This document shows, piece after piece, positions 1 through 64,000 of a DNA stretch of 64,000 bases. Under the pieces are notes generated by a model. That model was not told where the DNA came from. It did no database searches and worked only from the letters and a program-made list of their open reading frames with translations. Origin of the DNA: Fulvimarina endophytica (GTDB lineage: Bacteria > Pseudomonadota > Alphaproteobacteria > Rhizobiales > Rhizobiaceae); the NCBI RefSeq assembly GCF_003403015.1, contig NZ_QURL01000006.1:1-64000 (forward strand). The letters run 5' to 3'. Within the stretch, counting starts at the first letter, position 1, and each line of letters begins with the position of its first letter. Made by a program: the position numbers and the translations under genes.

Positions 1-416
1 GAAAAGACGGCGGGCGCAAAAACACCTCCGGAAAAAACCCAGCCCGAGTACCCTCATCCCCCATAGGCCTCAAACGACGAGCCACCCCTCGCAACGCGCC
101 GGACAAGACAGGATACGGATTCGTACCGGCGCAAGGGCCACCGTGCCGAAACGTCAACCGGGCAGGCACAGAAACGACCCCACGACAGGCCTAGCTGAAT
201 GGTGAGGGCTTAGGGGGGATAGGGAAGGGCAGGCGAGGTCAGTAAAGGCGATCGCGATCGCGATCGGGGAGCAAGGTCCCGGAAGCAAGGCCGATAAGGC
301 AGCGCGAGGCCGACAAGGCAGCGCGAAACAGGTAATCGTCAGACAAGCCCCGTCATGACGAGGACGCCCCTACCGTCAGCCTCCCTCGCGTCCCCTCAGG
401 AAAACCAACACCACAC
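1..416. other. Intergenic stretch downstream of ureG
   Basis: No convincing gene is visible in either strand. The stretch contains overlapping GCGATCGC palindromes around 248-267 and a short tandem repeat at 289-326. No clear terminator for the leftward urease operon was recognised. Confidence 0.5.
289..326. repeat. Tandem 19-bp repeat, two copies
   Basis: The unit GGCCGATAAGGCAGCGCGA occurs at 289-307 and again at 308-326 with a single T-to-C change. It lies in non-coding DNA downstream of ureG. No function is evident; local slippage duplication is the simplest explanation. Confidence 0.7.
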
Positions 417-1196
417 TCAGGCCTCACGCGCCCCAAACGACGCACCAGACGCCGCCTTAGGCGACGCACCGGGCCCGTCAGTCCCAACAGAGCCAGCCTC
501 GTGACGAACAACGGCCCCGCCGCGCTCAACGCCGCCATCCCCGCCCGCCAAAAAGCCCCCGCGGCTAAGAATGAAATCTCCAACCGAAGCCAAACCAAAA
601 CCACGCTTCAAATCCGTGAAAACAGTCGGACGAAAACCTCGAGCAAGACCAGAATCAATGCGGAGGCGCTCGAGGTCCACATCCACATGGACCGCAAGAT
701 CGGTCTTGTTCACGATCAGAAGGTCCGAGCGGCTGATCGCAGGGCCCCCCTTGCGCGGAATGTCCTCCCCCTGGCAGCAGCTGATCACGTAAAGCGTCAG
801 ATCCGCCAGATCGGGCGAAAACGTCGCCGCCAGATTGTCCCCGCCGCTTTCGATGAACACGATGTCCAGATCCGGAATGCGCGAGGTCAGGCGGTCGATC
901 GCACGGAGATTGATCGACGCATCCTCCCGGATCGCCGTGTGAGGGCAGCCGCCCGTCTCCACGCCCTCGATCCGATCCGACGACAAGGCCTGCATCCGAA
1001 CCAGAGCATCCGCATCCTCGCGTGTGTAGATGTCGTTGGTGACGACGGCGATCGACAGCCGGTCCCGAAACAGTTCGCAAAGCCGCGCCGTCAGAGTCGT
1101 CTTTCCGACACCCACAGGCCCGCCGATGCCGACCCGCAGGGGACCGTTGGGTGAGCGGGAAAATTGACTTGCGGGGGCAGTCGGGGCTGGATTCAT
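417..1196 (-). CDS. ureG: Urease accessory GTPase UreG, with C-terminal extension
   Basis: UreG is the cytoplasmic SIMIBI-class GTPase that delivers nickel to apo-urease with UreD and UreF. The P-loop GPVGVGKT lies near residues 26-33, the nickel-binding CPH motif at 84-86, the ESGGDNL switch near 116-122 and NKTD at 163-166. The ATG at 1196 forms an ATGA overlap with the ureF stop, which decides the start. UreG proteins usually end about where this one reaches residue 212. Here about 45 further Gly/Ala/Ser-rich residues follow, with no recognisable domain. This could be stop-codon loss or a real extension. Identification is secure; only the C-terminus is in doubt. Confidence 0.95.
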
Positions 1197-1870
1197 GACA
1201 GGAAGAGCCTTCCGGCAAGGGTTTCGTGGCGCAGGGCGTCGATTTCGGCGGCAAAGCACGCGGTTCCGAGATCGTCGGGCGTCGCGGTCGCTGCCCGTTC
1301 GGCCGTCTCGAGGATGGCGGGCTCGAGCCGGCTCATCGCGTCCGCCGCTCCCGTCTGCCCGATGAGGGACAGGCGGATCGCGGCCTGGAGCTGTGCGAGA
1401 ACCGCGCCGTGGAGGAAGACGGCGAGCGTATCGAGACGCTCGAAATCATGGAGAGCCGCCATCCGTCCGATGGCGACGGGCAGGGGCAGGGCGTCGTCGG
1501 CGAGGGCGATGGGTGCACCCTTCGTTCCGCCCCTTACGCTCTTGGCCCAAGGCGAGACGGCCGCCATGAAGGACCGCCCCTGATCGAAGGTTTCCGCGAG
1601 GCGCTCGGCAGAGCCGGCAAAGGCTCGCACCATTGCCGCGAGATCGAGGAGAGCCGTCTCGTCGGCGGCGCTGCGATGGGCCGTGGCGAGAAAGACCGCA
1701 TCGTTCCAAAGGAAGCCCGAGGCGAGAAGGCGGGCGATGCGGGCGGTCAGGTCGCAGGCACCTGCGAGCCGGTCCTCTGCGATCGCCGTTTCGAGACCGG
1801 CCGAATAGGCGTAGCCACCGATGGGGAAGACAGGCGAGAGCCAGGACAGAAGTGCGAGGGGCGGCGCCAT
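1193..1870 (-). CDS. ureF: Urease accessory protein UreF
   Basis: UreF acts in the UreD-UreF-UreG complex as regulator of the UreG GTPase during nickel insertion. The N-terminus carries the family signature [20 protein letters not shown] (residues 6-25). At 225 residues it has normal UreF length. The ATG at 1870 lies one base after the ureE stop, and the stop overlaps the ureG start (ATGA), so ureE, ureF and ureG are translationally coupled. An upstream in-frame start exists but would read through the His-rich 3' part of ureE in another frame and is rejected. Confidence 0.93.
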
Positions 1871-1871
1871 C

Positions 1872-2474
1872 TCAGTCCGTCGACCGTTCGGCGCCCGTTC
1901 GCGGCATTGCGACGTCGTGGGAATGCCCTCCGCCCGCCACCGGATCATGCTCGTGTGCGTGAGCATGTCCGTGGCCGTGGCGATGCTCATGGGGGTGCTC
2001 GTGTTCGTGCCCGTGCCCGTGATGAACATGATGTCGGGAGGAAGTGCCGGCCATCTCGTCATAGGCCCCGCCTTCGGGGTCGAAGGGCTCGTCGACGAAA
2101 TCCAGACCCGCGCCGAGCCCCGTCAGCATGGCTTCGATCACATGATCGCGGCGGATCAGAATGCGGTCGTCCTCGATCTGCGCGGCGAGGTGCCGGTTGC
2201 CGATCTGCCAGGCGAGAGCGTTGAGATGGCGCCGGTCGCGACCCGACACGGCCACGAGGTCTTCGGGGACCGCGCGCACCTCGATCACCCGCCCGTCCTC
2301 CAGGACAAGGCCTTCGCCATGACGCAGGAGCCGGGCGCGGGGAAGGTCCAGGAGAATGTCGATCCCGCCGTCGGAGGTCATGACCATCCGCCTGCGATGG
2401 CGCGCGGTCTCGTCGAGAGTGATCGTGTCGGCAGGGGCTTCGGCCCGGGCACGGACCTCGCGGACGCGGATCAT
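1872..2474 (-). CDS. ureE: Urease nickel metallochaperone UreE
   Basis: UreE binds nickel and hands it to UreG for urease maturation. The N-terminal domain (about residues 1-75) and the metal-binding domain (about 76-145) are followed by a long His-rich tail (about 147-185) made of HGHGHEHEH-type runs, typical of nickel-storing UreE proteins. The start codon at 2474 overlaps the stop of the brnA antitoxin (ATGA), so ureE translation is probably coupled to the antitoxin. Apart from that neighbour the gene is a normal 200-residue UreE. Confidence 0.95.
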   Translation of the reverse strand: MIRVREVRARAEAPADTITLDETARHRRRMVMTSDGGIDILLDLPRARLLRHGEGLVLEDGRVIEVRAVPEDLVAVSGRDRRHLNALAWQIGNRHLAAQIEDDRILIRRDHVIEAMLTGLGAGLDFVDEPFDPEGGAYDEMAGTSSRHHVHHGHGHEHEHPHEHRHGHGHAHAHEHDPVAGGGHSHDVAMPRTGAERSTD

Positions 2475-2779
2475 CGCGTCTCTCGCTTGACGGCCCGCAC
2501 ATAGGCGCCGAGCACGTCGTTCATGCGGGTCTGGTAGCCACGCCCCTGCGCCCTGAACCAGTCGACGATCTCGGCGTCGAGGCGGATGGTGAGCTGCTTC
2601 TTGGTCGGGACGACCTCGCCCGGCGCAACGAGCCGCATCTCGGCGAGCTGGGCGTCGGTCAGCTCGGGAATGTCGGAGAAATCGATGTCCTCGTCGCGCA
2701 AAGCATCGAAGCGTTCCCGTTCCTCCTTCGTGGGCTCAGGAGGGTTCGAACCATCAAGCCGGAAATGTACGGTTGCCAT
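2471..2779 (-). CDS. brnA: BrnA-family antitoxin
   Basis: The 102-residue protein matches the BrnA (type II antitoxin) pattern: an N-terminal toxin-binding half and a C-terminal ribbon-helix-helix DNA-binding half starting near KKQLTIRLDAEIVDWFR and ending near VLGAYVRAVKRETR. BrnA proteins neutralise BrnT and repress their own operon. The start is inside the last codons of brnT (26-base overlap), the usual BrnTA arrangement; an upstream start would read through brnT in another frame. The stop codon overlaps the ureE start codon, which places the module physically and translationally inside the urease operon. Confidence 0.88.
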   Translation of the reverse strand: MATVHFRLDGSNPPEPTKEERERFDALRDEDIDFSDIPELTDAQLAEMRLVAPGEVVPTKKQLTIRLDAEIVDWFRAQGRGYQTRMNDVLGAYVRAVKRETR

Positions 2780-3035
2780 AGATCTTCCTTTCGCGATCAC
2801 TTGCCTTTCGGGCCGATACGATACGGATGGCGTCGGGAACCTCCGTGAAAACGACGACGTAAAGACGTGTTCCGACCATTCCGATCGCGATTTCCCTGAC
2901 CTCGTCATACACGAAGCGGTCGTCTTCGAAGATCAGTCTGAACGGATCGGAAAAGACAGCTGCCGCCGTCTCGAAGCGCACGGCATGCTTCCGGACATTG
3001 AGTTCAGCTTTCCGGTCGTCCCATTCGAAATCCAT
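2754..3035 (-). CDS. brnT: BrnT-family toxin (RelE-fold ribonuclease)
   Basis: The 93-residue protein has the BrnT signature: WDDRKAELNVRKHAVRFETA at the N-terminus, the central RLIFEDDRF strand, and the C-terminal IRIVSARKASDRERKIY segment. Family members are RelE-like ribonucleases that inhibit translation. The gene begins 34 bases after ureC, behind a palindromic operator, and overlaps brnA. No frameshift is visible and the conserved residues appear intact, so the toxin is probably functional. Nothing in the sequence links its activity directly to urease. Confidence 0.88.
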   Translation of the reverse strand: MDFEWDDRKAELNVRKHAVRFETAAAVFSDPFRLIFEDDRFVYDEVREIAIGMVGTRLYVVVFTEVPDAIRIVSARKASDRERKIYGNRTFPA

Positions 3036-3059
3036 ATGTAACTACATTCGTCGTTACAT
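3036..3059 (-). promoter_or_regulatory. Candidate brnTA operator
   Basis: ATGTAAC at 3036-3042 and GTTACAT at 3053-3059 form a perfect 7-bp inverted repeat with a 10-base spacer. It directly abuts the brnT start, in an AT-rich gap between ureC and brnT. Ribbon-helix-helix antitoxins such as BrnA bind palindromes of this kind upstream of their operon. The assignment is inference from position and symmetry. Confidence 0.6.
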
Positions 3060-3069
3060 TCAATTCGCC

Positions 3070-4782
<1,713 letters not shown>

Positions 4783-4880
4783 GGGTCGATCCTCTTGCAG
4801 TCCGTCCTGACGGCGGTTCGGGCCTGATCCTTCAAGAAGGCAGCACGGCCGGTATGCGAAGCGTACGCGCGATAGCCTCC

Positions 4881-5186
4881 CTACGAAGCCGCGCCGAACT
4901 CGCCGCGAAATCCGGTGATGCGGCCATTGCCGGCGAACGGGATCAGGCTCACCTCGCGCTCCTGTCCGGGCTCGAAGCGGACGGCCGAGCCCGCCGCGAT
5001 GTCGAGGCGCCTGCCTCTCGCGGCCTCCCGGTCGAAGGAGAGCCCGGGATTGGCCTCGGCGAAATGGTAATGGCTGCCCACCTGCACGGGACGGTCGCCG
5101 GTATTGACGACCACCAGCGTCAGGGCCTCCCGGCCCTCGTTGAGCACGATCTCGCCTTCGCGCACGAAGAACTCTCCGGGAACCAT
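4881..5186 (-). CDS. ureB: Urease subunit beta
   Basis: Small structural subunit of urease, 101 residues, with the typical start [19 protein letters not shown] and the [10 protein letters not shown] segment near residues 38-47. It assembles with UreA and UreC into the apo-urease trimer in the cytoplasm. It is separated from ureA by 13 bases, consistent with one transcript. No anomalies were seen. Confidence 0.95.
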
Positions 5187-5199
5187 GGCGCGGTCTCCT

Positions 5200-5502
5200 C
5201 TAGCGGATGGGTTGGTGGACGGTGACGAGCTTCGTGCCGTCGGGGAAGGTGGCTTCCACCTGCACGTCGTGGATCATCTCCGCGACGCCTTCCATCACCT
5301 GGCTGCGGTCGAGAACCTTCGCGCCCGCCTGCATCAGTTCGGCGACGGGACGGCCGTCGCGGGCGCCTTCCACCACGAAATCGGTGATCAGGGCCACCGC
5401 TTCGGGATGGTTCAGCTTCACGCCGCGCTCCAGCCGGCGGCGGGCGACGACGGCCGCCATGGAGATCAGCAGCTTGTCCTTTTCGCGTGGACTGAGGTTC
5501 AA
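5200..5502 (-). CDS. ureA: Urease subunit gamma (TTG start)
   Basis: Gamma structural subunit of urease, 100 residues, starting (M)[11 protein letters not shown] and containing the conserved [15 protein letters not shown] stretch (about residues 21-35) and the [14 protein letters not shown] segment. The start that gives the conserved N-terminus is TTG at 5502. Use of TTG may lower its translation relative to neighbours. It lies 36 bases downstream of ureD and 13 bases upstream of ureB. Confidence 0.94.
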
Positions 5503-5538
5503 GGGTCCGTTGCCTCCGGATGGATGGGTGAGCGGGGT

Positions 5539-6417
5539 TCAGATCGACCAGCAACGGGGCAGAGCATAGCCGCCGCGCAGGAGGAGGAGAAGTGGCAGGA
5601 GCCTTCGGCGAAGCGCGAGCGCGCCGGTTGCCATCAGCCGCACGAGGAGCTTGCCGTCGAAGAAGCTCGCGCCGCCGCTCTCGCCGAGGATGGCGCGCGC
5701 CGGCTCGAGGCACGCCTCGGCCTCGGGCGAAAGAAGAAGGACGGTGGCATGGGCGCGCCGGCCGCCGGCCACGGCGGCACCCTGAAGCATGTCGTCGATC
5801 GCGCCCTCGATGCGCAGCGCCTCGATATGCACCGGTCGTCCAGCCCGGCGGATCGTCCAGCGATCGGCGAGAGCGCCGGTCTGCACGATCTCGCCCATGC
5901 CGCTGCGACCGAAGACCAGGGGCTCGCACAGGAGAAGGCTGGCATCCTCGGCGAGATCGCAGGTGATGGAGCGCGAGAATCGGGCGCCGTCGAAGAGGAT
6001 CGTCTCCTGGGCGAGCCAGTCGAGGCGGGCGCCTCGACCGACCGTCAGGTGAACCTTCGTCTCGGCCCGCCCGTCCACGGCCCGGTAGAGCCGTTCGGCG
6101 GTCTGGGTCGCCAGCGTCAGATGGGTTCCGTCGCCGGCCTCGCAGCGCCAGGCGAGCCGGTCGCCGCCCGTCATTCCGCCCGAGGTGTTGAGGAGGACGG
6201 CTTCGAGGCGTCCGGCCGAATGGCTGTTCGGGAGGCGGATGCGCGCCGATCCCTCCTGATAGAGGTCGAAGAGCCGGCTTTCTCCGCCGGCGCCGCGCCG
6301 CGCGCTGACGAGCCCGGTGCCGCTGCTGCGCTGCATGCGCGGCGACGAACGGCCGACCGTTCCCTCCGGGGCCGCTGCATCCATCCGTTCGGCAAGTCTC
6401 GTCATCGGGTCCGGCAT
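5539..6417 (-). CDS. ureD: Urease accessory protein UreD
   Basis: UreD (UreH) binds apo-urease and recruits UreF and UreG for nickel insertion. The 292-residue product has the family landmarks: LLNTSGGMTGGDRL near residues 75-88, TQTAERLYRA, a central LDWLAQETILFDGARFSR segment, and GRSGMGE. It heads the ureDABC part of the cluster and lies 180 bases downstream of nikE, so transcription may continue from the nik genes. The N-terminal 25 residues are poorly conserved, so a start slightly downstream is possible. Confidence 0.93.
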   Translation of the reverse strand: MPDPMTRLAERMDAAAPEGTVGRSSPRMQRSSGTGLVSARRGAGGESRLFDLYQEGSARIRLPNSHSAGRLEAVLLNTSGGMTGGDRLAWRCEAGDGTHLTLATQTAERLYRAVDGRAETKVHLTVGRGARLDWLAQETILFDGARFSRSITCDLAEDASLLLCEPLVFGRSGMGEIVQTGALADRWTIRRAGRPVHIEALRIEGAIDDMLQGAAVAGGRRAHATVLLLSPEAEACLEPARAILGESGGASFFDGKLLVRLMATGALALRRRLLPLLLLLRGGYALPRCWSI

Positions 6418-6597
6418 TTCCTCGCATCCGCCCCGCCGCGACTGGCGACGACGGTCTGGGCGTCTTGCCCGGATCGAGCCGAGTGACGCAAGGATCGTGC
6501 CATGACGAGGAGGCCGCCGTCCGGCCGCCCATCCGCTCGCCTTGCCCCGCTCCGCCGAAGAGGGGGATGCGACTTCTTCCGTCAGGCTGACCGAAAA

Positions 6598-7410
6598 TTA
6601 GCCAGCCGCGCGTGCAGGGCGGCGGGTGGCGCCGGGCATGGCGGGGAGCACCGCCGCGCCAAGGGCCCGTCCGGCGGGACTTGCGAGGGCGAGGGGGCGG
6701 GACACCGCGGCCTCCTCGCAGACGCGGCCCTCGTCCATGACGAGAACGCGCGATGCGAAGCGTTCGACGAGGCGCAGATCGTGGGTAACGAACAGATAGG
6801 CGAGGCCCGTCTCCCGGCGCAGATGCTCGAAGAGATCGAGCATCTGGATCTGGAGATGCAGGTCGAGATTGGAGACCGCTTCGTCGAGGACGATCAGCTT
6901 CGGCTGAGGCGCGAGCGCGCGGGCGATGCAGACGCGCTGGAGCTGGCCGCCGCTCATCTGGCCGGGAAGCTTGTCCGCATCGCGCGGCTCGAGCCCGACC
7001 CGCCGCAGAAGATCGGCGATCGCCGGCTCGCGCTCGCTCTTCGAAAGCTTGAGGAGGTGGCGCAGGGGCTCGGCGAGGATCGCGCGAACCGTGGAGCGCG
7101 GATCGACGGCGCCGAGGGAATCCTGGAAGACCATCTGCACCGATCGCCGGAAGGCGAGGCGTTCGGCCTTCGACAATTCATCGAGCGGACGGCCCTCGAA
7201 GCGGACGCATCCGGCATCGGGGCGCTCCAGACCCACGAGAAGGCGGGCGAGGGTGCTCTTGCCGCAGCCGCTGCGGCCGAGAAGCCCGACGGTTTCGCCG
7301 GCCTCGATCGACACCGAGACCGCGTCAAGGACGCGGGTCTTCTGCCGCTCGCCCCAGCCCATGCCGGTCTCGTAGGCGCGCGAGACCGCGTCGGCGGCGA
7401 GAAGGCTCAT
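6598..7410 (-). CDS. nikE: Nickel ABC transporter ATPase NikE
   Basis: Second ATPase of a peptide/nickel-type ABC importer. The Walker A GRSGCGKST lies near residues 44-52, the Q-loop is in MVFQDSLGAVDPR, the signature is MSGGQLQRVCIARAL, and Walker B is LIVLDEAVSNLD, followed by the H-loop FVTHD. It energises uptake through NikBC together with NikD. The ATG at 7410 overlaps the nikD stop (ATGA). Assignment to nickel rather than peptide follows from the clear NikA ortholog in the operon and the urease genes downstream. Confidence 0.92.
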   Translation of the reverse strand: MSLLAADAVSRAYETGMGWGERQKTRVLDAVSVSIEAGETVGLLGRSGCGKSTLARLLVGLERPDAGCVRFEGRPLDELSKAERLAFRRSVQMVFQDSLGAVDPRSTVRAILAEPLRHLLKLSKSEREPAIADLLRRVGLEPRDADKLPGQMSGGQLQRVCIARALAPQPKLIVLDEAVSNLDLHLQIQMLDLFEHLRRETGLAYLFVTHDLRLVERFASRVLVMDEGRVCEEAAVSRPLALASPAGRALGAAVLPAMPGATRRPARAAG

Positions 7411-8192
7411 GGGGCGACGTCCGGCGCGTAGAGGGAGAGATGGGCATCGACCAGTCTGCGCGTCACCGGATGGGCGGGCTCGTGGAACATCCGGTCGATC
7501 CCCCCGGTCTCGACGATACGTCCCGCCTCCATCACCGCCACCCGGTCGGCCAGCCTTGCGACGACGCCCATGTCGTGGGTGACGAGGAGGATGCCGAGCC
7601 CGCGCTCCTTTCTCAGCCTGTCGAGGCAGTCGAGGATCTCGCTCTGGACGATGAGATCGAGATCGGTCGTCGGCTCGTCGGCGAAGAGAAAGGGCGCCTC
7701 GCTCATCAGGGCGAGGGCGATCATCATGCGCTGGAGCATGCCGCCGCTCATCTCGAAGGGATGGAGGGCGAGGATCCGGTCGGGTTCGCCGAGACCCGCA
7801 TCCGCCATGGCGCTTGCGATGATCGCGTCCCATCGCGGCTTCGGGAAGCCGAGAGCCTTCAGGGTCTCCTCGGCGTGGCGGCGCATGGTGAGCACGGGAT
7901 TGAAGGCGCTGCGCGGCGCCTGGAGGATGGTCGCGACCTTGCGGCCGCGCACGGTCTTCGGCTGGCAGGGCTCGCCATCGACGAGGAGCGTTCCGGTCTC
8001 GCGCCATGTTCCGGGCGGCAGGACGTCGAGCGCGCCGGCGCAGGTCATCGACTTGCCCGAGCCGCTGGCGCCGACGAGCGCCAGAACCTCGCCGGACGAA
8101 AGCGAAAGGTCGATCCCGGCGACGAGAGGTGCGCGCGCGCCGCCTCTCGCGCGCACCGTCAGGTTCGCGATGTCGAGCCTTCGGGCGGTCAA
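7407..8192 (-). CDS. nikD: Nickel ABC transporter ATPase NikD (TTG start)
   Basis: First ATPase of the nickel importer: Walker A GASGSGKS near residues 36-43, signature MSGGMLQRMMIALAL, Walker B FLFADEPTTDLD, H-loop LVTHDMG. The best start is TTG at 8192, which forms a TTGA overlap with the nikC stop, matching the coupled overlaps elsewhere in the operon. No ATG exists near the domain start. Its stop overlaps the nikE start. Confidence 0.9.
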   Translation of the reverse strand: MTARRLDIANLTVRARGGARAPLVAGIDLSLSSGEVLALVGASGSGKSMTCAGALDVLPPGTWRETGTLLVDGEPCQPKTVRGRKVATILQAPRSAFNPVLTMRRHAEETLKALGFPKPRWDAIIASAMADAGLGEPDRILALHPFEMSGGMLQRMMIALALMSEAPFLFADEPTTDLDLIVQSEILDCLDRLRKERGLGILLVTHDMGVVARLADRVAVMEAGRIVETGGIDRMFHEPAHPVTRRLVDAHLSLYAPDVAP

Positions 8193-9061
8193 TGGGCATG
8201 CTCCATGCGCAGATGCGGGTCGAGGCGGTCGCGGACGGCGTCGCCGAGAAGGTTGAAGGCCATCACCGTGACGAAGAGGGCGAGCCCCGGCCAGATCATC
8301 AGAAAGGGTTCGGTCCAGATGAACTGGCGCGCATCGTTGAGCATCACGCCCCATTCGGCCGTCGGCGGCACGACGCCGAGGCCGAGGAAGGAGAGGCCGG
8401 AGACGTGCAGCATGATGTGGCCGATATCGAGACTGGCGAGAACCACCAGTTGGGAAAGGGTCGCGGGCAGGAGATGGACGGCGAAGATCCGCAGGCGCCC
8501 GACGCCGGCGAGCCTCGAGGCGAGGATGAAGTCGCGATGCTTCAGGGACAGGACGATGCCGCGCACGATGCGCGCATACCAGGCCCAGTGGGACAGGGCG
8601 ATGGCGATGACGACGTTGACGAGCCCGGTGCCGAGCATGGCGACGAGGAAGAGGGAGAGGACGAGGGTCGGGAAGGTGAGGAAGACGTCGGTGAAGCGCA
8701 TCAGCACCTGGTCCGTGCGGCCCCCGGCAACGCCTGCGATGCCGCCGATCGTGATGCCGAGGACGAGGATCAGCGAAAGTGCGATCGCGACTGAGCCGAG
8801 CGAGACGCCGGCCCCGGCCACCAGCCGGGCGAGGACGTCGCGGCCGAGATGGTCCGTGCCGAGGAGATGGGCGGCGCTCGGGCTCTGAAGGCGCGCCGAA
8901 AGGTCGACGGCGTTCGGCTCGTAGGGAACGAGGAAGGGCCCGAAGATGGCGACCAGCACGATGGCGAGGACGAGGCCGAGTGCGATGCGCCCGGTCAGGC
9001 CGAAACGCGACCCTCGCGCGCTCGCGGGGGCATCGCCCGTATGGATTGCGAGATCGCTCAC
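8189..9061 (-). CDS. nikC: Nickel ABC transporter permease NikC (GTG start)
   Basis: Inner-membrane permease of the DppC/OppC/NikC type, about 290 residues. It has the N-terminal oppC-type segment ending in [11 protein letters not shown], the [18 protein letters not shown] motif and the EAA-like loop region [19 protein letters not shown]. The start is GTG at 9061, in a GTGA overlap with the nikB stop; the upstream ATG would read through nikB. It forms the translocation pore with NikB. Confidence 0.92.
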
Positions 9062-10002
9062 CGCGTTCCCTCCCCGGAGAGCCGGATGCGCGGATCGGCA
9101 TAGGCATAGGCGATGTCGACCACGAGATTGCAGAGGACGAAGATCGCGACCATCAGGAGCGTGAAGCACTGGACGACCGGATAGTCCCGGTTGAAGACCG
9201 CCGAGACGGCGTAGCGCCCGACCCCCGGCCAGCCGAAGATGCTTTCGATGATGAGCGTGCCGCCGATGAGTTCGCCCACATGCATGCCGGTGGCGGTGAC
9301 GATGGGAAGGAGCGCATTGCGCAGGATGTGCGAGCGCTCGACCTTGCGATCGGACAGGCCCCTAAGGCGCGCATAGGTGACGTGGCGCTGGCCGGCGACC
9401 TCCAGCATGGAGGCGCGCAAGAGCCGCGCATTGATGGCGAGCGACATCAGCGAGATCGCGATGGCCGGCATGACGATGTGCGAGAGGCCGCCTTTGCCCA
9501 TGGCAGGCAGCCAGCCGAGCTCGACGGAGAACAGGAAGATGAGGAGGAAGCCGAGCCAGAAATTCGGCATGGAGACGCCGAGAAAGGCGACGACGCGCAC
9601 CGCGTTGTCGGGCAGGCCGTCGCGGTGGCGGGCCGCCCAGATGCCGAGGGGCACCGAGATCGCGAGGGTGAGGAGAAGCGCGAAGCCGGCGAGCTGGAGC
9701 GTTGCCGGCAGATAGTGGAGAAGATCGGGCAGAACCGGCCGCTGGAGCGCGTAGGAGACGCCGAAATCGAGATGGAGGGCGCTCCACAGCCAGTCGAGAT
9801 ATTGCACGAGGATCGGCCGGTCGAGGCCGAGAAGTTCGCGCGCGGCCTCGACCGCTTGCGGTGTCGGCGGCAGGCGCGACAGGCGCAGATAGTCGAGCGC
9901 GGGATCGCTGGGGCCGAGCCGCAGCACCAGGAAGATCACGAGGGAAGCGCCGAGCAGCATCGGCACCATCAGCGCCAGCCGCCTGAGGATGAAGAGGGCC
10001 AC
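9058..10002 (-). CDS. nikB: Nickel ABC transporter permease NikB (GTG start)
   Basis: Inner-membrane permease, 314 residues, beginning (M)[20 protein letters not shown], typical of DppB/NikB proteins. The permease coupling region [20 protein letters not shown] and the [20 protein letters not shown] segment are present. The start is GTG at 10002, three bases after the nikA stop. It pairs with NikC in the nickel importer. Confidence 0.92.
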
Positions 10003-10005
10003 GGC

Positions 10006-11574
10006 TCAGAGATCCCCGGGCTCGATCGCCTCGAAGGGGACCTCGCTGGAGAGTGCGCCGAAGGGCACCTTGCCGAGGCCGGGCCGGGCGACGAGCATCG
10101 CATTGGTGTAGACGAGCGGCAGATAGACCGCCGCGTCGTGGAGGCGCGTGATGATCTCCCTGTAGAGAGCCCTGCGCTCCTCCTCGTTGCGGGTGACGAG
10201 AACCTTGCCGATCTTGCCGTCGATCTCGGCCTTGTCGTCGAGCCCCAGCTGGGCCTGATAATCGGCATGGGCTGGAACGCGCATGGCCGAGAGGAAGGCG
10301 TGCGGATCGTAGAGCTTGCCCCAGGTGGTGTTGAAGATCATGCCGAAGCGCCCGTCGCGCTGGCGCGCATAGACGCTGCTTTCCTCCTCGCCGACGAGCT
10401 CGACGGCGATGCCGATGCGGGCGAGATCGGCCTGGACGATCTCGGCCATGGACTTCAGGACGGCATCGTTGCCGGTGAAGCAGAGTTCGATTCTCAGGGG
10501 CTCGCCGTCGCGCGAGCGGGTGCCCCCGTCCTGCCGCGTCCAGCCGGCCTCGTCCAGCAGCCGTTCGGCAAGAACGGGGTCGAAGGCATAGGGTTTCAGG
10601 CCGATATCGGCATAGGGAACGCCCGGCTCGAACAGGGTATCGGCACGCTCATGGGTGCCGGACAGGACCGCCGAGATCATCGTGTCCTTGTCGACCGCAT
10701 GATTGATGGCCTTGCGCACGGCGATGTCGCGGGTCGGGCCGCGATTGGTGTTGAGGGCGAAGGTGCGTGTCTCATAGGGCGGGGAAAGGGCGGTGACGTA
10801 GCCGTCCATGGCCTCGAAGCGCTTGAAGCTGTCGGGCGAGATCGGGCCGTCCGCGCCGTAGATGAGGTCGATCTCGCCGGTCTGAAGAGCGATCGCCCGG
10901 GAATTGGGATCGGGGATCACCTTGACGTCGACCTCGTCGAGCGCCGGCGCCTTGCCCCAATAGGTCTCGTTGCGCCTGAAGAGATCGTGTTCGCCGAGAC
11001 GTGTTTCGGCAAGGACGAAGGGCCCGGTTCCGATCGGCGCCGCGATGCCGTCCATCGTGCCGCCGTCGACGAACTGGGAGGGGGCGACGAAGCGGAAGGG
11101 GCGCGGCAGCGCGAGTTCCTCAAGGACGGGATAATAGGAGTCCTTCAGGGTGAGGCGCACCCTATGGTCGTCCAGGGCCTCCGCTTTCTCGATCTGGTTG
11201 GCGAGCTCGAGCCAGGCATGGCGTTCGCGATTGGCGAGGATCGCCTCGAAATTGGCGACGACCGCCTCGGCATCGAAGGTCTCGCCATTGGAGAAGGTCA
11301 CGCCCTGGCGAAGGTGGAAGGTATAGGCGCGGCCGTCCCCGGACACCTCCCAGCTTTCGGCGAGCCAGGGCTCGAGCGTGCCGTCCTTGCCGTATCTGAC
11401 CAGCGGCTCGTACACCATGGATTGTGCGAACATCTGGTTCGGCGTGTAGAGATGCGGGTTGAGCGGGCCCACATTGACGGGCCAGGAGAAGTTCAGGCGT
11501 TCGAGGGCCGATGTCACGGTCGCCGAGCCGGAAAGAAGGCCGATCGCGAGGGCAAGGGACAAAGCGAGGCGCAT
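10006..11574 (-). CDS. nikA: Nickel-binding periplasmic protein NikA
   Basis: Periplasmic solute-binding protein (family 5, 522 residues) that captures nickel, probably as a metallophore or histidine complex, for NikBCDE. A cleavable signal peptide covers about residues 1-23. Long stretches match E. coli NikA closely, including WPVNVGPLNPHLYTPNQMFA, RHAWLELANQI, ALPRPFRF and EEESSVYARQRDGRFGMIF, which separates it from dipeptide-binding relatives. It is the first gene of the leftward operon, 21 bases downstream of the NikR operator. Confidence 0.96.
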   Translation of the reverse strand: MRLALSLALAIGLLSGSATVTSALERLNFSWPVNVGPLNPHLYTPNQMFAQSMVYEPLVRYGKDGTLEPWLAESWEVSGDGRAYTFHLRQGVTFSNGETFDAEAVVANFEAILANRERHAWLELANQIEKAEALDDHRVRLTLKDSYYPVLEELALPRPFRFVAPSQFVDGGTMDGIAAPIGTGPFVLAETRLGEHDLFRRNETYWGKAPALDEVDVKVIPDPNSRAIALQTGEIDLIYGADGPISPDSFKRFEAMDGYVTALSPPYETRTFALNTNRGPTRDIAVRKAINHAVDKDTMISAVLSGTHERADTLFEPGVPYADIGLKPYAFDPVLAERLLDEAGWTRQDGGTRSRDGEPLRIELCFTGNDAVLKSMAEIVQADLARIGIAVELVGEEESSVYARQRDGRFGMIFNTTWGKLYDPHAFLSAMRVPAHADYQAQLGLDDKAEIDGKIGKVLVTRNEEERRALYREIITRLHDAAVYLPLVYTNAMLVARPGLGKVPFGALSSEVPFEAIEPGDL

Positions 11575-11594
11575 GGTCGTCTCCGGAACGGTGA

Positions 11595-11622
11595 GTATGA
11601 GCTTTGTCTCAATACATCATAC
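11595..11622. promoter_or_regulatory. NikR operator (GTATGA-N16-TCATAC)
   Basis: GTATGA at 11595-11600 and TCATAC at 11617-11622 are separated by exactly 16 bases. This is identical in both half-sites and spacing to the operator that E. coli NikR binds upstream of nikABCDE. It lies between the divergent nikA and nikR starts and closer to nikA, so nickel-loaded NikR should repress the nik operon and perhaps the co-directional urease genes. Confidence 0.92.
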
Positions 11623-11671
11623 CACCGATTCGTCCAGCCTTCGCTGCGGTGCGGGATAAAGAGGAGAGACC

Positions 11672-12133
11672 ATGCAGCGGATCACGATCACCGTCGACGA
11701 CGACCTGATGGCCGATCTGGACCGGATGATCGAGACCGGCGGTTATCCAAACCGGTCCGAGGCGATCCGCGATCTCGCCCGGCTCGGACTGCGCGAGGCG
11801 GCCGCGCGGACCGGAGAAGTGCGCGACTGCGTCGGCGTGCTCAGCTATGTTTACGATCACGAGGCGCGCAATCTCTCCAGCCGCCTGACGACCACCCATC
11901 ATCACCACCGCGACATCTCCGTCGCCGCCCTCCACATCCATCTCGACGCCGACCAGTGCCTCGAGATCAGCGTCCTGAAGGGCAGGAGCGACGAGGTGCA
12001 GGACTTCGCCGACACCATCATCTCCCAGCGTGCCGTCTCCTATGGCGAGCTGAAGATCGTGCCGCAGGGCCCCCGGCACGATCGTGGACATGATCACGAT
12101 CACGATCACGACGGCGAATCCGGGCCGGCCTGA
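11672..12133 (+). CDS. nikR: Nickel-responsive repressor NikR, His/Asp-tailed
   Basis: Ribbon-helix-helix/ACT-type nickel repressor. The DNA-binding RHH domain occupies residues 1-45 and the metal domain about 50-132. High-affinity nickel ligands equivalent to E. coli His76, His87, His89 and Cys95 are seen as His77, His88, His90 and Cys96. The C-terminus continues about 20 residues beyond the usual end with an alternating His/Asp run ([12 protein letters not shown]), an unusual potential extra metal site. An AGGAG-type ribosome site precedes the ATG. The gene is divergent from nikA across a perfect NikR operator. Confidence 0.95.
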
Positions 12134-12144
12134 GCCCGGCCCGG
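12120..12144. terminator. GC-rich hairpin between convergent nikR and BCCT genes
   Basis: CCGGGCC (12120-12126) and GGCCCGG (12138-12144) form a perfect 7-bp stem with an 11-base loop overlapping the nikR stop codon. It sits between two convergent genes. No U-tract follows, so termination is only a plausible role. Confidence 0.4.
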
Positions 12145-12184
12145 CAAGCCTCCACACCCGTGAGCGCCCGGTGGGCGGACGCCG

Positions 12185-13816
12185 TCAGTCGGGTTTCGCG
12201 TCCACCTCGAAGGCTTCGAGCTCCGGCCGCCTGCCGATGGTGACGTGATCGATGTCCTCGGCCGCGAACCCCTTCATGATCGAGGGGATCATCATGCAGA
12301 CGAGGACGAAGATCGGCAGGCCGACCACGGTGATGACCTCCTGAAGGGCCGTCAGCCCGGCCTCGCCGGCAAGCAGGATCAGCATGGCGGCGATGAGCCC
12401 CTGCACCATGCCCCAGAAGACCCGCTGCCGGGTCGGGCCGGCCTTCTGGCGACCGGTGCACAGCATGTCGACGACGAGGGAGGAGGAATCGGCCGAGGTT
12501 GCGAAGAAGATCGCGACGACGGCGATGGCGATGCCCTGGACGAGGGTCGTCAGCGGAAGTTCGGCGAAGAAGGCGAACATTGCGAGCGGCACCGATTCGG
12601 ACACGGCCCGGCTGATGGCGCCGGCATCCTCGCCCATGGCCGCGCGGGCGGCCTGGCCGAGGCCGTCGATCTCCATGGCCTGCCAGCCGAAGATCGCGAA
12701 CCAGATCACGGTGAAGAGCGAGGGGGCGAGCAGAACGCCGAACACGAATTCGCGCACCGTGCGCCCGCGCGAGATGCGCGCGACGAAGATGCCGATGAAG
12801 GGCGACCAGGTGACGGTCCATGTCCAGTAGAACACCGTCCAGTTCGCCTGCCATCCCCAGTCCCCGGTGCCGAGGTTCTCGCCGTGGATCATGTCGTTCC
12901 AGAAGGCGAGGCGGGGCAGATTGGAGAGATAGAGGCCGAAGGTCTCGACGATACCGCGCAGCAGGAAGAGCGTGGTCCCGGAAAGGAGAACGAAGATCAG
13001 AAGGCCGACGGCCATGGCGATGTTGATGTTGGAGAGGATCTTCACCCCGCGATCGAGGCCGGCGGCGATCGAGAGTACGGCGATGGCGGTGAGGCTCGCG
13101 AGAATCGCGACGCGAAGCAGCGTATCGTCGCCCCATCCGAACAGTTCCGACAGGCCGGCCGAGATCTGCGAGGAGCCGAGGCCGAGCGAGACCGCGACGC
13201 CGAACAGGGTTCCGATGATCGAGGCGATGTCGATGGCCTTGCCGACCGGCCCGTAGATGCCCTCGCGCAGGAGCGGATAGAAGACCGAACTCACCCGCAC
13301 CGGCAGGTCGTAACGGTTGATGAAATAGGCGAAGGCGAGGCCGGGAAGCGCGAAGATCGTCCAGGTGTGGATCGCCAGATGATAGAGCGAGATCGAGATC
13401 GCGTCCTGTGCCGCCTCGATGGTGAAGGGCTCGACGCCGGGCAGGGGCGGGTCCTTGTAGTGGCTGATCGGCTCGGCGACGCCCCAGAACATCAGGATCG
13501 TACCGATACCGCCGGCAAAGAGCATCGTGAACCAGGAGATGTTGGAATATTCCGGCCGCGAATCGCGCGGGCCGAGGCGGATATGCCCGTGCCGGGAGGC
13601 GGCCGCGAAGATCAGGAAGCCGAGCCAGACATTGACGCCGAGAATGAAGAACCAGCCCAGATTGGTGACGATCCAAGCGCGGCTCACGGAGAAGATGCTG
13701 CCGATCTGATCGGGGATCGCGACGAGAAGGATCACGAAGCCGAATGTCAGACCTGCCGATACGAAGAAGATGTCCGTATCGACCTTCAGACCGAGACGCG
13801 TTGCCAGAGAGTTCAA
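12185..13816 (-). CDS. BCCT-family osmolyte (betaine/choline/carnitine) transporter
   Basis: Twelve-helix inner-membrane carrier of the BCCT family, 543 residues, for quaternary-ammonium osmoprotectants. The conserved tryptophan-rich segment near helix 8 (WTWTVTWSPFIGIFVARISR), the early FAGGIGTILMFWGVAEPI segment and the late FFATSADSSSLVVDML stretch are clear. The only start near the N-terminus is TTG at 13816, preceded by a good GAGGAAG ribosome site. The exact substrate cannot be told from sequence. It is convergent with nikR and has no obvious operon partner. Confidence 0.9.
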   Translation of the reverse strand: MNSLATRLGLKVDTDIFFVSAGLTFGFVILLVAIPDQIGSIFSVSRAWIVTNLGWFFILGVNVWLGFLIFAAASRHGHIRLGPRDSRPEYSNISWFTMLFAGGIGTILMFWGVAEPISHYKDPPLPGVEPFTIEAAQDAISISLYHLAIHTWTIFALPGLAFAYFINRYDLPVRVSSVFYPLLREGIYGPVGKAIDIASIIGTLFGVAVSLGLGSSQISAGLSELFGWGDDTLLRVAILASLTAIAVLSIAAGLDRGVKILSNINIAMAVGLLIFVLLSGTTLFLLRGIVETFGLYLSNLPRLAFWNDMIHGENLGTGDWGWQANWTVFYWTWTVTWSPFIGIFVARISRGRTVREFVFGVLLAPSLFTVIWFAIFGWQAMEIDGLGQAARAAMGEDAGAISRAVSESVPLAMFAFFAELPLTTLVQGIAIAVVAIFFATSADSSSLVVDMLCTGRQKAGPTRQRVFWGMVQGLIAAMLILLAGEAGLTALQEVITVVGLPIFVLVCMMIPSIMKGFAAEDIDHVTIGRRPELEAFEVDAKPD

Positions 13817-14267
13817 GAGCTTCCTCGTCGTTGCGTTGATCGGGGCATCGGGCCGAAACGTGGACCCGGCATTCGGGCCATCCGATGCGTCGCAGGAGAT
13901 TGGAACATCGGACCCGGTTCTGGATTCAGGTCCGGTGCGCTAGGTCTTCGAACCTATGAGCGGACGCCGGTCCTGCAACCTGAAAATTTCTGCGACTGAC
14001 ATTCAGTCAATCTGCCAAGGGGCGATGTTTCCGGCCGCAAGCCCCACAGCCCTTGCCCTTCGCGCCCTTGCGAGAGTGCGAAGAAATTTATCGCGGATCG
14101 CAGATCGAGCGACGGACTCGGGCGCCGCTTTCCCGTTCGGGCGTCGCGATCGGCGCCTTGACCTTCCAGCCGCTGGAACCTCCACATGGGGATGGAGACG
14201 ATTCGTCCGGCCGCCCGCCGAACCCCTTCGGACGCCGGCCCGACATCACAGGACAGAGCATTCGACC
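13817..14267. other. Intergenic stretch between divergent BCCT and glutaredoxin-MauE genes
   Basis: No gene with coding character was seen. The stretch should contain the two divergent promoters. No operator or RNA motif could be recognised with confidence. Confidence 0.5.
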
Positions 14268-15038
14268 ATGAGCCAGGTTCAAAGCAAGACGAGCGACAAG
14301 ACGGCCGTCATCTATCGCATGGTGATGGACAAGCATGTCTGTCCCTACGGTCTGAAGTCGAAGGATCTTCTGGAGCGCCGGGGCTACGAGGTGGAGGACC
14401 ATCACCTGACGACCCGCGCCGAGACCGATGCGTTCAAGGCGGAACACGGCGTCGAGACCACGCCGCAGATCTTCATCGGCGGCGAGCGGATCGGCGGCCA
14501 CAGCGATCTGAGAGCCTATTTCGGCAATCCCGTGAAACCGAAGGACGAGACCACCTATCGGCCGGTCCTTGCGATCTTCGCGGTGGCGGCGTTGACTGCG
14601 CTCGCCTTTTCCTGGTTCGCCCTCGGCACGCTTCTCAGCATCCGAGTGATCGAGTGGTTCTTCGCGATCTCCATGGTCCTGCTCGGGCTTCAGAAGCTGC
14701 AGGACGTGGAGAGCTTCTCGACCATGTTCCTCAACTACGACCTGCTGGCCAAGCGCTGGGTGCCCTATGGCCGCATCTACCCCTTCGCCGAGACCCTGTC
14801 GGGGCTCCTGATGATCGCCGGAACCTTGACCTTCATCTCCGCGCCCATCGCGCTCTTCATCGGAACGGTCGGGGCGGTCTCGGTCTTCTACGCGGTCTAT
14901 GTGCAGAAGCGGGAGCTGAAATGCGCCTGTGTCGGCGGCGGCTCGAACGTGCCGCTCGGCTTCGTCTCCCTGACGGAGAACCTCGTGATGATCGCGATGG
15001 GCCTCTGGATGCCGGTGAGCATGTATCTTCTCGCCTGA
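14268..15038 (+). CDS. Glutaredoxin-MauE membrane fusion protein
   Basis: 256-residue fusion. Residues 12-90 form a glutaredoxin-like domain with a monothiol-type VCPYG active site (Cys25), the cis-proline region ETTPQIFIGGERIGGHSDL and the family fold order. Residues about 97-255 form a MauE/DoxX-like membrane domain with four to five helices and a Cys219-x-Cys221 pair just after a helix. MauE proteins assist disulfide handling in periplasmic or membrane proteins. The fusion probably passes electrons from cytosolic thiols to the membrane part, but this is inferred. The start was chosen at the ATG closest to the Grx domain. Confidence 0.8.
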   Translation: MSQVQSKTSDKTAVIYRMVMDKHVCPYGLKSKDLLERRGYEVEDHHLTTRAETDAFKAEHGVETTPQIFIGGERIGGHSDLRAYFGNPVKPKDETTYRPVLAIFAVAALTALAFSWFALGTLLSIRVIEWFFAISMVLLGLQKLQDVESFSTMFLNYDLLAKRWVPYGRIYPFAETLSGLLMIAGTLTFISAPIALFIGTVGAVSVFYAVYVQKRELKCACVGGGSNVPLGFVSLTENLVMIAMGLWMPVSMYLLA

Positions 15039-15280
15039 AGGCGAGCCCCAAGGCGAGCGGAAGGCGCGCTGAACGCCTTCGCGCCGGTGAACGATGAGCG
15101 ACGGAAAGAGAGGCCGGGGACCGTAAGGGCGGGAGCCGGCCTCTTCCCTTTCGTCATCTCGGCCACCTCATGGTGGAAGACGCGCGCGGAACGGGTCCTC
15201 GTTTAAGGCTTCCGCAATCAATCACGATCATCTTGTCTTCATCCACTTCCGGGTTCCTCGCCAGCGGACAAGACAAAGAC

Positions 15281-15601
15281 ATGTCATCTTCCTCGCAAGA
15301 TCACGCCGGCCGGGTCATCGACGTCTCCGGTGAGCGCAGCATCCGCCACGCCAACGAGATGGCGGCCGAACTGCTCGACGCCCTCGAAGCCGGCGATGTG
15401 CGCCTCGACGCGGCCCGCTCGGGCGGCATGGACGCCGCCGCGCTTCAGGTTCTCGTCGCATCGGGCAAGTTTGCGAGCGGCCGCGGACGAAGCTTCGTCA
15501 TCCACGCACCCGAGGGCGGCGCCCTGCGCGGCTCCATCGCGCGCGCCGGCCTCGGTGAAGCGCTCGCGCCCGTCCTCGACGCCGATCCCCTTCCGGTCTG
15601 A
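15281..15601 (+). CDS. STAS-domain protein heading the chemosensory operon
   Basis: 106-residue protein with a STAS-like pattern: an N-terminal strand and helix (residues 10-35), then GGMDAAALQVLVASGKFA at about 49-66, where anti-sigma-factor antagonists normally carry a phosphorylatable Ser in a DSSG context. Here the position reads DAA, so classic Ser phosphorylation is unlikely. It lies 137 bases upstream of cheY on the same strand. A regulatory or scaffolding role beside the Che proteins is inferred from position. The ATG at 15281 is preferred because upstream codons add an unconserved low-complexity leader. Confidence 0.65.
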   Translation: MSSSSQDHAGRVIDVSGERSIRHANEMAAELLDALEAGDVRLDAARSGGMDAAALQVLVASGKFASGRGRSFVIHAPEGGALRGSIARAGLGEALAPVLDADPLPV

Positions 15602-15738
15602 CAGATGGCGGCCGCTGCCATCGCCCCGTCGAAGCGCGGACACCGCCGGTCGGAACCGCCTCTGCAGAGCCCGTATCATGCCTTTCTGCCCGGATCGGCA
15701 CAGGGCAGACGAATGATATTCGAATTTCAGGAGTCCCC

Positions 15739-16107
15739 ATGAGCAAGACAATCCTGGTGGTCGACGACTCGGCCTCGGTCCGGCAGATGGTCGGGATGAC
15801 CCTCAAGCAGGCGGGGTATTCCGTCGTCGAGGCGAGCGACGGGCGAGAGGCGCTGGACAAGGCGACGTCGAGCCCGGTCGATGCGGTGATCACCGATCTC
15901 AACATGCCGGTCATGGACGGTCTCACCTTCATTCGCGAATATCGCGCGACCCCGTCGAGCAACGGCGTGCCGATCGTGTTCCTGACGACCGAGTCCGATG
16001 CCGGCATCAAGGCGCAGGCCAAGGAAGCGGGCGCCACCGGCTGGATGGTCAAGCCCTTCAAGACCGACCAGCTCCTCTCGGTCGTGCGTAAGGTTGCAGG
16101 CGCATGA
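15739..16107 (+). CDS. cheY: CheY-like single-domain response regulator
   Basis: 122-residue receiver domain. The acidic pair Asp9/Asp10 (VVDDS), phospho-acceptor Asp53 (ITDLNMP), Thr83-Thr84 switch (FLTTES) and Lys105 (VKPFK) are all present. It has no output domain, so it acts through protein contacts after phosphorylation by CheA. A good AGGAG site precedes the ATG, and the stop overlaps the cheA start (ATGA). The gene lies in an operon with no flagellar genes, so its target may not be the flagellar motor. Confidence 0.93.
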   Translation: MSKTILVVDDSASVRQMVGMTLKQAGYSVVEASDGREALDKATSSPVDAVITDLNMPVMDGLTFIREYRATPSSNGVPIVFLTTESDAGIKAQAKEAGATGWMVKPFKTDQLLSVVRKVAGA

Positions 16108-18209
16108 GCATGATCGATCCCGCAGAGGTCTTCCGCCAGGAAGCCGCCGATCTCATCGAGACGCTCGAACAGGCGTTGCTCGATCTCCAGCAGCGTCCGG
16201 ACGACCGCGAGATCGTCGGTCTCGCCTTCCGCGCCCTCCACACCCTCAAGGGGTCGGGCGCGATGTTCGGCTTCACGGCCGTCTCGGACTTCATCCACGA
16301 ATTCGAGACCGCCTTCGACCGTGTGCGCAAGGGGGAGGCGACGGCCGATCGCAGCCTGATCGCCGCCGCGCTTGATGCCCGCGATCACGTCTCGGCGCTG
16401 ATCGAGGATCCCGATGCCGATCCCGAACGCGGGCATGCGATCCTCGCGGCCCTGAAGGCGGCGGTCGAGGGCGGGGAGATCGCGGGCGAAGCGCCCGTCG
16501 CCGAAACGCCACTCGAAATGGGCGAGCCGCTGGCCGAGCCTGCCGCCACGAGCGCCTGGCACATCCGCTTCAAGCTCCCGGCCGACGCCCTGACGCTCGG
16601 CACCAATCCGCTGCTTCTCCTCGACGAGATGCGCGATCTCGGACCATGCGAGGTGACGGCGATCACCGAGGCCGTTCCCGCCCTCGACCGCCTCGAGCCC
16701 GAGGAATGCCACATCACCTGGGATGTGCAGCTGATGGCCGCCGTCGAGCGCGACGTGATCGACGACGTGTTCCTCTTCGTGCGCGACGACATGGTTCTCT
16801 CCATCGAGCCGCTGACGGCCGGCGAGGCGATCTCCGCTCACAAGGCCGAGGCCGAGGCTCCCGCGGCTGCGTCCGCCGGGCCGGACAAGGCCCCGGCCTC
16901 TGCCGCGCCGGCCGCGCCCGAAGCGACGGCGCAGACTGTGCCGGCGCCCGCCGCGCCCGCCGCCTCGCCGGTCGTCAAGCTCGTCGAGGCGCCTGCGAAG
17001 GCCGCGCCGCGCACCGAGCGCAACGCCACCCTGCGCGTGCCGGCCGAACGGCTCGACGAACTGATGGACCGGGTCGGCGAACTCGTCATCGCCCAGGCGC
17101 GCCTCAGCCAGCTTGCCGAAACCCTCAAGGATTCGGCCCTCGTCAACGTCGCCGAGGAGATCGAGCGGCTCACCTCCAGCCTGCGCGACACCACCATGGG
17201 CACGCGCATGGTGCCGATCGGGACGCTCTTCGGCAGGTTCCGCCGCCTCGTCCACGACCTTTCGGAGGAACTCGGCAAGCCGATCGCCTTCGTGCCGGAG
17301 GGGGAGGATACCGAACTCGACAAGACGGTGATCGAGCAGCTCGCCGATCCCCTCGTCCATCTCATCCGCAACGCCATCGACCACGGGCTGGAGCGGCCCG
17401 AGGGCCGGGCGAGCGCCGGCAAGCCCGAGACGGGCACCATGCGCCTGTCGGCCCAGCATCGCGGCGCGGAAGTCGCGATCACCGTCTCCGACGACGGCAG
17501 GGGGCTGGATGCCGCGCGCATCCGCGCCCGTGCCGAGGAGGCCGGCCTCATCGCGCCGGGCCAGCAGCTCTCGTCCGACGAATTGAACCGGATGATCTTC
17601 GAGCCCGGCTTCTCGACCGCCTCCGAGGTGACGGCCCTTTCGGGGCGCGGCGTCGGCATGGACGTCGTCAAGCGCACGATCGACGGCCTGCGCGGTTCGA
17701 TCGACGTGGAGACTCAAGCCGGCAAGGGGACCACGGTCACCCTGCGCCTGCCGCTCACCCTCGCCATCATCGACGGGCTTCTCGTCCAGGTGGGCGACAG
17801 CCGCTACACGATCCCGCTTGGCGCCGTCGAGGAATGCGTCGAGCTCGATGCGCGCACGGAAGCCGATGCGCGCGGGCGCAGCTTCCTCAACCTGCGCGGC
17901 GATCTCGTCCCCTATCTCAGCCTGCGCGACCTCTTCGACGTGACCGGCGAGACCGGCCCGCATCAGAAGATCGTCGTCGTCTCGGCCGGATCCATGCGCG
18001 TCGGCCTGGTGGTCGACCAGATCATCGGCAACAACCAGACCGTCATCAAGCAGCTCTCCCGCCTTCATTCGGGCATCAAGACCTTCTCCGGCGCCACCAT
18101 TCTGGGCGACGGAACGGTGGCCCTCATTCTCGACGTCCTGAACCTCGTCAGCACGGGTCAGAAGCGCGAGGAGCGTGGACGCATGGAGCGTCTGGGACGG
18201 GCGGCATGA
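16104..18209 (+). CDS. cheA: Chemotaxis-type histidine kinase CheA
   Basis: 701-residue CheA. The P1 phosphotransfer domain has His46 in RALHTLKGSG. A middle domain of about residues 150-240 resembles the variant P2 region of rhizobial secondary Che systems. A Pro/Ala-rich linker follows (about 250-300), then dimerisation P3, the P4 kinase with N box HLIRNAIDHG, G1 DDGRGLD and G2 GRGVGMDVV, and a C-terminal CheW-like P5 domain. It is coupled by 4-base overlaps to cheY upstream and cheW downstream. All catalytic motifs look intact. Confidence 0.95.
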   Translation: MSMIDPAEVFRQEAADLIETLEQALLDLQQRPDDREIVGLAFRALHTLKGSGAMFGFTAVSDFIHEFETAFDRVRKGEATADRSLIAAALDARDHVSALIEDPDADPERGHAILAALKAAVEGGEIAGEAPVAETPLEMGEPLAEPAATSAWHIRFKLPADALTLGTNPLLLLDEMRDLGPCEVTAITEAVPALDRLEPEECHITWDVQLMAAVERDVIDDVFLFVRDDMVLSIEPLTAGEAISAHKAEAEAPAAASAGPDKAPASAAPAAPEATAQTVPAPAAPAASPVVKLVEAPAKAAPRTERNATLRVPAERLDELMDRVGELVIAQARLSQLAETLKDSALVNVAEEIERLTSSLRDTTMGTRMVPIGTLFGRFRRLVHDLSEELGKPIAFVPEGEDTELDKTVIEQLADPLVHLIRNAIDHGLERPEGRASAGKPETGTMRLSAQHRGAEVAITVSDDGRGLDAARIRARAEEAGLIAPGQQLSSDELNRMIFEPGFSTASEVTALSGRGVGMDVVKRTIDGLRGSIDVETQAGKGTTVTLRLPLTLAIIDGLLVQVGDSRYTIPLGAVEECVELDARTEADARGRSFLNLRGDLVPYLSLRDLFDVTGETGPHQKIVVVSAGSMRVGLVVDQIIGNNQTVIKQLSRLHSGIKTFSGATILGDGTVALILDVLNLVSTGQKREERGRMERLGRAA

Positions 18210-18679
18210 GCGAGATCGCGAAGGAGAAGGACATGCAGGCTCTGACCATCGGTCTTCAGGACGAGCTCATCGCGCTCGAGGCGGTTCGGGTCCGCGAGAT
18301 CCTCGATCCGGTTCCGATCACGGCGGTTCCCCATGCGGGCGAATTCGTGGGCGGCCTCATCAATGTGCGCGGCAATGTGGTGCCGCTCGCCGATCTGCGC
18401 GTCATGTTCGGCATGGAGCGCGCGGCGATGAACGGCGATACCCGCATCGTCGTGATGGAGATCGACATCGACGACGAGCCGGTGATGGTGGGCGTTCTCG
18501 CCGAGAAGGTTCGCGACGTCGCCGATATCGAGGCCGGTTCGATCGAGGACGCGCCGAAGGTCGGCATGCGGTGGCCGGCCGAGTTCGTGCGCGGCATCGG
18601 CCGGCGCGGCGAGGATTTCATCATCATTCCCGATCTCGAGCGCATCTTCGCCGCCGGCACCGAGCAGGCGGCCGCCTGA
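18206..18679 (+). CDS. cheW: CheW-like adaptor protein (first copy)
   Basis: 157-residue CheW-domain protein linking receptors to CheA. Features are the EAVRVREILDPVPITAVPHA segment and the VGGLINVRGNVVPLADLR core, both typical of CheW. The start overlaps the cheA stop (ATGA). A second CheW follows 48-66 bases downstream. The two paralogs differ enough to serve different receptors or array positions. Confidence 0.92.
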   Translation: MSEIAKEKDMQALTIGLQDELIALEAVRVREILDPVPITAVPHAGEFVGGLINVRGNVVPLADLRVMFGMERAAMNGDTRIVVMEIDIDDEPVMVGVLAEKVRDVADIEAGSIEDAPKVGMRWPAEFVRGIGRRGEDFIIIPDLERIFAAGTEQAAA

Positions 18680-18745
18680 AGCCTCGATCGCGGCCCGCGA
18701 GCGCGCGGTCGATTTCACCTCTTCGAGATGCTGGAGCAGCTCTTC

Positions 18746-19213
18746 ATGAACGAGCACAAGCAATATGTGACCCTCGGCGTCGCGGATGCGGTCTTCGCCA
18801 TCCCCGTCGCGCGGGTCCAGGAGATCCTGGAGCCGCAGCCGACGACCCGCATGCCGCGCGCGCCCTCCGACTTTCTCGGAATGATCGACGTGCGCGGGCA
18901 GAACATCCCGGTCGTCGATCTGCGCCTTCGCCTCGAAATGCCGGGTGCCGAAGATACCAAGGACACGCGCATCCTCGTTCTTGACGTCGCGACGAAGACC
19001 GGCATGCGCAAGATCGCGCTCAGGGCTGACCGGGTGTTCGAGGTCGCCGAGCTCGACGAGGCGGTGCTCGAGCCGCCGGCGGAAGTCGGCAGGGGCTGGC
19101 GTTCGGACTGCATCGAGGGCGTCGGGCGTCGCAATGGCGGCTTCGTCATGGTCTTCGACCTGGACCTCCTCTTCCATACCGCCGACCTCTCGGGGGCCCA
19201 GGCGGCTGCCTGA
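18746..19213 (+). CDS. cheW: CheW-like adaptor protein (second copy)
   Basis: CheW-domain protein of about 155 residues with VARVQEILEPQPTTRMPRA and FLGMIDVRGQNIPVVDLRLR, the usual CheW hallmarks. The ATG at 18746 has a GGAG ribosome site nine bases upstream; an ATG six codons earlier (18728) is possible but lacks one. It lies between the first cheW and cheB on the same strand, so both adaptors should be made with the CheA encoded here. Confidence 0.9.
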   Translation: MNEHKQYVTLGVADAVFAIPVARVQEILEPQPTTRMPRAPSDFLGMIDVRGQNIPVVDLRLRLEMPGAEDTKDTRILVLDVATKTGMRKIALRADRVFEVAELDEAVLEPPAEVGRGWRSDCIEGVGRRNGGFVMVFDLDLLFHTADLSGAQAAA

Positions 19214-19335
19214 GGACCCGTAGGATACGGAAACGACCGGCCCGCGCGACGTGCGGGCCACTGCGACGGGAGGCCGGGCGAGGCGGCGGCGAGTGTCCGC
19301 CTCCTCAAGGCCGAGGGGTTCGAGGAGTAGCGCAG

Positions 19336-20496
19336 ATGGCACAGGCGACCGCAGAGGGCCACCGGCAGAAGATCAGGGCGATGATCGTCGACGACAGCGC
19401 CTCCGTGCGCACGACACTGAGCGCGATCCTGTCCGCCGATCCCGAGATCGAGGTGATCGCGGTCGCCTCCGATCCCTATCATGCCGCAGCCAAGATCCGC
19501 GACGAGATCCCCGACGTCCTCTTCCTCGATATCGAGATGCCGAGAATGGACGGGCTGACCTTCCTGAAGAAGATCATGGCCCAGAAGCCGATCCCGGTGG
19601 TCATCTGCTCGAGCCTTGCCGAACAGGGATCGGACGTGATGATGGAGGCGCTCGCGGCCGGCGCCGTCGACGTGATCGGCAAGCCGAAGGTCCACACCGC
19701 CCAGTTCCTCAACGATTCGCGCATGCTGATCTGCGACGTGGCCAAGGCTGCGGCCCATGCCCGGGTGAGGCGCGGTGCCCGCCGGGACGCAAGGATGCAG
19801 GTCGAGGCCAAGCATCTGGCCGACGTGATCATTCCGCCCCTGTCGCCGACCCGCCAGGCGAGCCTGCGCGATGGGATGCCGAAGACCGAACCCCTCGTCT
19901 GCATCGGTGCCTCGACCGGGGGAACCGAAGCGCTGGCACGGGTGCTCTCCGCGCTTCCGGCCGACAGCCCGGCGATCCTCGTCGTCCAGCACATGCCCGA
20001 GAAGTTCACCACCGCCTTCGCGCGCCGGCTCAACTCCATGTGCGCCGTCGAGGTGCGCGAGGCGGCCGATGGCGACGTGGTCCTGCCGGGCCGGGTGCTG
20101 GTCGCGCCGGGCAATTATCACATGCTCCTCAACCGCGCCGGCTCGCGCTACACCGTGAGCATCGATGAGGGCGCCTTCGTCTCGCGCCACCGCCCCTCGG
20201 TGGACGTGCTCTTCCGCTCGGCCGCCCAGAGGGCGGGCGCGAACGCCATTGGCATCCTTCTCACCGGCATGGGCGACGACGGGGCGAGCGGACTGCGCGA
20301 GATGCGCGACATGGGCTCGCGCACCATCGCCCAGGACGAGGCCTCGTGCATCGTCTTCGGCATGCCGCGCGAGGCGATCGAGCGGGGCGGGGCCGAAATG
20401 GTGCTGCCCCTCGACCGCATCGCGTCCGAGATCGGCCGGCCGGTCCACCATGGCCTCCCGGCCCGCGTCTCGCCCAGCGAACGGATCGCATCGTGA
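19336..20496 (+). CDS. cheB: Chemoreceptor methylesterase/response regulator CheB
   Basis: 386-residue CheB. The receiver domain (about residues 13-130) has phospho-acceptor Asp65 (LFLDIEMPRMDG). The C-terminal methylesterase domain has the catalytic triad Ser193 (GASTGGTEAL), His219 (VVQHMP) and Asp315 (GMGDDG). It demethylates or deamidates receptor glutamates when phosphorylated. No CheR methyltransferase gene is present in the window, so the partner enzyme must be elsewhere or the system is unusual. The stop overlaps the following start (GTGA). Confidence 0.94.
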   Translation: MAQATAEGHRQKIRAMIVDDSASVRTTLSAILSADPEIEVIAVASDPYHAAAKIRDEIPDVLFLDIEMPRMDGLTFLKKIMAQKPIPVVICSSLAEQGSDVMMEALAAGAVDVIGKPKVHTAQFLNDSRMLICDVAKAAAHARVRRGARRDARMQVEAKHLADVIIPPLSPTRQASLRDGMPKTEPLVCIGASTGGTEALARVLSALPADSPAILVVQHMPEKFTTAFARRLNSMCAVEVREAADGDVVLPGRVLVAPGNYHMLLNRAGSRYTVSIDEGAFVSRHRPSVDVLFRSAAQRAGANAIGILLTGMGDDGASGLREMRDMGSRTIAQDEASCIVFGMPREAIERGGAEMVLPLDRIASEIGRPVHHGLPARVSPSERIAS

Positions 20497-22283
20497 GCGC
20501 CCTCGTCGATTACCGGCTCGACGAGACCGACGAACCTGCGGCCGAAGCCGCCCCAAGTGAGGCGGCGCAGGAGCGGTCGCTCGCCCGCTTGCGCGAACGT
20601 CTGGAATCGACGACGGCCGAGATCGAGACCATCTTTCTCGGCGTCGGCCAGCGGCTGATCGATGCCGTCGGTCTTCTCTCGGACATGCGCGGTGCCTTCG
20701 CCTCGGTCAGCCGGGCGCATGAGGGACCTGAGCTGGCGAAGGCCGAGACGGCGATCCGGGCCCTCGTCGACGAGGCCGACAAGCTGATCGAGGGCACGCG
20801 GCACGAGCGCGGCCTCATCGAGGTCCTGAGCAGCGAGGCGAAGGCCGCCTCGATGCCGCTCGCCGATCTGCGCCGCACGGTCTCGATGATCGGCGCCATC
20901 GCCATGAACGCGCGCGTCATCGCCGCCGGCATCAAGAGCGGCAACGAGAGCGAGCTCAGCGTCTTCACCGACGACGTGGTGGAACTCGCCCGGCGGGCGG
21001 GCAAGCTCGTCGAACAGCTTCGCGAGGGCCGCGACGCCTTGTCGGTCCTCCTCAACGACGCCCTCGTGTCGGGGCGCGGTTTCGAGGCGGGTTTCGTCGC
21101 CGTCACCAGCGACCTGCGCGCCCGCGTCGAGCGCAGCCTCGAACGGGCGAGCATGGAACGGGCCGAATGCGCGGCCATCGACAAGGAGGCCGGTTCTGCC
21201 TCCGATGCGCGCTCGCGCGAGATTTCCGGGATCGTCGGCCGGCTCCAGATCGGCGACAACACCCGCCAGCGCCTCGAGCATATCGCGGCAGCGCTCGCCC
21301 TGATCGATCGCGAACCGGCCATGCGCGGCCTCCTCACCACGCTGGAGACCCGGCAACTGGCGGACACTCACGAGCGCCTGGTCGAGGAGACCGAGGCGAT
21401 CCGCGATGCGCTCGGTTGTCTGGCCGCCGATGTCGAGATGTCCTTCTCCGAACTCAGCGGGCGCCTCGGATCGCGCGACGGACGGGCAGGGGTTTCGGCG
21501 GTCGGCGAACTGGCCAGGGATATCGGCGAAGCCTCGGACGGGCTCGATCGCTCCGAGGCCGCGCATGAGGGCGTCGAGCGGCTGGCCGGCGCGATCCTCG
21601 AAAAGGTCGAGAGCCTCGACGCCTGTTCCAGCGAACTGCACGTTCTCGAATTCGAGATGCGGCTCGTCAGCCTCAACACCGCGCTCACCTGTTCCAAGCT
21701 CGGCGAGGACGGGCGGGCCCTCGCCGTCGTCTCGCTCCAGATCCGCGATCTGGTGAGCGAGATGGTCGGCCAGCTCGAAGAGGTCAAGAATGCCTTGGGC
21801 CGGGTCGGCGAGACGGCGTCCGGCCTTTCGGAATCCCGCGAGACCGAAGCCGGACGCACGGTCTCGGGCCTTGTCGGCGAGGCCCGATCGAGCCTCGGCG
21901 TCCTCCAGGGCGTGGAGGGCCAGTTGAGCGAGGCGGGAACGGCGCTGAAGGACGTGGGCAAGCGGATCGGGAGCCTCGCACGCGAGGCCGACCGGGCGCT
22001 CGACCGCCAGCGCGGCCTCGTTCTGACCTTGAGCGAAATCGCCGAAGACCTCGACACCGGAATGGCCTCCTTCGAAGCGTCCGACACGCCGGTCGAGGCG
22101 CTCCAGACGCTGGACGTCCTGCGCCGGACCTACACGATGGACGACGAGCGCCGGATCCACGACGGGGTCGTGGCCGACATCTTCCCCGATGCCGGCTCCG
22201 CCGCGAAAGGACCGCAGGAGACAGGCGCGACGGCGTCGTCCGGCGAGGGATCGGCCGACGATCTCGACGACGTCCTGTTCTGA
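20493..22283 (+). CDS. Soluble MCP-like coiled-coil protein with two degenerate receptor-tip motifs
   Basis: 596-residue, mostly helical protein without membrane segments or signal peptide. Residues about 131-167 (including AIAMNARVIAAG and VFTDDVVELAR) and about 387-424 (including RLVSLNTALTCSKLGEDGRA and LQIRDLV) each resemble the MCP signalling hairpin (pattern LLALNAAIEAARAGE..GRGFAVVA.EVR), but both are degenerate. Residues 251-264 carry LQIGDNTRQRLEH, and the protein ends in an acidic DDLDDVLF. The GTG start overlaps the cheB stop, so it is produced with the Che proteins. It may be a cytoplasmic receptor, an array scaffold or a CheY-interacting output protein. No full family assignment is made. 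Confidence 0.75.
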   Translation: MSALVDYRLDETDEPAAEAAPSEAAQERSLARLRERLESTTAEIETIFLGVGQRLIDAVGLLSDMRGAFASVSRAHEGPELAKAETAIRALVDEADKLIEGTRHERGLIEVLSSEAKAASMPLADLRRTVSMIGAIAMNARVIAAGIKSGNESELSVFTDDVVELARRAGKLVEQLREGRDALSVLLNDALVSGRGFEAGFVAVTSDLRARVERSLERASMERAECAAIDKEAGSASDARSREISGIVGRLQIGDNTRQRLEHIAAALALIDREPAMRGLLTTLETRQLADTHERLVEETEAIRDALGCLAADVEMSFSELSGRLGSRDGRAGVSAVGELARDIGEASDGLDRSEAAHEGVERLAGAILEKVESLDACSSELHVLEFEMRLVSLNTALTCSKLGEDGRALAVVSLQIRDLVSEMVGQLEEVKNALGRVGETASGLSESRETEAGRTVSGLVGEARSSLGVLQGVEGQLSEAGTALKDVGKRIGSLAREADRALDRQRGLVLTLSEIAEDLDTGMASFEASDTPVEALQTLDVLRRTYTMDDERRIHDGVVADIFPDAGSAAKGPQETGATASSGEGSADDLDDVLF

Positions 22284-22327
22284 AGAAAGAACGGCCCGGG
22301 ATCGAAGGCTTTATGATCGAAGGGGAG

Positions 22328-22358
22328 AGGGCGCCGGGTTTTCGCGGGCGCCCTTTCC
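22328..22358 (+). terminator. Rho-independent terminator of the che operon
   Basis: AGGGCGCC (22328-22335) pairs perfectly with GGCGCCCT (22347-22354), followed by a short pyrimidine run. It lies 45 bases after the last gene of the chemosensory operon. Confidence 0.65.
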
Positions 22359-22565
22359 TCGTTCGAGGCGCACGGTGTCGTCCTCGCCGCGATCGCGGGC
22401 GACTGGCGCAGCGATGGCGACGGCGTTGTCACGGCGAACCGGTTCGGGCACGATACCGGCCTCGACATCCATCCGGGCGACCTGCTCGGCGCGGAAGAAC
22501 CGAGACTCATTGTTCGTGACGACGATCGGGTGGCCCAAGGCGGTTCCGGTCCCGCCGGCCCTTAG
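22341..22565 (+). pseudogene. Coding-like fragment lacking a start codon
   Basis: Frame starting with ttc at 22362 reads open to a TAG at 22563-22565, with strongly GC-ending third codon positions and a protein-like sequence (AGDWRSDGDGVVTANRFGHD, then IHPGDLLGAEEPRLIVRDDD). In this frame a stop lies at 22314 and no ATG, GTG or TTG occurs before the coding-like part. It therefore looks like the 3' remnant of a gene, or a gene with a frameshifted 5' end. The product was not recognised. Confidence 0.35.
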
Positions 22566-22762
22566 ACGAGCTTGTAAACGCAGGCCGAGCGACGGCCGAG
22601 TTCGGTGATTTCGAGAAGACCCTGATGATCGGCCCAGCGGGCGAGGTCCTTTTCGACGAGGTCGCGCGCGGATGCGGGCGTCTCGGTGCGCACGGGTCCC
22701 TCGCGAAAGAGGCGGTCGAGAAGCACAGCCTCGGCGGCGTTCAGTTCCAGGGGTTTGTCCAT
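22562..22762 (-). CDS. Small hypothetical protein (66 aa)
   Basis: 66-residue protein beginning MDKPLELNAAEAVLLDRLFR and ending in ACVYKLV. Charged helical N-terminal half, then an LLEITELGRRSACVY strand-like end; the pattern suggests a small winged-helix-like fold, but this is not certain. It has an ATG, high-GC third positions and is convergent with the fragment before it. It stands alone, divergent from the ferritin-like gene. No function can be assigned. Confidence 0.55.
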   Translation of the reverse strand: MDKPLELNAAEAVLLDRLFREGPVRTETPASARDLVEKDLARWADHQGLLEITELGRRSACVYKLV

Positions 22763-23127
22763 TCTTCGGTTCCTGCCAGAGCGTGGGGTGCCGAACCGGA
22801 ACGGTTCGAACCCATGCTTACCGCGGGCGGGAAGCGCGAAAAATCAAATGCGATAATTTCGCGGCCGTCTCGCGCCCTGCGAGACCGCTTTCATTGGGCG
22901 GCGAACGTTTTCGATCGGCTGCCGGATCGTGCCCCCGGCGCAGGCAAGGCCCGGCCCGTCGCCCCCCGGATCGCCGCCGATCCAGGCCTTTGCGGAATTT
23001 TCTGACGCGACGTCGTTTCGAAGACATGGTTAGGGCGGAAGCGAAACGGTTTCTTTCACGCCGGAACGCTTCGGTCCGCTTACCTTTGTTCTCGCAGACT
23101 TCACGACCATCAGGAAGGACTTTTGCC
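22763..23127. other. Intergenic stretch between divergent small protein and ferritin-like genes
   Basis: No supported gene is present. A GGTTCGAACC-like palindrome near 22800-22812 recalls a tRNA T-arm, but no cloverleaf could be built. The right half (22850-23110) is relatively AT-rich and probably carries the ferritin-like gene promoter; a GGAAC element at 23063 has no good partner at the expected distance. Confidence 0.45.
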
Positions 23128-23577
23128 ATGGCGACCCTTGTCGGACGCGAAGGCGATCTCGAAGGCCTCGTGACGGATCTCATTCGTCTGGAGCGCGACG
23201 CGCTGGCGGCTTACGATTCGACGATCGGGAAACTGTCGGATGCCGCGTTGAAGACGCAGGTTTCCGAATTTCGCGAAGACCACAAGCAGCATCTGGATAT
23301 GCTCGACTTCATGGCCCGTGATCTGTCCATCGACCCGCCGCAGGAGGGGGATGCGAAGGAATGGCTGACCACCGGCAAGATCGCTCTCGCCGGCCTCGTC
23401 GGCGATGGGGCCATTCTCAAGGCGATGAAGACCAACGAAGACGATACCGTGAAGGCCTATGAGCGAGCGAACGAGCATCGCGATGCCGACCAGCGATCGC
23501 GCGAGTTCTTCGCCAAGGCGCTCGCCGACGAAAAGCGTCATCGCGACTGGATGACCCGAACCGCGGACGCGCTCTGA
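23128..23577 (+). CDS. Ferritin-like four-helix protein (DUF2383-type)
   Basis: 149-residue all-helical protein. It carries ferritin-like carboxylate/His positions: ERDALAAYDS near residue 20, EFREDHKQHLDML near 47-59, AYERANEHRDAD near 110-122 and a C-terminal EKRHRDWM. Such PA2169/DUF2383-type proteins are stress-induced ferritin-like proteins of uncertain activity. An AGGAAGGA ribosome site precedes the ATG. It lies just upstream of a manganese catalase, suggesting a shared oxidative-stress setting, although the 142-base gap allows separate promoters. Confidence 0.75.
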   Translation: MATLVGREGDLEGLVTDLIRLERDALAAYDSTIGKLSDAALKTQVSEFREDHKQHLDMLDFMARDLSIDPPQEGDAKEWLTTGKIALAGLVGDGAILKAMKTNEDDTVKAYERANEHRDADQRSREFFAKALADEKRHRDWMTRTADAL

Positions 23578-23719
23578 GACGAGGGGCCACGCCCGACCGG
23601 CGCGCCCCGTCTCACCACCGGACCAACCACACGAAACGAGACCTGACGGCAAGGGCCTTGCTCTCGCCGAAGGAATCGATCGTGCCATTCCCTCGAAGTC
23701 CCAACCGAAAGATCGACCG

Positions 23720-24544
23720 ATGTTTCATCATTCCTCGAAGCTTCAATACACCGTCCGTGTCGACACCCCCGATCCCCAGTTCGCCAAGCTGCTCCAGCAG
23801 GCGATCGGCGGCATCGAAGGCGAGATCCGCGTGGCGATGCAGTACTTTTTCCAGGCCATGGGCGCGCGCGGCGACAGCCGCATCCGCGACATGCTGATCT
23901 CGACGGCGACGGAAGAACTCTCCCATATCGAGTTCCTCGGCCATGCGGTCGCGCTCAATCTCGAAGGCGCACCGGTCACCGATCAGGAGGAAGCGGCCAA
24001 GGACCCGGTGGTCAACGCCATTCTCGGCGGCGCCAATCCGCGCCATCTCCTGTCCTCGGGCCTGTCGGCGATGCCGGTGAACGCCAACGGCGTGCCCTTC
24101 GACATGAGCCATATCTACGCGACCGGCAATATCGGCGCGGACATGCTGGCGAACGCTACCGCCGAGGCCGGCGGCCGCGTGCTTGCCTCGCGTCTCTACA
24201 ACTGGACGTCGGATGCCGGGATGAAGGACATGCTCTCCTTCCTGATTGCCCGCGACACCTATCACCAGCAACAGTGGCTCGCGGTGATCGAGGAACTGGG
24301 CGGCATGGCTGCAGCCTTGCCGATCCCCAATTCGACCCCTCAGGATCACGAGGCGATGAAGCACTCCTACTATTATCTCAACACGCTTCTCGACAAGAAG
24401 GCCCCGGAAGGGCGCTGGTCGTCAGGCCCCTCGCTGGACGGGCGCGCCGAGTTCCACGTCGTGGATCAGCCGGCGCCAGAAGGCCAGGAGCCCGATCTCG
24501 GCAAGGCCCGGCCCAATTCCGGCGCCCAGACCGAGCAGATCTGA
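23720..24544 (+). CDS. Manganese catalase (non-heme)
   Basis: 274-residue di-manganese catalase that disproportionates hydrogen peroxide. The ferritin-like ligand set is visible: Glu35 (GEIRVAMQYFFQAM), Glu66 and His69 (TEELSHIEF), Glu149 (TAEAGGR) and His182 (DTYHQQQW). The C-terminal tail is Pro/Gly-rich, as in other family members. It needs no heme and probably protects during stress or stationary phase. It is convergent with truB. Identification is strong; the regulator is unknown. Confidence 0.93.
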   Translation: MFHHSSKLQYTVRVDTPDPQFAKLLQQAIGGIEGEIRVAMQYFFQAMGARGDSRIRDMLISTATEELSHIEFLGHAVALNLEGAPVTDQEEAAKDPVVNAILGGANPRHLLSSGLSAMPVNANGVPFDMSHIYATGNIGADMLANATAEAGGRVLASRLYNWTSDAGMKDMLSFLIARDTYHQQQWLAVIEELGGMAAALPIPNSTPQDHEAMKHSYYYLNTLLDKKAPEGRWSSGPSLDGRAEFHVVDQPAPEGQEPDLGKARPNSGAQTEQI

Positions 24545-24567
24545 GAGACGTCACTGGGCGGGGCGCG

Positions 24568-25554
24568 TCAGCCCCGTCCGCCGAAGACGCGCTTGGGGTG
24601 GAACGAGCCCTGCTCGACCGCTCCGAGCGCGATCAGCCGGCCATGGCCGGTGGCGAAGGCCTCCTCGCAGAAGGCCGGCGCATCGCGGCCCTTCAGGAGC
24701 ACCGAATTGCCGGAGAGGACGCGGGCGGCCTGATCGTCGCTGAGCATGACCTCGTAGAGATCCGAGAGGGCCGCTTCCGGCTCGATCAGATATTCGTCGA
24801 GGGGGCCGAAATCCATGATTCTCGCCTTCGCGCCGGACTCGATCGCCTCCTCGGTCAGCTCCTCCCGGTTCTCGTCGGCAACGTCCAGAAGTTCGTCGAG
24901 GGGGATCATGTCCGCTTCCTCGAACGCGCCCACGGCCGTGCGCCGCAGATCGGTCACATGGCCGAAGCATCCGAGATCGCGTCCGAGATCGCGGGCGATG
25001 GCGCGCACATAGGTGCCCTTGCCGCATTCGGCCTCGAAGACGGCGGTATCGGCATCGGGCGCCTCCACGAGATCGAGCCGGTGGACGGTGACCACGCGGC
25101 TTTCGATCTCCACGGTCTCGCCGCTGCGGGCGAGATCATAGGCGCGCTCGCCGCCGATCTTGATCGCCGAAAAGGCGGGCGGCACCTGTTCGATCTCGCC
25201 GGTATAGTCGGCAAGGAGATCGCGGATCGCGTCCCGGCTCGGCCGGGCGTCGGATGTCTCGATCGCCTCGCCCTCGGTGTCGTCGGTCGAGGTCTGGATG
25301 CCCCAGCGCACGGTGAACCGGTAGGTCTTGCGGCCGTCCATCACATAGGGAACGGTCTTGGTGGCATCGCCGAAGGCGATCGGCAGCATGCCCGAGGCGA
25401 GCGGGTCGAGCGTGCCCGCATGGCCGCATTTCTGCGCGAAGTAGAGCCATTTCAGCTTGCCGACGCAATCGGTCGAGCCCATGCCCTTCGGCTTGTCGAG
25501 AATGACCCAGCCATTGATCGGCCGGCCCTTCGGCTTCTTGCCCCGCCGCGCCAT
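24568..25554 (-). CDS. truB: tRNA pseudouridine-55 synthase TruB
   Basis: Makes pseudouridine 55 in the tRNA T-loop. The catalytic Asp50 is in [14 protein letters not shown], the start segment [15 protein letters not shown] is typical, and RYTF-type and [12 protein letters not shown] motifs follow. 328 residues, normal length. The start ATG shares one base with the rbfA stop (TGATG). rpsO, which usually follows truB, is absent; the next gene downstream is convergent manganese catalase. Confidence 0.95.
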
Positions 25555-25991
25555 CAGTTCGTCTCCCGGCCGCTCGCGCCGCCCTCGTCCTCGTCCTCGT
25601 CGACGAGGTCTTGCTGCACCTCCGGCGACTTCAGGAGCGCGTCGATGCGGGCGAAGTTGTCGAAGGAGGTGTCTTCGCGGAAGCGGATTTCAGGCATGTA
25701 CTTCATCTGTCTGAGGGAAGGCGTGACCCGGCCTCGGATGAAGCGGGCGTTCTGGTTGAGCGCCTTGATGAAGGGCTCGATATCCTCCTGGCCGAGCACG
25801 GTCACGTAGGCGGTCGCGATCTTGAGGTCCGGCGACATGCGCACCTCGGTGACCGAGACGACGGCGCGCTCGAGCACGGGGTCGCGGATGTCGCCGCGCT
25901 GCATGACCTCGGTGAGGGCGTGGCGGACCTTTTCGCCGACGGAAAGCTGCCGCTGGCTGGGGCCGGCATTGGGTTTGGATCGGGGTGCCAT
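25554..25991 (-). CDS. rbfA: Ribosome-binding factor A
   Basis: 145-residue 30S maturation factor with the KH-like fold: [20 protein letters not shown] at the start, [18 protein letters not shown] in the middle and [19 protein letters not shown] near the end, then an acidic tail (DEDEDEGG). The ATG at 25991 is preferred over upstream codons that give an unconserved leader. It is coupled to truB. infB, its usual upstream neighbour, is not here. Confidence 0.94.
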
Positions 25992-26328
25992 AGGGTCTTT
26001 CGTCTTCTCGCCCGCGCAAAGGGTGGGCGGCGCGTGGATCGCGCCGCAAACCGTCGACGCCGCGCGCCCCGGCCTTCCAGGGGCCGTGGTCCGAGCGGAT
26101 CGGTCGGGCAATGGTTCATTCGTCTGCCGGCAAGGATCGGACTTGCCCGGCGCAAGGTTTCAGGCTGCGTGTCCTGATGGTTTCGCCCGGCGATGTCAAC
26201 TCCCGGCCGAGACGACCGGATAGGCATGCCCCGCCATGGACGCACAGGTTGCGGGTCCGGCACCCGGCCGTCTGAAGGCGACGTGAGGCCGGCCGGCTCC
26301 GGCGTTCAAAAATCCGAGATGCCGGCGG
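25992..26328. other. Intergenic stretch between leuD and rbfA
   Basis: About 340 bases between two leftward genes. No coding region with a plausible start was seen. It should contain the rbfA-truB promoter, because the usual infB gene is missing upstream. No terminator for a preceding gene was clear. Confidence 0.45.
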
Positions 26329-26949
26329 TTAGACGATCGGCGCGCGGTCGTAGAGCCAGGGCGTGATGCGGCGCTGCTTCTCCTCGAAGGCGGCGATCGC
26401 CTCCGCCTCGTCGAGGGTCTGGCCGATCTCGTCGAGCCCGCGCAGGAGCGCGTCGCGCCGGTAGTCCTCGATCTCGAAGGAGAACACCGTTCCGTCCGCC
26501 AGCCGGACCTCCTGCGCCATGAGATCGACGGTGACCTCCTCGCCGCGCCTTGCGGCCTGCATCACCACGTCGACCTCGTCCGGGGCGAGAACCACCGGCA
26601 GAATGCCGTTCTTGAAGCAGTTGTTGTAGTGGATGTCGGCATAGGAGATCGCGATCACCGCGCGGATGCCGAAATCGTACATGGCCCAGGGCGAATGCTC
26701 GCGCGAGGAGCCGCAGCCCCAGTTCTCCAGGCTCACGATGATCGAGGCGTTGCGCCAGGGCTCCTGGTTGAGGACGAAGTCCGGATTTTCCGAACCGTCC
26801 GGCCGGAACCGGTGCTCCTGGAAGAGTGACCAGGCAAGGCCCTTCTTGGTCACCGCCTTCAGCACCTGCTTGGGCGTGATCATGTCGGTGTCGACATTGT
26901 TGATCGGTATGGGGGCGGCGATGCCCGTGACGCTCACGAACTTTTCCAT
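26329..26949 (-). CDS. leuD: 3-isopropylmalate dehydratase small subunit
   Basis: 206-residue small subunit of isopropylmalate isomerase in leucine synthesis, starting MEKFVSVTGIAAPIPINNVD with the characteristic NVDTDMITPKQ and the NWGCGSSREHSPWA active-site segment near residues 67-80. It pairs with LeuC, whose gene ends four bases upstream. The ATG at 26949 gives the conserved N-terminus. Confidence 0.96.
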   Translation of the reverse strand: MEKFVSVTGIAAPIPINNVDTDMITPKQVLKAVTKKGLAWSLFQEHRFRPDGSENPDFVLNQEPWRNASIIVSLENWGCGSSREHSPWAMYDFGIRAVIAISYADIHYNNCFKNGILPVVLAPDEVDVVMQAARRGEEVTVDLMAQEVRLADGTVFSFEIEDYRRDALLRGLDEIGQTLDEAEAIAAFEEKQRRITPWLYDRAPIV

Positions 26950-26953
26950 GACT

Positions 26954-28369
26954 TCAGCTCCGTCTGCCCCAGTCGCGCACATCGACGAACCGGCCCGCGA
27001 TGGCGGCGGCGGCGGCCATTGCGGGGCTTGCGAGATGGGTGCGCCCGCCCGGACCCTGGCGGCCGATGAAATTGCGATTGGAGGTCGAGGCGCAGCGCTC
27101 GCCCGGCGAGAGCTTGTCGGCGTTCATGCCGAGGCACATGGAGCAGCCCGGCTCGCGCCATTCGAACCCGGCTTCGACGAACACCTTGTCGAGGCCTTCC
27201 TGTTCGGCCTGGGCCTTCACGAGGCCGGAGCCGGGCACCACCATGGCGTTGACGATGTTGGGCGCGATCCTGTGGCCGGAAACGATGGCGGCCGCCGCAC
27301 GCAGGTCCTCGATCCGGCTGTTGGTGCACGAGCCGATGAAGATGCGGTCGAGCGGAACCTCGCCGATCGCCTGGCCGGGTTTCAGGCCCATATAGTCGAG
27401 CGCGGCCTGAACGGCCTGTCTGCGGCGCTCGCTGCCCGCCTCGTCCGGGTTCGGAACCGTGCCGGAGACCGGGATCACGTCCTCGGGACTAGTGCCCCAG
27501 GTGACCATGGGCTGCACGTCCTCGGCGGCGAACTCCACTTCGCGGTCGTAGGTCGCGCCTGCATCGCTGCGAAGGCTCGACCAGTAGGCGAGCGCCTTGT
27601 CCCAGTTCTCGCCCTTCGGCGCGCCGGGCCGGCCCTCGATATAGGCATAGGTTGTCTCGTCCGGGGCGAAGATGCCGGCGCGCGCCCCGGCCTCGATCGA
27701 CATGTTGGAGACCGTCATGCGCCCCTCCATGGAGAGCGCGCGCATGGCAGAGCCGGCATATTCGACCACATGGCCCGTGCCGCCGGCCGTGCCGATCCTG
27801 CCGATGGTGGTCAGCATCAGATCCTTGGCCGTGACGCCGAAGGGCAGCGTTCCGTCGACCGTGATGCGCATGTTCTTCGAGCGCTTGGTCAGAAGCGTCT
27901 GGGTGGCGAGCACGTGCTCGACCTCGGAGGTGCCGATGCCGAAGGCGAGCGCGCCGAAGGCGCCGTGGGTCGCCGTATGGCTGTCGCCGCAGACGATCGT
28001 CATGCCGGGCTGGGTGAGGCCCTGCTCGGGCCCGATCACATGGACGATGCCCTGGCGCCGGTCGGTCTGGTCGAAATAGGTGACGCCGAAATCCGTCGTG
28101 TTCAACTTCAGGAGACGCAGCTGCTCGCGCGAATCGGGCTCTGCGAGATCGTCGCGGCGGCCGGAAAAGGTCGGCACGTTGTGGTCGGCGACGGCAAGCG
28201 TCGCCTCGGTGCGGCGAACCGGCCGCCCGGCATCGCGAAGGCCCTCGAAGGCCTGCGGGCTGGTGACCTCGATCACGAGGTGCTGGTCGATATAGAGGAT
28301 CGTCAGTCCGTTGGCCTGCGAGGAGACGACGTGACTGTCCCAGATCTTGTCGTAGAGGGTCTTGGCCAT
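26954..28369 (-). CDS. leuC: 3-isopropylmalate dehydratase large subunit
   Basis: 471-residue [4Fe-4S] aconitase-family subunit. The cluster cysteines are in GSCTNSR and GCSMCLGMN, and the substrate loop [17 protein letters not shown] is clear. With LeuD it isomerises 2-isopropylmalate to 3-isopropylmalate. The start at 28369 gives the typical [16 protein letters not shown]-terminus. leuC and leuD form a two-gene unit with a four-base gap. Confidence 0.96.
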
Positions 28370-28515
28370 GAGCTCCTGCCGTTCAGCGTGCGCGGAGTTG
28401 CGGGCTCGCGCGACGAAGACGAAGACGAAAAAGGGCCGTGACGGCCCCTCGATGTCCCATAAGATAGAGGCTGCGGGCCGGGAAGACAAAGCCACCCGGC
28501 CGAGGCGCCCGGTCC

Positions 28516-29301
28516 TCAGTAATACTGGCCGTGGCGATAGTCCCAGCTCGGGAAATGCTGGGCGAGCAGGCTCATGATCCGGTCGACGTCGAGACCCTTG
28601 CGGATGAGGATCGGGGCGGGAGAGACCGAACGCTCGCCCTTCTGCTCGGGAACGAGCGTGCCGTTCTCGTCGACCATGGCGACCATGACGCCCTGCTCGT
28701 AGCGCGAGCCCTCGTCCTTGTCCGGCTGGATCGAGGCGACGTAGTCGTTGGCCGAGATGATGAGGTCGGCTTCGGCCTCGATGCGCTCACCGATGCCTTC
28801 GACGAGGCCGCGATTGCCCTTGCCCGACGGATTGGCGGAGGAGGCGAAGGCGAGCTTGCCGTGCTCGCGCCAGAGGGCTTCCGCGAGCTGTTCGGACGGG
28901 GTGCCGAAGCGGATGACGAAGCAGCTCGTCTGGCGGCCGTCCATGACGAAGTCGCGCGATCCGTCGTCCGGGATCTTGGCGATCGCCTCCTTCTTCCAGG
29001 GCAGGATGCAGCCGAGGAGAATGTTCGCGTCCCAATGGGCCTGATAGAAGGCCTCGATCTCGGGGGTGAGTTCGGCGAGCGCCTTCAGCTCCTCCATGGA
29101 GCCGCACAGGACGACGCCCGGCTTGTTGCGCTTCCTCACCTTGGCGTCGAACTTGCGCTCGAGCCCGGCCTTGTCCGAAACCATGATGATGTAGCCGACC
29201 TTGGTCGGCGAGACGATCATGCCGCCGCCCTTCGTCAGGATTTCCAGTCCCTCCGTCTGGACGTCTCCGCTCCAGGCGACGGTCTTTTCTGTGGCAGGCA
29301 T
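28516..29301 (-). CDS. Divergent YrdC/Sua5-domain protein
   Basis: 261-residue protein with the YrdC fold: [20 protein letters not shown] aligns with the PTETVYGL region of threonylcarbamoyl-AMP synthases, KVRKRNKPG with the KxR region, and [12 protein letters not shown] with the SxNxSG motif. The nucleotide region deviates from true TsaC/Sua5, so it may not make threonylcarbamoyl-AMP. An AUG with a GGAG ribosome site (29301) fixes the start. It stands alone between leuC and the deacetylase gene on the same strand. The precise substrate is unknown. Confidence 0.75.
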
Positions 29302-29505
29302 GTTCGCTCCATCCATTCTCTGTCGGATCGACGGGGACCTCTCGCTTCTCCCGGACGCCGCGCCAGCCGGCGCCGACGCGCGGACGGCTCGCTCGGCCCT
29401 TCGCGTCATTTTCGATGCTAAACGCCGCAATAGGGGGCTTTTGCCGATTTTGGAAGGGGAAAGACGTATCTGGCCGTGACCGGCGCGCGCCTCCGTCTAC
29501 CCCGA

Positions 29506-30408
29506 TCAGACAAATTCCGATGCCACCCGGTGAATGATCGAATGGCGATGGGCGAGGGCGTCGATATCGCGCGAATAGCCGCCACCGATGACCGAAGCGA
29601 CCGGAAGGCCGCGTTCGCGGAAGAAGGAAAGGACGCGGCGATCGCGTTCGGCAAGGCCCCGCGATGTGAGCGAGAGCCGGCCGAGGCGGTCGTCCACATG
29701 GGGGTCGACGCCCGCATTGTAGAAGACGAGATCGGGCCGGGCGCGATCGAAGGCTGTATGAAGGGCGGGGCCCAGCACATCGAGATAGGCGGCATCCTCC
29801 ATCCGGTCGGGAAGCGGCACGTCGAGATCGGAGACGGCCTTCTCGGGCGGATAGTTCTTCTCGCCGTGGAGGGAGAGGGTGAAGACGCGAGGATCGCCTG
29901 CGAAGATCCTCGCCGTGCCGTCGCCCTGATGGACGTCGCAGTCGACCACCAGAACCTTCGAGACGTCGCCATCGGCAAGAAGGACATGAGCGGCGACCGC
30001 GACATCGTTGAAGACCGAGAAGCCGGCCCCGCCTGCGGCGCTCGCATGGTGGCTGCCGCCGGCCGTGTTGCAGGCAAGGCCCTCGGCGAGCGCGAGGCGC
30101 GCCGTCAGCACCGTGCCGCCGGTCGCCGTGCGCGAGCGCATGGCGACGGAGGCGTCCACCTTGAAGCCGATGGCCTTTTCGATCTCCGGCGGCACCTGGC
30201 CGTGCAGCACCTGGTCCACATAGCGCGGATCGTGGGCAAGCCGCAGCCAGCCTGCCGGAGCGGGTGCGGGCATGAAGAAGCCGGCCGGCCCGACGATCCC
30301 GTCCTCGACGAGGATGTCCGCAAGCCGGGTGAACTTCGACATGGGAAACCGGTGGGCCTCGTCGAAACGGGCGTCGAAGGCGGGGTGGTGGACGATCGGC
30401 AGGCTCAT
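29506..30408 (-). CDS. HDAC-fold deacetylase family protein
   Basis: 300-residue arginase/deacetylase-fold protein. The metal and catalytic positions are in NTAGGSHHASAAGGAGF (His pair), VVDCDVHQGDGTA (Asp-x-His ligands), YNAGVDPHVDDRLGR (Asp ligand) and the IGGGYS end. Bacterial members deacetylate small acetylated polyamines or acetyl-lysines. No substrate can be told from sequence, and a class II-like fold is most likely. The start was chosen at the ATG just before the conserved N-terminus. Confidence 0.85.
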   Translation of the reverse strand: MSLPIVHHPAFDARFDEAHRFPMSKFTRLADILVEDGIVGPAGFFMPAPAPAGWLRLAHDPRYVDQVLHGQVPPEIEKAIGFKVDASVAMRSRTATGGTVLTARLALAEGLACNTAGGSHHASAAGGAGFSVFNDVAVAAHVLLADGDVSKVLVVDCDVHQGDGTARIFAGDPRVFTLSLHGEKNYPPEKAVSDLDVPLPDRMEDAAYLDVLGPALHTAFDRARPDLVFYNAGVDPHVDDRLGRLSLTSRGLAERDRRVLSFFRERGLPVASVIGGGYSRDIDALAHRHSIIHRVASEFV

Positions 30409-30650
30409 CCCGGCCCATATGGGGAGGATGGCCCCGACGACAGCGTCGATCGAAGCGAATGGCCGGAGATCGCGGCGACTGGCCGCGTGTGCCGGACGCC
30501 GGTCGACGGGCCGCAAAAGCGCGATGGCATCCGATGGAATTGAACACATCGCTCCTCGGTTTCCGTTGCGCGGGATGCGAGCGGAAAACCGGTGCCCATT
30601 CTGCTTCAACCTGATTAAGAGAAGGGCGTAAGCGGTGAAGGAGCATCAGG

Positions 30651-32051
30651 ATGACGACGGGCAAAGCCGATGCCATGGAGCCTCGAAGCGCTGCCCCGCG
30701 GCCCTTCGCCGTCACCCACCGCATGGTCTGGGCGATCACCCTTCCGATGACGCTCGCTTTCCTCACGACGCCGCTTCTCGGGCTCACCGACATGGCGGTG
30801 GTCGGCCGGGTGGGAAGCGCCGAGGCGCTGGCGGGGCTGACGGTCGGCGTCCTCGTCTTCGATTTCGCCTTCGCCCTCTTCAACTTCATCCGGTCCGGCA
30901 CCACCGGGCTGACCGCGCAGGCCTTCGGCGCGGACGAGGCCCGGGAGGGCCAGGCGGTGTTCTGGCGCGCCGCGATCCTCGCCCTCGGGATCGGCCTTCT
31001 CCTGATCCTCGCCGAACCGCTCGTCACGGCAGCGGGCCTTCTCGCCATCGCGCCGGGCGAGGGGGTCGCCGAAACCGTCGAGACCTACGTCTTCGTGCGC
31101 ATGTTCTCGGCGCCCTTCGCGCTCCTCAACTATGCGATCCTCGGCTATGTGCTGGGGCTCGGACGCGGCAGTCTCGGCCTCGTCCTCCAGATCGTCGTCA
31201 ACGGCGTGAACATCGCTCTCTCGATCCTCTTCGGCCTCGTCCTCGACTGGGGCATTTCCGGCGTCGCGCTCGGCACGGTCTGCGGGGAGGCGGTGGGCGC
31301 GCTCGTCGGCGTCCTCGTCGTCATCCGAGGCTTCGATCCGGCTCATAAACCGTCCCTCTCGCGCATTTTCGATAAGGCCGGCTTCGGCCGGATGATCGCG
31401 GTCAATCGCGACATCATGATCCGATCCTTCTGCCTCCTGTCGGCCTTCGTCCTCTTCACCCGGTTCGGGGCGGGCTTCGGCGCGGTGACGCTGGCCGCGA
31501 ACGGCATTCTGATGAACTTCTTCGCGATCGGGGGCTATTTTCTCGACGGCATGGCGACGGCGTCGGAGCAGCTCGCCGGTCGCGCCATCGGCGCGCGCTA
31601 CCGGCCGGCCTTCGATCGGGCGCTGAAACTGACGATCCTCTGGGGCTTCGTCCTTGCCGCGTTTCTGTCGGCGATCTTCCTTGCGGGCGGCGAGATGCTG
31701 GTCGCGTTTCTGACCACCGAGGAGCGGGTGCGGGACGAGGCGGCCGCCTTTCTCGCCTTCGCGGCCCTGACCCCGCTCGCCGGCGCGCTCGCCTTCGTCA
31801 TGGACGGCATTTTCATCGGCGCCACCTGGTCGCGGACCATGCGCGACATGATGATCGCCTCGCTCCTCGTCTTCGTCCTCTTCGCCTATGGCCTGACCCC
31901 CGCCTTCGGCAATCACGGGCTCTGGATCGCCCTCCTCGTCTTCCTGGGGGCTCGGGGCGGCTTCCTCCTCGCGCTCACGCCGCGCAATCGGAGCGCAGCG
32001 TTCCAGGGCCTCGATCCCGCCTATGGCCGATCGCCGGATGCCGTTTCGTGA
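30651..32051 (+). CDS. MATE-family multidrug efflux pump
   Basis: 466-residue, twelve-helix membrane protein of the MATE (DinF-like) family. Recognisable features are TDMAVVGRVGSAEALAGLTV near residues 46-65, the RSGTTGLTAQAFGA segment, and the repeat of this pattern in the second half (DGMATASEQLAGRAIGARYR). MATE pumps export cationic drugs or metabolites using a Na+ or H+ gradient. A GGAG ribosome site precedes the ATG. The gene is divergent from the deacetylase gene and has no partner. Confidence 0.9.
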   Translation: MTTGKADAMEPRSAAPRPFAVTHRMVWAITLPMTLAFLTTPLLGLTDMAVVGRVGSAEALAGLTVGVLVFDFAFALFNFIRSGTTGLTAQAFGADEAREGQAVFWRAAILALGIGLLLILAEPLVTAAGLLAIAPGEGVAETVETYVFVRMFSAPFALLNYAILGYVLGLGRGSLGLVLQIVVNGVNIALSILFGLVLDWGISGVALGTVCGEAVGALVGVLVVIRGFDPAHKPSLSRIFDKAGFGRMIAVNRDIMIRSFCLLSAFVLFTRFGAGFGAVTLAANGILMNFFAIGGYFLDGMATASEQLAGRAIGARYRPAFDRALKLTILWGFVLAAFLSAIFLAGGEMLVAFLTTEERVRDEAAAFLAFAALTPLAGALAFVMDGIFIGATWSRTMRDMMIASLLVFVLFAYGLTPAFGNHGLWIALLVFLGARGGFLLALTPRNRSAAFQGLDPAYGRSPDAVS

Positions 32052-32401
32052 TCCCGTCCGGCATCCCCTTCGGGACGCTGCCTGCCCTCTGCGAAACGCC
32101 GGAATGACACCTCATTTCACAGAGGGATGACGCCGCTGCGTTATACTTCCGTAAAGGCATGTTATCCTTCGTTGTAAACGCGATTGTTCATCGTTTTCGC
32201 GGTTGCATCACGAAATAGGGAGGTTGGGGGCAAGAACCGCGACGGATTGTTCAACATTCAGGGCTTTCGCGGGTGCAGCAAAACCGCCAGATAGGGGTCA
32301 CAAGACGACGCCATAACGCGCCGCCACGTTGTTGCCCGCCGAACCGGAGATCGGATCGAAACCGAGACCATCGGCGGGCAGATCAGGAAAAGGGACAGAT
32401 C
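32052..32401. other. Intergenic stretch upstream of the VPGS-repeat gene
   Basis: About 350 bases, AT-richer than its surroundings between 32130 and 32220. It must hold the promoter of the small secreted-protein gene. No operator, terminator or RNA could be recognised with confidence. Confidence 0.45.
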
Positions 32402-32743
32402 ATGTTCAAGACCACGCTTCTCGCCGCCACGATCGCCGCAACTTCGGCCATGACCCTCGCCGCAAGCGCACAGGGCCTCGTCCCGGGCTCGCGCTATTAC
32501 GACGATCGCTCCGACGAGACCGCACGCGTCGAGGTGACCCAGCCGACCGCCGGCGTCACGACGGTCCAGACGAGCCAGACCTACGGCTACACCCAGACCG
32601 TTCCGGGCTCGTCCTACGGCCGCACCGCCGCCAACGAGGCGGAGCGCGCCAGCGTCCAGCAGGGTACGGCCGGATCGGTCGATGCACCGCGCGTCAGCAC
32701 CAATGCCGGCAATCTCGTTCCGGGCTCGTCCTACAACGATTGA
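32402..32743 (+). CDS. Small secreted protein with VPGS repeats
   Basis: 113-residue protein with a clear signal peptide (residues 1-23, cleavage after ASA). The mature part contains three copies of a [L/T]VPGS[R/S]Y motif at residues 26-32, 66-72 and 105-111, separated by Thr/Ser/Gln-rich stretches. No membrane segment other than the signal is present. Periplasmic or extracellular location is expected. Such repeats may be interaction patches or structural turns; no known family was recognised. High-GC third positions support a real gene. Confidence 0.7.
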   Translation: MFKTTLLAATIAATSAMTLAASAQGLVPGSRYYDDRSDETARVEVTQPTAGVTTVQTSQTYGYTQTVPGSSYGRTAANEAERASVQQGTAGSVDAPRVSTNAGNLVPGSSYND

Positions 32744-32887
32744 TCGTCACGCAGGCGCACGGTTCGCCCCATGACCCCAGCCGGGGCAGGGGCGGCCGTC
32801 AGGCATTCGGGCCGGTTCGTCCTTCGGGGCGGGCCGGCCTTTTTCATGGCGTGTCTTCGGGAAGCGAGGACGCGGGCGCGAATGGCG

Positions 32888-33577
32888 TCAGGATTTGGAA
32901 GCGCCGCGCAGAAAGCCAGCGGCGGCGTCGAAGACCGCGTCGAACATCTCTTCCGTCAGGCGCCCGGTATTCGTGTTGTATCGCGAGCAGTGATAGGTCG
33001 GAAACAGGGTATAGGCCCCGGCCTCGATCCGTCCGCCATGGGTGAAGGCGTGGTCCTTCAGCCTCAGCCCCAGCGTGCGCACGGTCGAGTCATGGGCGAT
33101 TCGGCCGAGGGTGACGATGGCGACGAGGTTCGGCAGGCCGTCGAGGCTCGCGGCCAGGAATCTGCGGCAGGTGTTGATCTCGGCCCCGACCGGCTTGTTC
33201 TGGGGCGGCACGCAGCGGACCGAATTCGTGATCGCGGTGCCGTAGAGCTCGAGCCCGTCGTCGGGCCGCGCCGCGAACCGGTCGTTGGCGAGCCCGTGAC
33301 GATTGAGCGTGCGGTAGAGAAGGTCGCCGGCATAATCGCCGGTGAAGGGGCGACCGGTCCTGTTCGCGCCCCGGACCCCCGGCGCAAGGCCGACCACGAG
33401 AAGGCGGACGGTCTGCGGGCCACCGGTCGGATAGAGGGTCGGCACCGGCGCGTTGTGCCAGTCCGGCTCCTTCTCCCGCCATTCCTCGCGCATCGCGACG
33501 AGGCGCGGGCAGAGCGGGCAGTCGCGCGGCGGTTCGGCGGCGCCGTCGGCGATGGTGCGTGTGTCGAGGGCGGGCAT
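32888..33577 (-). CDS. Family 5 (UdgB-type) uracil-DNA glycosylase
   Basis: 229-residue [4Fe-4S] uracil-DNA glycosylase. The catalytic segment VVGLAPGVRGANRTGRPFTG is characteristic of family 5, and cluster Cys are seen in CPLCPRL, VRCVPPQN and TCRRFL with the C-terminal YHCSRYNTNTGR motif. It removes uracil, and family members also remove hypoxanthine, from DNA. It follows the NYN nuclease gene by 13 bases, a pairing common in rhizobia next to rpoZ. Confidence 0.92.
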   Translation of the reverse strand: MPALDTRTIADGAAEPPRDCPLCPRLVAMREEWREKEPDWHNAPVPTLYPTGGPQTVRLLVVGLAPGVRGANRTGRPFTGDYAGDLLYRTLNRHGLANDRFAARPDDGLELYGTAITNSVRCVPPQNKPVGAEINTCRRFLAASLDGLPNLVAIVTLGRIAHDSTVRTLGLRLKDHAFTHGGRIEAGAYTLFPTYHCSRYNTNTGRLTEEMFDAVFDAAAGFLRGASKS

Positions 33578-33590
33578 CGTCGGCAAGGGC

Positions 33591-34184
33591 TCAGTAATCC
33601 TCGCCGTCCCCGTCCTCGTCATGGGCGGCACGCCGGGCAAGGCGTGCATCGCGCTCGGCCTGGCTGCGGCCGATCTCCGATCTGAGGCTCGCCAGATCGA
33701 TGAAGTGATCGGCCTGGCGCCTCAGATCGTCGGAGATCATCGGCGGCTGGGTCGCGAGGGTCGAGACGACCGAGACCTTGCGCCCCTTGCGCTGGAGCGC
33801 GTCGACGAGGGAGCGGAAGTCGCCGTCGCCGGAGAACAGGACGAAATGGTCCACCGCGTCGCTGAGCTCCATGGCGTCGATCGCCAGCTCGATGTCCATA
33901 TTGCCCTTCACCTTGCGACGGCCGGACGCGTCGGTGAACTCCTTGGCCGGCTTGGTGACGACCCGATAGCCGTTGTAGTCGAGCCAGTCGATGAGCGGAC
34001 GGATGGAGGAATACTCCTGGTCCTCGATCAGCGCGGTATAGTAGTAGGCCCGGAGCAGATAGGACTTCTTCTCGAAGAACGTCAGCATCTTCTTGTAATC
34101 GATATCGAAACCAAGGTTTCGGGACGCGGCATAGAGATTGGCACCATCGATGAAGAGGGCAATTTTCTCGCGCTGGTCGAACAT
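33591..34184 (-). CDS. NYN-domain ribonuclease-like protein (LabA/DUF88)
   Basis: 197-residue NYN (PIN-like) domain protein. The acidic residues of the active site are visible in ALFIDGANLYAASRNLG, KGNMDIELAIDAM and FVLFSGDGDFRSLVDAL. These proteins are predicted RNases or RNA-binding factors of unclear target. The ATG at 34184 (MFDQREK) is the closest start before the first strand. It forms a unit with the uracil-DNA glycosylase gene downstream and is divergent from rpoZ. Confidence 0.88.
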   Translation of the reverse strand: MFDQREKIALFIDGANLYAASRNLGFDIDYKKMLTFFEKKSYLLRAYYYTALIEDQEYSSIRPLIDWLDYNGYRVVTKPAKEFTDASGRRKVKGNMDIELAIDAMELSDAVDHFVLFSGDGDFRSLVDALQRKGRKVSVVSTLATQPPMISDDLRRQADHFIDLASLRSEIGRSQAERDARLARRAAHDEDGDGEDY

Positions 34185-34424
34185 CGGGGTCGCTTTCGTT
34201 GCTCTACTCGGTTCGCAAGGACGGTGATTCCTTCGCAAGACTGAGTTTCGAGGCGGTCTTCACTCGCAGTCGGTACCGCGCGACTTGTGTTGAGATCAAG
34301 GCGACGGCGCCCGAATTCCCGCTTATGCAACGGATTTCACGTTTGCCGGTCTTGTGGTCGATGTGGATTTTCGATAAGGCACATGCGATCCCGCCCATTG
34401 GACGTCCAGCATGAGGAGACAGGC

Positions 34425-34823
34425 ATGGCCCGCGTCACCGTAGAAGATTGCGTCGATAAGGTCGATAACCGTTTCGAGCTGGTGCTCCTCGCCAGCCATC
34501 GCGCCCGTCAGATCAGTCAGGGCAACCCGATCACGATCGACCGCGACAACGACAAGAACCCCGTCGTCGCGCTTCGCGAGATCGCCGACGAGACGCTGTC
34601 GCCTGAAGACCTGAAGGAAGACCTGATCCACACGCTCCAGAAGCATGTGGAAGTCGACGAGCCGGAAGAGGCCCGCGCGCCCGAGCGCGCCGCGGCATCC
34701 GGCACCCAGCCGGCCCTGCAGGACAAGTCCGACGAGCCGGCCCAGTTCGACCGCATGTCGGAGGAGGAACTCCTTTCCGGTATCGAAGGCCTCGTCGCGC
34801 CCGAGAAGACCGAGGATTTTTGA
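34425..34823 (+). CDS. rpoZ: RNA polymerase omega subunit
   Basis: 132-residue omega subunit starting [20 protein letters not shown], with the conserved HRARQISQG and [10 protein letters not shown] segments; it helps assemble RNA polymerase and forms part of a ppGpp binding site. The C-terminal half (residues 85-132) is acidic and variable. A GGAGACAGG ribosome site precedes the ATG. rpoZ lies upstream of rsh, as in many proteobacteria, but a terminator separates them. Confidence 0.96.
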
Positions 34824-34879
34824 TCGCCCGGGGCGCCTCTTGAGGCTTCCGCGCCGGCGCGCAGGCGCCTATCTTGGAG

Positions 34880-34912
34880 AGGAGCGTTCCTTGGGTGGAG
34901 CGCTCCTTTTTT
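34880..34912 (+). terminator. Rho-independent terminator after rpoZ
   Basis: AGGAGCG (34880-34886) pairs with CGCTCCT (34901-34907), followed by a run of T. It lies 57 bases after the rpoZ stop and upstream of rsh, so rsh is probably transcribed largely from its own promoter. Confidence 0.8.
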
Positions 34913-35075
34913 CGTAACGGTCTCGCCGGGCCGGAGGTCGGGGCTCGGTGCGAACGGGAATGGGATGGGAGACAATGGGCGGGATGCGAAGATCGGGGTC
35001 TGACGGCGGCGCGGTGGACGCGCCCGTTTCCTTCGATTTGCGCATCCGCCGGTCGACGAGGGCGCTGCCTCTGCC

Positions 35076-37328
35076 ATGATGCGTCAATACGAACTTCTGG
35101 AGCGGGTCGCCGCCTACAAGCCCGAACTCGACGAGGCCCTCCTCAACCGCGCCTATGTCTATGCGATGCAGAAGCATGGGGCGCAGAAGCGCGCCTCGGG
35201 CGATCCCTATTTCTCCCATCCCCTCGAAGTCGCCGCGATCCTCACCGATCTCAGGCTCGACGAGGCGACGATCGCGACCGCGCTCCTCCACGACACGATC
35301 GAGGATACGGATGCGACGCGCAAGGAGATCGACCAGATCTTCGGGCCGCGCATCGGCCAGCTCGTCGAGGGGCTGACCAAGCTGAAGCGCCTCGATCTCG
35401 TCTCCAAGCGCACCCAGCAGGCCGAGAACCTGCGCAAGCTCCTCCTCGCCATCGCCGACGACATCCGCGTCCTTCTCGTCAAGCTCGCCGACCGGCTGCA
35501 CAACATGCGCACCCTCGGCGCGATGCGCGAGGACAAGCGCGTGCGCATCGCCCAGGAGACGCTCGACATCTATGCCCCGCTCGCCGGGCGCATGGGCATG
35601 CAGGACATGCGCGAGGAGCTCGAGGATCTCGCCTTCCGCAATGTCAGTCTGGAAGCCTACGAGACGCTGACGGCCAAGCTTGCCGAACTTCAGGAACGCT
35701 ATTCGGGGATCATCACCCGCATCGAGGGCGATCTTACCCAGCGCCTCAAGGACAAGGGCATCGACGCCAAGGTCACCGGGCGCCAGAAGCGACCCTATTC
35801 GGTGTTCTCCAAGATGCAGCGCAAGGCCATGTCCTTCGAGCAGCTGTCGGACATCTTCGCCTTCCGCATCCTCGTGGACAGCGAGGAGGAATGCTACGAG
35901 GCCCTCGGCATCGTCCATCGCAACTGGCCGATGGTGCCGGGCCGCTTCAAGGACTACATCTCGACCCCCAAGCAGAACGACTACCGCTCGCTCCACACCA
36001 CCATCATCGGCATGACGGGCCAGCGCGTCGAACTGCAGATCCGCACCCACGAGATGCACCGCATCGCCGAATACGGCATCGCCGCCCATGCGATCTACAA
36101 GACGCGCAGCGAGGGGGATGGGGACAAGACCCGCACGCTGGAACTGTCGAAGGATTCCAACGCCTATGCCTGGCTGCGGCGCACCATCGAGCTTCTGGCG
36201 AGCGGCGACAGCTCGGACGAGTTCCTCGAGCACACCAAGCTCGAACTCTTCCAGGACCAGGTGTTCTGCTTCACCCCGAAGGGCCGGCTGATCGCGCTGC
36301 CGCGCGGTGCGACCTCGGTGGACTTCGCCTATGCCGTCCACACCAAGATCGGCAATTCCTGCGTCGGCTGCAAGATCAACGGCCGCATCATGCCGGTGGT
36401 CACCGAGCTTGCCAATGGCGACGAGGTTGAGATCATCCGCGGTACCAGCGAGGTGCCGTCGGCGGCCTGGGAGCAGATCGCGACGACGGGCAAGGCGCGC
36501 GCCGCGATCCGCCGGGCCTCGCGGGCCAACACCCGCAAGCAGTATTCCGGTCTCGGCCGGCAGATCGCCGAGCGCGCCTTCGCCCGCTCCAACCGGGCCT
36601 TCTCCATCGAGATGCTGAAATCGGTCCTCGGCAAGCTCGGCCATCAGAACGTCGACGACGTGTTCGCCGCCGTCGGTCGCGGTGAACTGCCCTCGACCGA
36701 TCTCCTGCGGGCCGTCCACCCGGATTATCAGGACACCCGCGCCACGAAGCGCGGCGAGACCGACCCGGAAGAGGGCTGGTTCAACCTCAGAAGCGCCGCC
36801 GGCATGATCTTCCGCCTGCCCGGCAAGCCGAAACCGCGCCCGAGGCCGGCTCCGGACGCGGCCGCCAATGCCGTCTCCCAGGCGATCCCGATCCGCGGCG
36901 TCGGCGGCGATCTGCCGGTGATGTTCTCCGAGGACGGTGCCGTGCCGGGCGACCGCATCATCGGCATCCTGGAACAGGGCAAGGGCATCACCATCTATCC
37001 GATCCAGTCGCCCGCCCTGATGGCCTTCGAGGACCATCCGGAGCGGTGGGTCGACGTGCGCTGGGACATCGACGAGCATCTCGACCGCAGGTTCCCGGCC
37101 CGCATCTCGGTCTCGGCGATCAACGAACCGGGCTCGCTCGCCGAGATCGCGGCGACGATCGCGGCCAACGACGCCAATGTCCACAAGCTGGAAATGGCAT
37201 CCACCGCCCCGGACTTCACGCTGATGGTGTTCGATCTGGAGGTCTGGGACGTCAACCATCTCAACCGGACGCTGAACCAGATCCGCGCCAAGGACTGCGT
37301 CTCCTCGGTGACGCGGGTGAACGGATAG
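35076..37328 (+). CDS. rsh: Bifunctional (p)ppGpp synthetase/hydrolase RSH
   Basis: 750-residue RSH enzyme controlling the stringent response. The HD hydrolase domain (YFSHPLEVAAIL, LLHDTIEDTDA) is intact, and the synthetase domain has RPYSVFSKMQRK, FRILV and the RFKDYISTPKQNDYRSLH stretch, whose RFKD form is typical of bifunctional enzymes. A TGS domain (FTPKGRLIALPRGATSVDFA) and a C-terminal ACT domain follow. The single RSH of many alphaproteobacteria has this layout. pyrE follows it on the same strand. Confidence 0.96.
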   Translation: MMRQYELLERVAAYKPELDEALLNRAYVYAMQKHGAQKRASGDPYFSHPLEVAAILTDLRLDEATIATALLHDTIEDTDATRKEIDQIFGPRIGQLVEGLTKLKRLDLVSKRTQQAENLRKLLLAIADDIRVLLVKLADRLHNMRTLGAMREDKRVRIAQETLDIYAPLAGRMGMQDMREELEDLAFRNVSLEAYETLTAKLAELQERYSGIITRIEGDLTQRLKDKGIDAKVTGRQKRPYSVFSKMQRKAMSFEQLSDIFAFRILVDSEEECYEALGIVHRNWPMVPGRFKDYISTPKQNDYRSLHTTIIGMTGQRVELQIRTHEMHRIAEYGIAAHAIYKTRSEGDGDKTRTLELSKDSNAYAWLRRTIELLASGDSSDEFLEHTKLELFQDQVFCFTPKGRLIALPRGATSVDFAYAVHTKIGNSCVGCKINGRIMPVVTELANGDEVEIIRGTSEVPSAAWEQIATTGKARAAIRRASRANTRKQYSGLGRQIAERAFARSNRAFSIEMLKSVLGKLGHQNVDDVFAAVGRGELPSTDLLRAVHPDYQDTRATKRGETDPEEGWFNLRSAAGMIFRLPGKPKPRPRPAPDAAANAVSQAIPIRGVGGDLPVMFSEDGAVPGDRIIGILEQGKGITIYPIQSPALMAFEDHPERWVDVRWDIDEHLDRRFPARISVSAINEPGSLAEIAATIAANDANVHKLEMASTAPDFTLMVFDLEVWDVNHLNRTLNQIRAKDCVSSVTRVNG

Positions 37329-37508
37329 ACCTCGTCGCGGGGGTCGGGCGCCACGGGCGATACCCCGAGAGCCTTCCGCCGTTTTTCGGCCGTTTGGCCG
37401 CGGCATACGTTTCCCTCCGCACCCAACCTGTTCTAAACCGCTTACCGATGCCGGGACGGCGAAGGGCCCGGCGCGGGCTGTGAATTGTCGAATGAAGGGA
37501 CGAGCGCG

Positions 37509-38087
37509 ATGACGACGGACGAGGTTCTGGCGATCTTCCGCGAGGCGGGGGCCTATCTGGAAGGGCATTTCATCCTGACCTCCGGCCTGCGCAGCCCGGT
37601 CTTCCTGCAGAAGGCCCGTGTCTTCATGCATGCGGACCTCACCGAACGGCTCTGCGCGGGCATGGCGGACGAGATCCGCGCCCATGTTCCGGGCCCGATC
37701 GACTACATCGTGGGGCCGGCCGTCGGCGGCATCATTCCGGCCTACGAAACCTCGCGCCATCTGAAGGTTCCGGCGGTCTGGGTGGAGCGCGAGAACGGCG
37801 TCTTCCGCCTGCGCCGCTTCGAATTGCCGAAGGGCGCGCGGGTGGTGGTCGTCGAGGATATCGTGACCACCGGCCTGTCGATCCGCGAGACGGTCGCCTG
37901 CCTGCGCGATCTCGGCGCCGAGGTCCTCGCCGCCGCCTGCATCATCGACCGCTCGGCCGGCAAGGCGGATGTGGAGGTGCCGCTTCTGGCCCTCGCGCAA
38001 TACGAGGTTCCGGCCTATCCGGCCGACCGGATCCCGCCCGAACTTGCCGCGATCGAGCCGGTCAAGCCGGGCAGCCGCTCTCTGTAG
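37509..38087 (+). CDS. pyrE: Orotate phosphoribosyltransferase
   Basis: 192-residue enzyme of pyrimidine synthesis that joins orotate and PRPP to give OMP. The PRPP-binding motif [14 protein letters not shown] (near residues 114-127) and the [15 protein letters not shown] loop are clear. The ATG at 37509 is preceded by AGGGACGAG; an earlier in-frame start at 37485 adds a poor leader. It lies downstream of rsh and upstream of a DUF2062 gene, a rhizobial order. Confidence 0.94.
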
Positions 38088-38148
38088 GAAGTTGCGGCCT
38101 TCGGGCCGCGCGGCGACGGGGCCGAACGAGGGAGGGATCGCAACATCC

Positions 38149-38724
38149 ATGCTGTTCAGACGACGCACGCCGGAAACCTTTAAGGAAAAGGTCCGGCTCT
38201 GGCTCTGGCCGCGCACCTCGTTCCGGCGCTCCTTCCTCTACTTCAAGAAGCGCGTCCTGAGGCTCCATGCGACGCCCCATGCGGTCGCCGCGGGGTTCGC
38301 CGCCGGGGTGTTCGCCTCCTTCACCCCGTTTCTCGGCTTCCATTTTCTTCTCGCCTTCGCCATCGCCTACGTGATCCGGGGCAATATGGCGGCGGCCGCG
38401 ATCGGAACCGGCGTCGGAAATCCCTTCACCTTTCCGCTGATCTGGACGATGAGCTACGAATGCGGCTCGAAGATCCTCTACGGGCGCGGCGAACTGGGAT
38501 CGCCCCGCCAGGTGGGGCATGCCCTGCGCGAGATGGATTTCTCCGCGATCTGGAAGCCGCTGCTGGAGCCGATGCTGGTGGGGGGAATTCCGATCGGCAT
38601 CGCCGCCGGCGCCGTCTGCTACGTGATCGTTCATGCCGGCGTGAAGCGGTTCCAGTCCCGCCGCGCCGCGCGGATCGCCAAGCGCGGTCTTCAGCGCGCT
38701 CGCGACATGGTGATTCCCCAGTGA
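38149..38724 (+). CDS. DUF2062 membrane protein
   Basis: 191-residue inner-membrane protein with the DUF2062 signature: TPHAVAAGFAAGVFASFTPF and GNPFTFPLIW, and about three membrane helices. The N-terminal 35 residues are basic and cytoplasmic. Function is unknown; it recurs in this neighbourhood in related bacteria. It lies 61 bases after pyrE. Confidence 0.85.
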   Translation: MLFRRRTPETFKEKVRLWLWPRTSFRRSFLYFKKRVLRLHATPHAVAAGFAAGVFASFTPFLGFHFLLAFAIAYVIRGNMAAAAIGTGVGNPFTFPLIWTMSYECGSKILYGRGELGSPRQVGHALREMDFSAIWKPLLEPMLVGGIPIGIAAGAVCYVIVHAGVKRFQSRRAARIAKRGLQRARDMVIPQ

Positions 38725-38934
38725 GACCGTGACGCCCGTGCGCCCGCCGCCTCCGAGGCTCCGGTTTTACGAAGGCGCATCGCACGGACCGCAGAAAGGG
38801 CCCGCTTTCCGGTCCGGTGCTCGGGGCGGCGCGCGCGGGCATTCGCGCATTGCCCCATGGCGAGAGGGTCGATAAAAGCGCTTAACTTCCACGGCCGGCA
38901 GAATTCACGGTCGATCCGAAAGGTCTTTATCAGG

Positions 38935-39804
38935 ATGGTCGATCCGACCCGAAAGCCGAGTGACGAGGGTCTCGGCGAAACCATGGGCGAGCGCGGCGCG
39001 GTTGCGAACCGGGAGGCCGAGAACGCCCGCGCGGCGACCGATACGACGACGGCCGCCAGGGGCGCGAAACCGGCGAAGGCCGGCAAGGACAAAGACAAGG
39101 GCGGTTTCGGCGAGACGGTGAAGGTCGTCGTCCAGGCCCTTCTCCTTGCCCTCGTGATCCGCACCCTCCTGTTCCAGCCCTTCTCGATCCCCTCGGGCTC
39201 GATGATGCCGACGCTGCTCATCGGCGATTATCTGTTCGTCTCCAAATGGAGCTACGGCTATTCGCGCTATTCCTTCCCGCTCTCGCCGCCGCTCTTCGAT
39301 GGTCGCATCCTTGCAAGCGATCCCGAGCGCGGCGACGTCGTCGTGTTCCGCAAGCCCGGCGAGGAGGATGTCGATTACATCAAGCGCCTCGTGGGGCTTC
39401 CCGGCGATACCATCCAGGTGCGCGGCGGCGTGCTCTACATCAACGGCGCGGCCGTTCCCCAGGAGCCGGCCGGCGTCTTCGTGGGCGAGAACGGCGAGGA
39501 GATCGAGCAGATCCGCGAGACCCTGCCGAACGGTCGCTCCTACATGACGCTCAATCTCGGCGACGACCTCCCGGGCGACGATACGCGCGAATTCCAGGTG
39601 CCCGAAGGCCATTACTTCATGATGGGCGACAACCGGGACAACTCGCTCGACAGCCGTTTCGACCTCGGCTACGTGCCCTTCGAGAACTTCGTCGGCAAGG
39701 CGCAGATGATCTTCTTCTCCATCGGCGGCGGGGCCTCGCCTCTCTTCCTGTGGGACTGGCCGGCCGATCTGCGCCCCTCGCGCATCTTCAACTGGCTGGG
39801 CTGA
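38935..39804 (+). CDS. lepB: Signal peptidase I
   Basis: Membrane-bound signal peptidase that cleaves Sec and Tat signal peptides. One helix (VKVVVQALLLALVIRTLLFQ) is followed by the catalytic Ser in FSIPSGSMMPTL and the Lys in DYIKRLVGLPGD; the GDNRDNSLDSRF box is typical. The start is uncertain: ATG at 38935 is used, while ATGs at 38857 or 38983 are possible, and the first about 60 residues are low-complexity. acpS, which commonly precedes lepB in rhizobia, is absent. rnc follows after seven bases. Confidence 0.93.
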   Translation: MVDPTRKPSDEGLGETMGERGAVANREAENARAATDTTTAARGAKPAKAGKDKDKGGFGETVKVVVQALLLALVIRTLLFQPFSIPSGSMMPTLLIGDYLFVSKWSYGYSRYSFPLSPPLFDGRILASDPERGDVVVFRKPGEEDVDYIKRLVGLPGDTIQVRGGVLYINGAAVPQEPAGVFVGENGEEIEQIRETLPNGRSYMTLNLGDDLPGDDTREFQVPEGHYFMMGDNRDNSLDSRFDLGYVPFENFVGKAQMIFFSIGGGASPLFLWDWPADLRPSRIFNWLG

Positions 39805-39811
39805 CGGCTCG

Positions 39812-40516
39812 ATGGCGAGCCGTCCCAAGCCCCTGTCGGAACTTGAGAAGAGGATCGGCGTCACCTTCGCCGATCACGACCGGCTCGAGCGCGCGCTTAC
39901 CCATTCGAGCTTTCGCGCGGCCAAGGGCGACGGCCGGTCCTACGAGAGGCTGGAATTCCTGGGCGACCGGGTTCTCGGGCTCGTCATCGCCCAGCGTCTC
40001 TTCGCCAAGTTTCCCAATGCCGACGAGGGCGAACTCAGCCTGCGCCTCAACGCGCTCGTCAATGCCGAGACCTGCGCGGCCGTCGCCGACGAGATCGGTC
40101 TGTTCGAATATGTGCGCCAGGGCGGCGATCTGAAGAAGCTCGCTGCAGGCCGCACGCGCTCGATCCGCGCCGATCTCATGGAATCGCTGATTGCCGCGAT
40201 CTACCTGAATTCCGGTCTCGACGGCGCCCGCGTCTTCATCGAGACCCATTGGGGCGAGCGCCTCGACACGACGGTCGCGGCCCGGCGCGATCCGAAGACC
40301 GCTCTCCAGGAATGGGCCCATCAGCGCGGCCCCCAGACACCGACATACGAAGTGGTCGACCGGTCCGGTCCAGACCACAATCCGAGATTCACGATCCGCG
40401 TCTCCATCGCCGGCGTGGCACCTTGCGAGGGAACCGGGGCATCCAAGCGCCTGGCCGAGCAGGAAGCGGCCGTGGCGATGCTGATCCGGGAAAAGGTCTG
40501 GAAGGACGAAGCGTGA
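39812..40516 (+). CDS. rnc: Ribonuclease III
   Basis: 234-residue double-strand-specific RNase. The signature ERLEFLGDRVLGLVIAQRLF (near residues 45-64) carries the catalytic Glu and Asp, and the second acidic site is at ADLMESLIAAIYLN. A double-stranded-RNA-binding domain (residues about 160-230) ends the protein. It processes rRNA precursors and mRNAs. The stop overlaps the era start (GTGA), so both are coupled. Confidence 0.95.
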   Translation: MASRPKPLSELEKRIGVTFADHDRLERALTHSSFRAAKGDGRSYERLEFLGDRVLGLVIAQRLFAKFPNADEGELSLRLNALVNAETCAAVADEIGLFEYVRQGGDLKKLAAGRTRSIRADLMESLIAAIYLNSGLDGARVFIETHWGERLDTTVAARRDPKTALQEWAHQRGPQTPTYEVVDRSGPDHNPRFTIRVSIAGVAPCEGTGASKRLAEQEAAVAMLIREKVWKDEA

Positions 40517-41514
40517 GCGACAGCGACAACGAGACCCGGGACGAGAGCGCGGCGATGGGCGACGCGGCCGGGACCCCGGCAACGGGCAACGAGGACGGCG
40601 GCGGCGGCGGCGAGGAGCGGATGGATACCCGTTCGGGCTTCGTCGCCCTGATCGGCGCCCCCAATGCGGGCAAGTCCACCCTCGTCAACCAGCTGGTGGG
40701 CACCAAGGTCTCGATCGTCACCCACAAGGTGCAGACGACCCGCGCCCTCGTGCGCGGCATTGCGATCCGCGACCGGACCCAGATCGTCTTCGTCGACACG
40801 CCGGGCGTCTTCCAGCCGCGCCGCCGGCTCGACCGGGCAATGGTCAAGACCGCCTGGTCCGGGGCGCGGGACGCCGATATCGTCTGCGCCCTCATCGATG
40901 CGGAGCGCGGTGTCAACGAGGAGGTCGAGACCATCCTCGAACGCCTCAAGGATGTGCGCCAGAAGAAGATCCTCCTCCTCAACAAGGTCGATCGCATCAA
41001 GCGCGACACCCTGCTCGGACTGACGCAGGAGATCGTCGCAAAGACCGAGTTCGACGAGGTGTTCATGATCTCGGCCCTCAACGGGTCGGGCTGCGACGAC
41101 CTGATGGCCTGGCTCGCCGGCGCGCTGCCGGAAGGTCCCTGGTACTACCCGGAAGACCAGGTCTCCGACCTGCCGCTGCGCCAGCTCGCCGCCGAGATCA
41201 CCCGCGAGAAGGTGTTCCTGCGCCTGCATCAGGAACTGCCCTATTCCTCCACCGTCGAGACGGAGCTCTGGGAGAACCGGCGCGACGGCTCGGTGCGCAT
41301 CGAGCAGACGATCTATGTCGAGCGCGACAGCCAGAAGGCGATCGTCCTCGGCCACAAGGGCGAGACCATCAAGGCGATCGGCCAGGCCGCGCGCCGCGAC
41401 ATCACGGAAGCGGCCGATTGCAAGGTCCACCTCTTCCTCTTCGTCAAGGTGCGCGAGAACTGGAGCGACGACCCCGAACGCTACCGCGAAATGGGCCTCG
41501 AATTCGGGAAGTGA
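40513..41514 (+). CDS. era: GTPase Era, with acidic N-terminal extension
   Basis: Ribosome-assembly GTPase that binds 16S rRNA. G1 is GAPNAGKST, G3 FVDTPGV, G4 NKVD, and the C-terminal KH domain includes KGETIKAIGQAARRDI. The GTG at 40513 overlaps the rnc stop and is in frame; it adds about 36 acidic, glycine-rich residues before the canonical MDTRSGFVALIGAP. An ATG at 40621 would give the standard length. Identity is certain, the start less so. Confidence 0.94.
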   Translation: MSDSDNETRDESAAMGDAAGTPATGNEDGGGGGEERMDTRSGFVALIGAPNAGKSTLVNQLVGTKVSIVTHKVQTTRALVRGIAIRDRTQIVFVDTPGVFQPRRRLDRAMVKTAWSGARDADIVCALIDAERGVNEEVETILERLKDVRQKKILLLNKVDRIKRDTLLGLTQEIVAKTEFDEVFMISALNGSGCDDLMAWLAGALPEGPWYYPEDQVSDLPLRQLAAEITREKVFLRLHQELPYSSTVETELWENRRDGSVRIEQTIYVERDSQKAIVLGHKGETIKAIGQAARRDITEAADCKVHLFLFVKVRENWSDDPERYREMGLEFGK

Positions 41515-41577
41515 CGGGTCATTCGCCGTAACCGTTTTCATCTGGACGCGGCAACTGGCGACTCTAGCTCGGCCCTC

Positions 41578-42255
41578 ATGAGAAAAGCGATCGTGACGGG
41601 TGGGTCGGGCCTGATTGGAACCGGCATTTGCAAGGCTCTTGCCGCGTCTGGATGGGATGTCGCCTCCTTCGATCTCGAAGAGGGCGAGGCCGATGTCCGG
41701 CATGTGACCTGCGATGTCTCGAGCGAGGCCTCGGTCGCCTCCGGCTTCGGTTCGCTCGGCTGGGAGACGCTCGACCTTCTCGTCAACAATGCCGGCAGGG
41801 CCGATCCGGTGACGGGGCCGATCGAGGACGTGACGCTCGAGGCCTGGCGCGCGGTGACCGACAGCCATCTCACCGGCGCATTCCTGATGACCCGCGCGGC
41901 CGTGCCGCTGATGGGCGAGGGCGCTTCGATCGTCAACATGATCTCTACCCGGGCCTTCATGTCGGAGGAGCGCACGGAGGCCTATGCGGCCTCCAAGGGC
42001 GGGCTGTTCGGCTTCACCCAGTCGCTCGCGATCAGCCTCGGACCGAAGATCCGCGTCAACTGCATCGCGCCGGGCTGGATCTCGGACGGCTCGGACCTTC
42101 GCGAGATCGATCATTCCCAGCATCCCGTCGGCCGCGTCGGTCGCCCCGGCGATATCGCGGATGCGGTGATCTATCTCGCCGATGCAGGCTTCATGACCGG
42201 CCAAGTGCTGACGCTCGACGGCGGGATGACCCGCAAGATGATCTACGAGCACTAA
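41578..42255 (+). CDS. Short-chain dehydrogenase/reductase
   Basis: 225-residue SDR with the Rossmann motif TGGSGLIGTG near residues 7-16, NNAG near 79-82, the catalytic Ser before RAF and the YAASK active-site motif near 141-145. Substrate and cofactor preference cannot be told. The glycine-rich start and PGWISDG segment fit a classical SDR. It lies 64 bases after era, where recO would often be expected, and has no obvious metabolic partner. Confidence 0.88.
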   Translation: MRKAIVTGGSGLIGTGICKALAASGWDVASFDLEEGEADVRHVTCDVSSEASVASGFGSLGWETLDLLVNNAGRADPVTGPIEDVTLEAWRAVTDSHLTGAFLMTRAAVPLMGEGASIVNMISTRAFMSEERTEAYAASKGGLFGFTQSLAISLGPKIRVNCIAPGWISDGSDLREIDHSQHPVGRVGRPGDIADAVIYLADAGFMTGQVLTLDGGMTRKMIYEH

Positions 42256-42519
42256 CGCCCGCAGGTCGGTCGCCGATGTCCCGAAACGGGACGGACGTGC
42301 CCGATCGGCACAACACCGGGCTTGGGGTATCCGTACCCTCACGAGCATCCTGCACCCAGAAAGGGTGATTCGACCGCTCGTCTCATCATGGTTAACGAGC
42401 CCTTGCCTCCGGGCTCCCGCCCTTTGCCGCGGCCCAAGCCCAAGGACGCGAAGCCCTCCGTGGACCGGGTCCGCGCGGCGACTTGGCACACGACTTGCTC
42501 CTTCGTGGACAAACGCCAG
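42256..42519. other. Intergenic stretch upstream of the CtrA box
   Basis: About 260 bases before the CtrA box and the FLEDGGGIT gene. A second half-site GGTTAAC lies near 42390. No gene was supported here. Confidence 0.4.
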
Positions 42520-42534
42520 TTAACGTTTCGTTAA
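42520..42534 (+). promoter_or_regulatory. CtrA box (TTAA-N7-TTAA) before the FLEDGGGIT gene
   Basis: TTAA at 42520-42523 and TTAA at 42531-42534 are separated by seven bases, the full recognition element of the cell-cycle regulator CtrA. It ends 12 bases before the start codon of the secreted repeat protein. That is closer than a normal activation site, so it may be a repression site or part of a leader-proximal promoter. Confidence 0.7.
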
Positions 42535-42546
42535 GGAGTTTGTCCC

Positions 42547-43170
42547 ATGCGGCCCATTCTCGTTCCCCTGACCGCTATCGGTCTCCTCGCAGCCACCTCC
42601 GCCCATTCGCAGGATGACTTCCTGGAGGATGGCGGCGGTATCACGTCCGGCTACGATATCGGCCTCGACCGCGAGGACGACGTCCTCCTCGGCGGCCCCG
42701 ATATCGGGCGCGACGGCGGCCGCGCCGACGGAGAATTCCTCGGCGATGGCGGCGGTATCACCAACGACACCGAAATCTTCACCTCCGAGAGGGAGGAGTT
42801 TCTGGAAGACGGGGGCGGCATCACAACGAGCCCGAACCGCGCGGGCGTGGTGCCCGGCCGGTTCTTCGACGGCGACCGCGGTCTTGCGCCATCGCGCTCG
42901 GGCGGCTGGCGCGTGGCGTCGACCCGTAATCGCGCGGTTCTGACGACGAACGGCTCCATCGTCGCCGTATCCCTTCGCGGCACCACGGACACCCTCGAAA
43001 CCGACACCGCCCTTCGCGACGCGCGGGCGGGGCGCTACGCCAATCCCGGCCCGAAGGTGATCGATGTGGAGAGCGAGCGCCTCGACCGGCGTCCCTATCC
43101 GCCATCGGGTCTCGACGTGATCGTCACCGGCGGCGGCTCGAAGATCATCCGCATTTCGCCGGACTACTGA
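42547..43170 (+). CDS. Secreted FLEDGGGIT-repeat protein
   Basis: 207-residue protein with a signal peptide (residues 1 to about 21). Three copies of a ten-residue motif, DFLEDGGGIT-like, lie at residues 24-33, 63-72 and 84-93, spaced by acidic, glycine-rich linkers (DREDD, GRDGGRADG). The C-terminal half (about 120-207) has beta-rich segments and no recognised domain. The repeats could bind calcium or be adhesive, but they are not standard RTX (GGxGxDxux) repeats. A full CtrA box directly precedes the gene. No known family was recognised. Confidence 0.75.
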   Translation: MRPILVPLTAIGLLAATSAHSQDDFLEDGGGITSGYDIGLDREDDVLLGGPDIGRDGGRADGEFLGDGGGITNDTEIFTSEREEFLEDGGGITTSPNRAGVVPGRFFDGDRGLAPSRSGGWRVASTRNRAVLTTNGSIVAVSLRGTTDTLETDTALRDARAGRYANPGPKVIDVESERLDRRPYPPSGLDVIVTGGGSKIIRISPDY

Positions 43171-43326
43171 CCGGGCCGGACCTCTTCGAAGAAAGCGCTA
43201 TGCAAGACGAGCCTCGAAGCCGGCAGGGGCTTCGAGCCTCCGATCGATTGCCGATGCTTCGGATGGTCCGAACGCCGGGTCTGCGTTCCGGCCCGATGCC
43301 GTCATCGTCGTAAAGGCTGCTCCGCC

Positions 43327-43974
43327 TCAAAGGCCTCTCAGGAACGGGTTCGACCGGCGCTCGTCGCCGATGCGGCTGCCCGGTCCGTGGCCGCACAGGA
43401 AGCTGTAATCGTCGCCGAGGGGCAGGATCTTGTCCCGGATCGAGGCGAGCAGGGTCTGGTGGTCGCCGCCGGGCAGATCGGTGCGGCCGATCGATCCGGA
43501 GAACAGGACGTCGCCCATGACGACGAATTTCGCTGCATGATTGACGAAGACCACGTGCCCCGGCGCGTGGCCGGGCGTGTGCAGGACGTCGAATTCGTGG
43601 CCGGCGACGCAGAGCCTGTCGCCCTCCTCGAGCCAGCGATCGGGCTCGCAATTGCGCACCTGTCCGCCGAGACCGAACATCTTGGCCTGTTCGGCGAGAT
43701 TGTCGAGAAGCATCCTGTCGGCCTCGTGCGGGCCGACGATCTTAGCGCCGGTGAGGTCCTTCAGCTCCATCGCCCCGCCCGCATGATCGATATGGCCGTG
43801 GGTGATCCAGATCGCCTCGATGGAGAGGCCCTTCTTCTCGATCGCCGAAGCGATGGCGGGCGCATCGCCGCCCGGATCGACGACGACGCCGGTCTTCGTC
43901 TCCTCGTCGAAGAGGATCGTGCAGTTCTGCTGAAACGGGGTGACGGGGACGATCTCGGCGCTGAGCTTGGCCAT
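43327..43974 (-). CDS. Glyoxalase II-like metallo-beta-lactamase hydrolase
   Basis: 215-residue MBL-fold hydrolase with the zinc motif THGHIDHAGG (HxHxDH, residues about 59-68), further ligands in HTPGHAPGH, GDVLFSGSIGRTD and CGHGPGS. It is of the YcbL/glyoxalase II-like type, acting on thioesters or sulfur compounds. The start at 43974 gives the usual MAKLSAEIVPVTPFQQN N-terminus. It lies downstream of the ABC-2 transporter genes but after a 50-base gap. Confidence 0.9.
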   Translation of the reverse strand: MAKLSAEIVPVTPFQQNCTILFDEETKTGVVVDPGGDAPAIASAIEKKGLSIEAIWITHGHIDHAGGAMELKDLTGAKIVGPHEADRMLLDNLAEQAKMFGLGGQVRNCEPDRWLEEGDRLCVAGHEFDVLHTPGHAPGHVVFVNHAAKFVVMGDVLFSGSIGRTDLPGGDHQTLLASIRDKILPLGDDYSFLCGHGPGSRIGDERRSNPFLRGL

Positions 43975-44024
43975 GGGCGGCTCCTTGTGAATGAATTGGA
44001 CGAAAGGGTCGGGGCGCTCGGGCG

Positions 44025-44786
44025 TCAGGGCTTCACGCGCCAGCCGGTCTTGAAGATCCACCAGATGACGGCCATCGCGGCCGCCATGAAGCCGAGGGTC
44101 ATCGAGAGGCTGACGAGGATCGACACGTCGGAGGATTCGTAGAACGCCCAGCGGAAGCCCGAGACGAGATAGAGCACCGGGTTGAAGAGGCTGACATCGC
44201 GCCAGAACTCCGGCAGCATGTCGATCGAATAGAACGTGCCGCCGAGAAAGGTGAGGGGCGTGACGACGAGGAGTGGAACGAGCTGGAGCTGTTCGAACCC
44301 GTCCGCCCAGATGCCGATGATGAAGCCGAGCAGCGAGAAGGTGAAGCCGGTCAGCACCAGGAAGAGCAGCATCCAGAGCGGATGAGCGATCTGGAAATCG
44401 ACGAAGAGGGTCGCGGTCGCAAGGATGATGAGGCCGATGACGATGGATTTCGTCGCTGCCGCACCGACGAAGCCGAGAACGATCTCCACCGCCGAGACCG
44501 GCGCCGAGAGCACCTCGTAGATCGTGCCGGCAAAGCGCGGGAAGTAGATGCCGAAGGCCGCGTTCGAGATCGATTGGGTGAGGAGCTGGAGCATGATCAG
44601 CCCCGGCACGATGAAGGCGCCGTAGGAGACGCCGTCGATCTCGTTGATCCGCGAGCCGATCGCGGCCCCGAAGACGATGAAATAGAGCGAGGTGGACAGG
44701 ACCGGAGAAATGATCGACTGGCCGATCGTGCGGATCGCCCGGTTGATCTCGAACATGTAGATCGCCTTGACCGCATGCCAGTTCAT
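44025..44786 (-). CDS. ABC-2 type transporter permease
   Basis: 253-residue membrane protein with six predicted helices, of the ABC-2 (DrrB/NodJ-like) type. Characteristic segments are the N-terminal [39 protein letters not shown] and the [18 protein letters not shown] region. It forms the export channel with the ATPase gene upstream; the ATPase stop overlaps its start (ATGA). The substrate is unknown. Confidence 0.9.
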
Positions 44787-45739
44787 TTCTTGTCCTCCAC
44801 AAGACCGACGAAGATCTCTTCGAGGCTCGATTGCTTGGTGACGATGTCGCGGAAGCGCACGCCGTCCTCGGCCAGAAGCCGCATCAGCGAGGCGATGCCG
44901 GTGCGCTCGGCCGTCGTGTCGTAGGAATAGGTAAGGCTGAGACGGTCTTCCGAGAGGTCGAGCCTGTAGTCCGCGAGATTGGCGGGGATCGCGTCGAGCG
45001 GCTTGTCGAGCTTGATGGTCAGCTCCTTGTGGCCGAGCTTGCGCATCAGCTCGTCCTTCTTCTCGACGAGGATGAGTTCGCCCTTGGAGATGACGCCGAT
45101 CCGGTCGGCCATCATCTCCGCCTCCTCGATGTAATGGGTGGTGAGGATGACGGTGACGCCGGTCTCGCGCAGATCGCCGACGACCGACCACATCTCGCGG
45201 CGCAGCGCCACGTCGACGCCGGCCGTCGGCTCGTCGAGGAACAGCACTTCGGGCTCGTGGGCAAGCGCCTTGGCGATGAGGACGCGCCGCTTCATGCCGC
45301 CGGAAAGCGTGCGCAGCTTGTTGTCCTTCTTGTCCCAGAGCGTCAGGGATTTGAGGACGCGCTCGATGACGGCGGGGTCCTTGGGGCGGCCGAACAGGCC
45401 GCGCGAGAAGGACACGGTGTTCCAGACGGTTTCGAAGGCGTCCGTCGTCAGCTCCTGGGGAACGAGGCCGATCTTGGCGCGGGCCTTGCGGAAATCGCGG
45501 GTCACGTCGTGCCCGTCCACGTGGATCGTGCCTTCGGAAAGCTTGGCGAGACCGCAGACGAGGGAGATCAGCGTGGTCTTGCCGGCCCCGTTCGGACCGA
45601 GAAGGGCGAAGATCTCGCCCTTGCGGATGGTGAGATCGACATGCTTGAGGGCCCTGAAGCCGCCCTCATAGGTCTTGGAGACGTCTCGAACGGCGAGAAT
45701 GGGTTCGGCGGAGGTTTCGCTCTGGCGCGTCTGCGACAT
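44783..45739 (-). CDS. ABC transporter ATP-binding protein (ABC-2 exporter)
   Basis: 318-residue ATPase. Walker A is GPNGAGKTT (near residues 49-57), the Q-loop is in [10 protein letters not shown], the signature is [15 protein letters not shown], Walker B is [12 protein letters not shown] and the H-loop is [10 protein letters not shown] regulatory C-terminal region follows after about residue 225. With the overlapping ABC-2 permease it forms a two-gene exporter of unknown substrate (lipid, polysaccharide or drug). The ATG at 45739 precedes [10 protein letters not shown]. Confidence 0.92.
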
Positions 45740-45869
45740 GATCGGCTTTCGTCGAGTGGAGGGCTTGCGCAGCCCCGACATGCCGCGGCCCGCTCCTCGG
45801 CGCCGTGGCGGATCCTGTTTCGCAACTTGGGTGCCTTGCCGCGAAAGAGAAGGGAGCGGACGGGTGACG

Positions 45870-46568
45870 CTACGTTCCGAAACGGGAATCGGCGCGGTTT
45901 CCGCCATGCCCATGCCCATGCCCATGACCGTGGCGCATGGCTGCGTAGAGGAGAAGGCCGAGGGTCGTGGCATTGAGGATGTGCCACAGGAAATGGGTGC
46001 CGAGCGCCCAATGGTCGCAGACCGGCCCGTCGGCGATGCGGAATGCGAGGGAGAGCGTGAAGACCGCCCCCGCGCCGAGGACCGCCCGGCCGGCCGGATG
46101 GGCGCGCGAGACGAGGAAACCGCCGATGCCGAGCATTGCAAGAAGGCCCGGCATATAGCCGGCGGACGAGCCGACCGCCCAGGCGAAGGCCGGCTCGGCA
46201 AGCTGCGAGGCGGCGAGGAAGAGGATCGTTGCGAGCAGCGTTCCGATCCAGCCGAGGCCGACGAAGCGCGACAGGGCATAGGCAAAATAGGAAAAGATGA
46301 AGACGGCGATGGGCAGGACATCGGCAAGCGCCGCCCAGCGCGTGGCGACGGTGTGGAACAGGAAGGAGCCGATGCCGATGACGAAGACGATCGCTGAAAG
46401 GGCGAGTTCGGCCCACCCGACCACCGATCCCGCCCGGCGCGAGGCGAGAGCGTATGCGAGAAACGGCGCGATCAGAAAGGCGGCATTGGTGACGGCATTG
46501 ACCGGCTCGGCCCAGAACGACGGGTCGGTGCGCTCGCAATAGGCGTCGATCGGGGAGGTCCAGTCCAT
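45870..46568 (-). CDS. Ceramidase-fold membrane protein with His-Gly tail
   Basis: 232-residue, seven-helix membrane protein resembling alkaline ceramidase/PAQR-type hydrolases. The zinc and catalytic positions are suggested by Ser68 and His72 ([12 protein letters not shown]), Asp83 (ALADVLP) and His186, His192, His196 in [16 protein letters not shown]. The C-terminus carries an [11 protein letters not shown] run at about residues 213-223, possibly metal-binding. The lipid amide substrate is unknown. It stands alone and is divergent from nothing close by. Confidence 0.78.
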
Positions 46569-46647
46569 GGGGTGGTTCTAGGTCGCTGAGCTTGTGATGA
46601 CCAGAAATGGCTCGACGTGAAATCTGGCCGTCGGGGGCAGTTTCAGC

Positions 46648-47049
46648 TTACCAGATCCGTCCGGGCCACTTCGGTTCGACTGGAAGGGCGTCGAAGGCGG
46701 TGTCGGCCGATATCAAGGTCAAACCACGAACCATCGTCGTCGCGGCGATGATCCGGTCGAACGGATCGCGATGCGCCCATTCCAGCGTGGCGGCTAGGAG
46801 GCTCGCTTCCGATGATATGGGAATGAGATGAGCGCCCTGCTCAGCTGCCAGATCGATCAGCCGATGCAAGAACGGCTCCATTTCGGGCCATTTTCTGAGG
46901 CGGACCTTCTGGCCGATCTCGAACAGGCTGATGGCGCTGACGAACACGGCCTCGGCTTCCATCACGGCCGCCGTCGCCCCTGACGAAAAGCGGGCGTCGC
47001 CCGTCAGGGACCACGTCCAGGCATGGGTATCGAGAAGAACGGATGTCAC
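46648..47049 (-). CDS. PIN-domain toxin (VapC-type)
   Basis: 133-residue PIN-domain ribonuclease. The acidic residues are seen in LLDTHAWTWSL (first Asp), ISLFEIGQK, HRDPFDRIIAA and ISADTAFDAL. The GTG start at 47049 overlaps the antitoxin stop (GTGA), the arrangement normal for such pairs. It probably cleaves RNA when the antitoxin is degraded. Confidence 0.85.
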   Translation of the reverse strand: MTSVLLDTHAWTWSLTGDARFSSGATAAVMEAEAVFVSAISLFEIGQKVRLRKWPEMEPFLHRLIDLAAEQGAHLIPISSEASLLAATLEWAHRDPFDRIIAATTMVRGLTLISADTAFDALPVEPKWPGRIW

Positions 47050-47279
47050 GGTGCGCCTTCCCACAGCGCCAGATCGCTTTCGTCCATCGGCTCGAAGAAG
47101 TCCGGTCCCGGTCCAGTGAGTTTGCCCTTCAGAAGACCGATCGCGAAGCGGCCCTGCGGGATGGGCACGATCTTCGCCACTGGGAGCTTGCCTTTGGCGA
47201 TGACGACTTCCTCACCAGCGTGAGCTGCCTCGATCAGTTTGGAGAGATGGGTCTTGGCGGCGTGGACGGTCACCTGCAT
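47046..47279 (-). CDS. Phd/YefM-family antitoxin
   Basis: 77-residue antitoxin starting MQVTVHAAKTHLSKLIEAAH, the characteristic Phd/YefM N-terminal DNA-binding half; the variable C-terminus (after about residue 50) binds the toxin. It lies upstream of and overlaps the PIN toxin gene. A palindromic operator sits 14 bases upstream of its start. It is a separate toxin-antitoxin pair from brnTA. Confidence 0.85.
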   Translation of the reverse strand: MQVTVHAAKTHLSKLIEAAHAGEEVVIAKGKLPVAKIVPIPQGRFAIGLLKGKLTGPGPDFFEPMDESDLALWEGAP

Positions 47280-47292
47280 CACGGCATCCTGT

Positions 47293-47307
47293 TAGCTAAC
47301 TTAGCTA
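47293..47307 (-). promoter_or_regulatory. Candidate Phd operator
   Basis: TAGCTAA at 47293-47299 and TTAGCTA at 47301-47307 form a perfect 7-bp palindrome around a central C, overlapping a GTTAGCTAAC palindrome. It lies 14 bases upstream of the antitoxin start in an AT-rich stretch. Autoregulation by the Phd-type antitoxin is inferred. Confidence 0.65.
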
Positions 47308-47583
47308 TATCTATGTCGTTTGGTGGAATTTGGCTATGAGCCGGATTGAAGATTCTTCGCTTTAAAGCGGTGAAAAGCCACTCGAGATGCTCGTCTGCAG
47401 TTCCACTCTGCTTTCGAAGCGGAGTTGATAATTCTGTTTCAGCTTCGGCCGAATAGGCGATCGGCGAGTTTCGACCCTTCTAAGCCATTCGCTTGCCCTT
47501 CAGCGATGCCAAGAAGCGGACATTGCCACCATCTCCTGCCTCGTTCACATTCGGCTCTGGATAGCTGAACGAGCGGAGTGCAT
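47308..47583. other. AT-richer intergenic stretch between the TA pair and LysE gene
   Basis: About 275 bases with clearly lower GC than the flanking core genes. It holds the divergent promoters of the antitoxin and the LysE-type gene. An element near 47424-47442 (GTTGATAATTCTGTTTCAG) is partly repeated in inverted orientation at 48767-48782. No gene was supported. Confidence 0.5.
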
Positions 47584-48207
47584 ATGAGTCCCGATCTGTT
47601 GACCGTTGCGACCGCGCTTGGGCCTTATGCAGCGGTGGTGGTGAGCCCTGGTCCGAACTTTGCGCTCATTTCCCGGCTGTCCATTTCCGGTGCCCATCCC
47701 GCTGCGATCGGGGCGACGTTTGGACTGGCGATAGCCGCCACCCTCTACGCGGGCCTAACGATGGCGGGACTGGCCTTGGTTTTGACCCGCATCGGCTGGC
47801 TGGCGAGCCTGATTCAAATCGCAGGCGGATGTTACCTCATCTATCTCGGCATCACGGCTTGGCTGGGTAGCCAACACTCCGCTACCCTTCGGGAGCGCGG
47901 TGCGCCCATCGGTACGTTGCGAGGGTTGCGAATGGGCCTTATCGTCAACCTTTCGAACCCAAAAGGCATCGCCTTCTTTATCGGTCTCTATGCTGTCGCC
48001 GTGCCGCCCGATACCGCTCTTTGGGCAAAGCTTGCGATCCTCGCAGGTGGATTCGCACTGGAGATCCTTTGGTATGGGTTCGTCATCGGTCTCCTAACGT
48101 CCCGTCCTGCCCGAGCCGCCTATGAGCGCTTCGGTCTTTGGATCGAGAGGGCGATCGGCACGGTGCTGGCCGCTTTCGGCTTGCGTCTGATCTCCGAGAA
48201 GCTTTGA
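47584..48207 (+). CDS. LysE/RhtB-family amino-acid exporter
   Basis: 207-residue membrane protein with six helices, of the LysE/RhtB family: VVSPGPNFALISRLSISGA near residues 22-40 and the GLIVNLSNPKGIAFFIGLYA segment are typical. It exports amino acids or related compounds. The ATG at 47584 is preceded by a GAGCGGAG ribosome site; a GTG two codons earlier is possible. Its base composition is lower in GC than neighbours, suggesting recent transfer together with the next gene. Confidence 0.85.
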   Translation: MSPDLLTVATALGPYAAVVVSPGPNFALISRLSISGAHPAAIGATFGLAIAATLYAGLTMAGLALVLTRIGWLASLIQIAGGCYLIYLGITAWLGSQHSATLRERGAPIGTLRGLRMGLIVNLSNPKGIAFFIGLYAVAVPPDTALWAKLAILAGGFALEILWYGFVIGLLTSRPARAAYERFGLWIERAIGTVLAAFGLRLISEKL

Positions 48208-48221
48208 GCCACTCTCGATCG

Positions 48222-48596
48222 ATGAAGATCAACGAGGTAGTCAGGCTGGACATACGGAACTCAGTGCTTTGCTGGCTGGCAACGGTCGACGACCAAGGCA
48301 CTCCAAACGTGACCCCGAAGGAAATTTTCACGAGCTATGGCGATGATCGCGTCGTAATCGCGGATATCGCCTCGTCCGGCAGCGTCCGCAATGTGCAGGC
48401 CCAGCCAAAGGTCTGCGTGAGCTTCGTGGACGTGTTTCGTCAACGCGGGTTCAAGCTCACGGGTCGAGCTAAGATCGTTCAGCAGCAGGACCCGAGCTTC
48501 CTCGAATTAGGCGCGGAACTTCTGCGAATGGCCGGGGCGGACTTCCCGATCCGAAACATCATCTGCGTTGAGGTGGAACAGGTCGCCCGCATTTGA
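48222..48596 (+). CDS. Pyridoxamine 5'-phosphate oxidase-like FMN-binding protein
   Basis: 124-residue split-barrel protein: MKINEVVRLDIRNSVLCWLA, then TVDDQGTPNVTPKEIFTSYG and a VVIADIASSGSVRNVQAQPK segment, all matching the PPOX-type flavin-binding fold. Small members reduce various substrates with bound FMN or F420. The ATG at 48222 begins 14 bases after the LysE-type gene, so the two may be co-transcribed. Lower GC than the core genes. Confidence 0.8.
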   Translation: MKINEVVRLDIRNSVLCWLATVDDQGTPNVTPKEIFTSYGDDRVVIADIASSGSVRNVQAQPKVCVSFVDVFRQRGFKLTGRAKIVQQQDPSFLELGAELLRMAGADFPIRNIICVEVEQVARI

Positions 48597-49133
48597 GCTC
48601 CCAGCTACAAACTGTTTCCGGATCGTAGCGAGGGTGAGCGCATGCAGGGCGCGTACGACGCGTATGGGGTTCGGCCTAAGGCGTGATCAAAACGGCAGCT
48701 ATTCCACATTGCCGCCGGAAAGCAGACCGTGAACTAACCACCCATTCCACCATTCGAATCTTGTTTCTGAAACAGAATCAACGTGTTCTATCGCAGTGCC
48801 TTCTGCCCACTTCGGAATAGAACGGTTCGGCCCGCGACCGCGGTGAACAGGTCGGCTCCAGTCCTCGCGCCCCTGACCACAGGCTTCCCCGGCATCAATC
48901 AGCCTGACCGTCGGTTTCTGGGGAGGTCGCCGATGCCAAAGCCGTGAAGCGCAACGCTTGCCGGATGCGGGCATTGTTCTCACCGTCTATATGGGTGAAC
49001 GGCACCATGGCCTCGCCTCTCCTGCGGCGATCGCGACCGAGACGAGGCGTCGGCGAGTTGCACGCTCGTCCTTCCAAGGCGATGCGCGTGCGCCCTTGGA
49101 CCGGCCGAGAATTGCAAGCGGAAGGACCGGATC
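48597..49133. other. Intergenic stretch between PPOX and recO
   Basis: About 540 bases with no supported gene. A reading frame on the minus strand ends in a WWNGW-like sequence but has poor codon character. The inverted-repeat partner at 48767-48782 lies here. The stretch marks the right edge of the lower-GC segment, before the typical high-GC recO. Confidence 0.5.
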
Positions 49134-49859
49134 ATGGAATGGCGGGAGGAGGGGGTCGTCCTCGGCGTCAAGCGCCATGGCGAGACCAGCGTGATCGCCG
49201 AACTCATGACGCGCTCGCGCGGCCGGCATCTGGGTCTCGTGCGCGGCGGGCGCTCGCGCGCCATGCGGGCCGTTCTCCAGCCGGGCAATTCGGTCGCGGT
49301 CCACTGGCGCGCCCGGCTTGACGAGCATATGGGCGCGTTTTCGCTGGAGCCGGCCCACTCGCGCGCCGGCCAGTTGATGGAGACCGCCATCGGGCTGAAC
49401 GGCGTGCAGCTTGCCGCGAGCCATCTTCGGCTTCTGGCCGAGCGCGAGCCCCATGCGCGTCTCTATGACGGATTTCTCGTTCTTCTCGACAATCTGGGCG
49501 GCGAACGGCTGACGGCGGGCGAACTGATGCTGCGCTTCGAACTCGCAGTGCTGGAGGAGCTGGGCTTCGGCCTCGATCTTGCCCGGTGCGCGGCAAGTGG
49601 CGCGACGGTGGATCTCGTCTATGTCTCGCCCAAGAGCGGGCGGGCGGTCGGCCGCGAGCCGGGCGAGCCCTATCGCGACAAGCTGCTGGCTCTGCCGGGC
49701 TTTCTCACCGCGAGCGGCCGGGCCGCCGACGGGGCGGCCCTTCGCGAAGGATTCGCGATGACCCGGTACTTCCTCGCGCGCCACATCTACGAGCCGCGCG
49801 GCCTGGACGAGCCGCTCGCCCGCCTCTCCTTCATCTCGGCCGCGAGCGGTTCCGAGTGA
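49134..49859 (+). CDS. recO: DNA repair protein RecO
   Basis: 241-residue RecF-pathway mediator that loads RecA with RecR. The N-terminal OB-fold begins MEWREEGVVLGVKRHGETSV, and ELMTRSRGRHLGLVRGGRSR is characteristic. It lacks an obvious C-terminal zinc motif, as in many alphaproteobacteria. recO is commonly close to era; here about 7.6 kb with unrelated genes separates them. The ATG at 49134 has a GGAAGGA site upstream. Confidence 0.92.
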   Translation: MEWREEGVVLGVKRHGETSVIAELMTRSRGRHLGLVRGGRSRAMRAVLQPGNSVAVHWRARLDEHMGAFSLEPAHSRAGQLMETAIGLNGVQLAASHLRLLAEREPHARLYDGFLVLLDNLGGERLTAGELMLRFELAVLEELGFGLDLARCAASGATVDLVYVSPKSGRAVGREPGEPYRDKLLALPGFLTASGRAADGAALREGFAMTRYFLARHIYEPRGLDEPLARLSFISAASGSE

Positions 49860-49899
49860 AGAGCCTCACCGCCTGAAGAGCATCATCGCGGGCCCCGCC

Positions 49900-51153
49900 T
49901 CATTCGGCGGCGGCGAGGCGCGGTGCGGGCTCCTCCCGGATCGGCCAGTGGACGAGGGCCGCAAAGAGGCCGAGCGCGACGCCCATCCACCAGACCGCGT
50001 CGTAGCTGCCGGTCGTCTCGCGCAGATAGCCGCCGAGCCAGACCCCCAGGAACGAGCCGACCTGATGGGAGAAGAAGACCGCGCCGCCGAGAAGGCCGAG
50101 ATACTTCGTGCCGAACATGATCGCGACGAGCGCATTGGTGGGCGGCACGGTGGACAGCCACAACAGGCCCATCACCATGGAGAAGACGACGACGCTCGCC
50201 GGCGTGATCGGCATCAGGAGAAAGGCCGTCACGGCGATGGACCGGCCGATATAGATGAGGGCGAGGAGGATCGGTTTGGCGTGCTTCTGGCCGAGGACGC
50301 CCGAGGTCAGGCTGCCGATGATGTTGAAGAAGCCGATCAGCGCCATGCCCACCACGGCCCATTGCGGCGCGATGCCCCGATCGGCGAGGAAGGCCGGGAA
50401 ATGGGCGGTAATGAAGGCCACCTGGAAACCGCAGACGAAGAAGCCGCTGGTGAGGAGAAGATAGCCCCGCGTCGCGAAGGCCTCGCGCAGCGCCTCGCCC
50501 ATGCTCTGCTCGATCTGCGTGGTCGAGAGCGCGGACCCGATCTTCGGCGCACCGCGCAGGGCGATGGCGAGGAGCGGGATGATCAGCATGGTGCCGGCCA
50601 TCACGAACAGCGCGTCGACCCAGCCGAAGGCGTCGATGAGGCCGCGGGTGAAGGGCGCGAAGACGAACATGCCGGCCGAGCCTGCCGCCGTGCCGAGACC
50701 GAAGACGAAGGAGCGCTGCTCGGGCGTCACGCGGCGGGCGAAGGCGGCGAGCACGATGCCGAAGGAGCCGGCCGCGATGCCGAGGCCGACGAGAAGCCCC
50801 TGGCCGATGAGGAGCCAGACCGGGGCCTCGCCGATCGCGGTGACCGCAAGGCCGCTGGAATAGAGCAGACCGGACAGGATCAGCACCTTGGCGGTGCCGA
50901 ACTTGTCGGCGATCGCGCCGAAGATCGGCTGGCCGGCGCCCCAGAAGAGGTTCTGGACGGCGATGGCGAGCGCAAAGTCCTCGCGCGTCCAGCCGCGGTC
51001 TGTGATCATCGGAAGCTGGAAGAAACCGACGGCCGAGCGCGGCCCGAAGGTGAGGAGGGCGATGAGGCAGCCGGCCGTGATGGCGATGGTCGTCGCGTAG
51101 CGCGACTCCGCGCCGGGTTCGCGTCGGGGTGCCGGGGATCGGGATGAGGTCAT
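49900..51153 (-). CDS. MFS transporter (12-TM)
   Basis: 417-residue twelve-helix major-facilitator carrier. The conserved loop region GAIADKFGTAKVLILSGLLY after helix 2 and the symmetrical segment after helix 8 are visible, and the first helix contains a TFGPRSAVGFFQLPM motif of the OFA/oxalate-formate-like type. Substrate cannot be told. It is convergent with recO. Confidence 0.88.
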   Translation of the reverse strand: MTSSRSPAPRREPGAESRYATTIAITAGCLIALLTFGPRSAVGFFQLPMITDRGWTREDFALAIAVQNLFWGAGQPIFGAIADKFGTAKVLILSGLLYSSGLAVTAIGEAPVWLLIGQGLLVGLGIAAGSFGIVLAAFARRVTPEQRSFVFGLGTAAGSAGMFVFAPFTRGLIDAFGWVDALFVMAGTMLIIPLLAIALRGAPKIGSALSTTQIEQSMGEALREAFATRGYLLLTSGFFVCGFQVAFITAHFPAFLADRGIAPQWAVVGMALIGFFNIIGSLTSGVLGQKHAKPILLALIYIGRSIAVTAFLLMPITPASVVVFSMVMGLLWLSTVPPTNALVAIMFGTKYLGLLGGAVFFSHQVGSFLGVWLGGYLRETTGSYDAVWWMGVALGLFAALVHWPIREEPAPRLAAAE

Positions 51154-51345
51154 GCTCTGCGGCCCTCGGTCCGCTCGGTAAGCCTCGCGGAACGGATCTC
51201 GCGCGGACCGGCGGTCTTCGTGTAGGAATGATGCCGAACGGGCAGCCTGCCTTGCCGCCTCGCGGATGCCTTGCCCGTCCTTCTTCTACGTCCGGCCCGG
51301 CCGAGCGGCAAGCCGGTCCCTGCCGCATCCCGATCGGAGGATCCG

Positions 51346-51987
51346 ATGCCCATCGCGCTGCCCTGTTTCGTCCGCGCCGCCCGTCCGGCCTGTCTGGCCG
51401 CTCTTCTCGCAATCTCCGCGTCGGGCGCCGCCGCAGAGGGCGAGACGGGATCGCAGGCCTCGTTCTCCGCCTCGGACATCGCGGCCGTCGCGACCGGCGA
51501 TTTCGATCGCGACGGTTCGCGCGATGCGGCGATGATCGTGCTGCCGGCAGATGAAAGCGCCGAGGGCGCCGATCTCTACATTCTCATGGAGGGCAAGTCG
51601 GACGACCTGCCGCCCGGCTGGCTCGGCGTGGTGCTCCAAGCGCCCGGCCGTATCGCCGCATGGTCCTCGCCGCTCGCTGGCCAGGTTCCGACGCTGACGG
51701 CCCTTGAGGACGGCTCGCTTCGGGTGGGCACGCAGAATACCGGGATCGGCCGCAATGCCTGGGAGGAGGAGGTGACGCTCACCGCCGAGGACGGCCGGTT
51801 CCTCGTGAGCCGGTTCGCCTACCGGTCCTTCGACCGGCTCCAGGACGAGGCGCCGATCGAATGCGATCTGGATCTCTTCGCCGGAACGGGTGTCCTGAAC
51901 GATCGGACCATCGACTTCGAGCCGCGACGGGTCGCCTATCTCGATTTCGACGCAGCGGACGCGCGCGGGATCTGCGGCGCCGATTGA
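51346..51987 (+). CDS. Secreted protein with FG-GAP-like segment
   Basis: 213-residue protein with a signal peptide (residues 1 to about 29, cleavage after AAA). The mature part begins with SDIAAVATGDFDRDGSRDAA, an FG-GAP/VCBS-like calcium-binding beta-propeller unit; only one such unit is evident. The rest is beta-rich and unassigned. A GGAGG ribosome site precedes the ATG at 51346. It may be a periplasmic lipid- or protein-binding factor; no family was recognised. Confidence 0.65.
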   Translation: MPIALPCFVRAARPACLAALLAISASGAAAEGETGSQASFSASDIAAVATGDFDRDGSRDAAMIVLPADESAEGADLYILMEGKSDDLPPGWLGVVLQAPGRIAAWSSPLAGQVPTLTALEDGSLRVGTQNTGIGRNAWEEEVTLTAEDGRFLVSRFAYRSFDRLQDEAPIECDLDLFAGTGVLNDRTIDFEPRRVAYLDFDAADARGICGAD

Positions 51988-51997
51988 GTGCCGCGTC

Positions 51998-52546
51998 TCA
52001 GGCCGTGACGCGCTTGGGCTTGGAGGGAACCGCCGGTTTCGCCAGCTTGGCGGCCTTGGTGAACTTCTTGATCACCATGTCGCGCTTCAGCTTCGACAGA
52101 TAGTCGATGAAGAGGACGCCGTTGAGATGGTCCACCTCGTGCTGCAGGCAGGTCGCGAGGATGCCGTCTGCCTCCTCCTCGTGCATCTCGCCGTCGAGGC
52201 CGAGATAGCGCACGGTCACGCTGGCCGGGCGTTCGACCTCCGCGAAATAGTCGGGGATCGAGAGGCAGCCCTCTTCGTAGGTGCTGAGATCGGCGCTCGA
52301 CGAGACGATCTCGGGATTGAGATAGACGCGCGGCTCGCGCGCCTCCTCCTCCTTCGATATGTCGATGGTCAGCATCCGCAGGGGCTCGCCCACCTGGATG
52401 GCGGCGAGCCCGATGCCGGGGGCGTCGTACATCGTCTCCAGCATGTCGTCCGCAAATCGCTTGAGGGCGTCGTCGACGCGCACGATCGGCTCGGACACCT
52501 GGCGCAGGACCGGATCGGGCAGGATGATGAGTGGCTTGATCGTCAT
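51998..52546 (-). CDS. def: Peptide deformylase
   Basis: 182-residue metal-dependent deformylase that removes the N-formyl group from nascent proteins. Motif 1 [10 protein letters not shown], motif 2 EGCLSIP and motif 3 [12 protein letters not shown] (metal His ligands) are all present. The start at 52546 gives the typical [15 protein letters not shown]. fmt, a frequent partner, is not adjacent. Confidence 0.96.
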
Positions 52547-53037
52547 GGGGCGGAAGTAGCGAGTGTTGGGGATCGGGTCAATTTGAAACCACCCGGTTCG
52601 GCCGCGGCAGCGTCCGTGCCTCGATTGGAGGGGGCGATCGCCCCGCCATGGCGGGGAAGGATGCCCGCGAGGATATTGCACTGCACTTGTCGCGGAGACG
52701 TACGGGACGGCGTGTCAAGAAGACCTGACACCATAAGGCGGCGCAAGACACATTCAAGTTGAGATTTGCGGCGTTTTGCGGTATGCTTTGTCAACGGTCG
52801 GGCAGTCGGATTTTTGCACCGCATCGTGCGCAAGAGGGGCGCGCCGTCAGACACATCCGAAAAAGGGACGAATTCCGGCTCGTCAGTCGAGCCTTCGTCC
52901 TCTTGCGGCATGCCTTCGGGGCGAGTGCAACCGAACGTCGATCCGTCATCCGATGGATTTGAATCAAACCGGCGGATGACCCGCCGTTCGTGTCTAGCGG
53001 CTGTCATGGCCCGGCACAAGAAGGAGTTTGAAAGCGT
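52547..53037. other. Intergenic stretch with overlapping GC-rich palindromes
   Basis: About 490 bases between divergent def and carD. GGGGCGATCGCCCC (52631-52644) and CCCCGCCATGGCGGGG (52641-52656) are two perfect palindromes sharing four bases, so only one hairpin can form at a time. The right part near 52960-53037 should hold the carD promoter. No gene was supported; several short frames lack codon bias. Confidence 0.55.
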
Positions 53038-53652
53038 ATGAGTAGCCCAAAGAAGGCGTCCGCAGGCAAAGGCTTCAAAACCGGCGAAAGCATCGTCTAT
53101 CCGGCCCACGGGGTCGGCAAGATCGTCGCGATCGAGGAGCAGGAAGTCGCCGGGATGAAGCTCGAACTCTTCGTCGTGGACTTCGAGAAGGACAAGATGC
53201 GCCTCAAGGTGCCGGTGGCGAAAGCCCAGGCCGTGGGCATGCGCAAGCTCTCGGAGACGGATTTCGTCGATCGCGCTCTCAAGGTCGTGCAGGGTCGCGC
53301 GCGGGTCAAGAAGACCATGTGGAGCCGCCGGGCGCAGGAATACGATGCGAAGATCAATTCGGGCGACCTGATCCAGATCGCCGAAGTGGTCCGCGATCTC
53401 TACCGTGCCGACACCCAGCCCGAGCAGTCCTATTCGGAACGCCAGCTCTATGAGGCGGCGCTCGGCCGCATGGCGCGCGAGCTCGCCGCCGTGAACGAGG
53501 TCTCCGAGACCGAGGCGGTCCGCCTCATCGAGGAGAACCTCAACAAGGGTCCCAAGCGCGGCGCCAAGGTCGACGAAGAGGACGAGGCCGACGACGTCGA
53601 GACCGATGCCTCCGCCGACAACGATGCGGCCGCCAAGGACGAGGCTGCCTGA
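53038..53652 (+). CDS. carD: CarD/CdnL-family transcription regulator
   Basis: 204-residue CdnL-type protein. The N-terminal RNA-polymerase-interaction domain starts near GESIVYPAHGVGKIVAIEEQ and the helical domain contains the WSRRAQEYDAKINSGDLIQI segment typical of CarD proteins. It stabilises open complexes at rRNA and other promoters. The acidic tail is residues about 178-204. An AAGGAG ribosome site precedes the ATG, and a strong terminator follows. Confidence 0.93.
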   Translation: MSSPKKASAGKGFKTGESIVYPAHGVGKIVAIEEQEVAGMKLELFVVDFEKDKMRLKVPVAKAQAVGMRKLSETDFVDRALKVVQGRARVKKTMWSRRAQEYDAKINSGDLIQIAEVVRDLYRADTQPEQSYSERQLYEAALGRMARELAAVNEVSETEAVRLIEENLNKGPKRGAKVDEEDEADDVETDASADNDAAAKDEAA

Positions 53653-53688
53653 GCCGACGATCCGGGCAGCGTTCCGCTGTCCTTCTTG

Positions 53689-53723
53689 AAAAAAGCCGGT
53701 CTCCGAAAGGAGCCGGCTTTTTT
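53689..53723 (+). terminator. Strong Rho-independent terminator after carD
   Basis: GCCGG-TCTCC pairs with GGAG-CCGGC around a short GAAA loop (53695-53717), flanked by A- and T-runs. It lies about 37 bases after the carD stop. Confidence 0.9.
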
Positions 53724-54154
53724 CGTGCGAGGCGTTTTCGGTGCCTGGGTCGGCGGAGGCTCGGCGGACCGGCGGACCGGCGGATGCGCCGGCTTGGGCT
53801 TCGAGAGGGCCCTCGATTCATGCGGGGTTGATTGCGACGCGGCTTTCCGGCATTGTCCCCCTCGTCCCTAAGGCGGCGGCACGACAAGTCCAGCGGCCTT
53901 CCCGGATCAGATCGGTTCCGCGACTTGACTGCCGAGAGGCTCAGCCCTCGCATCCGTGGCCCTGTGCGCCCGAAACGTCTTCAGAATCCGCCGATTGTCT
54001 TGCCCCAGACACGATCTCCTCTACATCTCGTAAAAAAGTTTCCAGCTCCGGGAACGTTCCTCCGCCATGGCGCATTACGCCATCACCGGAACGTTGCGCA
54101 CGTGGCGTAACGTTTATTGGCAGCTCGCCAGGAACGCTTCACCGGAGGGATATC
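53724..54154. other. Intergenic stretch carrying the rpoH promoter region
   Basis: About 430 bases with no supported gene. It contains a GGAACGTTCC palindrome at 54051-54060 and two GGAAC elements, at 54051 and 54088, compatible with general-stress (EcfG-type) promoters. The second is listed separately. Confidence 0.5.
54088..54114 (+). promoter_or_regulatory. Candidate EcfG-type (general stress) promoter of rpoH
   Basis: GGAAC at 54088-54092 and CGTT at 54111-54114 match the two halves of the alphaproteobacterial EcfG/RpoE2 promoter, but with an 18-base spacer, one longer than usual. A second GGAAC at 54051 has CATT after 17 bases. In rhizobia rpoH2 genes are commonly controlled by this sigma factor. 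Inference only. Confidence 0.4.
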
Positions 54155-55018
54155 ATGAAGTCTCAGTCCGCACGCCGCACGATGATCCGAGCCGCAATGG
54201 CTGCGCCCTATCTGGAGCGCGAGGAGGAATACGAACTCGCCGTGCGCTGGAAGGAGAACCGGGACCAGGAAGCGCTCCACAAGATCACCTCCGCCCATAT
54301 GCGTCTCGTGATCTCGATGGCCTCCAAGTTCCGGCACTTCGGTCTCGCGATGAACGACCTCATCCAAGAGGGGCATGTCGGCCTCTTGGAGGCGGCCGCC
54401 CGCTTCGAGCCCGAGCGCGAGGTGCGGTTCTCCACCTATGCGACCTGGTGGATCCGCGCTTCGATCCAGGACTACATCCTGCGCAACTGGTCCATCGTGC
54501 GCGGCGGAACCTCGTCGGCCCAGAAGGCCCTCTTCTTCAATCTGCGCCGGCTGCGCGCCCGGCTCAGCCAAGGCGCCGAGCCGATCAGCGGCAGCGCCAT
54601 GTATCGTGAGATCGCCGGCGCGCTGAAGGTTTCGGAAAGCGATGTCGCGCTGATGGATTCGCGCCTGTCGGGTCCCGATTCCTCCCTCAACGCCCCGCTT
54701 CTCGATGACGAGTCCGGCAGCGCCGACCGTCAGGACTTCCTCGTCGCCGACGATCCGCTGCCGGACGAGACGGTGTCGGTCTCCATCGACGACGAGCGCC
54801 GGGTGACCTGGCTCACCAATGCCCTCGACGTCCTGTCGGAGCGCGAACTGAAGATCATCCGCGAGCGCCGGCTCCAGGACGACGGGGCGACGCTGGAAGC
54901 CCTCGGCACCAAGCTCGGCATCTCCAAGGAGCGCGTCCGCCAGATCGAGACCCGCGCCCTCGAAAAGCTGCGCTCGGCCCTGCTCGAGACCAATAGCGAC
55001 CGCTCCGCCTATGTATGA
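54155..55018 (+). CDS. rpoH: RNA polymerase sigma-32 factor, RpoH2-type
   Basis: 287-residue alternative sigma factor. Region 2 includes the SAHMRLVISMASKFRHFGLA segment and FSTYATWWIRASIQDYILRN; the RpoH box QKALFFNLRRLR is clear and resembles RpoH2 rather than RpoH1 sequences. Region 4 ends with LGTKLGISKERVRQIETRAL. It directs heat, oxidative or general-stress genes. GGAGGGA ribosome site before the ATG. A candidate EcfG-type promoter lies 41-67 bases upstream. Confidence 0.95.
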   Translation: MKSQSARRTMIRAAMAAPYLEREEEYELAVRWKENRDQEALHKITSAHMRLVISMASKFRHFGLAMNDLIQEGHVGLLEAAARFEPEREVRFSTYATWWIRASIQDYILRNWSIVRGGTSSAQKALFFNLRRLRARLSQGAEPISGSAMYREIAGALKVSESDVALMDSRLSGPDSSLNAPLLDDESGSADRQDFLVADDPLPDETVSVSIDDERRVTWLTNALDVLSERELKIIRERRLQDDGATLEALGTKLGISKERVRQIETRALEKLRSALLETNSDRSAYV

Positions 55019-55155
55019 GTGACGCTTCCGCCGGGGATGAGCGAGCCCCGAGGAATCGGGGATCGGTCCGAAAGGGTCGCCCGGCTCTCTCCCGGCCATC
55101 CGTCCCGCCTTCGACAGGAGAGGAGCGGGACAGTTTCTTGGAATTGAGGCAGGAC

Positions 55156-55182
55156 AGCCGGGCCGTGAGGTTCGGCTTTTTT
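55156..55182 (+). terminator. Terminator after rpoH
   Basis: AGCCG-GGCC pairs with GGTT-CGGCT (two G-U pairs) around a GTGA loop at 55156-55177, followed by a run of T. It lies about 140 bases after the rpoH stop. Confidence 0.7.
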
Positions 55183-55440
55183 GCGTCTGGTCTCGCCCCC
55201 GCCGCGAAAGGGGAAGCGAACCCTATGGCTCCGGCAGAGCTCGGCAGGGACGAAACGCACCTTCCACCTTCGTTCGGATGGACCCAACGCGTGTCCCCCT
55301 TGCGGGACGTCCGTCCCACATTCCGCAAGGCGCTCCCGGTCGCGGAGGCTATGCGGGCAGCTTCCGGCCCGCCGCAGCGGGACCGATCCGTCCTCGTCCC
55401 TCTCCGCCACGCACGGAAAAACCCGCACGGGTCCGCGCGA
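55183..55440. other. Intergenic stretch between rpoH terminator and channel gene
   Basis: About 260 bases between convergent genes. CCTTGCGG (55298-55305) and CCGCAAGG (55323-55330) form an inverted repeat that encloses an alternative GGGAC/GTCCC hairpin; it could be the leftward terminator of the channel gene. No coding region was supported. Confidence 0.45.
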
Positions 55441-56364
55441 TCAGCCGTCGGGATTGGGAATGTTCAGCTTCTCGCCGCACGCCTTGCAGTGCACGGCATC
55501 GGGATCGTGGCGCTGCAGTCCGCAGGACGGACATTGATAGCTGACCTTGGGCGGCTTGAAGACCGCCTGGGCGAGGTTGAAGAACAGCGAGATGCCGATG
55601 ATCATGATGACGATCGCGGTCAGCTTCCCGCCCGGACCATCGAGGGTGATGTCGCCATAGCCGGTGGTCGTCACCGATGCGACGGTGAAATAGAGCGCGT
55701 CGAGATAGCCCTCGAGCCCGGAGGTCTGGCGAAAGAAGAAGGTGTAGATGAAGCCGGTCGCCAGGAACAGGAAGGTGACGAGGTTGACCAGCGCCTTCAT
55801 CGGCAATTCGTATTCGGCGTAGTGGGAGCGGCGCAACGGCCGCCACAAGGCGCCGCTGCGAGACAGGGACCAGAGCCGCACGATCCGCAGGAAACCGAAA
55901 TTGATGAAGGTTTCGGGAAACACGAGGGTGGCGAGGATGACGAAATCGAGGACGACGAAGGGCTGGCGGAACCAGCGCCTGAGGTTCCGGGTCGCCGTCG
56001 CCCGGGCGATGAGATCGCAGGCGAGGATCGCCGCGACCGTGTAGTCGATGGGCAGATAGTATTCCGTGCCGCGAAGCACCGGCGTCACCACGAAGAGCGC
56101 GATGATCGCGAGATCGACGATGAGGATGACCGCCTGGAAGCGTGTCGCCGCATCGCTATGCCCGTGATAGAGGGCCCTGAGCTTCAGGCGAAGGCGGCCG
56201 ATCGCGGTCTTGCGCGTCTCCTTGACCGGTTCGTGGCCGTCCTCCTCTTCCTCTTCTTCCGCCTCCTCGCCGTCGGCGTCCTTCTCCGCCGCCTCGTCCG
56301 TCTCGCAAGCCTTCAGGGAATCGTTCTCGACGCTGTCGTCCTGGCTGGGTTTCTTCGTCGACAT
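55441..56364 (-). CDS. Six-helix potassium channel with C-terminal zinc ribbon
   Basis: 307-residue channel. An acidic N-terminal tail (residues 1-50, with runs of Glu) precedes six membrane helices (about 76-270). The pore helix and selectivity filter VTTTGYGD lie at residues 231-238, the signature of K+ channels. The S4-like helix (FGFLRIVRLWSLSR) has few positive charges, so voltage sensing may be weak. The C-terminus carries a zinc-ribbon-like Cys278-x2-Cys281 and Cys293-x2-Cys296. The zinc ribbon is an unusual addition; it may act in metal or redox sensing. Confidence 0.85.
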   Translation of the reverse strand: MSTKKPSQDDSVENDSLKACETDEAAEKDADGEEAEEEEEEDGHEPVKETRKTAIGRLRLKLRALYHGHSDAATRFQAVILIVDLAIIALFVVTPVLRGTEYYLPIDYTVAAILACDLIARATATRNLRRWFRQPFVVLDFVILATLVFPETFINFGFLRIVRLWSLSRSGALWRPLRRSHYAEYELPMKALVNLVTFLFLATGFIYTFFFRQTSGLEGYLDALYFTVASVTTTGYGDITLDGPGGKLTAIVIMIIGISLFFNLAQAVFKPPKVSYQCPSCGLQRHDPDAVHCKACGEKLNIPNPDG

Positions 56365-56459
56365 GCACGTCCTTCTGCTACTGGTCGAATCTTGCGGCGA
56401 AGGGCGTAGGGTGGACGAAGCGCCCGATTACGCCTGCGCCAAGACAGCCGACGATCATC

Positions 56460-56771
56460 ATGACTGGACATAGAGACATGACACCCGAAGACGATCAGCT
56501 CAAACCCCGCATCGCGATTCACTACTGCACCCAGTGCCAGTGGCTGCTTCGGGCCGCCTGGATGGCGCAGGAACTCCTCTCCACCTTCGGCGCCGATCTT
56601 GGCGAGGTCGCCCTGGTTCCGGCGACCGGCGGGCATTTCGAAATCGTCTACGGCACCGAGACGATCTGGGAGCGCAAGGCCGATGGCGGCTTTCCGGAGG
56701 CGAAGGTGCTGAAACAGCGCGTGCGCGATCGGCTCGATCCGGCCCGCGATCTCGGCCACAGCGACCGTTAG
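56460..56771 (+). CDS. SelT/SelW/SelH-type redox protein
   Basis: 103-residue thioredoxin-like protein with the Rdx family start RIAIHYCTQCQWLLRAAWMA (CxxC near residues 23-26) and the GTETIWERKADGGFPEAKVL segment. Members contain Cys or selenocysteine; here both positions are Cys. They are suggested to act in oxidative-stress redox control. The start could be 56460 or the ATG at 56478. It is divergent from the channel gene. Confidence 0.85.
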   Translation: MTGHRDMTPEDDQLKPRIAIHYCTQCQWLLRAAWMAQELLSTFGADLGEVALVPATGGHFEIVYGTETIWERKADGGFPEAKVLKQRVRDRLDPARDLGHSDR

Positions 56772-56903
56772 GCGGGGCGAGCGGGTCTTGCGGCGGCGCG
56801 AGGGTCCGATGCGAATTACAAATCGGTCATGACCGTTTTGTAACGCAACGTCAGGCGGCGCGCGCGGTTCTCCTGCTGTCGGATGACTTGAGCGCGGCCC
56901 TTT

Positions 56904-56929
56904 GGAACGGACCCCGCAGCCGATCCGTC
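56904..56929 (+). promoter_or_regulatory. Candidate EcfG-type promoter before yfdX
   Basis: GGAAC at 56904-56908 and CGTC at 56926-56929 with a 17-base spacer nearly match the EcfG consensus (GGAAC-N16/17-CGTT). The element lies 21 bases upstream of the YfdX start codon. One mismatch in the -10 part keeps confidence low. Confidence 0.35.
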
Positions 56930-56949
56930 GCAAGATCTGGAGAACTCCC

Positions 56950-57819
56950 ATGTTCATGAAATCCGCTTTCGCCCTGGTCCTCGTCGGCGCGACCGCCCTG
57001 TCGCCCGTCGCCTTCGCCGCCAGCGAGGCCAATGCCCAGGCCCAGTCGCAGCAGCAGTCCTCGATGACCGATCAGCAGGATATGACGGTCTCCAAGGACT
57101 TCCAGAAACTCTCCGAAGATGGCGTCCAGGCCTTCCGCAACGTCCAGATGGCCCGCGTCGCGATCTTCGACGGCAAGACCGACATGGCCACGAAGCTGGT
57201 CGATCAGGCGGTCCAGCAGCTCCAGTCCGCCAAGACCGACGGCAGCGCCTTCGAGAAGGCCCATTCCGAACTGGTGACGATGGACGCCAAGGCGCATCCC
57301 GCCGATACCGCGAAGACATCCGACACCGCGAAGACCGCGACCCAGAGCGCGGATGCGTCGAAGACGTCCGCGTCAGGCGATACGCAGGTCTGGCTGCCGA
57401 TCGACGGTCAGGTGATCCTCGGCGCCGACTACCAGGTCTCCGACACCAACAACGCGGCCGTGACCAAGGCGAACGCCGCCATGAAGGCCGGTGATGCGCA
57501 GGGTGCCAAGGAACAGCTGAAGCTTGCCGGCGTCGATGTCGACTTCGCCGTCGCCATGGTGCCGCTCGACCAGACCATCCAGGACGTGCAGCAGGCCCAG
57601 AACGACCTGAAGGCCGACAAGTACTACGAGGCCAATCTGGAACTGAAGAAGGTCTCCGACAACGTGGTGGTGGCCGAGATGGATGCGGTCGGCGTGCCCG
57701 ACAGCGGTTCGAAGACGGCGAACGCCAAGTCTCAGGACCAGTCCACGACCGGTGCGGCCTCGCAGGACACGGCGTCCAATAGCGGCCACCAGAACAAGAC
57801 CGGCACCGCGACCCAGTAA
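56950..57819 (+). CDS. yfdX: YfdX-family secreted stress protein
   Basis: 289-residue protein with a signal peptide (about residues 1-24, cleavage after AFAASEA). The YfdX core is visible: DGVQAFRNVQMARVAIFDGK and, after a Thr/Ala/Ser-rich linker (about 125-140), VWLPIDGQVILGADYQVSD and AAMKAGDAQGAKEQLKLAGV. Members are periplasmic proteins linked to acid and antibiotic stress. A possible EcfG-type promoter lies upstream. The tail is Ser/Thr/Gln-rich. Confidence 0.85.
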   Translation: MFMKSAFALVLVGATALSPVAFAASEANAQAQSQQQSSMTDQQDMTVSKDFQKLSEDGVQAFRNVQMARVAIFDGKTDMATKLVDQAVQQLQSAKTDGSAFEKAHSELVTMDAKAHPADTAKTSDTAKTATQSADASKTSASGDTQVWLPIDGQVILGADYQVSDTNNAAVTKANAAMKAGDAQGAKEQLKLAGVDVDFAVAMVPLDQTIQDVQQAQNDLKADKYYEANLELKKVSDNVVVAEMDAVGVPDSGSKTANAKSQDQSTTGAASQDTASNSGHQNKTGTATQ

Positions 57820-57854
57820 GTCCTATCGGCAGCCAGTTGCAAAACTTCGATGAC

Positions 57855-57896
57855 ATCGCCCCGGCCGGGTCTCCAAGAGGACTCGGCCGGGGCGAT
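57855..57896. terminator. Long perfect hairpin after yfdX
   Basis: An 18-bp stem (ATCGCCCCGGCCGGGTCT against its near-complement at 57879-57896, two G-U pairs) closes a six-base loop. It lies 36 bases after the yfdX stop, between convergent genes. A clear U-tract is absent, so it may be a bidirectional terminator or an RNA-stabilising element. Confidence 0.65.
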
Positions 57897-58064
57897 CTTG
57901 CATGGAGGCGGGACGATTGCCGCAGAGGAGGGGAGGGAAGGGAAGAGTTTCGCGGACTTACGGCCCAAGTCCCGGCCCTTGAGCCGGGCCGGGCTCCTGT
58001 TTCTTGCTGACGCATCGGATGGCCCGAAAACCGGGTCCACGTTTCGGTCCGATGCTGTGGAGGC

Positions 58065-58427
58065 CTACTTGCCGTCGTCGATCGTCACCTTGGACCGGTC
58101 GAAGGCCACATGGCCGGCGATGTCCCGGACGGCGCCATAGGGCTCGTCATAGGCCCAGACCGCGTCCGGGGCCGCCTTGCCTTCGGCGGAGATGTTCCAG
58201 TAGCGCGCCTCGCCCTTGTGCGGGCAGGTGGTCTTCGTCTCGCTCTCCTTCAGGAACGGCATGGCGACGTGGTCCTTCGGAATGTAATAGACCGGGTCGT
58301 AGCCCTTTTCCTTCAGGACGAGCGCATCCTTCGTGCTGGCGAGCACCGCGCCCTCGAAGGTGATACTGACCGGATGGCCGGCCTTCTCGATGGTGATGCG
58401 CTCGTTCGTCTGGGTGTTCTCGGACAT
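58065..58427 (-). CDS. DUF427-family protein
   Basis: 120-residue beta-rich protein of the DUF427 family: GHPVSITFEGAVLASTKDAL, YYIPKDHVAMPFL, CPHKGEARYWNI and AYDEPYGAVRDIAGHVAF are all typical. Function is unknown; members are small, single-domain and cytoplasmic. A GAAGGAG ribosome site fixes the ATG at 58427. It is convergent with yfdX. Confidence 0.9.
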   Translation of the reverse strand: MSENTQTNERITIEKAGHPVSITFEGAVLASTKDALVLKEKGYDPVYYIPKDHVAMPFLKESETKTTCPHKGEARYWNISAEGKAAPDAVWAYDEPYGAVRDIAGHVAFDRSKVTIDDGK

Positions 58428-58610
58428 GTCCTGCTCCTTCGTCTGTCGCAGATGGCGGTTCGTCGAAGGAGGGAATCGGAACGCGCATCGAACGTTCCGC
58501 GAAAACGCCGATCGAGGCCGGCGGCGCGACATCGCGTCGCCGGCCAGAAGGCCCGGAGTTCAATCCGTCCGGGCCCCGGAACATGGCGGGAATGCCGCCG
58601 CGATGAGAAC

Positions 58611-59147
58611 TTACGCGCCCTTCGCCTCGTAGCGTTCCACCGCCTTGCTGATCATGGCGCGGGCCTTTTCCACATCGCCCCATTCGTGGATCTTCACCCA
58701 TTTGCCGGGCTCCAGATCCTTGTAGTGCTCGAAGAAGTGCCCGACCTGCTTGAGAAGAATCTCCGGCATGTCCGTGGCGGTCTTCACGTTCTCGTACTGG
58801 CGGGTCATCTTGGAGGTGGGCACCGCGATGACCTTCTCGTCCTGGCCGCCATCGTCCTCCATCACGAGAACGCCGATCGGCCGGCAGGGAAGCACCGAGC
58901 CCGGCACGAAGGGACGGTCGTTGAGAACGAGGACGTCGATCGGGTCGCCGTCGTCGGAGAGCGTGTGCGGCACGAAGCCGTAATTGCCCGGATAACGCAT
59001 GGGCGTGAACAAGATGCGGTCGACGAAGAGGGCGCCCGATTCCTTGTCCATCTCGTATTTCACCGGTTCGCCGCCCATCGGCACCTCGATGATGACGTTG
59101 AGCTCGTCCGGCGGGTTCTTGCCCCGTGAAATCTTCGAAATGTCCAT
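58611..59147 (-). CDS. ppa: Inorganic pyrophosphatase
   Basis: 178-residue soluble family I pyrophosphatase. The active-site Asp motif [10 protein letters not shown] (near residues 66-75), [16 protein letters not shown] near the start and the [20 protein letters not shown] region are complete. It hydrolyses pyrophosphate made by biosynthetic reactions. The ATG at 59147 gives the usual [13 protein letters not shown]. It lies upstream of the flagellin genes on the opposite strand. Confidence 0.96.
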
Positions 59148-59447
59148 GGCGTCCTCTCTGCCTCGTTGAGCGCGGCCTTCGGCCGGCATTTGTGGTTCCG
59201 CCGTTTGATAGGCCCCGGGGCGGCGGTGTCAATCGCCGGCGGTGCGTGGCGGTAAGGCATCTGGGCAGGAGGCGGGAACGGAATTTGCCCGCGAAATATC
59301 CTCGGCCGCCATTCCTTAACGCCTCCGGCAACCGATCGTTAACCTTAACGGCCTATCACTGGCTCCCGAACGAGACGTTGCATGAAGCGACGGTTCCCAT
59401 TCCTTACAGGCCCATGAGGGGCGCTCGAAAATCAGGGCAAGACTCTT
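59148..59447. other. Upstream region of flagellin gene 1
   Basis: About 300 bases holding the ppa and flagellin promoters. A CGTTAA-CC-TTAACG inverted repeat at 59337-59350 contains TTAACC, the CtrA half-site sequence, but not the full TTAA-N7-TTAA box. No coding region was supported. Confidence 0.5.
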
Positions 59448-61298
59448 ATGACCAGCATCAACACCAACGTCGCGGCGATGACCGCCCTGCAGACCCTGCA
59501 GAGCACGAATTCGATGATGGAAGCGACGCAGAACCGTATCTCGACGGGCTACCGCGTCTCGGAAGCCAAAGACAACGCCGCCTACTGGTCGATCGCGACC
59601 ACCATGCGCTCCGACAACCAGTCCCTGAGCGCGGTGACCGACGCCCTCGGCCTCGGTGCTGCGACCGTCGACACCGCCTATACGGGTATGACCTCGATCA
59701 AGGACGTGCTGGTCGAGATCAAGGCCAAGCTGACCGCCGCGACCCAGGACGGCGTCGATCGCTCCAAGGTCCAGTCGGAGATCGGCGAGCTTCAGAAGCA
59801 GATGAAGAGCATCGCCGATTCGGCGAGCTTCTCGGGCGCCAACTGGCTCTCGGTCAATTCGGCCGAAGCGAGCTATTCCTCGGAAACCTCCATCGTCTCC
59901 TCCTTCTCGCGGGTGGGTGCGGGTGCGATCGCCCTCGGCTCGGTGAAGGTCAATCTCGACAATCTGAAGCTCTTCGATGCCAACTCGAAGAACGACCCGG
60001 CCAAGGCCGGCGTTCTCGACAAGGCGATGACCCTGGTCGACGGAAAGGGCGTGGCGCTCGAATTCGGCGGTTCGTCCTCGACGGCGGAAGTCGGTACGGG
60101 TGGCCTGAAGGCGCAGGACGCCGGTGCGGGCAAGGCGATCGCGGCTTCGACCACCGACTATGATGCGAGCGGTACGGCCAAGCTGACCTTCGACGATATC
60201 GGCGACAAGATCACCTTCGACATCACCTACGGCGATACCACGCCCCCGACGACGAAGACCGTCGCGATCGCGCGCGGCACGGTCCAGACCGCGCTCGACA
60301 ACTCCGCGAACTCGATCACCATCCAGAACGCGGAAGAATATGCGAAGGTCGTTCGCCAGGCCCTGAGCGATGCCGGCGTGACGGGTGTCACCGTCGGCAC
60401 GAAGGTCGGAACGGCCGCCGGCAAGCAGGCCCTGACCTTCACTTCCGACAAGGGAAGCGTCCAGGTCGCCACTCCGACTGCAAACAATGGCGGCGCGGCT
60501 GACGCAGCCTTCATTCCCGCTAACGTCGCCCTGACGACCGGTACGGCCACCTACCAGCCGGCCGTTGCGAAGATGGATCAGTTTGCAGGTCCGATGCAGC
60601 TGACCGGAACGGCCGAGATCTCCTTCCAGATCACTGTCGACGGCGCCACGACGCCGACGACGGTCAAGATCGACAAGACGACGATCGGAAACGCACTCGG
60701 CACGACCGACGGGAAGATCAACAGCGCCTACGAATTCCAGCGTGTCGTTCTCACGGCACTCGGTGACCCGAACAATGATGGAAGCGCTGCGGACGCCATC
60801 ACCAACGTCACGGTCGGCTCACTCGCGAACGGCGCCGTTACCTTCACAAGCCAGGATACCTCGACCGGCTCCAAGATCGTGATCTCCGAGGTGATCACGA
60901 AGAAGGATACGACGGACAGCAAGGCGACGACGGCCGCGCAGATCTCGATCGCCGATATCGACGTCTCGACCGATGCCCTCAACAAGCGCGGCGCGACCTC
61001 CAAGGCGGATATTCAGGAAGTGCTGAGCGCCTATATCAACGTCGTGGACACCGCCATCGAGAAGGTCACGACGGCCGCCTCGACGCTGGGTTCGGTGACG
61101 AACCGCATCGAGATGCAGCAGAACTTCCTGTCGAAGCTCACCGATACGATCGACAAGGGCATCGGCACCCTGGTCGATGCCGACATGACCGAGGAATCGA
61201 CCCGCCTCAAGGCGCTCCAGACCCAGCAGCAGCTGGGCGTTCAGTCCCTGTCGATCGCCAACCAGTCGTCCCAGGCGCTGATGCAGCTCTTCCAGTAA
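59448..61298 (+). CDS. fla: Flagellin, long variant (copy 1)
   Basis: 616-residue filament protein. The conserved D0/D1 N-terminus starts MTSINTNVAAMTALQTLQST and runs to about residue 138. The conserved C-terminus (about 500-616) includes TLVDADMTEESTRLKALQTQ and QQQLGVQSLSIANQSSQALM. The central exposed region (about 138-495) contains two copies of a related module, about 243-336 and 388-482, each with a TxxTAL or IGNAL strand, an AEEYAKVV or YEFQRVVL helix and a VTVG...TFTS end. Rhizobial flagellins are usually about 320-430 residues, so this is notably long. It is followed by a terminator and a paralogous gene. Confidence 0.94.
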   Translation: MTSINTNVAAMTALQTLQSTNSMMEATQNRISTGYRVSEAKDNAAYWSIATTMRSDNQSLSAVTDALGLGAATVDTAYTGMTSIKDVLVEIKAKLTAATQDGVDRSKVQSEIGELQKQMKSIADSASFSGANWLSVNSAEASYSSETSIVSSFSRVGAGAIALGSVKVNLDNLKLFDANSKNDPAKAGVLDKAMTLVDGKGVALEFGGSSSTAEVGTGGLKAQDAGAGKAIAASTTDYDASGTAKLTFDDIGDKITFDITYGDTTPPTTKTVAIARGTVQTALDNSANSITIQNAEEYAKVVRQALSDAGVTGVTVGTKVGTAAGKQALTFTSDKGSVQVATPTANNGGAADAAFIPANVALTTGTATYQPAVAKMDQFAGPMQLTGTAEISFQITVDGATTPTTVKIDKTTIGNALGTTDGKINSAYEFQRVVLTALGDPNNDGSAADAITNVTVGSLANGAVTFTSQDTSTGSKIVISEVITKKDTTDSKATTAAQISIADIDVSTDALNKRGATSKADIQEVLSAYINVVDTAIEKVTTAASTLGSVTNRIEMQQNFLSKLTDTIDKGIGTLVDADMTEESTRLKALQTQQQLGVQSLSIANQSSQALMQLFQ

Positions 61299-61327
61299 AG
61301 AGCCGCCCATTCCCCACGAACGACCAG

Positions 61328-61356
61328 AGGCCCGGCGGAAACGTCGGGCCTGTTTT
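61328..61356 (+). terminator. Terminator after flagellin 1
   Basis: AGGCCCGGCG pairs with CGTCGGGCCT around a GAAA loop (61328-61351), followed by GTTTT. It lies 29 bases after the first flagellin stop, so the second flagellin has its own promoter. Confidence 0.85.
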
Positions 61357-61619
61357 GCGTTGATCCGCCGGTCCGCAAGGGAACCGCGATCCCCGACAGG
61401 GTCCCGAAGGGCATGCAAGACTTGGTTAACCATAAATACGCGAACGACGGTGAAAAGCGCCCGGATCACCGGCTGTTTACATTCTGAAAAGGCGGATGAC
61501 CTAGAACTCTCCTCAACGGATCGATGTAAGACTGAAGTCAATCGAAGGCATGATGCCGCTCCGTTGGGCCACGATACTGGCATGTCCTTCTTCGTACAGA
61601 GTTACAGGACAGTTCGACT
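61357..61619. other. Upstream region of flagellin gene 2
   Basis: About 260 bases. A palindromic GGTTAACC at 61424-61431 contains CtrA-like half-sites. No complete CtrA box or other known promoter was recognised, and no gene was supported. Confidence 0.45.
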
Positions 61620-63596
61620 ATGACCTCCATCAATACCAACGTCGCCGCCATGACCGCTCTGCAGACCCTGCAGGCGACCAACAGCGCGATGGACGAGACG
61701 CAGAACCGCATCTCGACCGGTTTCCGCGTCGCAGAAGCCAAGGACAACGCCGCCTACTGGTCGATCGCGACCACGATGCGTTCCGACAGCGCCTCGATCT
61801 CGGCCGTTCAGGACGCGCTCGGCCTCGGCGCCGCCACCGTCGACACGGCCTATACGGGTCTGACGGCCTCCAAGGACGTTCTCAACGAGATCAAGAACAA
61901 GCTCACCGCCGCCACCCAGGACGGTGTCGACCTCGACAAGGTGCAGTCGGAAATCGGCGAGCTCCAGAAGCAGCTGAAGAGCATCTCGGAAGCCGCCTCC
62001 TTCTCCGGCGCCAACTGGCTTTCGGTCGACTCCAGCTCGAAGACCTATTCCGGCGAGACCTCGGTCGTTTCGTCCTACTCCAAGAGCGGCAATGCGATCT
62101 CGCTCGGTTCGGTCAAGATCAACCTCGATGACCTGAAGCTGTTCGACAAGGCCGCATCGGGCGAGAAGGGCGGTATCGTCGACGCACAGGCCGTCCTGAA
62201 GAGCGCCGACGGCACGTCCCTGACCCTCGGCGGCAAGGACTCGCGCGCTCAGCTCGCGGCCGGCGGTCTGAAGGTCGGTTCCGACTCGGTGGGTGTTGCC
62301 ACCGTCAAGTCGGGTGCGGAATACGACGTCGACGGTGCCTCGAAGATCACTTTCAACAACCAGGGCGATAAGATCACCTTCGACGTGCGGGTGGATGGTG
62401 CCCTTCAGGCCGATGGAGTGACGGCCAAGACGACCAAGGTGACGATCGCGCTCGGAACGGTCCAGACCGCTCTGAACAACACCTCCGACAGCATCACGAT
62501 CCAGAACGCCGAAGAGATGGCGAAGGTCGTCCAGCAGGCGATGACCGATGCGGGCATCACCAATGTGAAGGTCGGTACCGCAGCCGGTGGCACGACTGCA
62601 GGCAAGTCGGTCCTGACCTACGAGTCGACGACGGAAGGTGCGAAGTCGCGAGTTACCGTCACGGGCGTTACGGCTACGTCTGGTCCGAACGAAGATGCAG
62701 CCGCTACGGACAACGCTTCATTCACAGCGGCTAACGCCGCCGTCATCGGAGCCGCCGCAACTGCAACGCGGACCTTCGAGAAGGCAACCGCCCAGATGGA
62801 TGCCTTCACCGGTCCGATGCAGCTGACCGGCGATGCCAACATCGCGTTCAAGATCGATCTGACGACGGGTGCGTCCGGTGCCGAAACGACGGCTACCAAG
62901 GACGTCAAGATCACCAAAGCGACGATCAGCGCCGCTCTTGGAACGACCGACGGCAAGATCAACTCCGCGTCCGAATTCCAGCAGGTCATGATCCAGGCGC
63001 TGAAGGATCCGGACGGCAACGGCGACGCGGCCACCTTCGTGAACGCGGCTGGTGCAACGGTTGCAGCAGGCGCCGGTACGGCCGGAGAGCCGATCACCGG
63101 CATCACGGTCGGATCCCTGGGCAGCGGCGCCGTGTCGTTCACTTTCGATACCGCGACGAACGGTACCGAGAAGATCGCCATCAAGGACATCAAGGCGACT
63201 GCCGACTCCGCCGAGCCGCAGGCTGGTACCGAAGCGATGATCTCGGTCGCCGAGATCGACATCTCCAAGGCCGGCCTCAAGGCGCGCGGCGTCGAGACTT
63301 CGGCCGACATCAAGGAAGTGCTGACCGCCTACGTCAACATCGTCGATGCGGCGATCGAGAACGTGACCAGCGCTGCCTCGACCCTCGGTTCGGTGTCCTC
63401 GCGTATCGACATGCAGCAGGACTTCCTGTCCAAGCTGAACAACACGATCGAGAAGGGCATCGGCACGCTCGTCGACGCCGACATGACCGAAGAGTCCACC
63501 CGCCTCAAGGCGCTCCAGACCCAGCAGCAGCTCGGTGTGCAGTCGCTCTCCATGGCGAACAACTCCTCGCAGTCGCTGCTCTCGCTCTTCCGTTAA
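61620..63596 (+). CDS. fla: Flagellin, long variant (copy 2)
   Basis: 658-residue flagellin, a paralog of the preceding gene with near-identical ends: MTSINTNVAAMTALQTLQAT at the start and KALQTQQQLGVQSLSMANNS near the end. It shows the same two-module central region, here with longer insertions (e.g. GTAGEPITGITVGSLGSGAV). The close N-terminal identity over about 135 codons suggests recent duplication or gene conversion. Both copies probably build a filament with a thick outer layer. Confidence 0.94.
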   Translation: MTSINTNVAAMTALQTLQATNSAMDETQNRISTGFRVAEAKDNAAYWSIATTMRSDSASISAVQDALGLGAATVDTAYTGLTASKDVLNEIKNKLTAATQDGVDLDKVQSEIGELQKQLKSISEAASFSGANWLSVDSSSKTYSGETSVVSSYSKSGNAISLGSVKINLDDLKLFDKAASGEKGGIVDAQAVLKSADGTSLTLGGKDSRAQLAAGGLKVGSDSVGVATVKSGAEYDVDGASKITFNNQGDKITFDVRVDGALQADGVTAKTTKVTIALGTVQTALNNTSDSITIQNAEEMAKVVQQAMTDAGITNVKVGTAAGGTTAGKSVLTYESTTEGAKSRVTVTGVTATSGPNEDAAATDNASFTAANAAVIGAAATATRTFEKATAQMDAFTGPMQLTGDANIAFKIDLTTGASGAETTATKDVKITKATISAALGTTDGKINSASEFQQVMIQALKDPDGNGDAATFVNAAGATVAAGAGTAGEPITGITVGSLGSGAVSFTFDTATNGTEKIAIKDIKATADSAEPQAGTEAMISVAEIDISKAGLKARGVETSADIKEVLTAYVNIVDAAIENVTSAASTLGSVSSRIDMQQDFLSKLNNTIEKGIGTLVDADMTEESTRLKALQTQQQLGVQSLSMANNSSQSLLSLFR

Positions 63597-63626
63597 TCGG
63601 AACGCGACTGTCTCGGACAGCATCGG

Positions 63627-63654
63627 AAAGGCCCGGCTCACCGCCGGGCCTTTT
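63627..63654 (+). terminator. Terminator after flagellin 2
   Basis: AAAGGCCCGGC (63627-63637) pairs with GCCGGGCCTTT (63643-63653), followed by T-rich sequence. It lies 30 bases after the second flagellin stop. Confidence 0.9.
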
Positions 63655-63942
63655 CGCGTTGGGGCATCCGGTACGCGGGCGCAGGAGCATCCGGTGGCGC
63701 CGGTGCCGGGCGCGAGGCGAGGCGAGGGGGGCTAGGCAAAGGAGAGGGCGCCGATCGCGCCGTTTCCCGTCCGCCGGGCCGCTCTGCCGCTGTTTCACGT
63801 GAAGCAGGCCCCATGCCAGGTCCCCCGATCCGCTCCCCCTTTCGACGCGTTAACCCTTTGTTAACCGGGGTTTCGCGCAAGCTTTCACCCGCATGGTCCC
63901 CGCCGGGTAACCAATTCTTAAGCTTCAATAGCGGGGTGCGTC
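63655..63942. other. Intergenic stretch containing a CtrA box
   Basis: About 290 bases without a supported gene on either strand, ending at the start of the next, partially included gene. The CtrA box at 63850-63864 lies in its right part. Confidence 0.5.
63850..63864 (+). promoter_or_regulatory. CtrA box (TTAA-N7-TTAA)
   Basis: TTAA (63850-63853) and TTAA (63861-63864) are separated by seven bases (CCCTTTG), the full CtrA recognition element. It lies about 80 bases before the next start codon, a typical activating distance, upstream of a presumed flagellar gene. Confidence 0.75.
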
Positions 63943-64000
63943 ATGGCCGGTCTTCTGGGCGGACAGGCACAACAGATCGTCTCCAATCTCGGCCAGCTCG
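63943..64000 (+). CDS. Partial gene at window edge, possibly FliF (MS-ring protein)
   Basis: Only 19 codons are present, starting MAGLLGGQAQQIVSNLGQL. The sequence resembles the start of FliF MS-ring proteins, which often begin with a short loop before a membrane helix, and a CtrA box lies upstream. Too short to identify; any flagellar protein is possible. Confidence 0.3.
   Translation, partial: MAGLLGGQAQQIVSNLGQL

Follow-up and report, generated by a model that had tools for sequence, protein, structure and literature searches.

Does the clustering of nickel import genes with urease genes reflect shared regulation or mere shared location? The question is raised by a locus of the alphaproteobacterium Fulvimarina endophytica, found in a stretch of 64,000 bases at the beginning of contig NZ_QURL01000006.1 (assembly GCF_003403015.1), hereafter the window. 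A palindrome of the NikR operator type separates nikR from a nickel transporter operon, and urease genes continue on the strand of the latter (Table 1). We consider it likely that the operator serves the nik genes, that the urease genes are transcribed mainly from a sigma-54 promoter of their own under nitrogen control, and that the nik block was acquired.

Table 1. Genes and predicted sites of the nik and ure region, with their positions in the window.
Feature	Position	Strand	Support
nikR, 153 aa, His/Asp-rich C-terminal tail	11672..12133	+	TIGR02793, 194.1 bits (cut-off 175.45); RHH_1 and NikR_C
NikR operator (predicted), GTATGAGCTTTGTCTCAATACATCATAC	11595..11622	.	motif search
nikA, nickel-binding protein	10006..11574	-	TIGR02294, 686.5 bits (cut-off 393)
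nikB, permease	9058..10002	-	TIGR02789, 492 bits (cut-off 447)
nikC, permease, start provisional	8189..9061	-	NF007738, 449.1 bits (cut-off 335)
nikD, ATPase, start provisional	7407..8192	-	best family TIGR02770, 307 bits, below cut-off (318.7)
nikE, ATPase	6598..7410	-	TIGR02769, 364.3 bits (cut-off 332.55)
sigma-54 (-24/-12) promoter match, TGGCACGATCCTTGC	6488..6502	-	exact TGGCACG-N4-TTGC in the nikE-ureD gap
ureD	5539..6417	-	PF01774, 166.8 bits
ureA (gamma)	5200..5502	-	
ureB (beta)	4881..5186	-	
ureC (alpha)	3070..4782	-	TIGR01792, 967.5 bits (cut-off 680)
brnT (3035-2754) and brnA (2779-2471), toxin-antitoxin pair	2471..3035	-	PF04365, PF14384
ureE, His-rich tail	1872..2474	-	PF02814, PF05194
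ureF	1193..1864	-	PF01730
ureG	417..1196	-	TIGR00101, 259.8 bits (cut-off 204.2)

The pattern GTATGA-N16-TCATAC has a single zero-mismatch match in the window, at 11595-11622, and this is also the sole exact match in the whole genome (4,372,088 bases in 28 contigs, 99.1% complete), which encodes one NikR. The preliminary description had reported an exact operator of the E. coli type here, with enterobacterial half-sites and spacing and a divergent nikR, in an alphaproteobacterium, and all of this holds. Half-sites and 16-base spacing are identical to those of the E. coli sequence GTATGACGAATACTTAAAATCGTCATAC (L360), the 16 spacer bases being different, and agree with the E. coli operator as given in a review (PMC7055735); nikR and nikA lie on opposite strands, and the highest-ranked named relatives of the NikR protein belong to the Rhizobiaceae. 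The site directly precedes the transporter operon, within the 97-base spacer that separates the nikA ATG (11574, minus strand) from the nikR ATG (11672, plus strand). By a simple base-frequency estimate, a sequence as long as this genome should contain 0.043 exact matches, and such a spacer about 1e-6. By its sequence, it is a genuine NikR operator of a common kind, with binding predicted.

Looser matches are at the level of chance. At three mismatches or fewer the window holds five, against a shuffle mean of 6.07, so that the four beyond the operator call for no explanation. With up to two mismatches, 12 places are found in the genome including the operator, and the other 11 were rejected as NikR sites because their number is close to the eight obtained with a reversed control pattern. 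A scan of both the nikA-nikR and nikE-ureD spacers returned no sigma-70 promoter match, whether at nikA, at nikR or in the gap before ureD; one weak hit to a terminator pattern, close to the start of nikR on the minus strand, was set aside.

Running from 11574 down to 6598, the five transporter genes stand in the order nikA to nikE, each best-matching its own Nik family, and curated models place them with nikABCDE of the E. coli type. NikC, above the cut-off of one model, scores 351.4 bits against TIGR02790, just below the cut-off of 358.45. In seven aligned NikR proteins including that of E. coli, residues R3, T5 and T7 are invariant, as are H77, H88, H90 and C96. We take the first three columns to be the base-contacting Arg3, Thr5 and Thr7 of E. 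coli NikR, and the other four presumably correspond to its nickel-binding His, His, His and Cys. The His/Asp-rich tail of the Fulvimarina protein (12077-12133, plus strand) is absent from the four full-length relatives compared (L096, L097, L098, L101); the alignment rows of E. coli and L016 end at the match and hence fall outside this comparison.

Taken together, the exact site, the divergent nikR with its conserved columns and the association of site and regulator across the order described below make NikR control of nikABCDE well supported. NikR probably controls its own gene too, since nikR diverges from the same spacer. With an operator 20 bases from the nikA start codon and 49 from that of nikR, nickel-loaded NikR should bind when nickel is plentiful and block nikABCDE, and probably nikR as well.

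The preliminary description had implied that an exact E. coli-type operator is a rarity in an alphaproteobacterium, which a survey of the order contradicts. An even draw of 397 genomes gave a NikR match in 116 and the exact site in 68. The site was present in 58 of the 116 genomes with a NikR match and in 10 of the 281 without (Fisher p about 1e-26, kinship among genomes ignored); the reversed control pattern appeared in six genomes, two of the 116 and four of the 281. The site lies within 1 kb of nikR in 38 of the 58 genomes having both; nine of the 58 have no listed site position, among which three have the site near nikR and six have none in the nikR stretch. Exact sites just 5' of nikR were found in Rhizobium sp. 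RU33A, Agrobacterium albertimagni, Devosia sp. YR412, Labrenzia sp. THAF187b and others and, outside the class, just before nikR in four halomonads (L020, L022, L024, L025). Since half of the sampled genomes with a NikR match carry an exact site, the E. coli-type operator is, at the sequence level, ordinary in this order, and what looked striking turns out to be routine. Control of nikA by NikR is listed for Brucella abortus in a review (PMC7055735), and a different NikR consensus has been predicted for deltaproteobacteria (PMC545781). One genome of the draw (G241, 94% complete) has no NikR match, although an exact operator immediately precedes the nikA of its nikABCDE genes (L201).

On the urease side, nikE ends at 6598 and ureD starts at 6417, and after this 180-base gap the minus strand continues with ureD, ureA, ureB, ureC, the brnT/brnA pair, ureE, ureF and ureG. 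Gap and strand are as first described; from the strand, together with the operator and the divergent nikR, it had been proposed that nickel controls both uptake and urease maturation. The uptake half of that proposal is well supported, through the site and the divergent nikR, but the urease half is not: no NikR-like site with up to four mismatches was found before ureD (6380-6640), an exact sigma-54 match lies there instead, 71 bases from the ureD start, and none of the seven nikB surroundings examined in other genomes contains a urease gene. NikR control of urease is thus unsupported by the sequence, and the sigma-54 match is a better lead.

This match gains its value from its position and not from its frequency, since exact TGGCACG-N4-TTGC occurs four times in the genome and the reversed control pattern three times. 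A second match lies 61 bases upstream of a gene for a TAXI-type binding protein, which adjoins a sigma-54 activator gene, so that the genome does encode an activator of this class; of the other two, one is before a cyanase gene and one sits where an ABC ATPase gene begins, the start codon of this gene being provisional. Upstream of the ureD site no consensus NtrC box rises above chance, and the scan is uninformative because seven other sigma-54 sites used for comparison also show none. The urtA gene of F. endophytica, located elsewhere in the genome near a formamidase gene, has no sigma-54 match with up to one mismatch. Sigma-54 control of urease genes has been described, mainly in alpha- and betaproteobacteria, by a computational regulon study of 2025 (PMC12316311).

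Same-family relatives give this lead further weight. UreD was matched in 33 of 36 of them; G036, in which UreD is split over two contigs, was excluded from the scan, and the stretches L338, L348 and L356 end early at contig ends. An earlier and narrower scan of 30 regions upstream of ureD gave an exact match in one and, with up to two mismatches, matches in six, no excess over permuted patterns (mean 2.9, maximum 11). This weak result is perhaps explained by nikD/nikE-like genes, probably urtD and urtE, that stand before ureD in many relatives. A second scan covered the regions before ureD and, where found, before urtA in 32 relatives. Exact matches appeared in four of the 32, at urtA in G002, G017 and G034 and at ureD in G023, and matches with up to one mismatch in six. 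Among 500 letter-permuted patterns the means were 0.004 and 0.19 and the maxima 1 and 4, respectively, and none equalled either observed count. The exact match was absent, however, from the scanned regions of 28 of the 32, which limits this support even though the consensus is strict and real sigma-54 promoters vary.

The urease cluster itself shows several further features. The brnT/brnA pair is lodged between ureC and ureE, and a promoter of this pair could drive ureEFG. Immediately before brnT, 10 bases past the ureC stop, stands a perfect inverted repeat, ATGTAAC-N10-GTTACAT (3036-3059). UreE has a long His-rich tail (1914-2036, minus strand). UreG, of 259 aa, extends about 50 aa beyond the family-model match at its C-terminus, close to the contig end, and the final part of the gene (417-698, minus strand) has a GC3 of 54% against 78% in the preceding part. 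Since the left end of the window is the contig end, the gene content past ureG is out of view.

The nik block has a different distribution. Two genus-mates possess UreD and have no NikR match, and their NikB matches reach at most 40% among the matches listed. The 397 genomes of the order include 11 others with a close NikB relative (E <= 1e-110, 70-83% identical), and 385 genomes drawn from the class gave no further one, at most five first-look candidates being scored per genome. For seven of the 11 the surroundings of nikB were examined, and none holds a urease gene there; one of the seven, G356, does have a urease gene some 9 kb away from nikR, but on a different contig. The block thus appears patchy, and its position beside ureD seems peculiar to the Fulvimarina genome among the loci examined. 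Acquisition is the simplest reading of this pattern. Base composition speaks neither for nor against it, because ureC, the BCCT gene and cheA have a GC3 similar to that of the nik genes (83-88%).

These observations are consistent with a locus in which two neighbouring systems would each keep their own control. The urease genes would be transcribed mainly from the sigma-54 promoter before ureD. An NtrC-type nitrogen activator would most likely turn this promoter on when nitrogen is short, and nickel would reach urease as a supply, without a shared switch. Urease would then probably be nitrogen-controlled and simply nickel-supplied, the nik block having probably arrived by acquisition next to a urease cluster that was already there.

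Since no terminator match was found between nikE and ureD, read-through from nik into ure is possible, and the urease genes might receive two inputs, one from nik transcripts at low nickel and one from their own sigma-54 promoter at low nitrogen. We regard such a combination as unlikely. If true, it would mean that an acquired nickel-import block has added a nickel-sensing input to a nitrogen-controlled urease cluster.

It is quite improbable that a single transcription unit repressed by NikR spans nikABCDE and the urease genes, so that low nickel would raise both uptake and urease maturation. The common strand, the 180-base gap and the missing terminator match would suit such a unit, and nickel-transport and urease genes are reported to be co-transcribed in Brucella ure2, with another transporter (PMC2868824). 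However, the gap holds the exact sigma-54 match, which has counterparts in relatives, and urease genes are absent around nikB in all seven other genomes in which the surroundings of a close NikB homologue were examined.

More doubtful still is an activating role, in which NikR would favour the expression of urease, either directly or by holding nickel within range. This role is stated for H. pylori, and proposed for Paracoccus yeei by authors who report that a nikR insertion abolished urease in that species (PMC11578231). The URE type 1 locus of P. yeei, where nikR and a nickel-type ABC operon diverge and urease genes lie beyond the operon, and a Haematobacter locus with nikR directly 5' of ureAB-ureC and one good half-site between, would fit the same idea. 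The loss of urease in P. yeei counts against the plain view of separate control, since it would not be expected if NikR simply repressed nik; on the other hand, the P. yeei mutant contains an inserted cassette, and no NikR-like site with up to four mismatches was found around the ureD-ureE spacer of P. yeei, nor before ureD in the window. That the palindrome is a chance match is almost certainly wrong: exact sites do occur in the 10 genomes without a NikR match mentioned above, but hardly any would be expected in a spacer of 97 bases and the site is strongly linked with NikR across the order.

We thus favour urease transcription from its own sigma-54 promoter next to a NikR-controlled nik operon. 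The sigma-54 match in the gap makes the question of shared regulation decidable by one experiment, and the answer has a bearing on why urease is lost when nikR is mutated in P. yeei.

Nickel and urease genes meet elsewhere as well. In L021, L223, L225, L228 and L235, urease genes and nikR are about 10 kb apart or less, separated by a TonB-dependent receptor gene or by other genes. In L021 (7569-10393) and L223 (2274-10283) nikR adjoins the receptor gene with urease genes nearby, and L021 has an exact operator between the two. In L202 (G372), a stretch without NikR, an exact site is found about 1.8 kb past ureF-ureG. The clustering thus recurs with varied parts. Among 100 stretches, picked mostly by score and thus no random sample, 71 had a NikR match and four of these a urease gene (L223, L225, L228, L235). 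The Haematobacter locus belongs to a plasmid of H. massiliensis (L102, 12447-12640), with an exact half-site, CATCATAC, between nikR and ureAB-ureC and recombinase genes just beyond.

Compared with the E. coli nikABCDE/NikR system, the Fulvimarina locus has the same half-sites, the same 16-base spacing and the same transporter type downstream of the operator. In the enteric Klebsiella indica (L030), nikR comes after nikE in the same orientation, whereas the Fulvimarina nikR is divergent and shares the spacer, which would suggest direct autoregulation, unlike the enteric layout. The same divergent arrangement is found on plasmid pAtS4e of Allorhizobium ampelinum and on a plasmid of Rhizobium sp. 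T1470. Their proteins are 57-79% (NikA to NikE) and 60-66% (NikR) identical to those of Fulvimarina, and their operators match with one mismatch. Both copies have no urease genes in the stretches examined, and the T1470 copy has a hydrogenase gene nearby.

In the P. yeei URE type 1 locus, nikR likewise diverges from the nickel-type ABC operon and ureDABC lies beyond on the nik strand. Its operator also has one mismatch, but the transporter is only 26-38% identical to Fulvimarina Nik, and ureE, ureG and ureF stand on the opposite strand between nik and ureD. Brucella ure2 (ureABCEFGDT-nikKMLQO) brings nickel uptake and urease genes into one operon, with an ECF transporter downstream of ure and, by its authors' account, no NikR-binding sites found (PMC2868824). 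In the genus-mate G002, the genome of which has no NikR match, a transporter gene set also stands upstream of ureD, in this case of the urea type, as identified through urtA. There, an exact sigma-54 match lies 58 bases before urtA, and ureD-ureA follows about 6 kb past it on the same strand.
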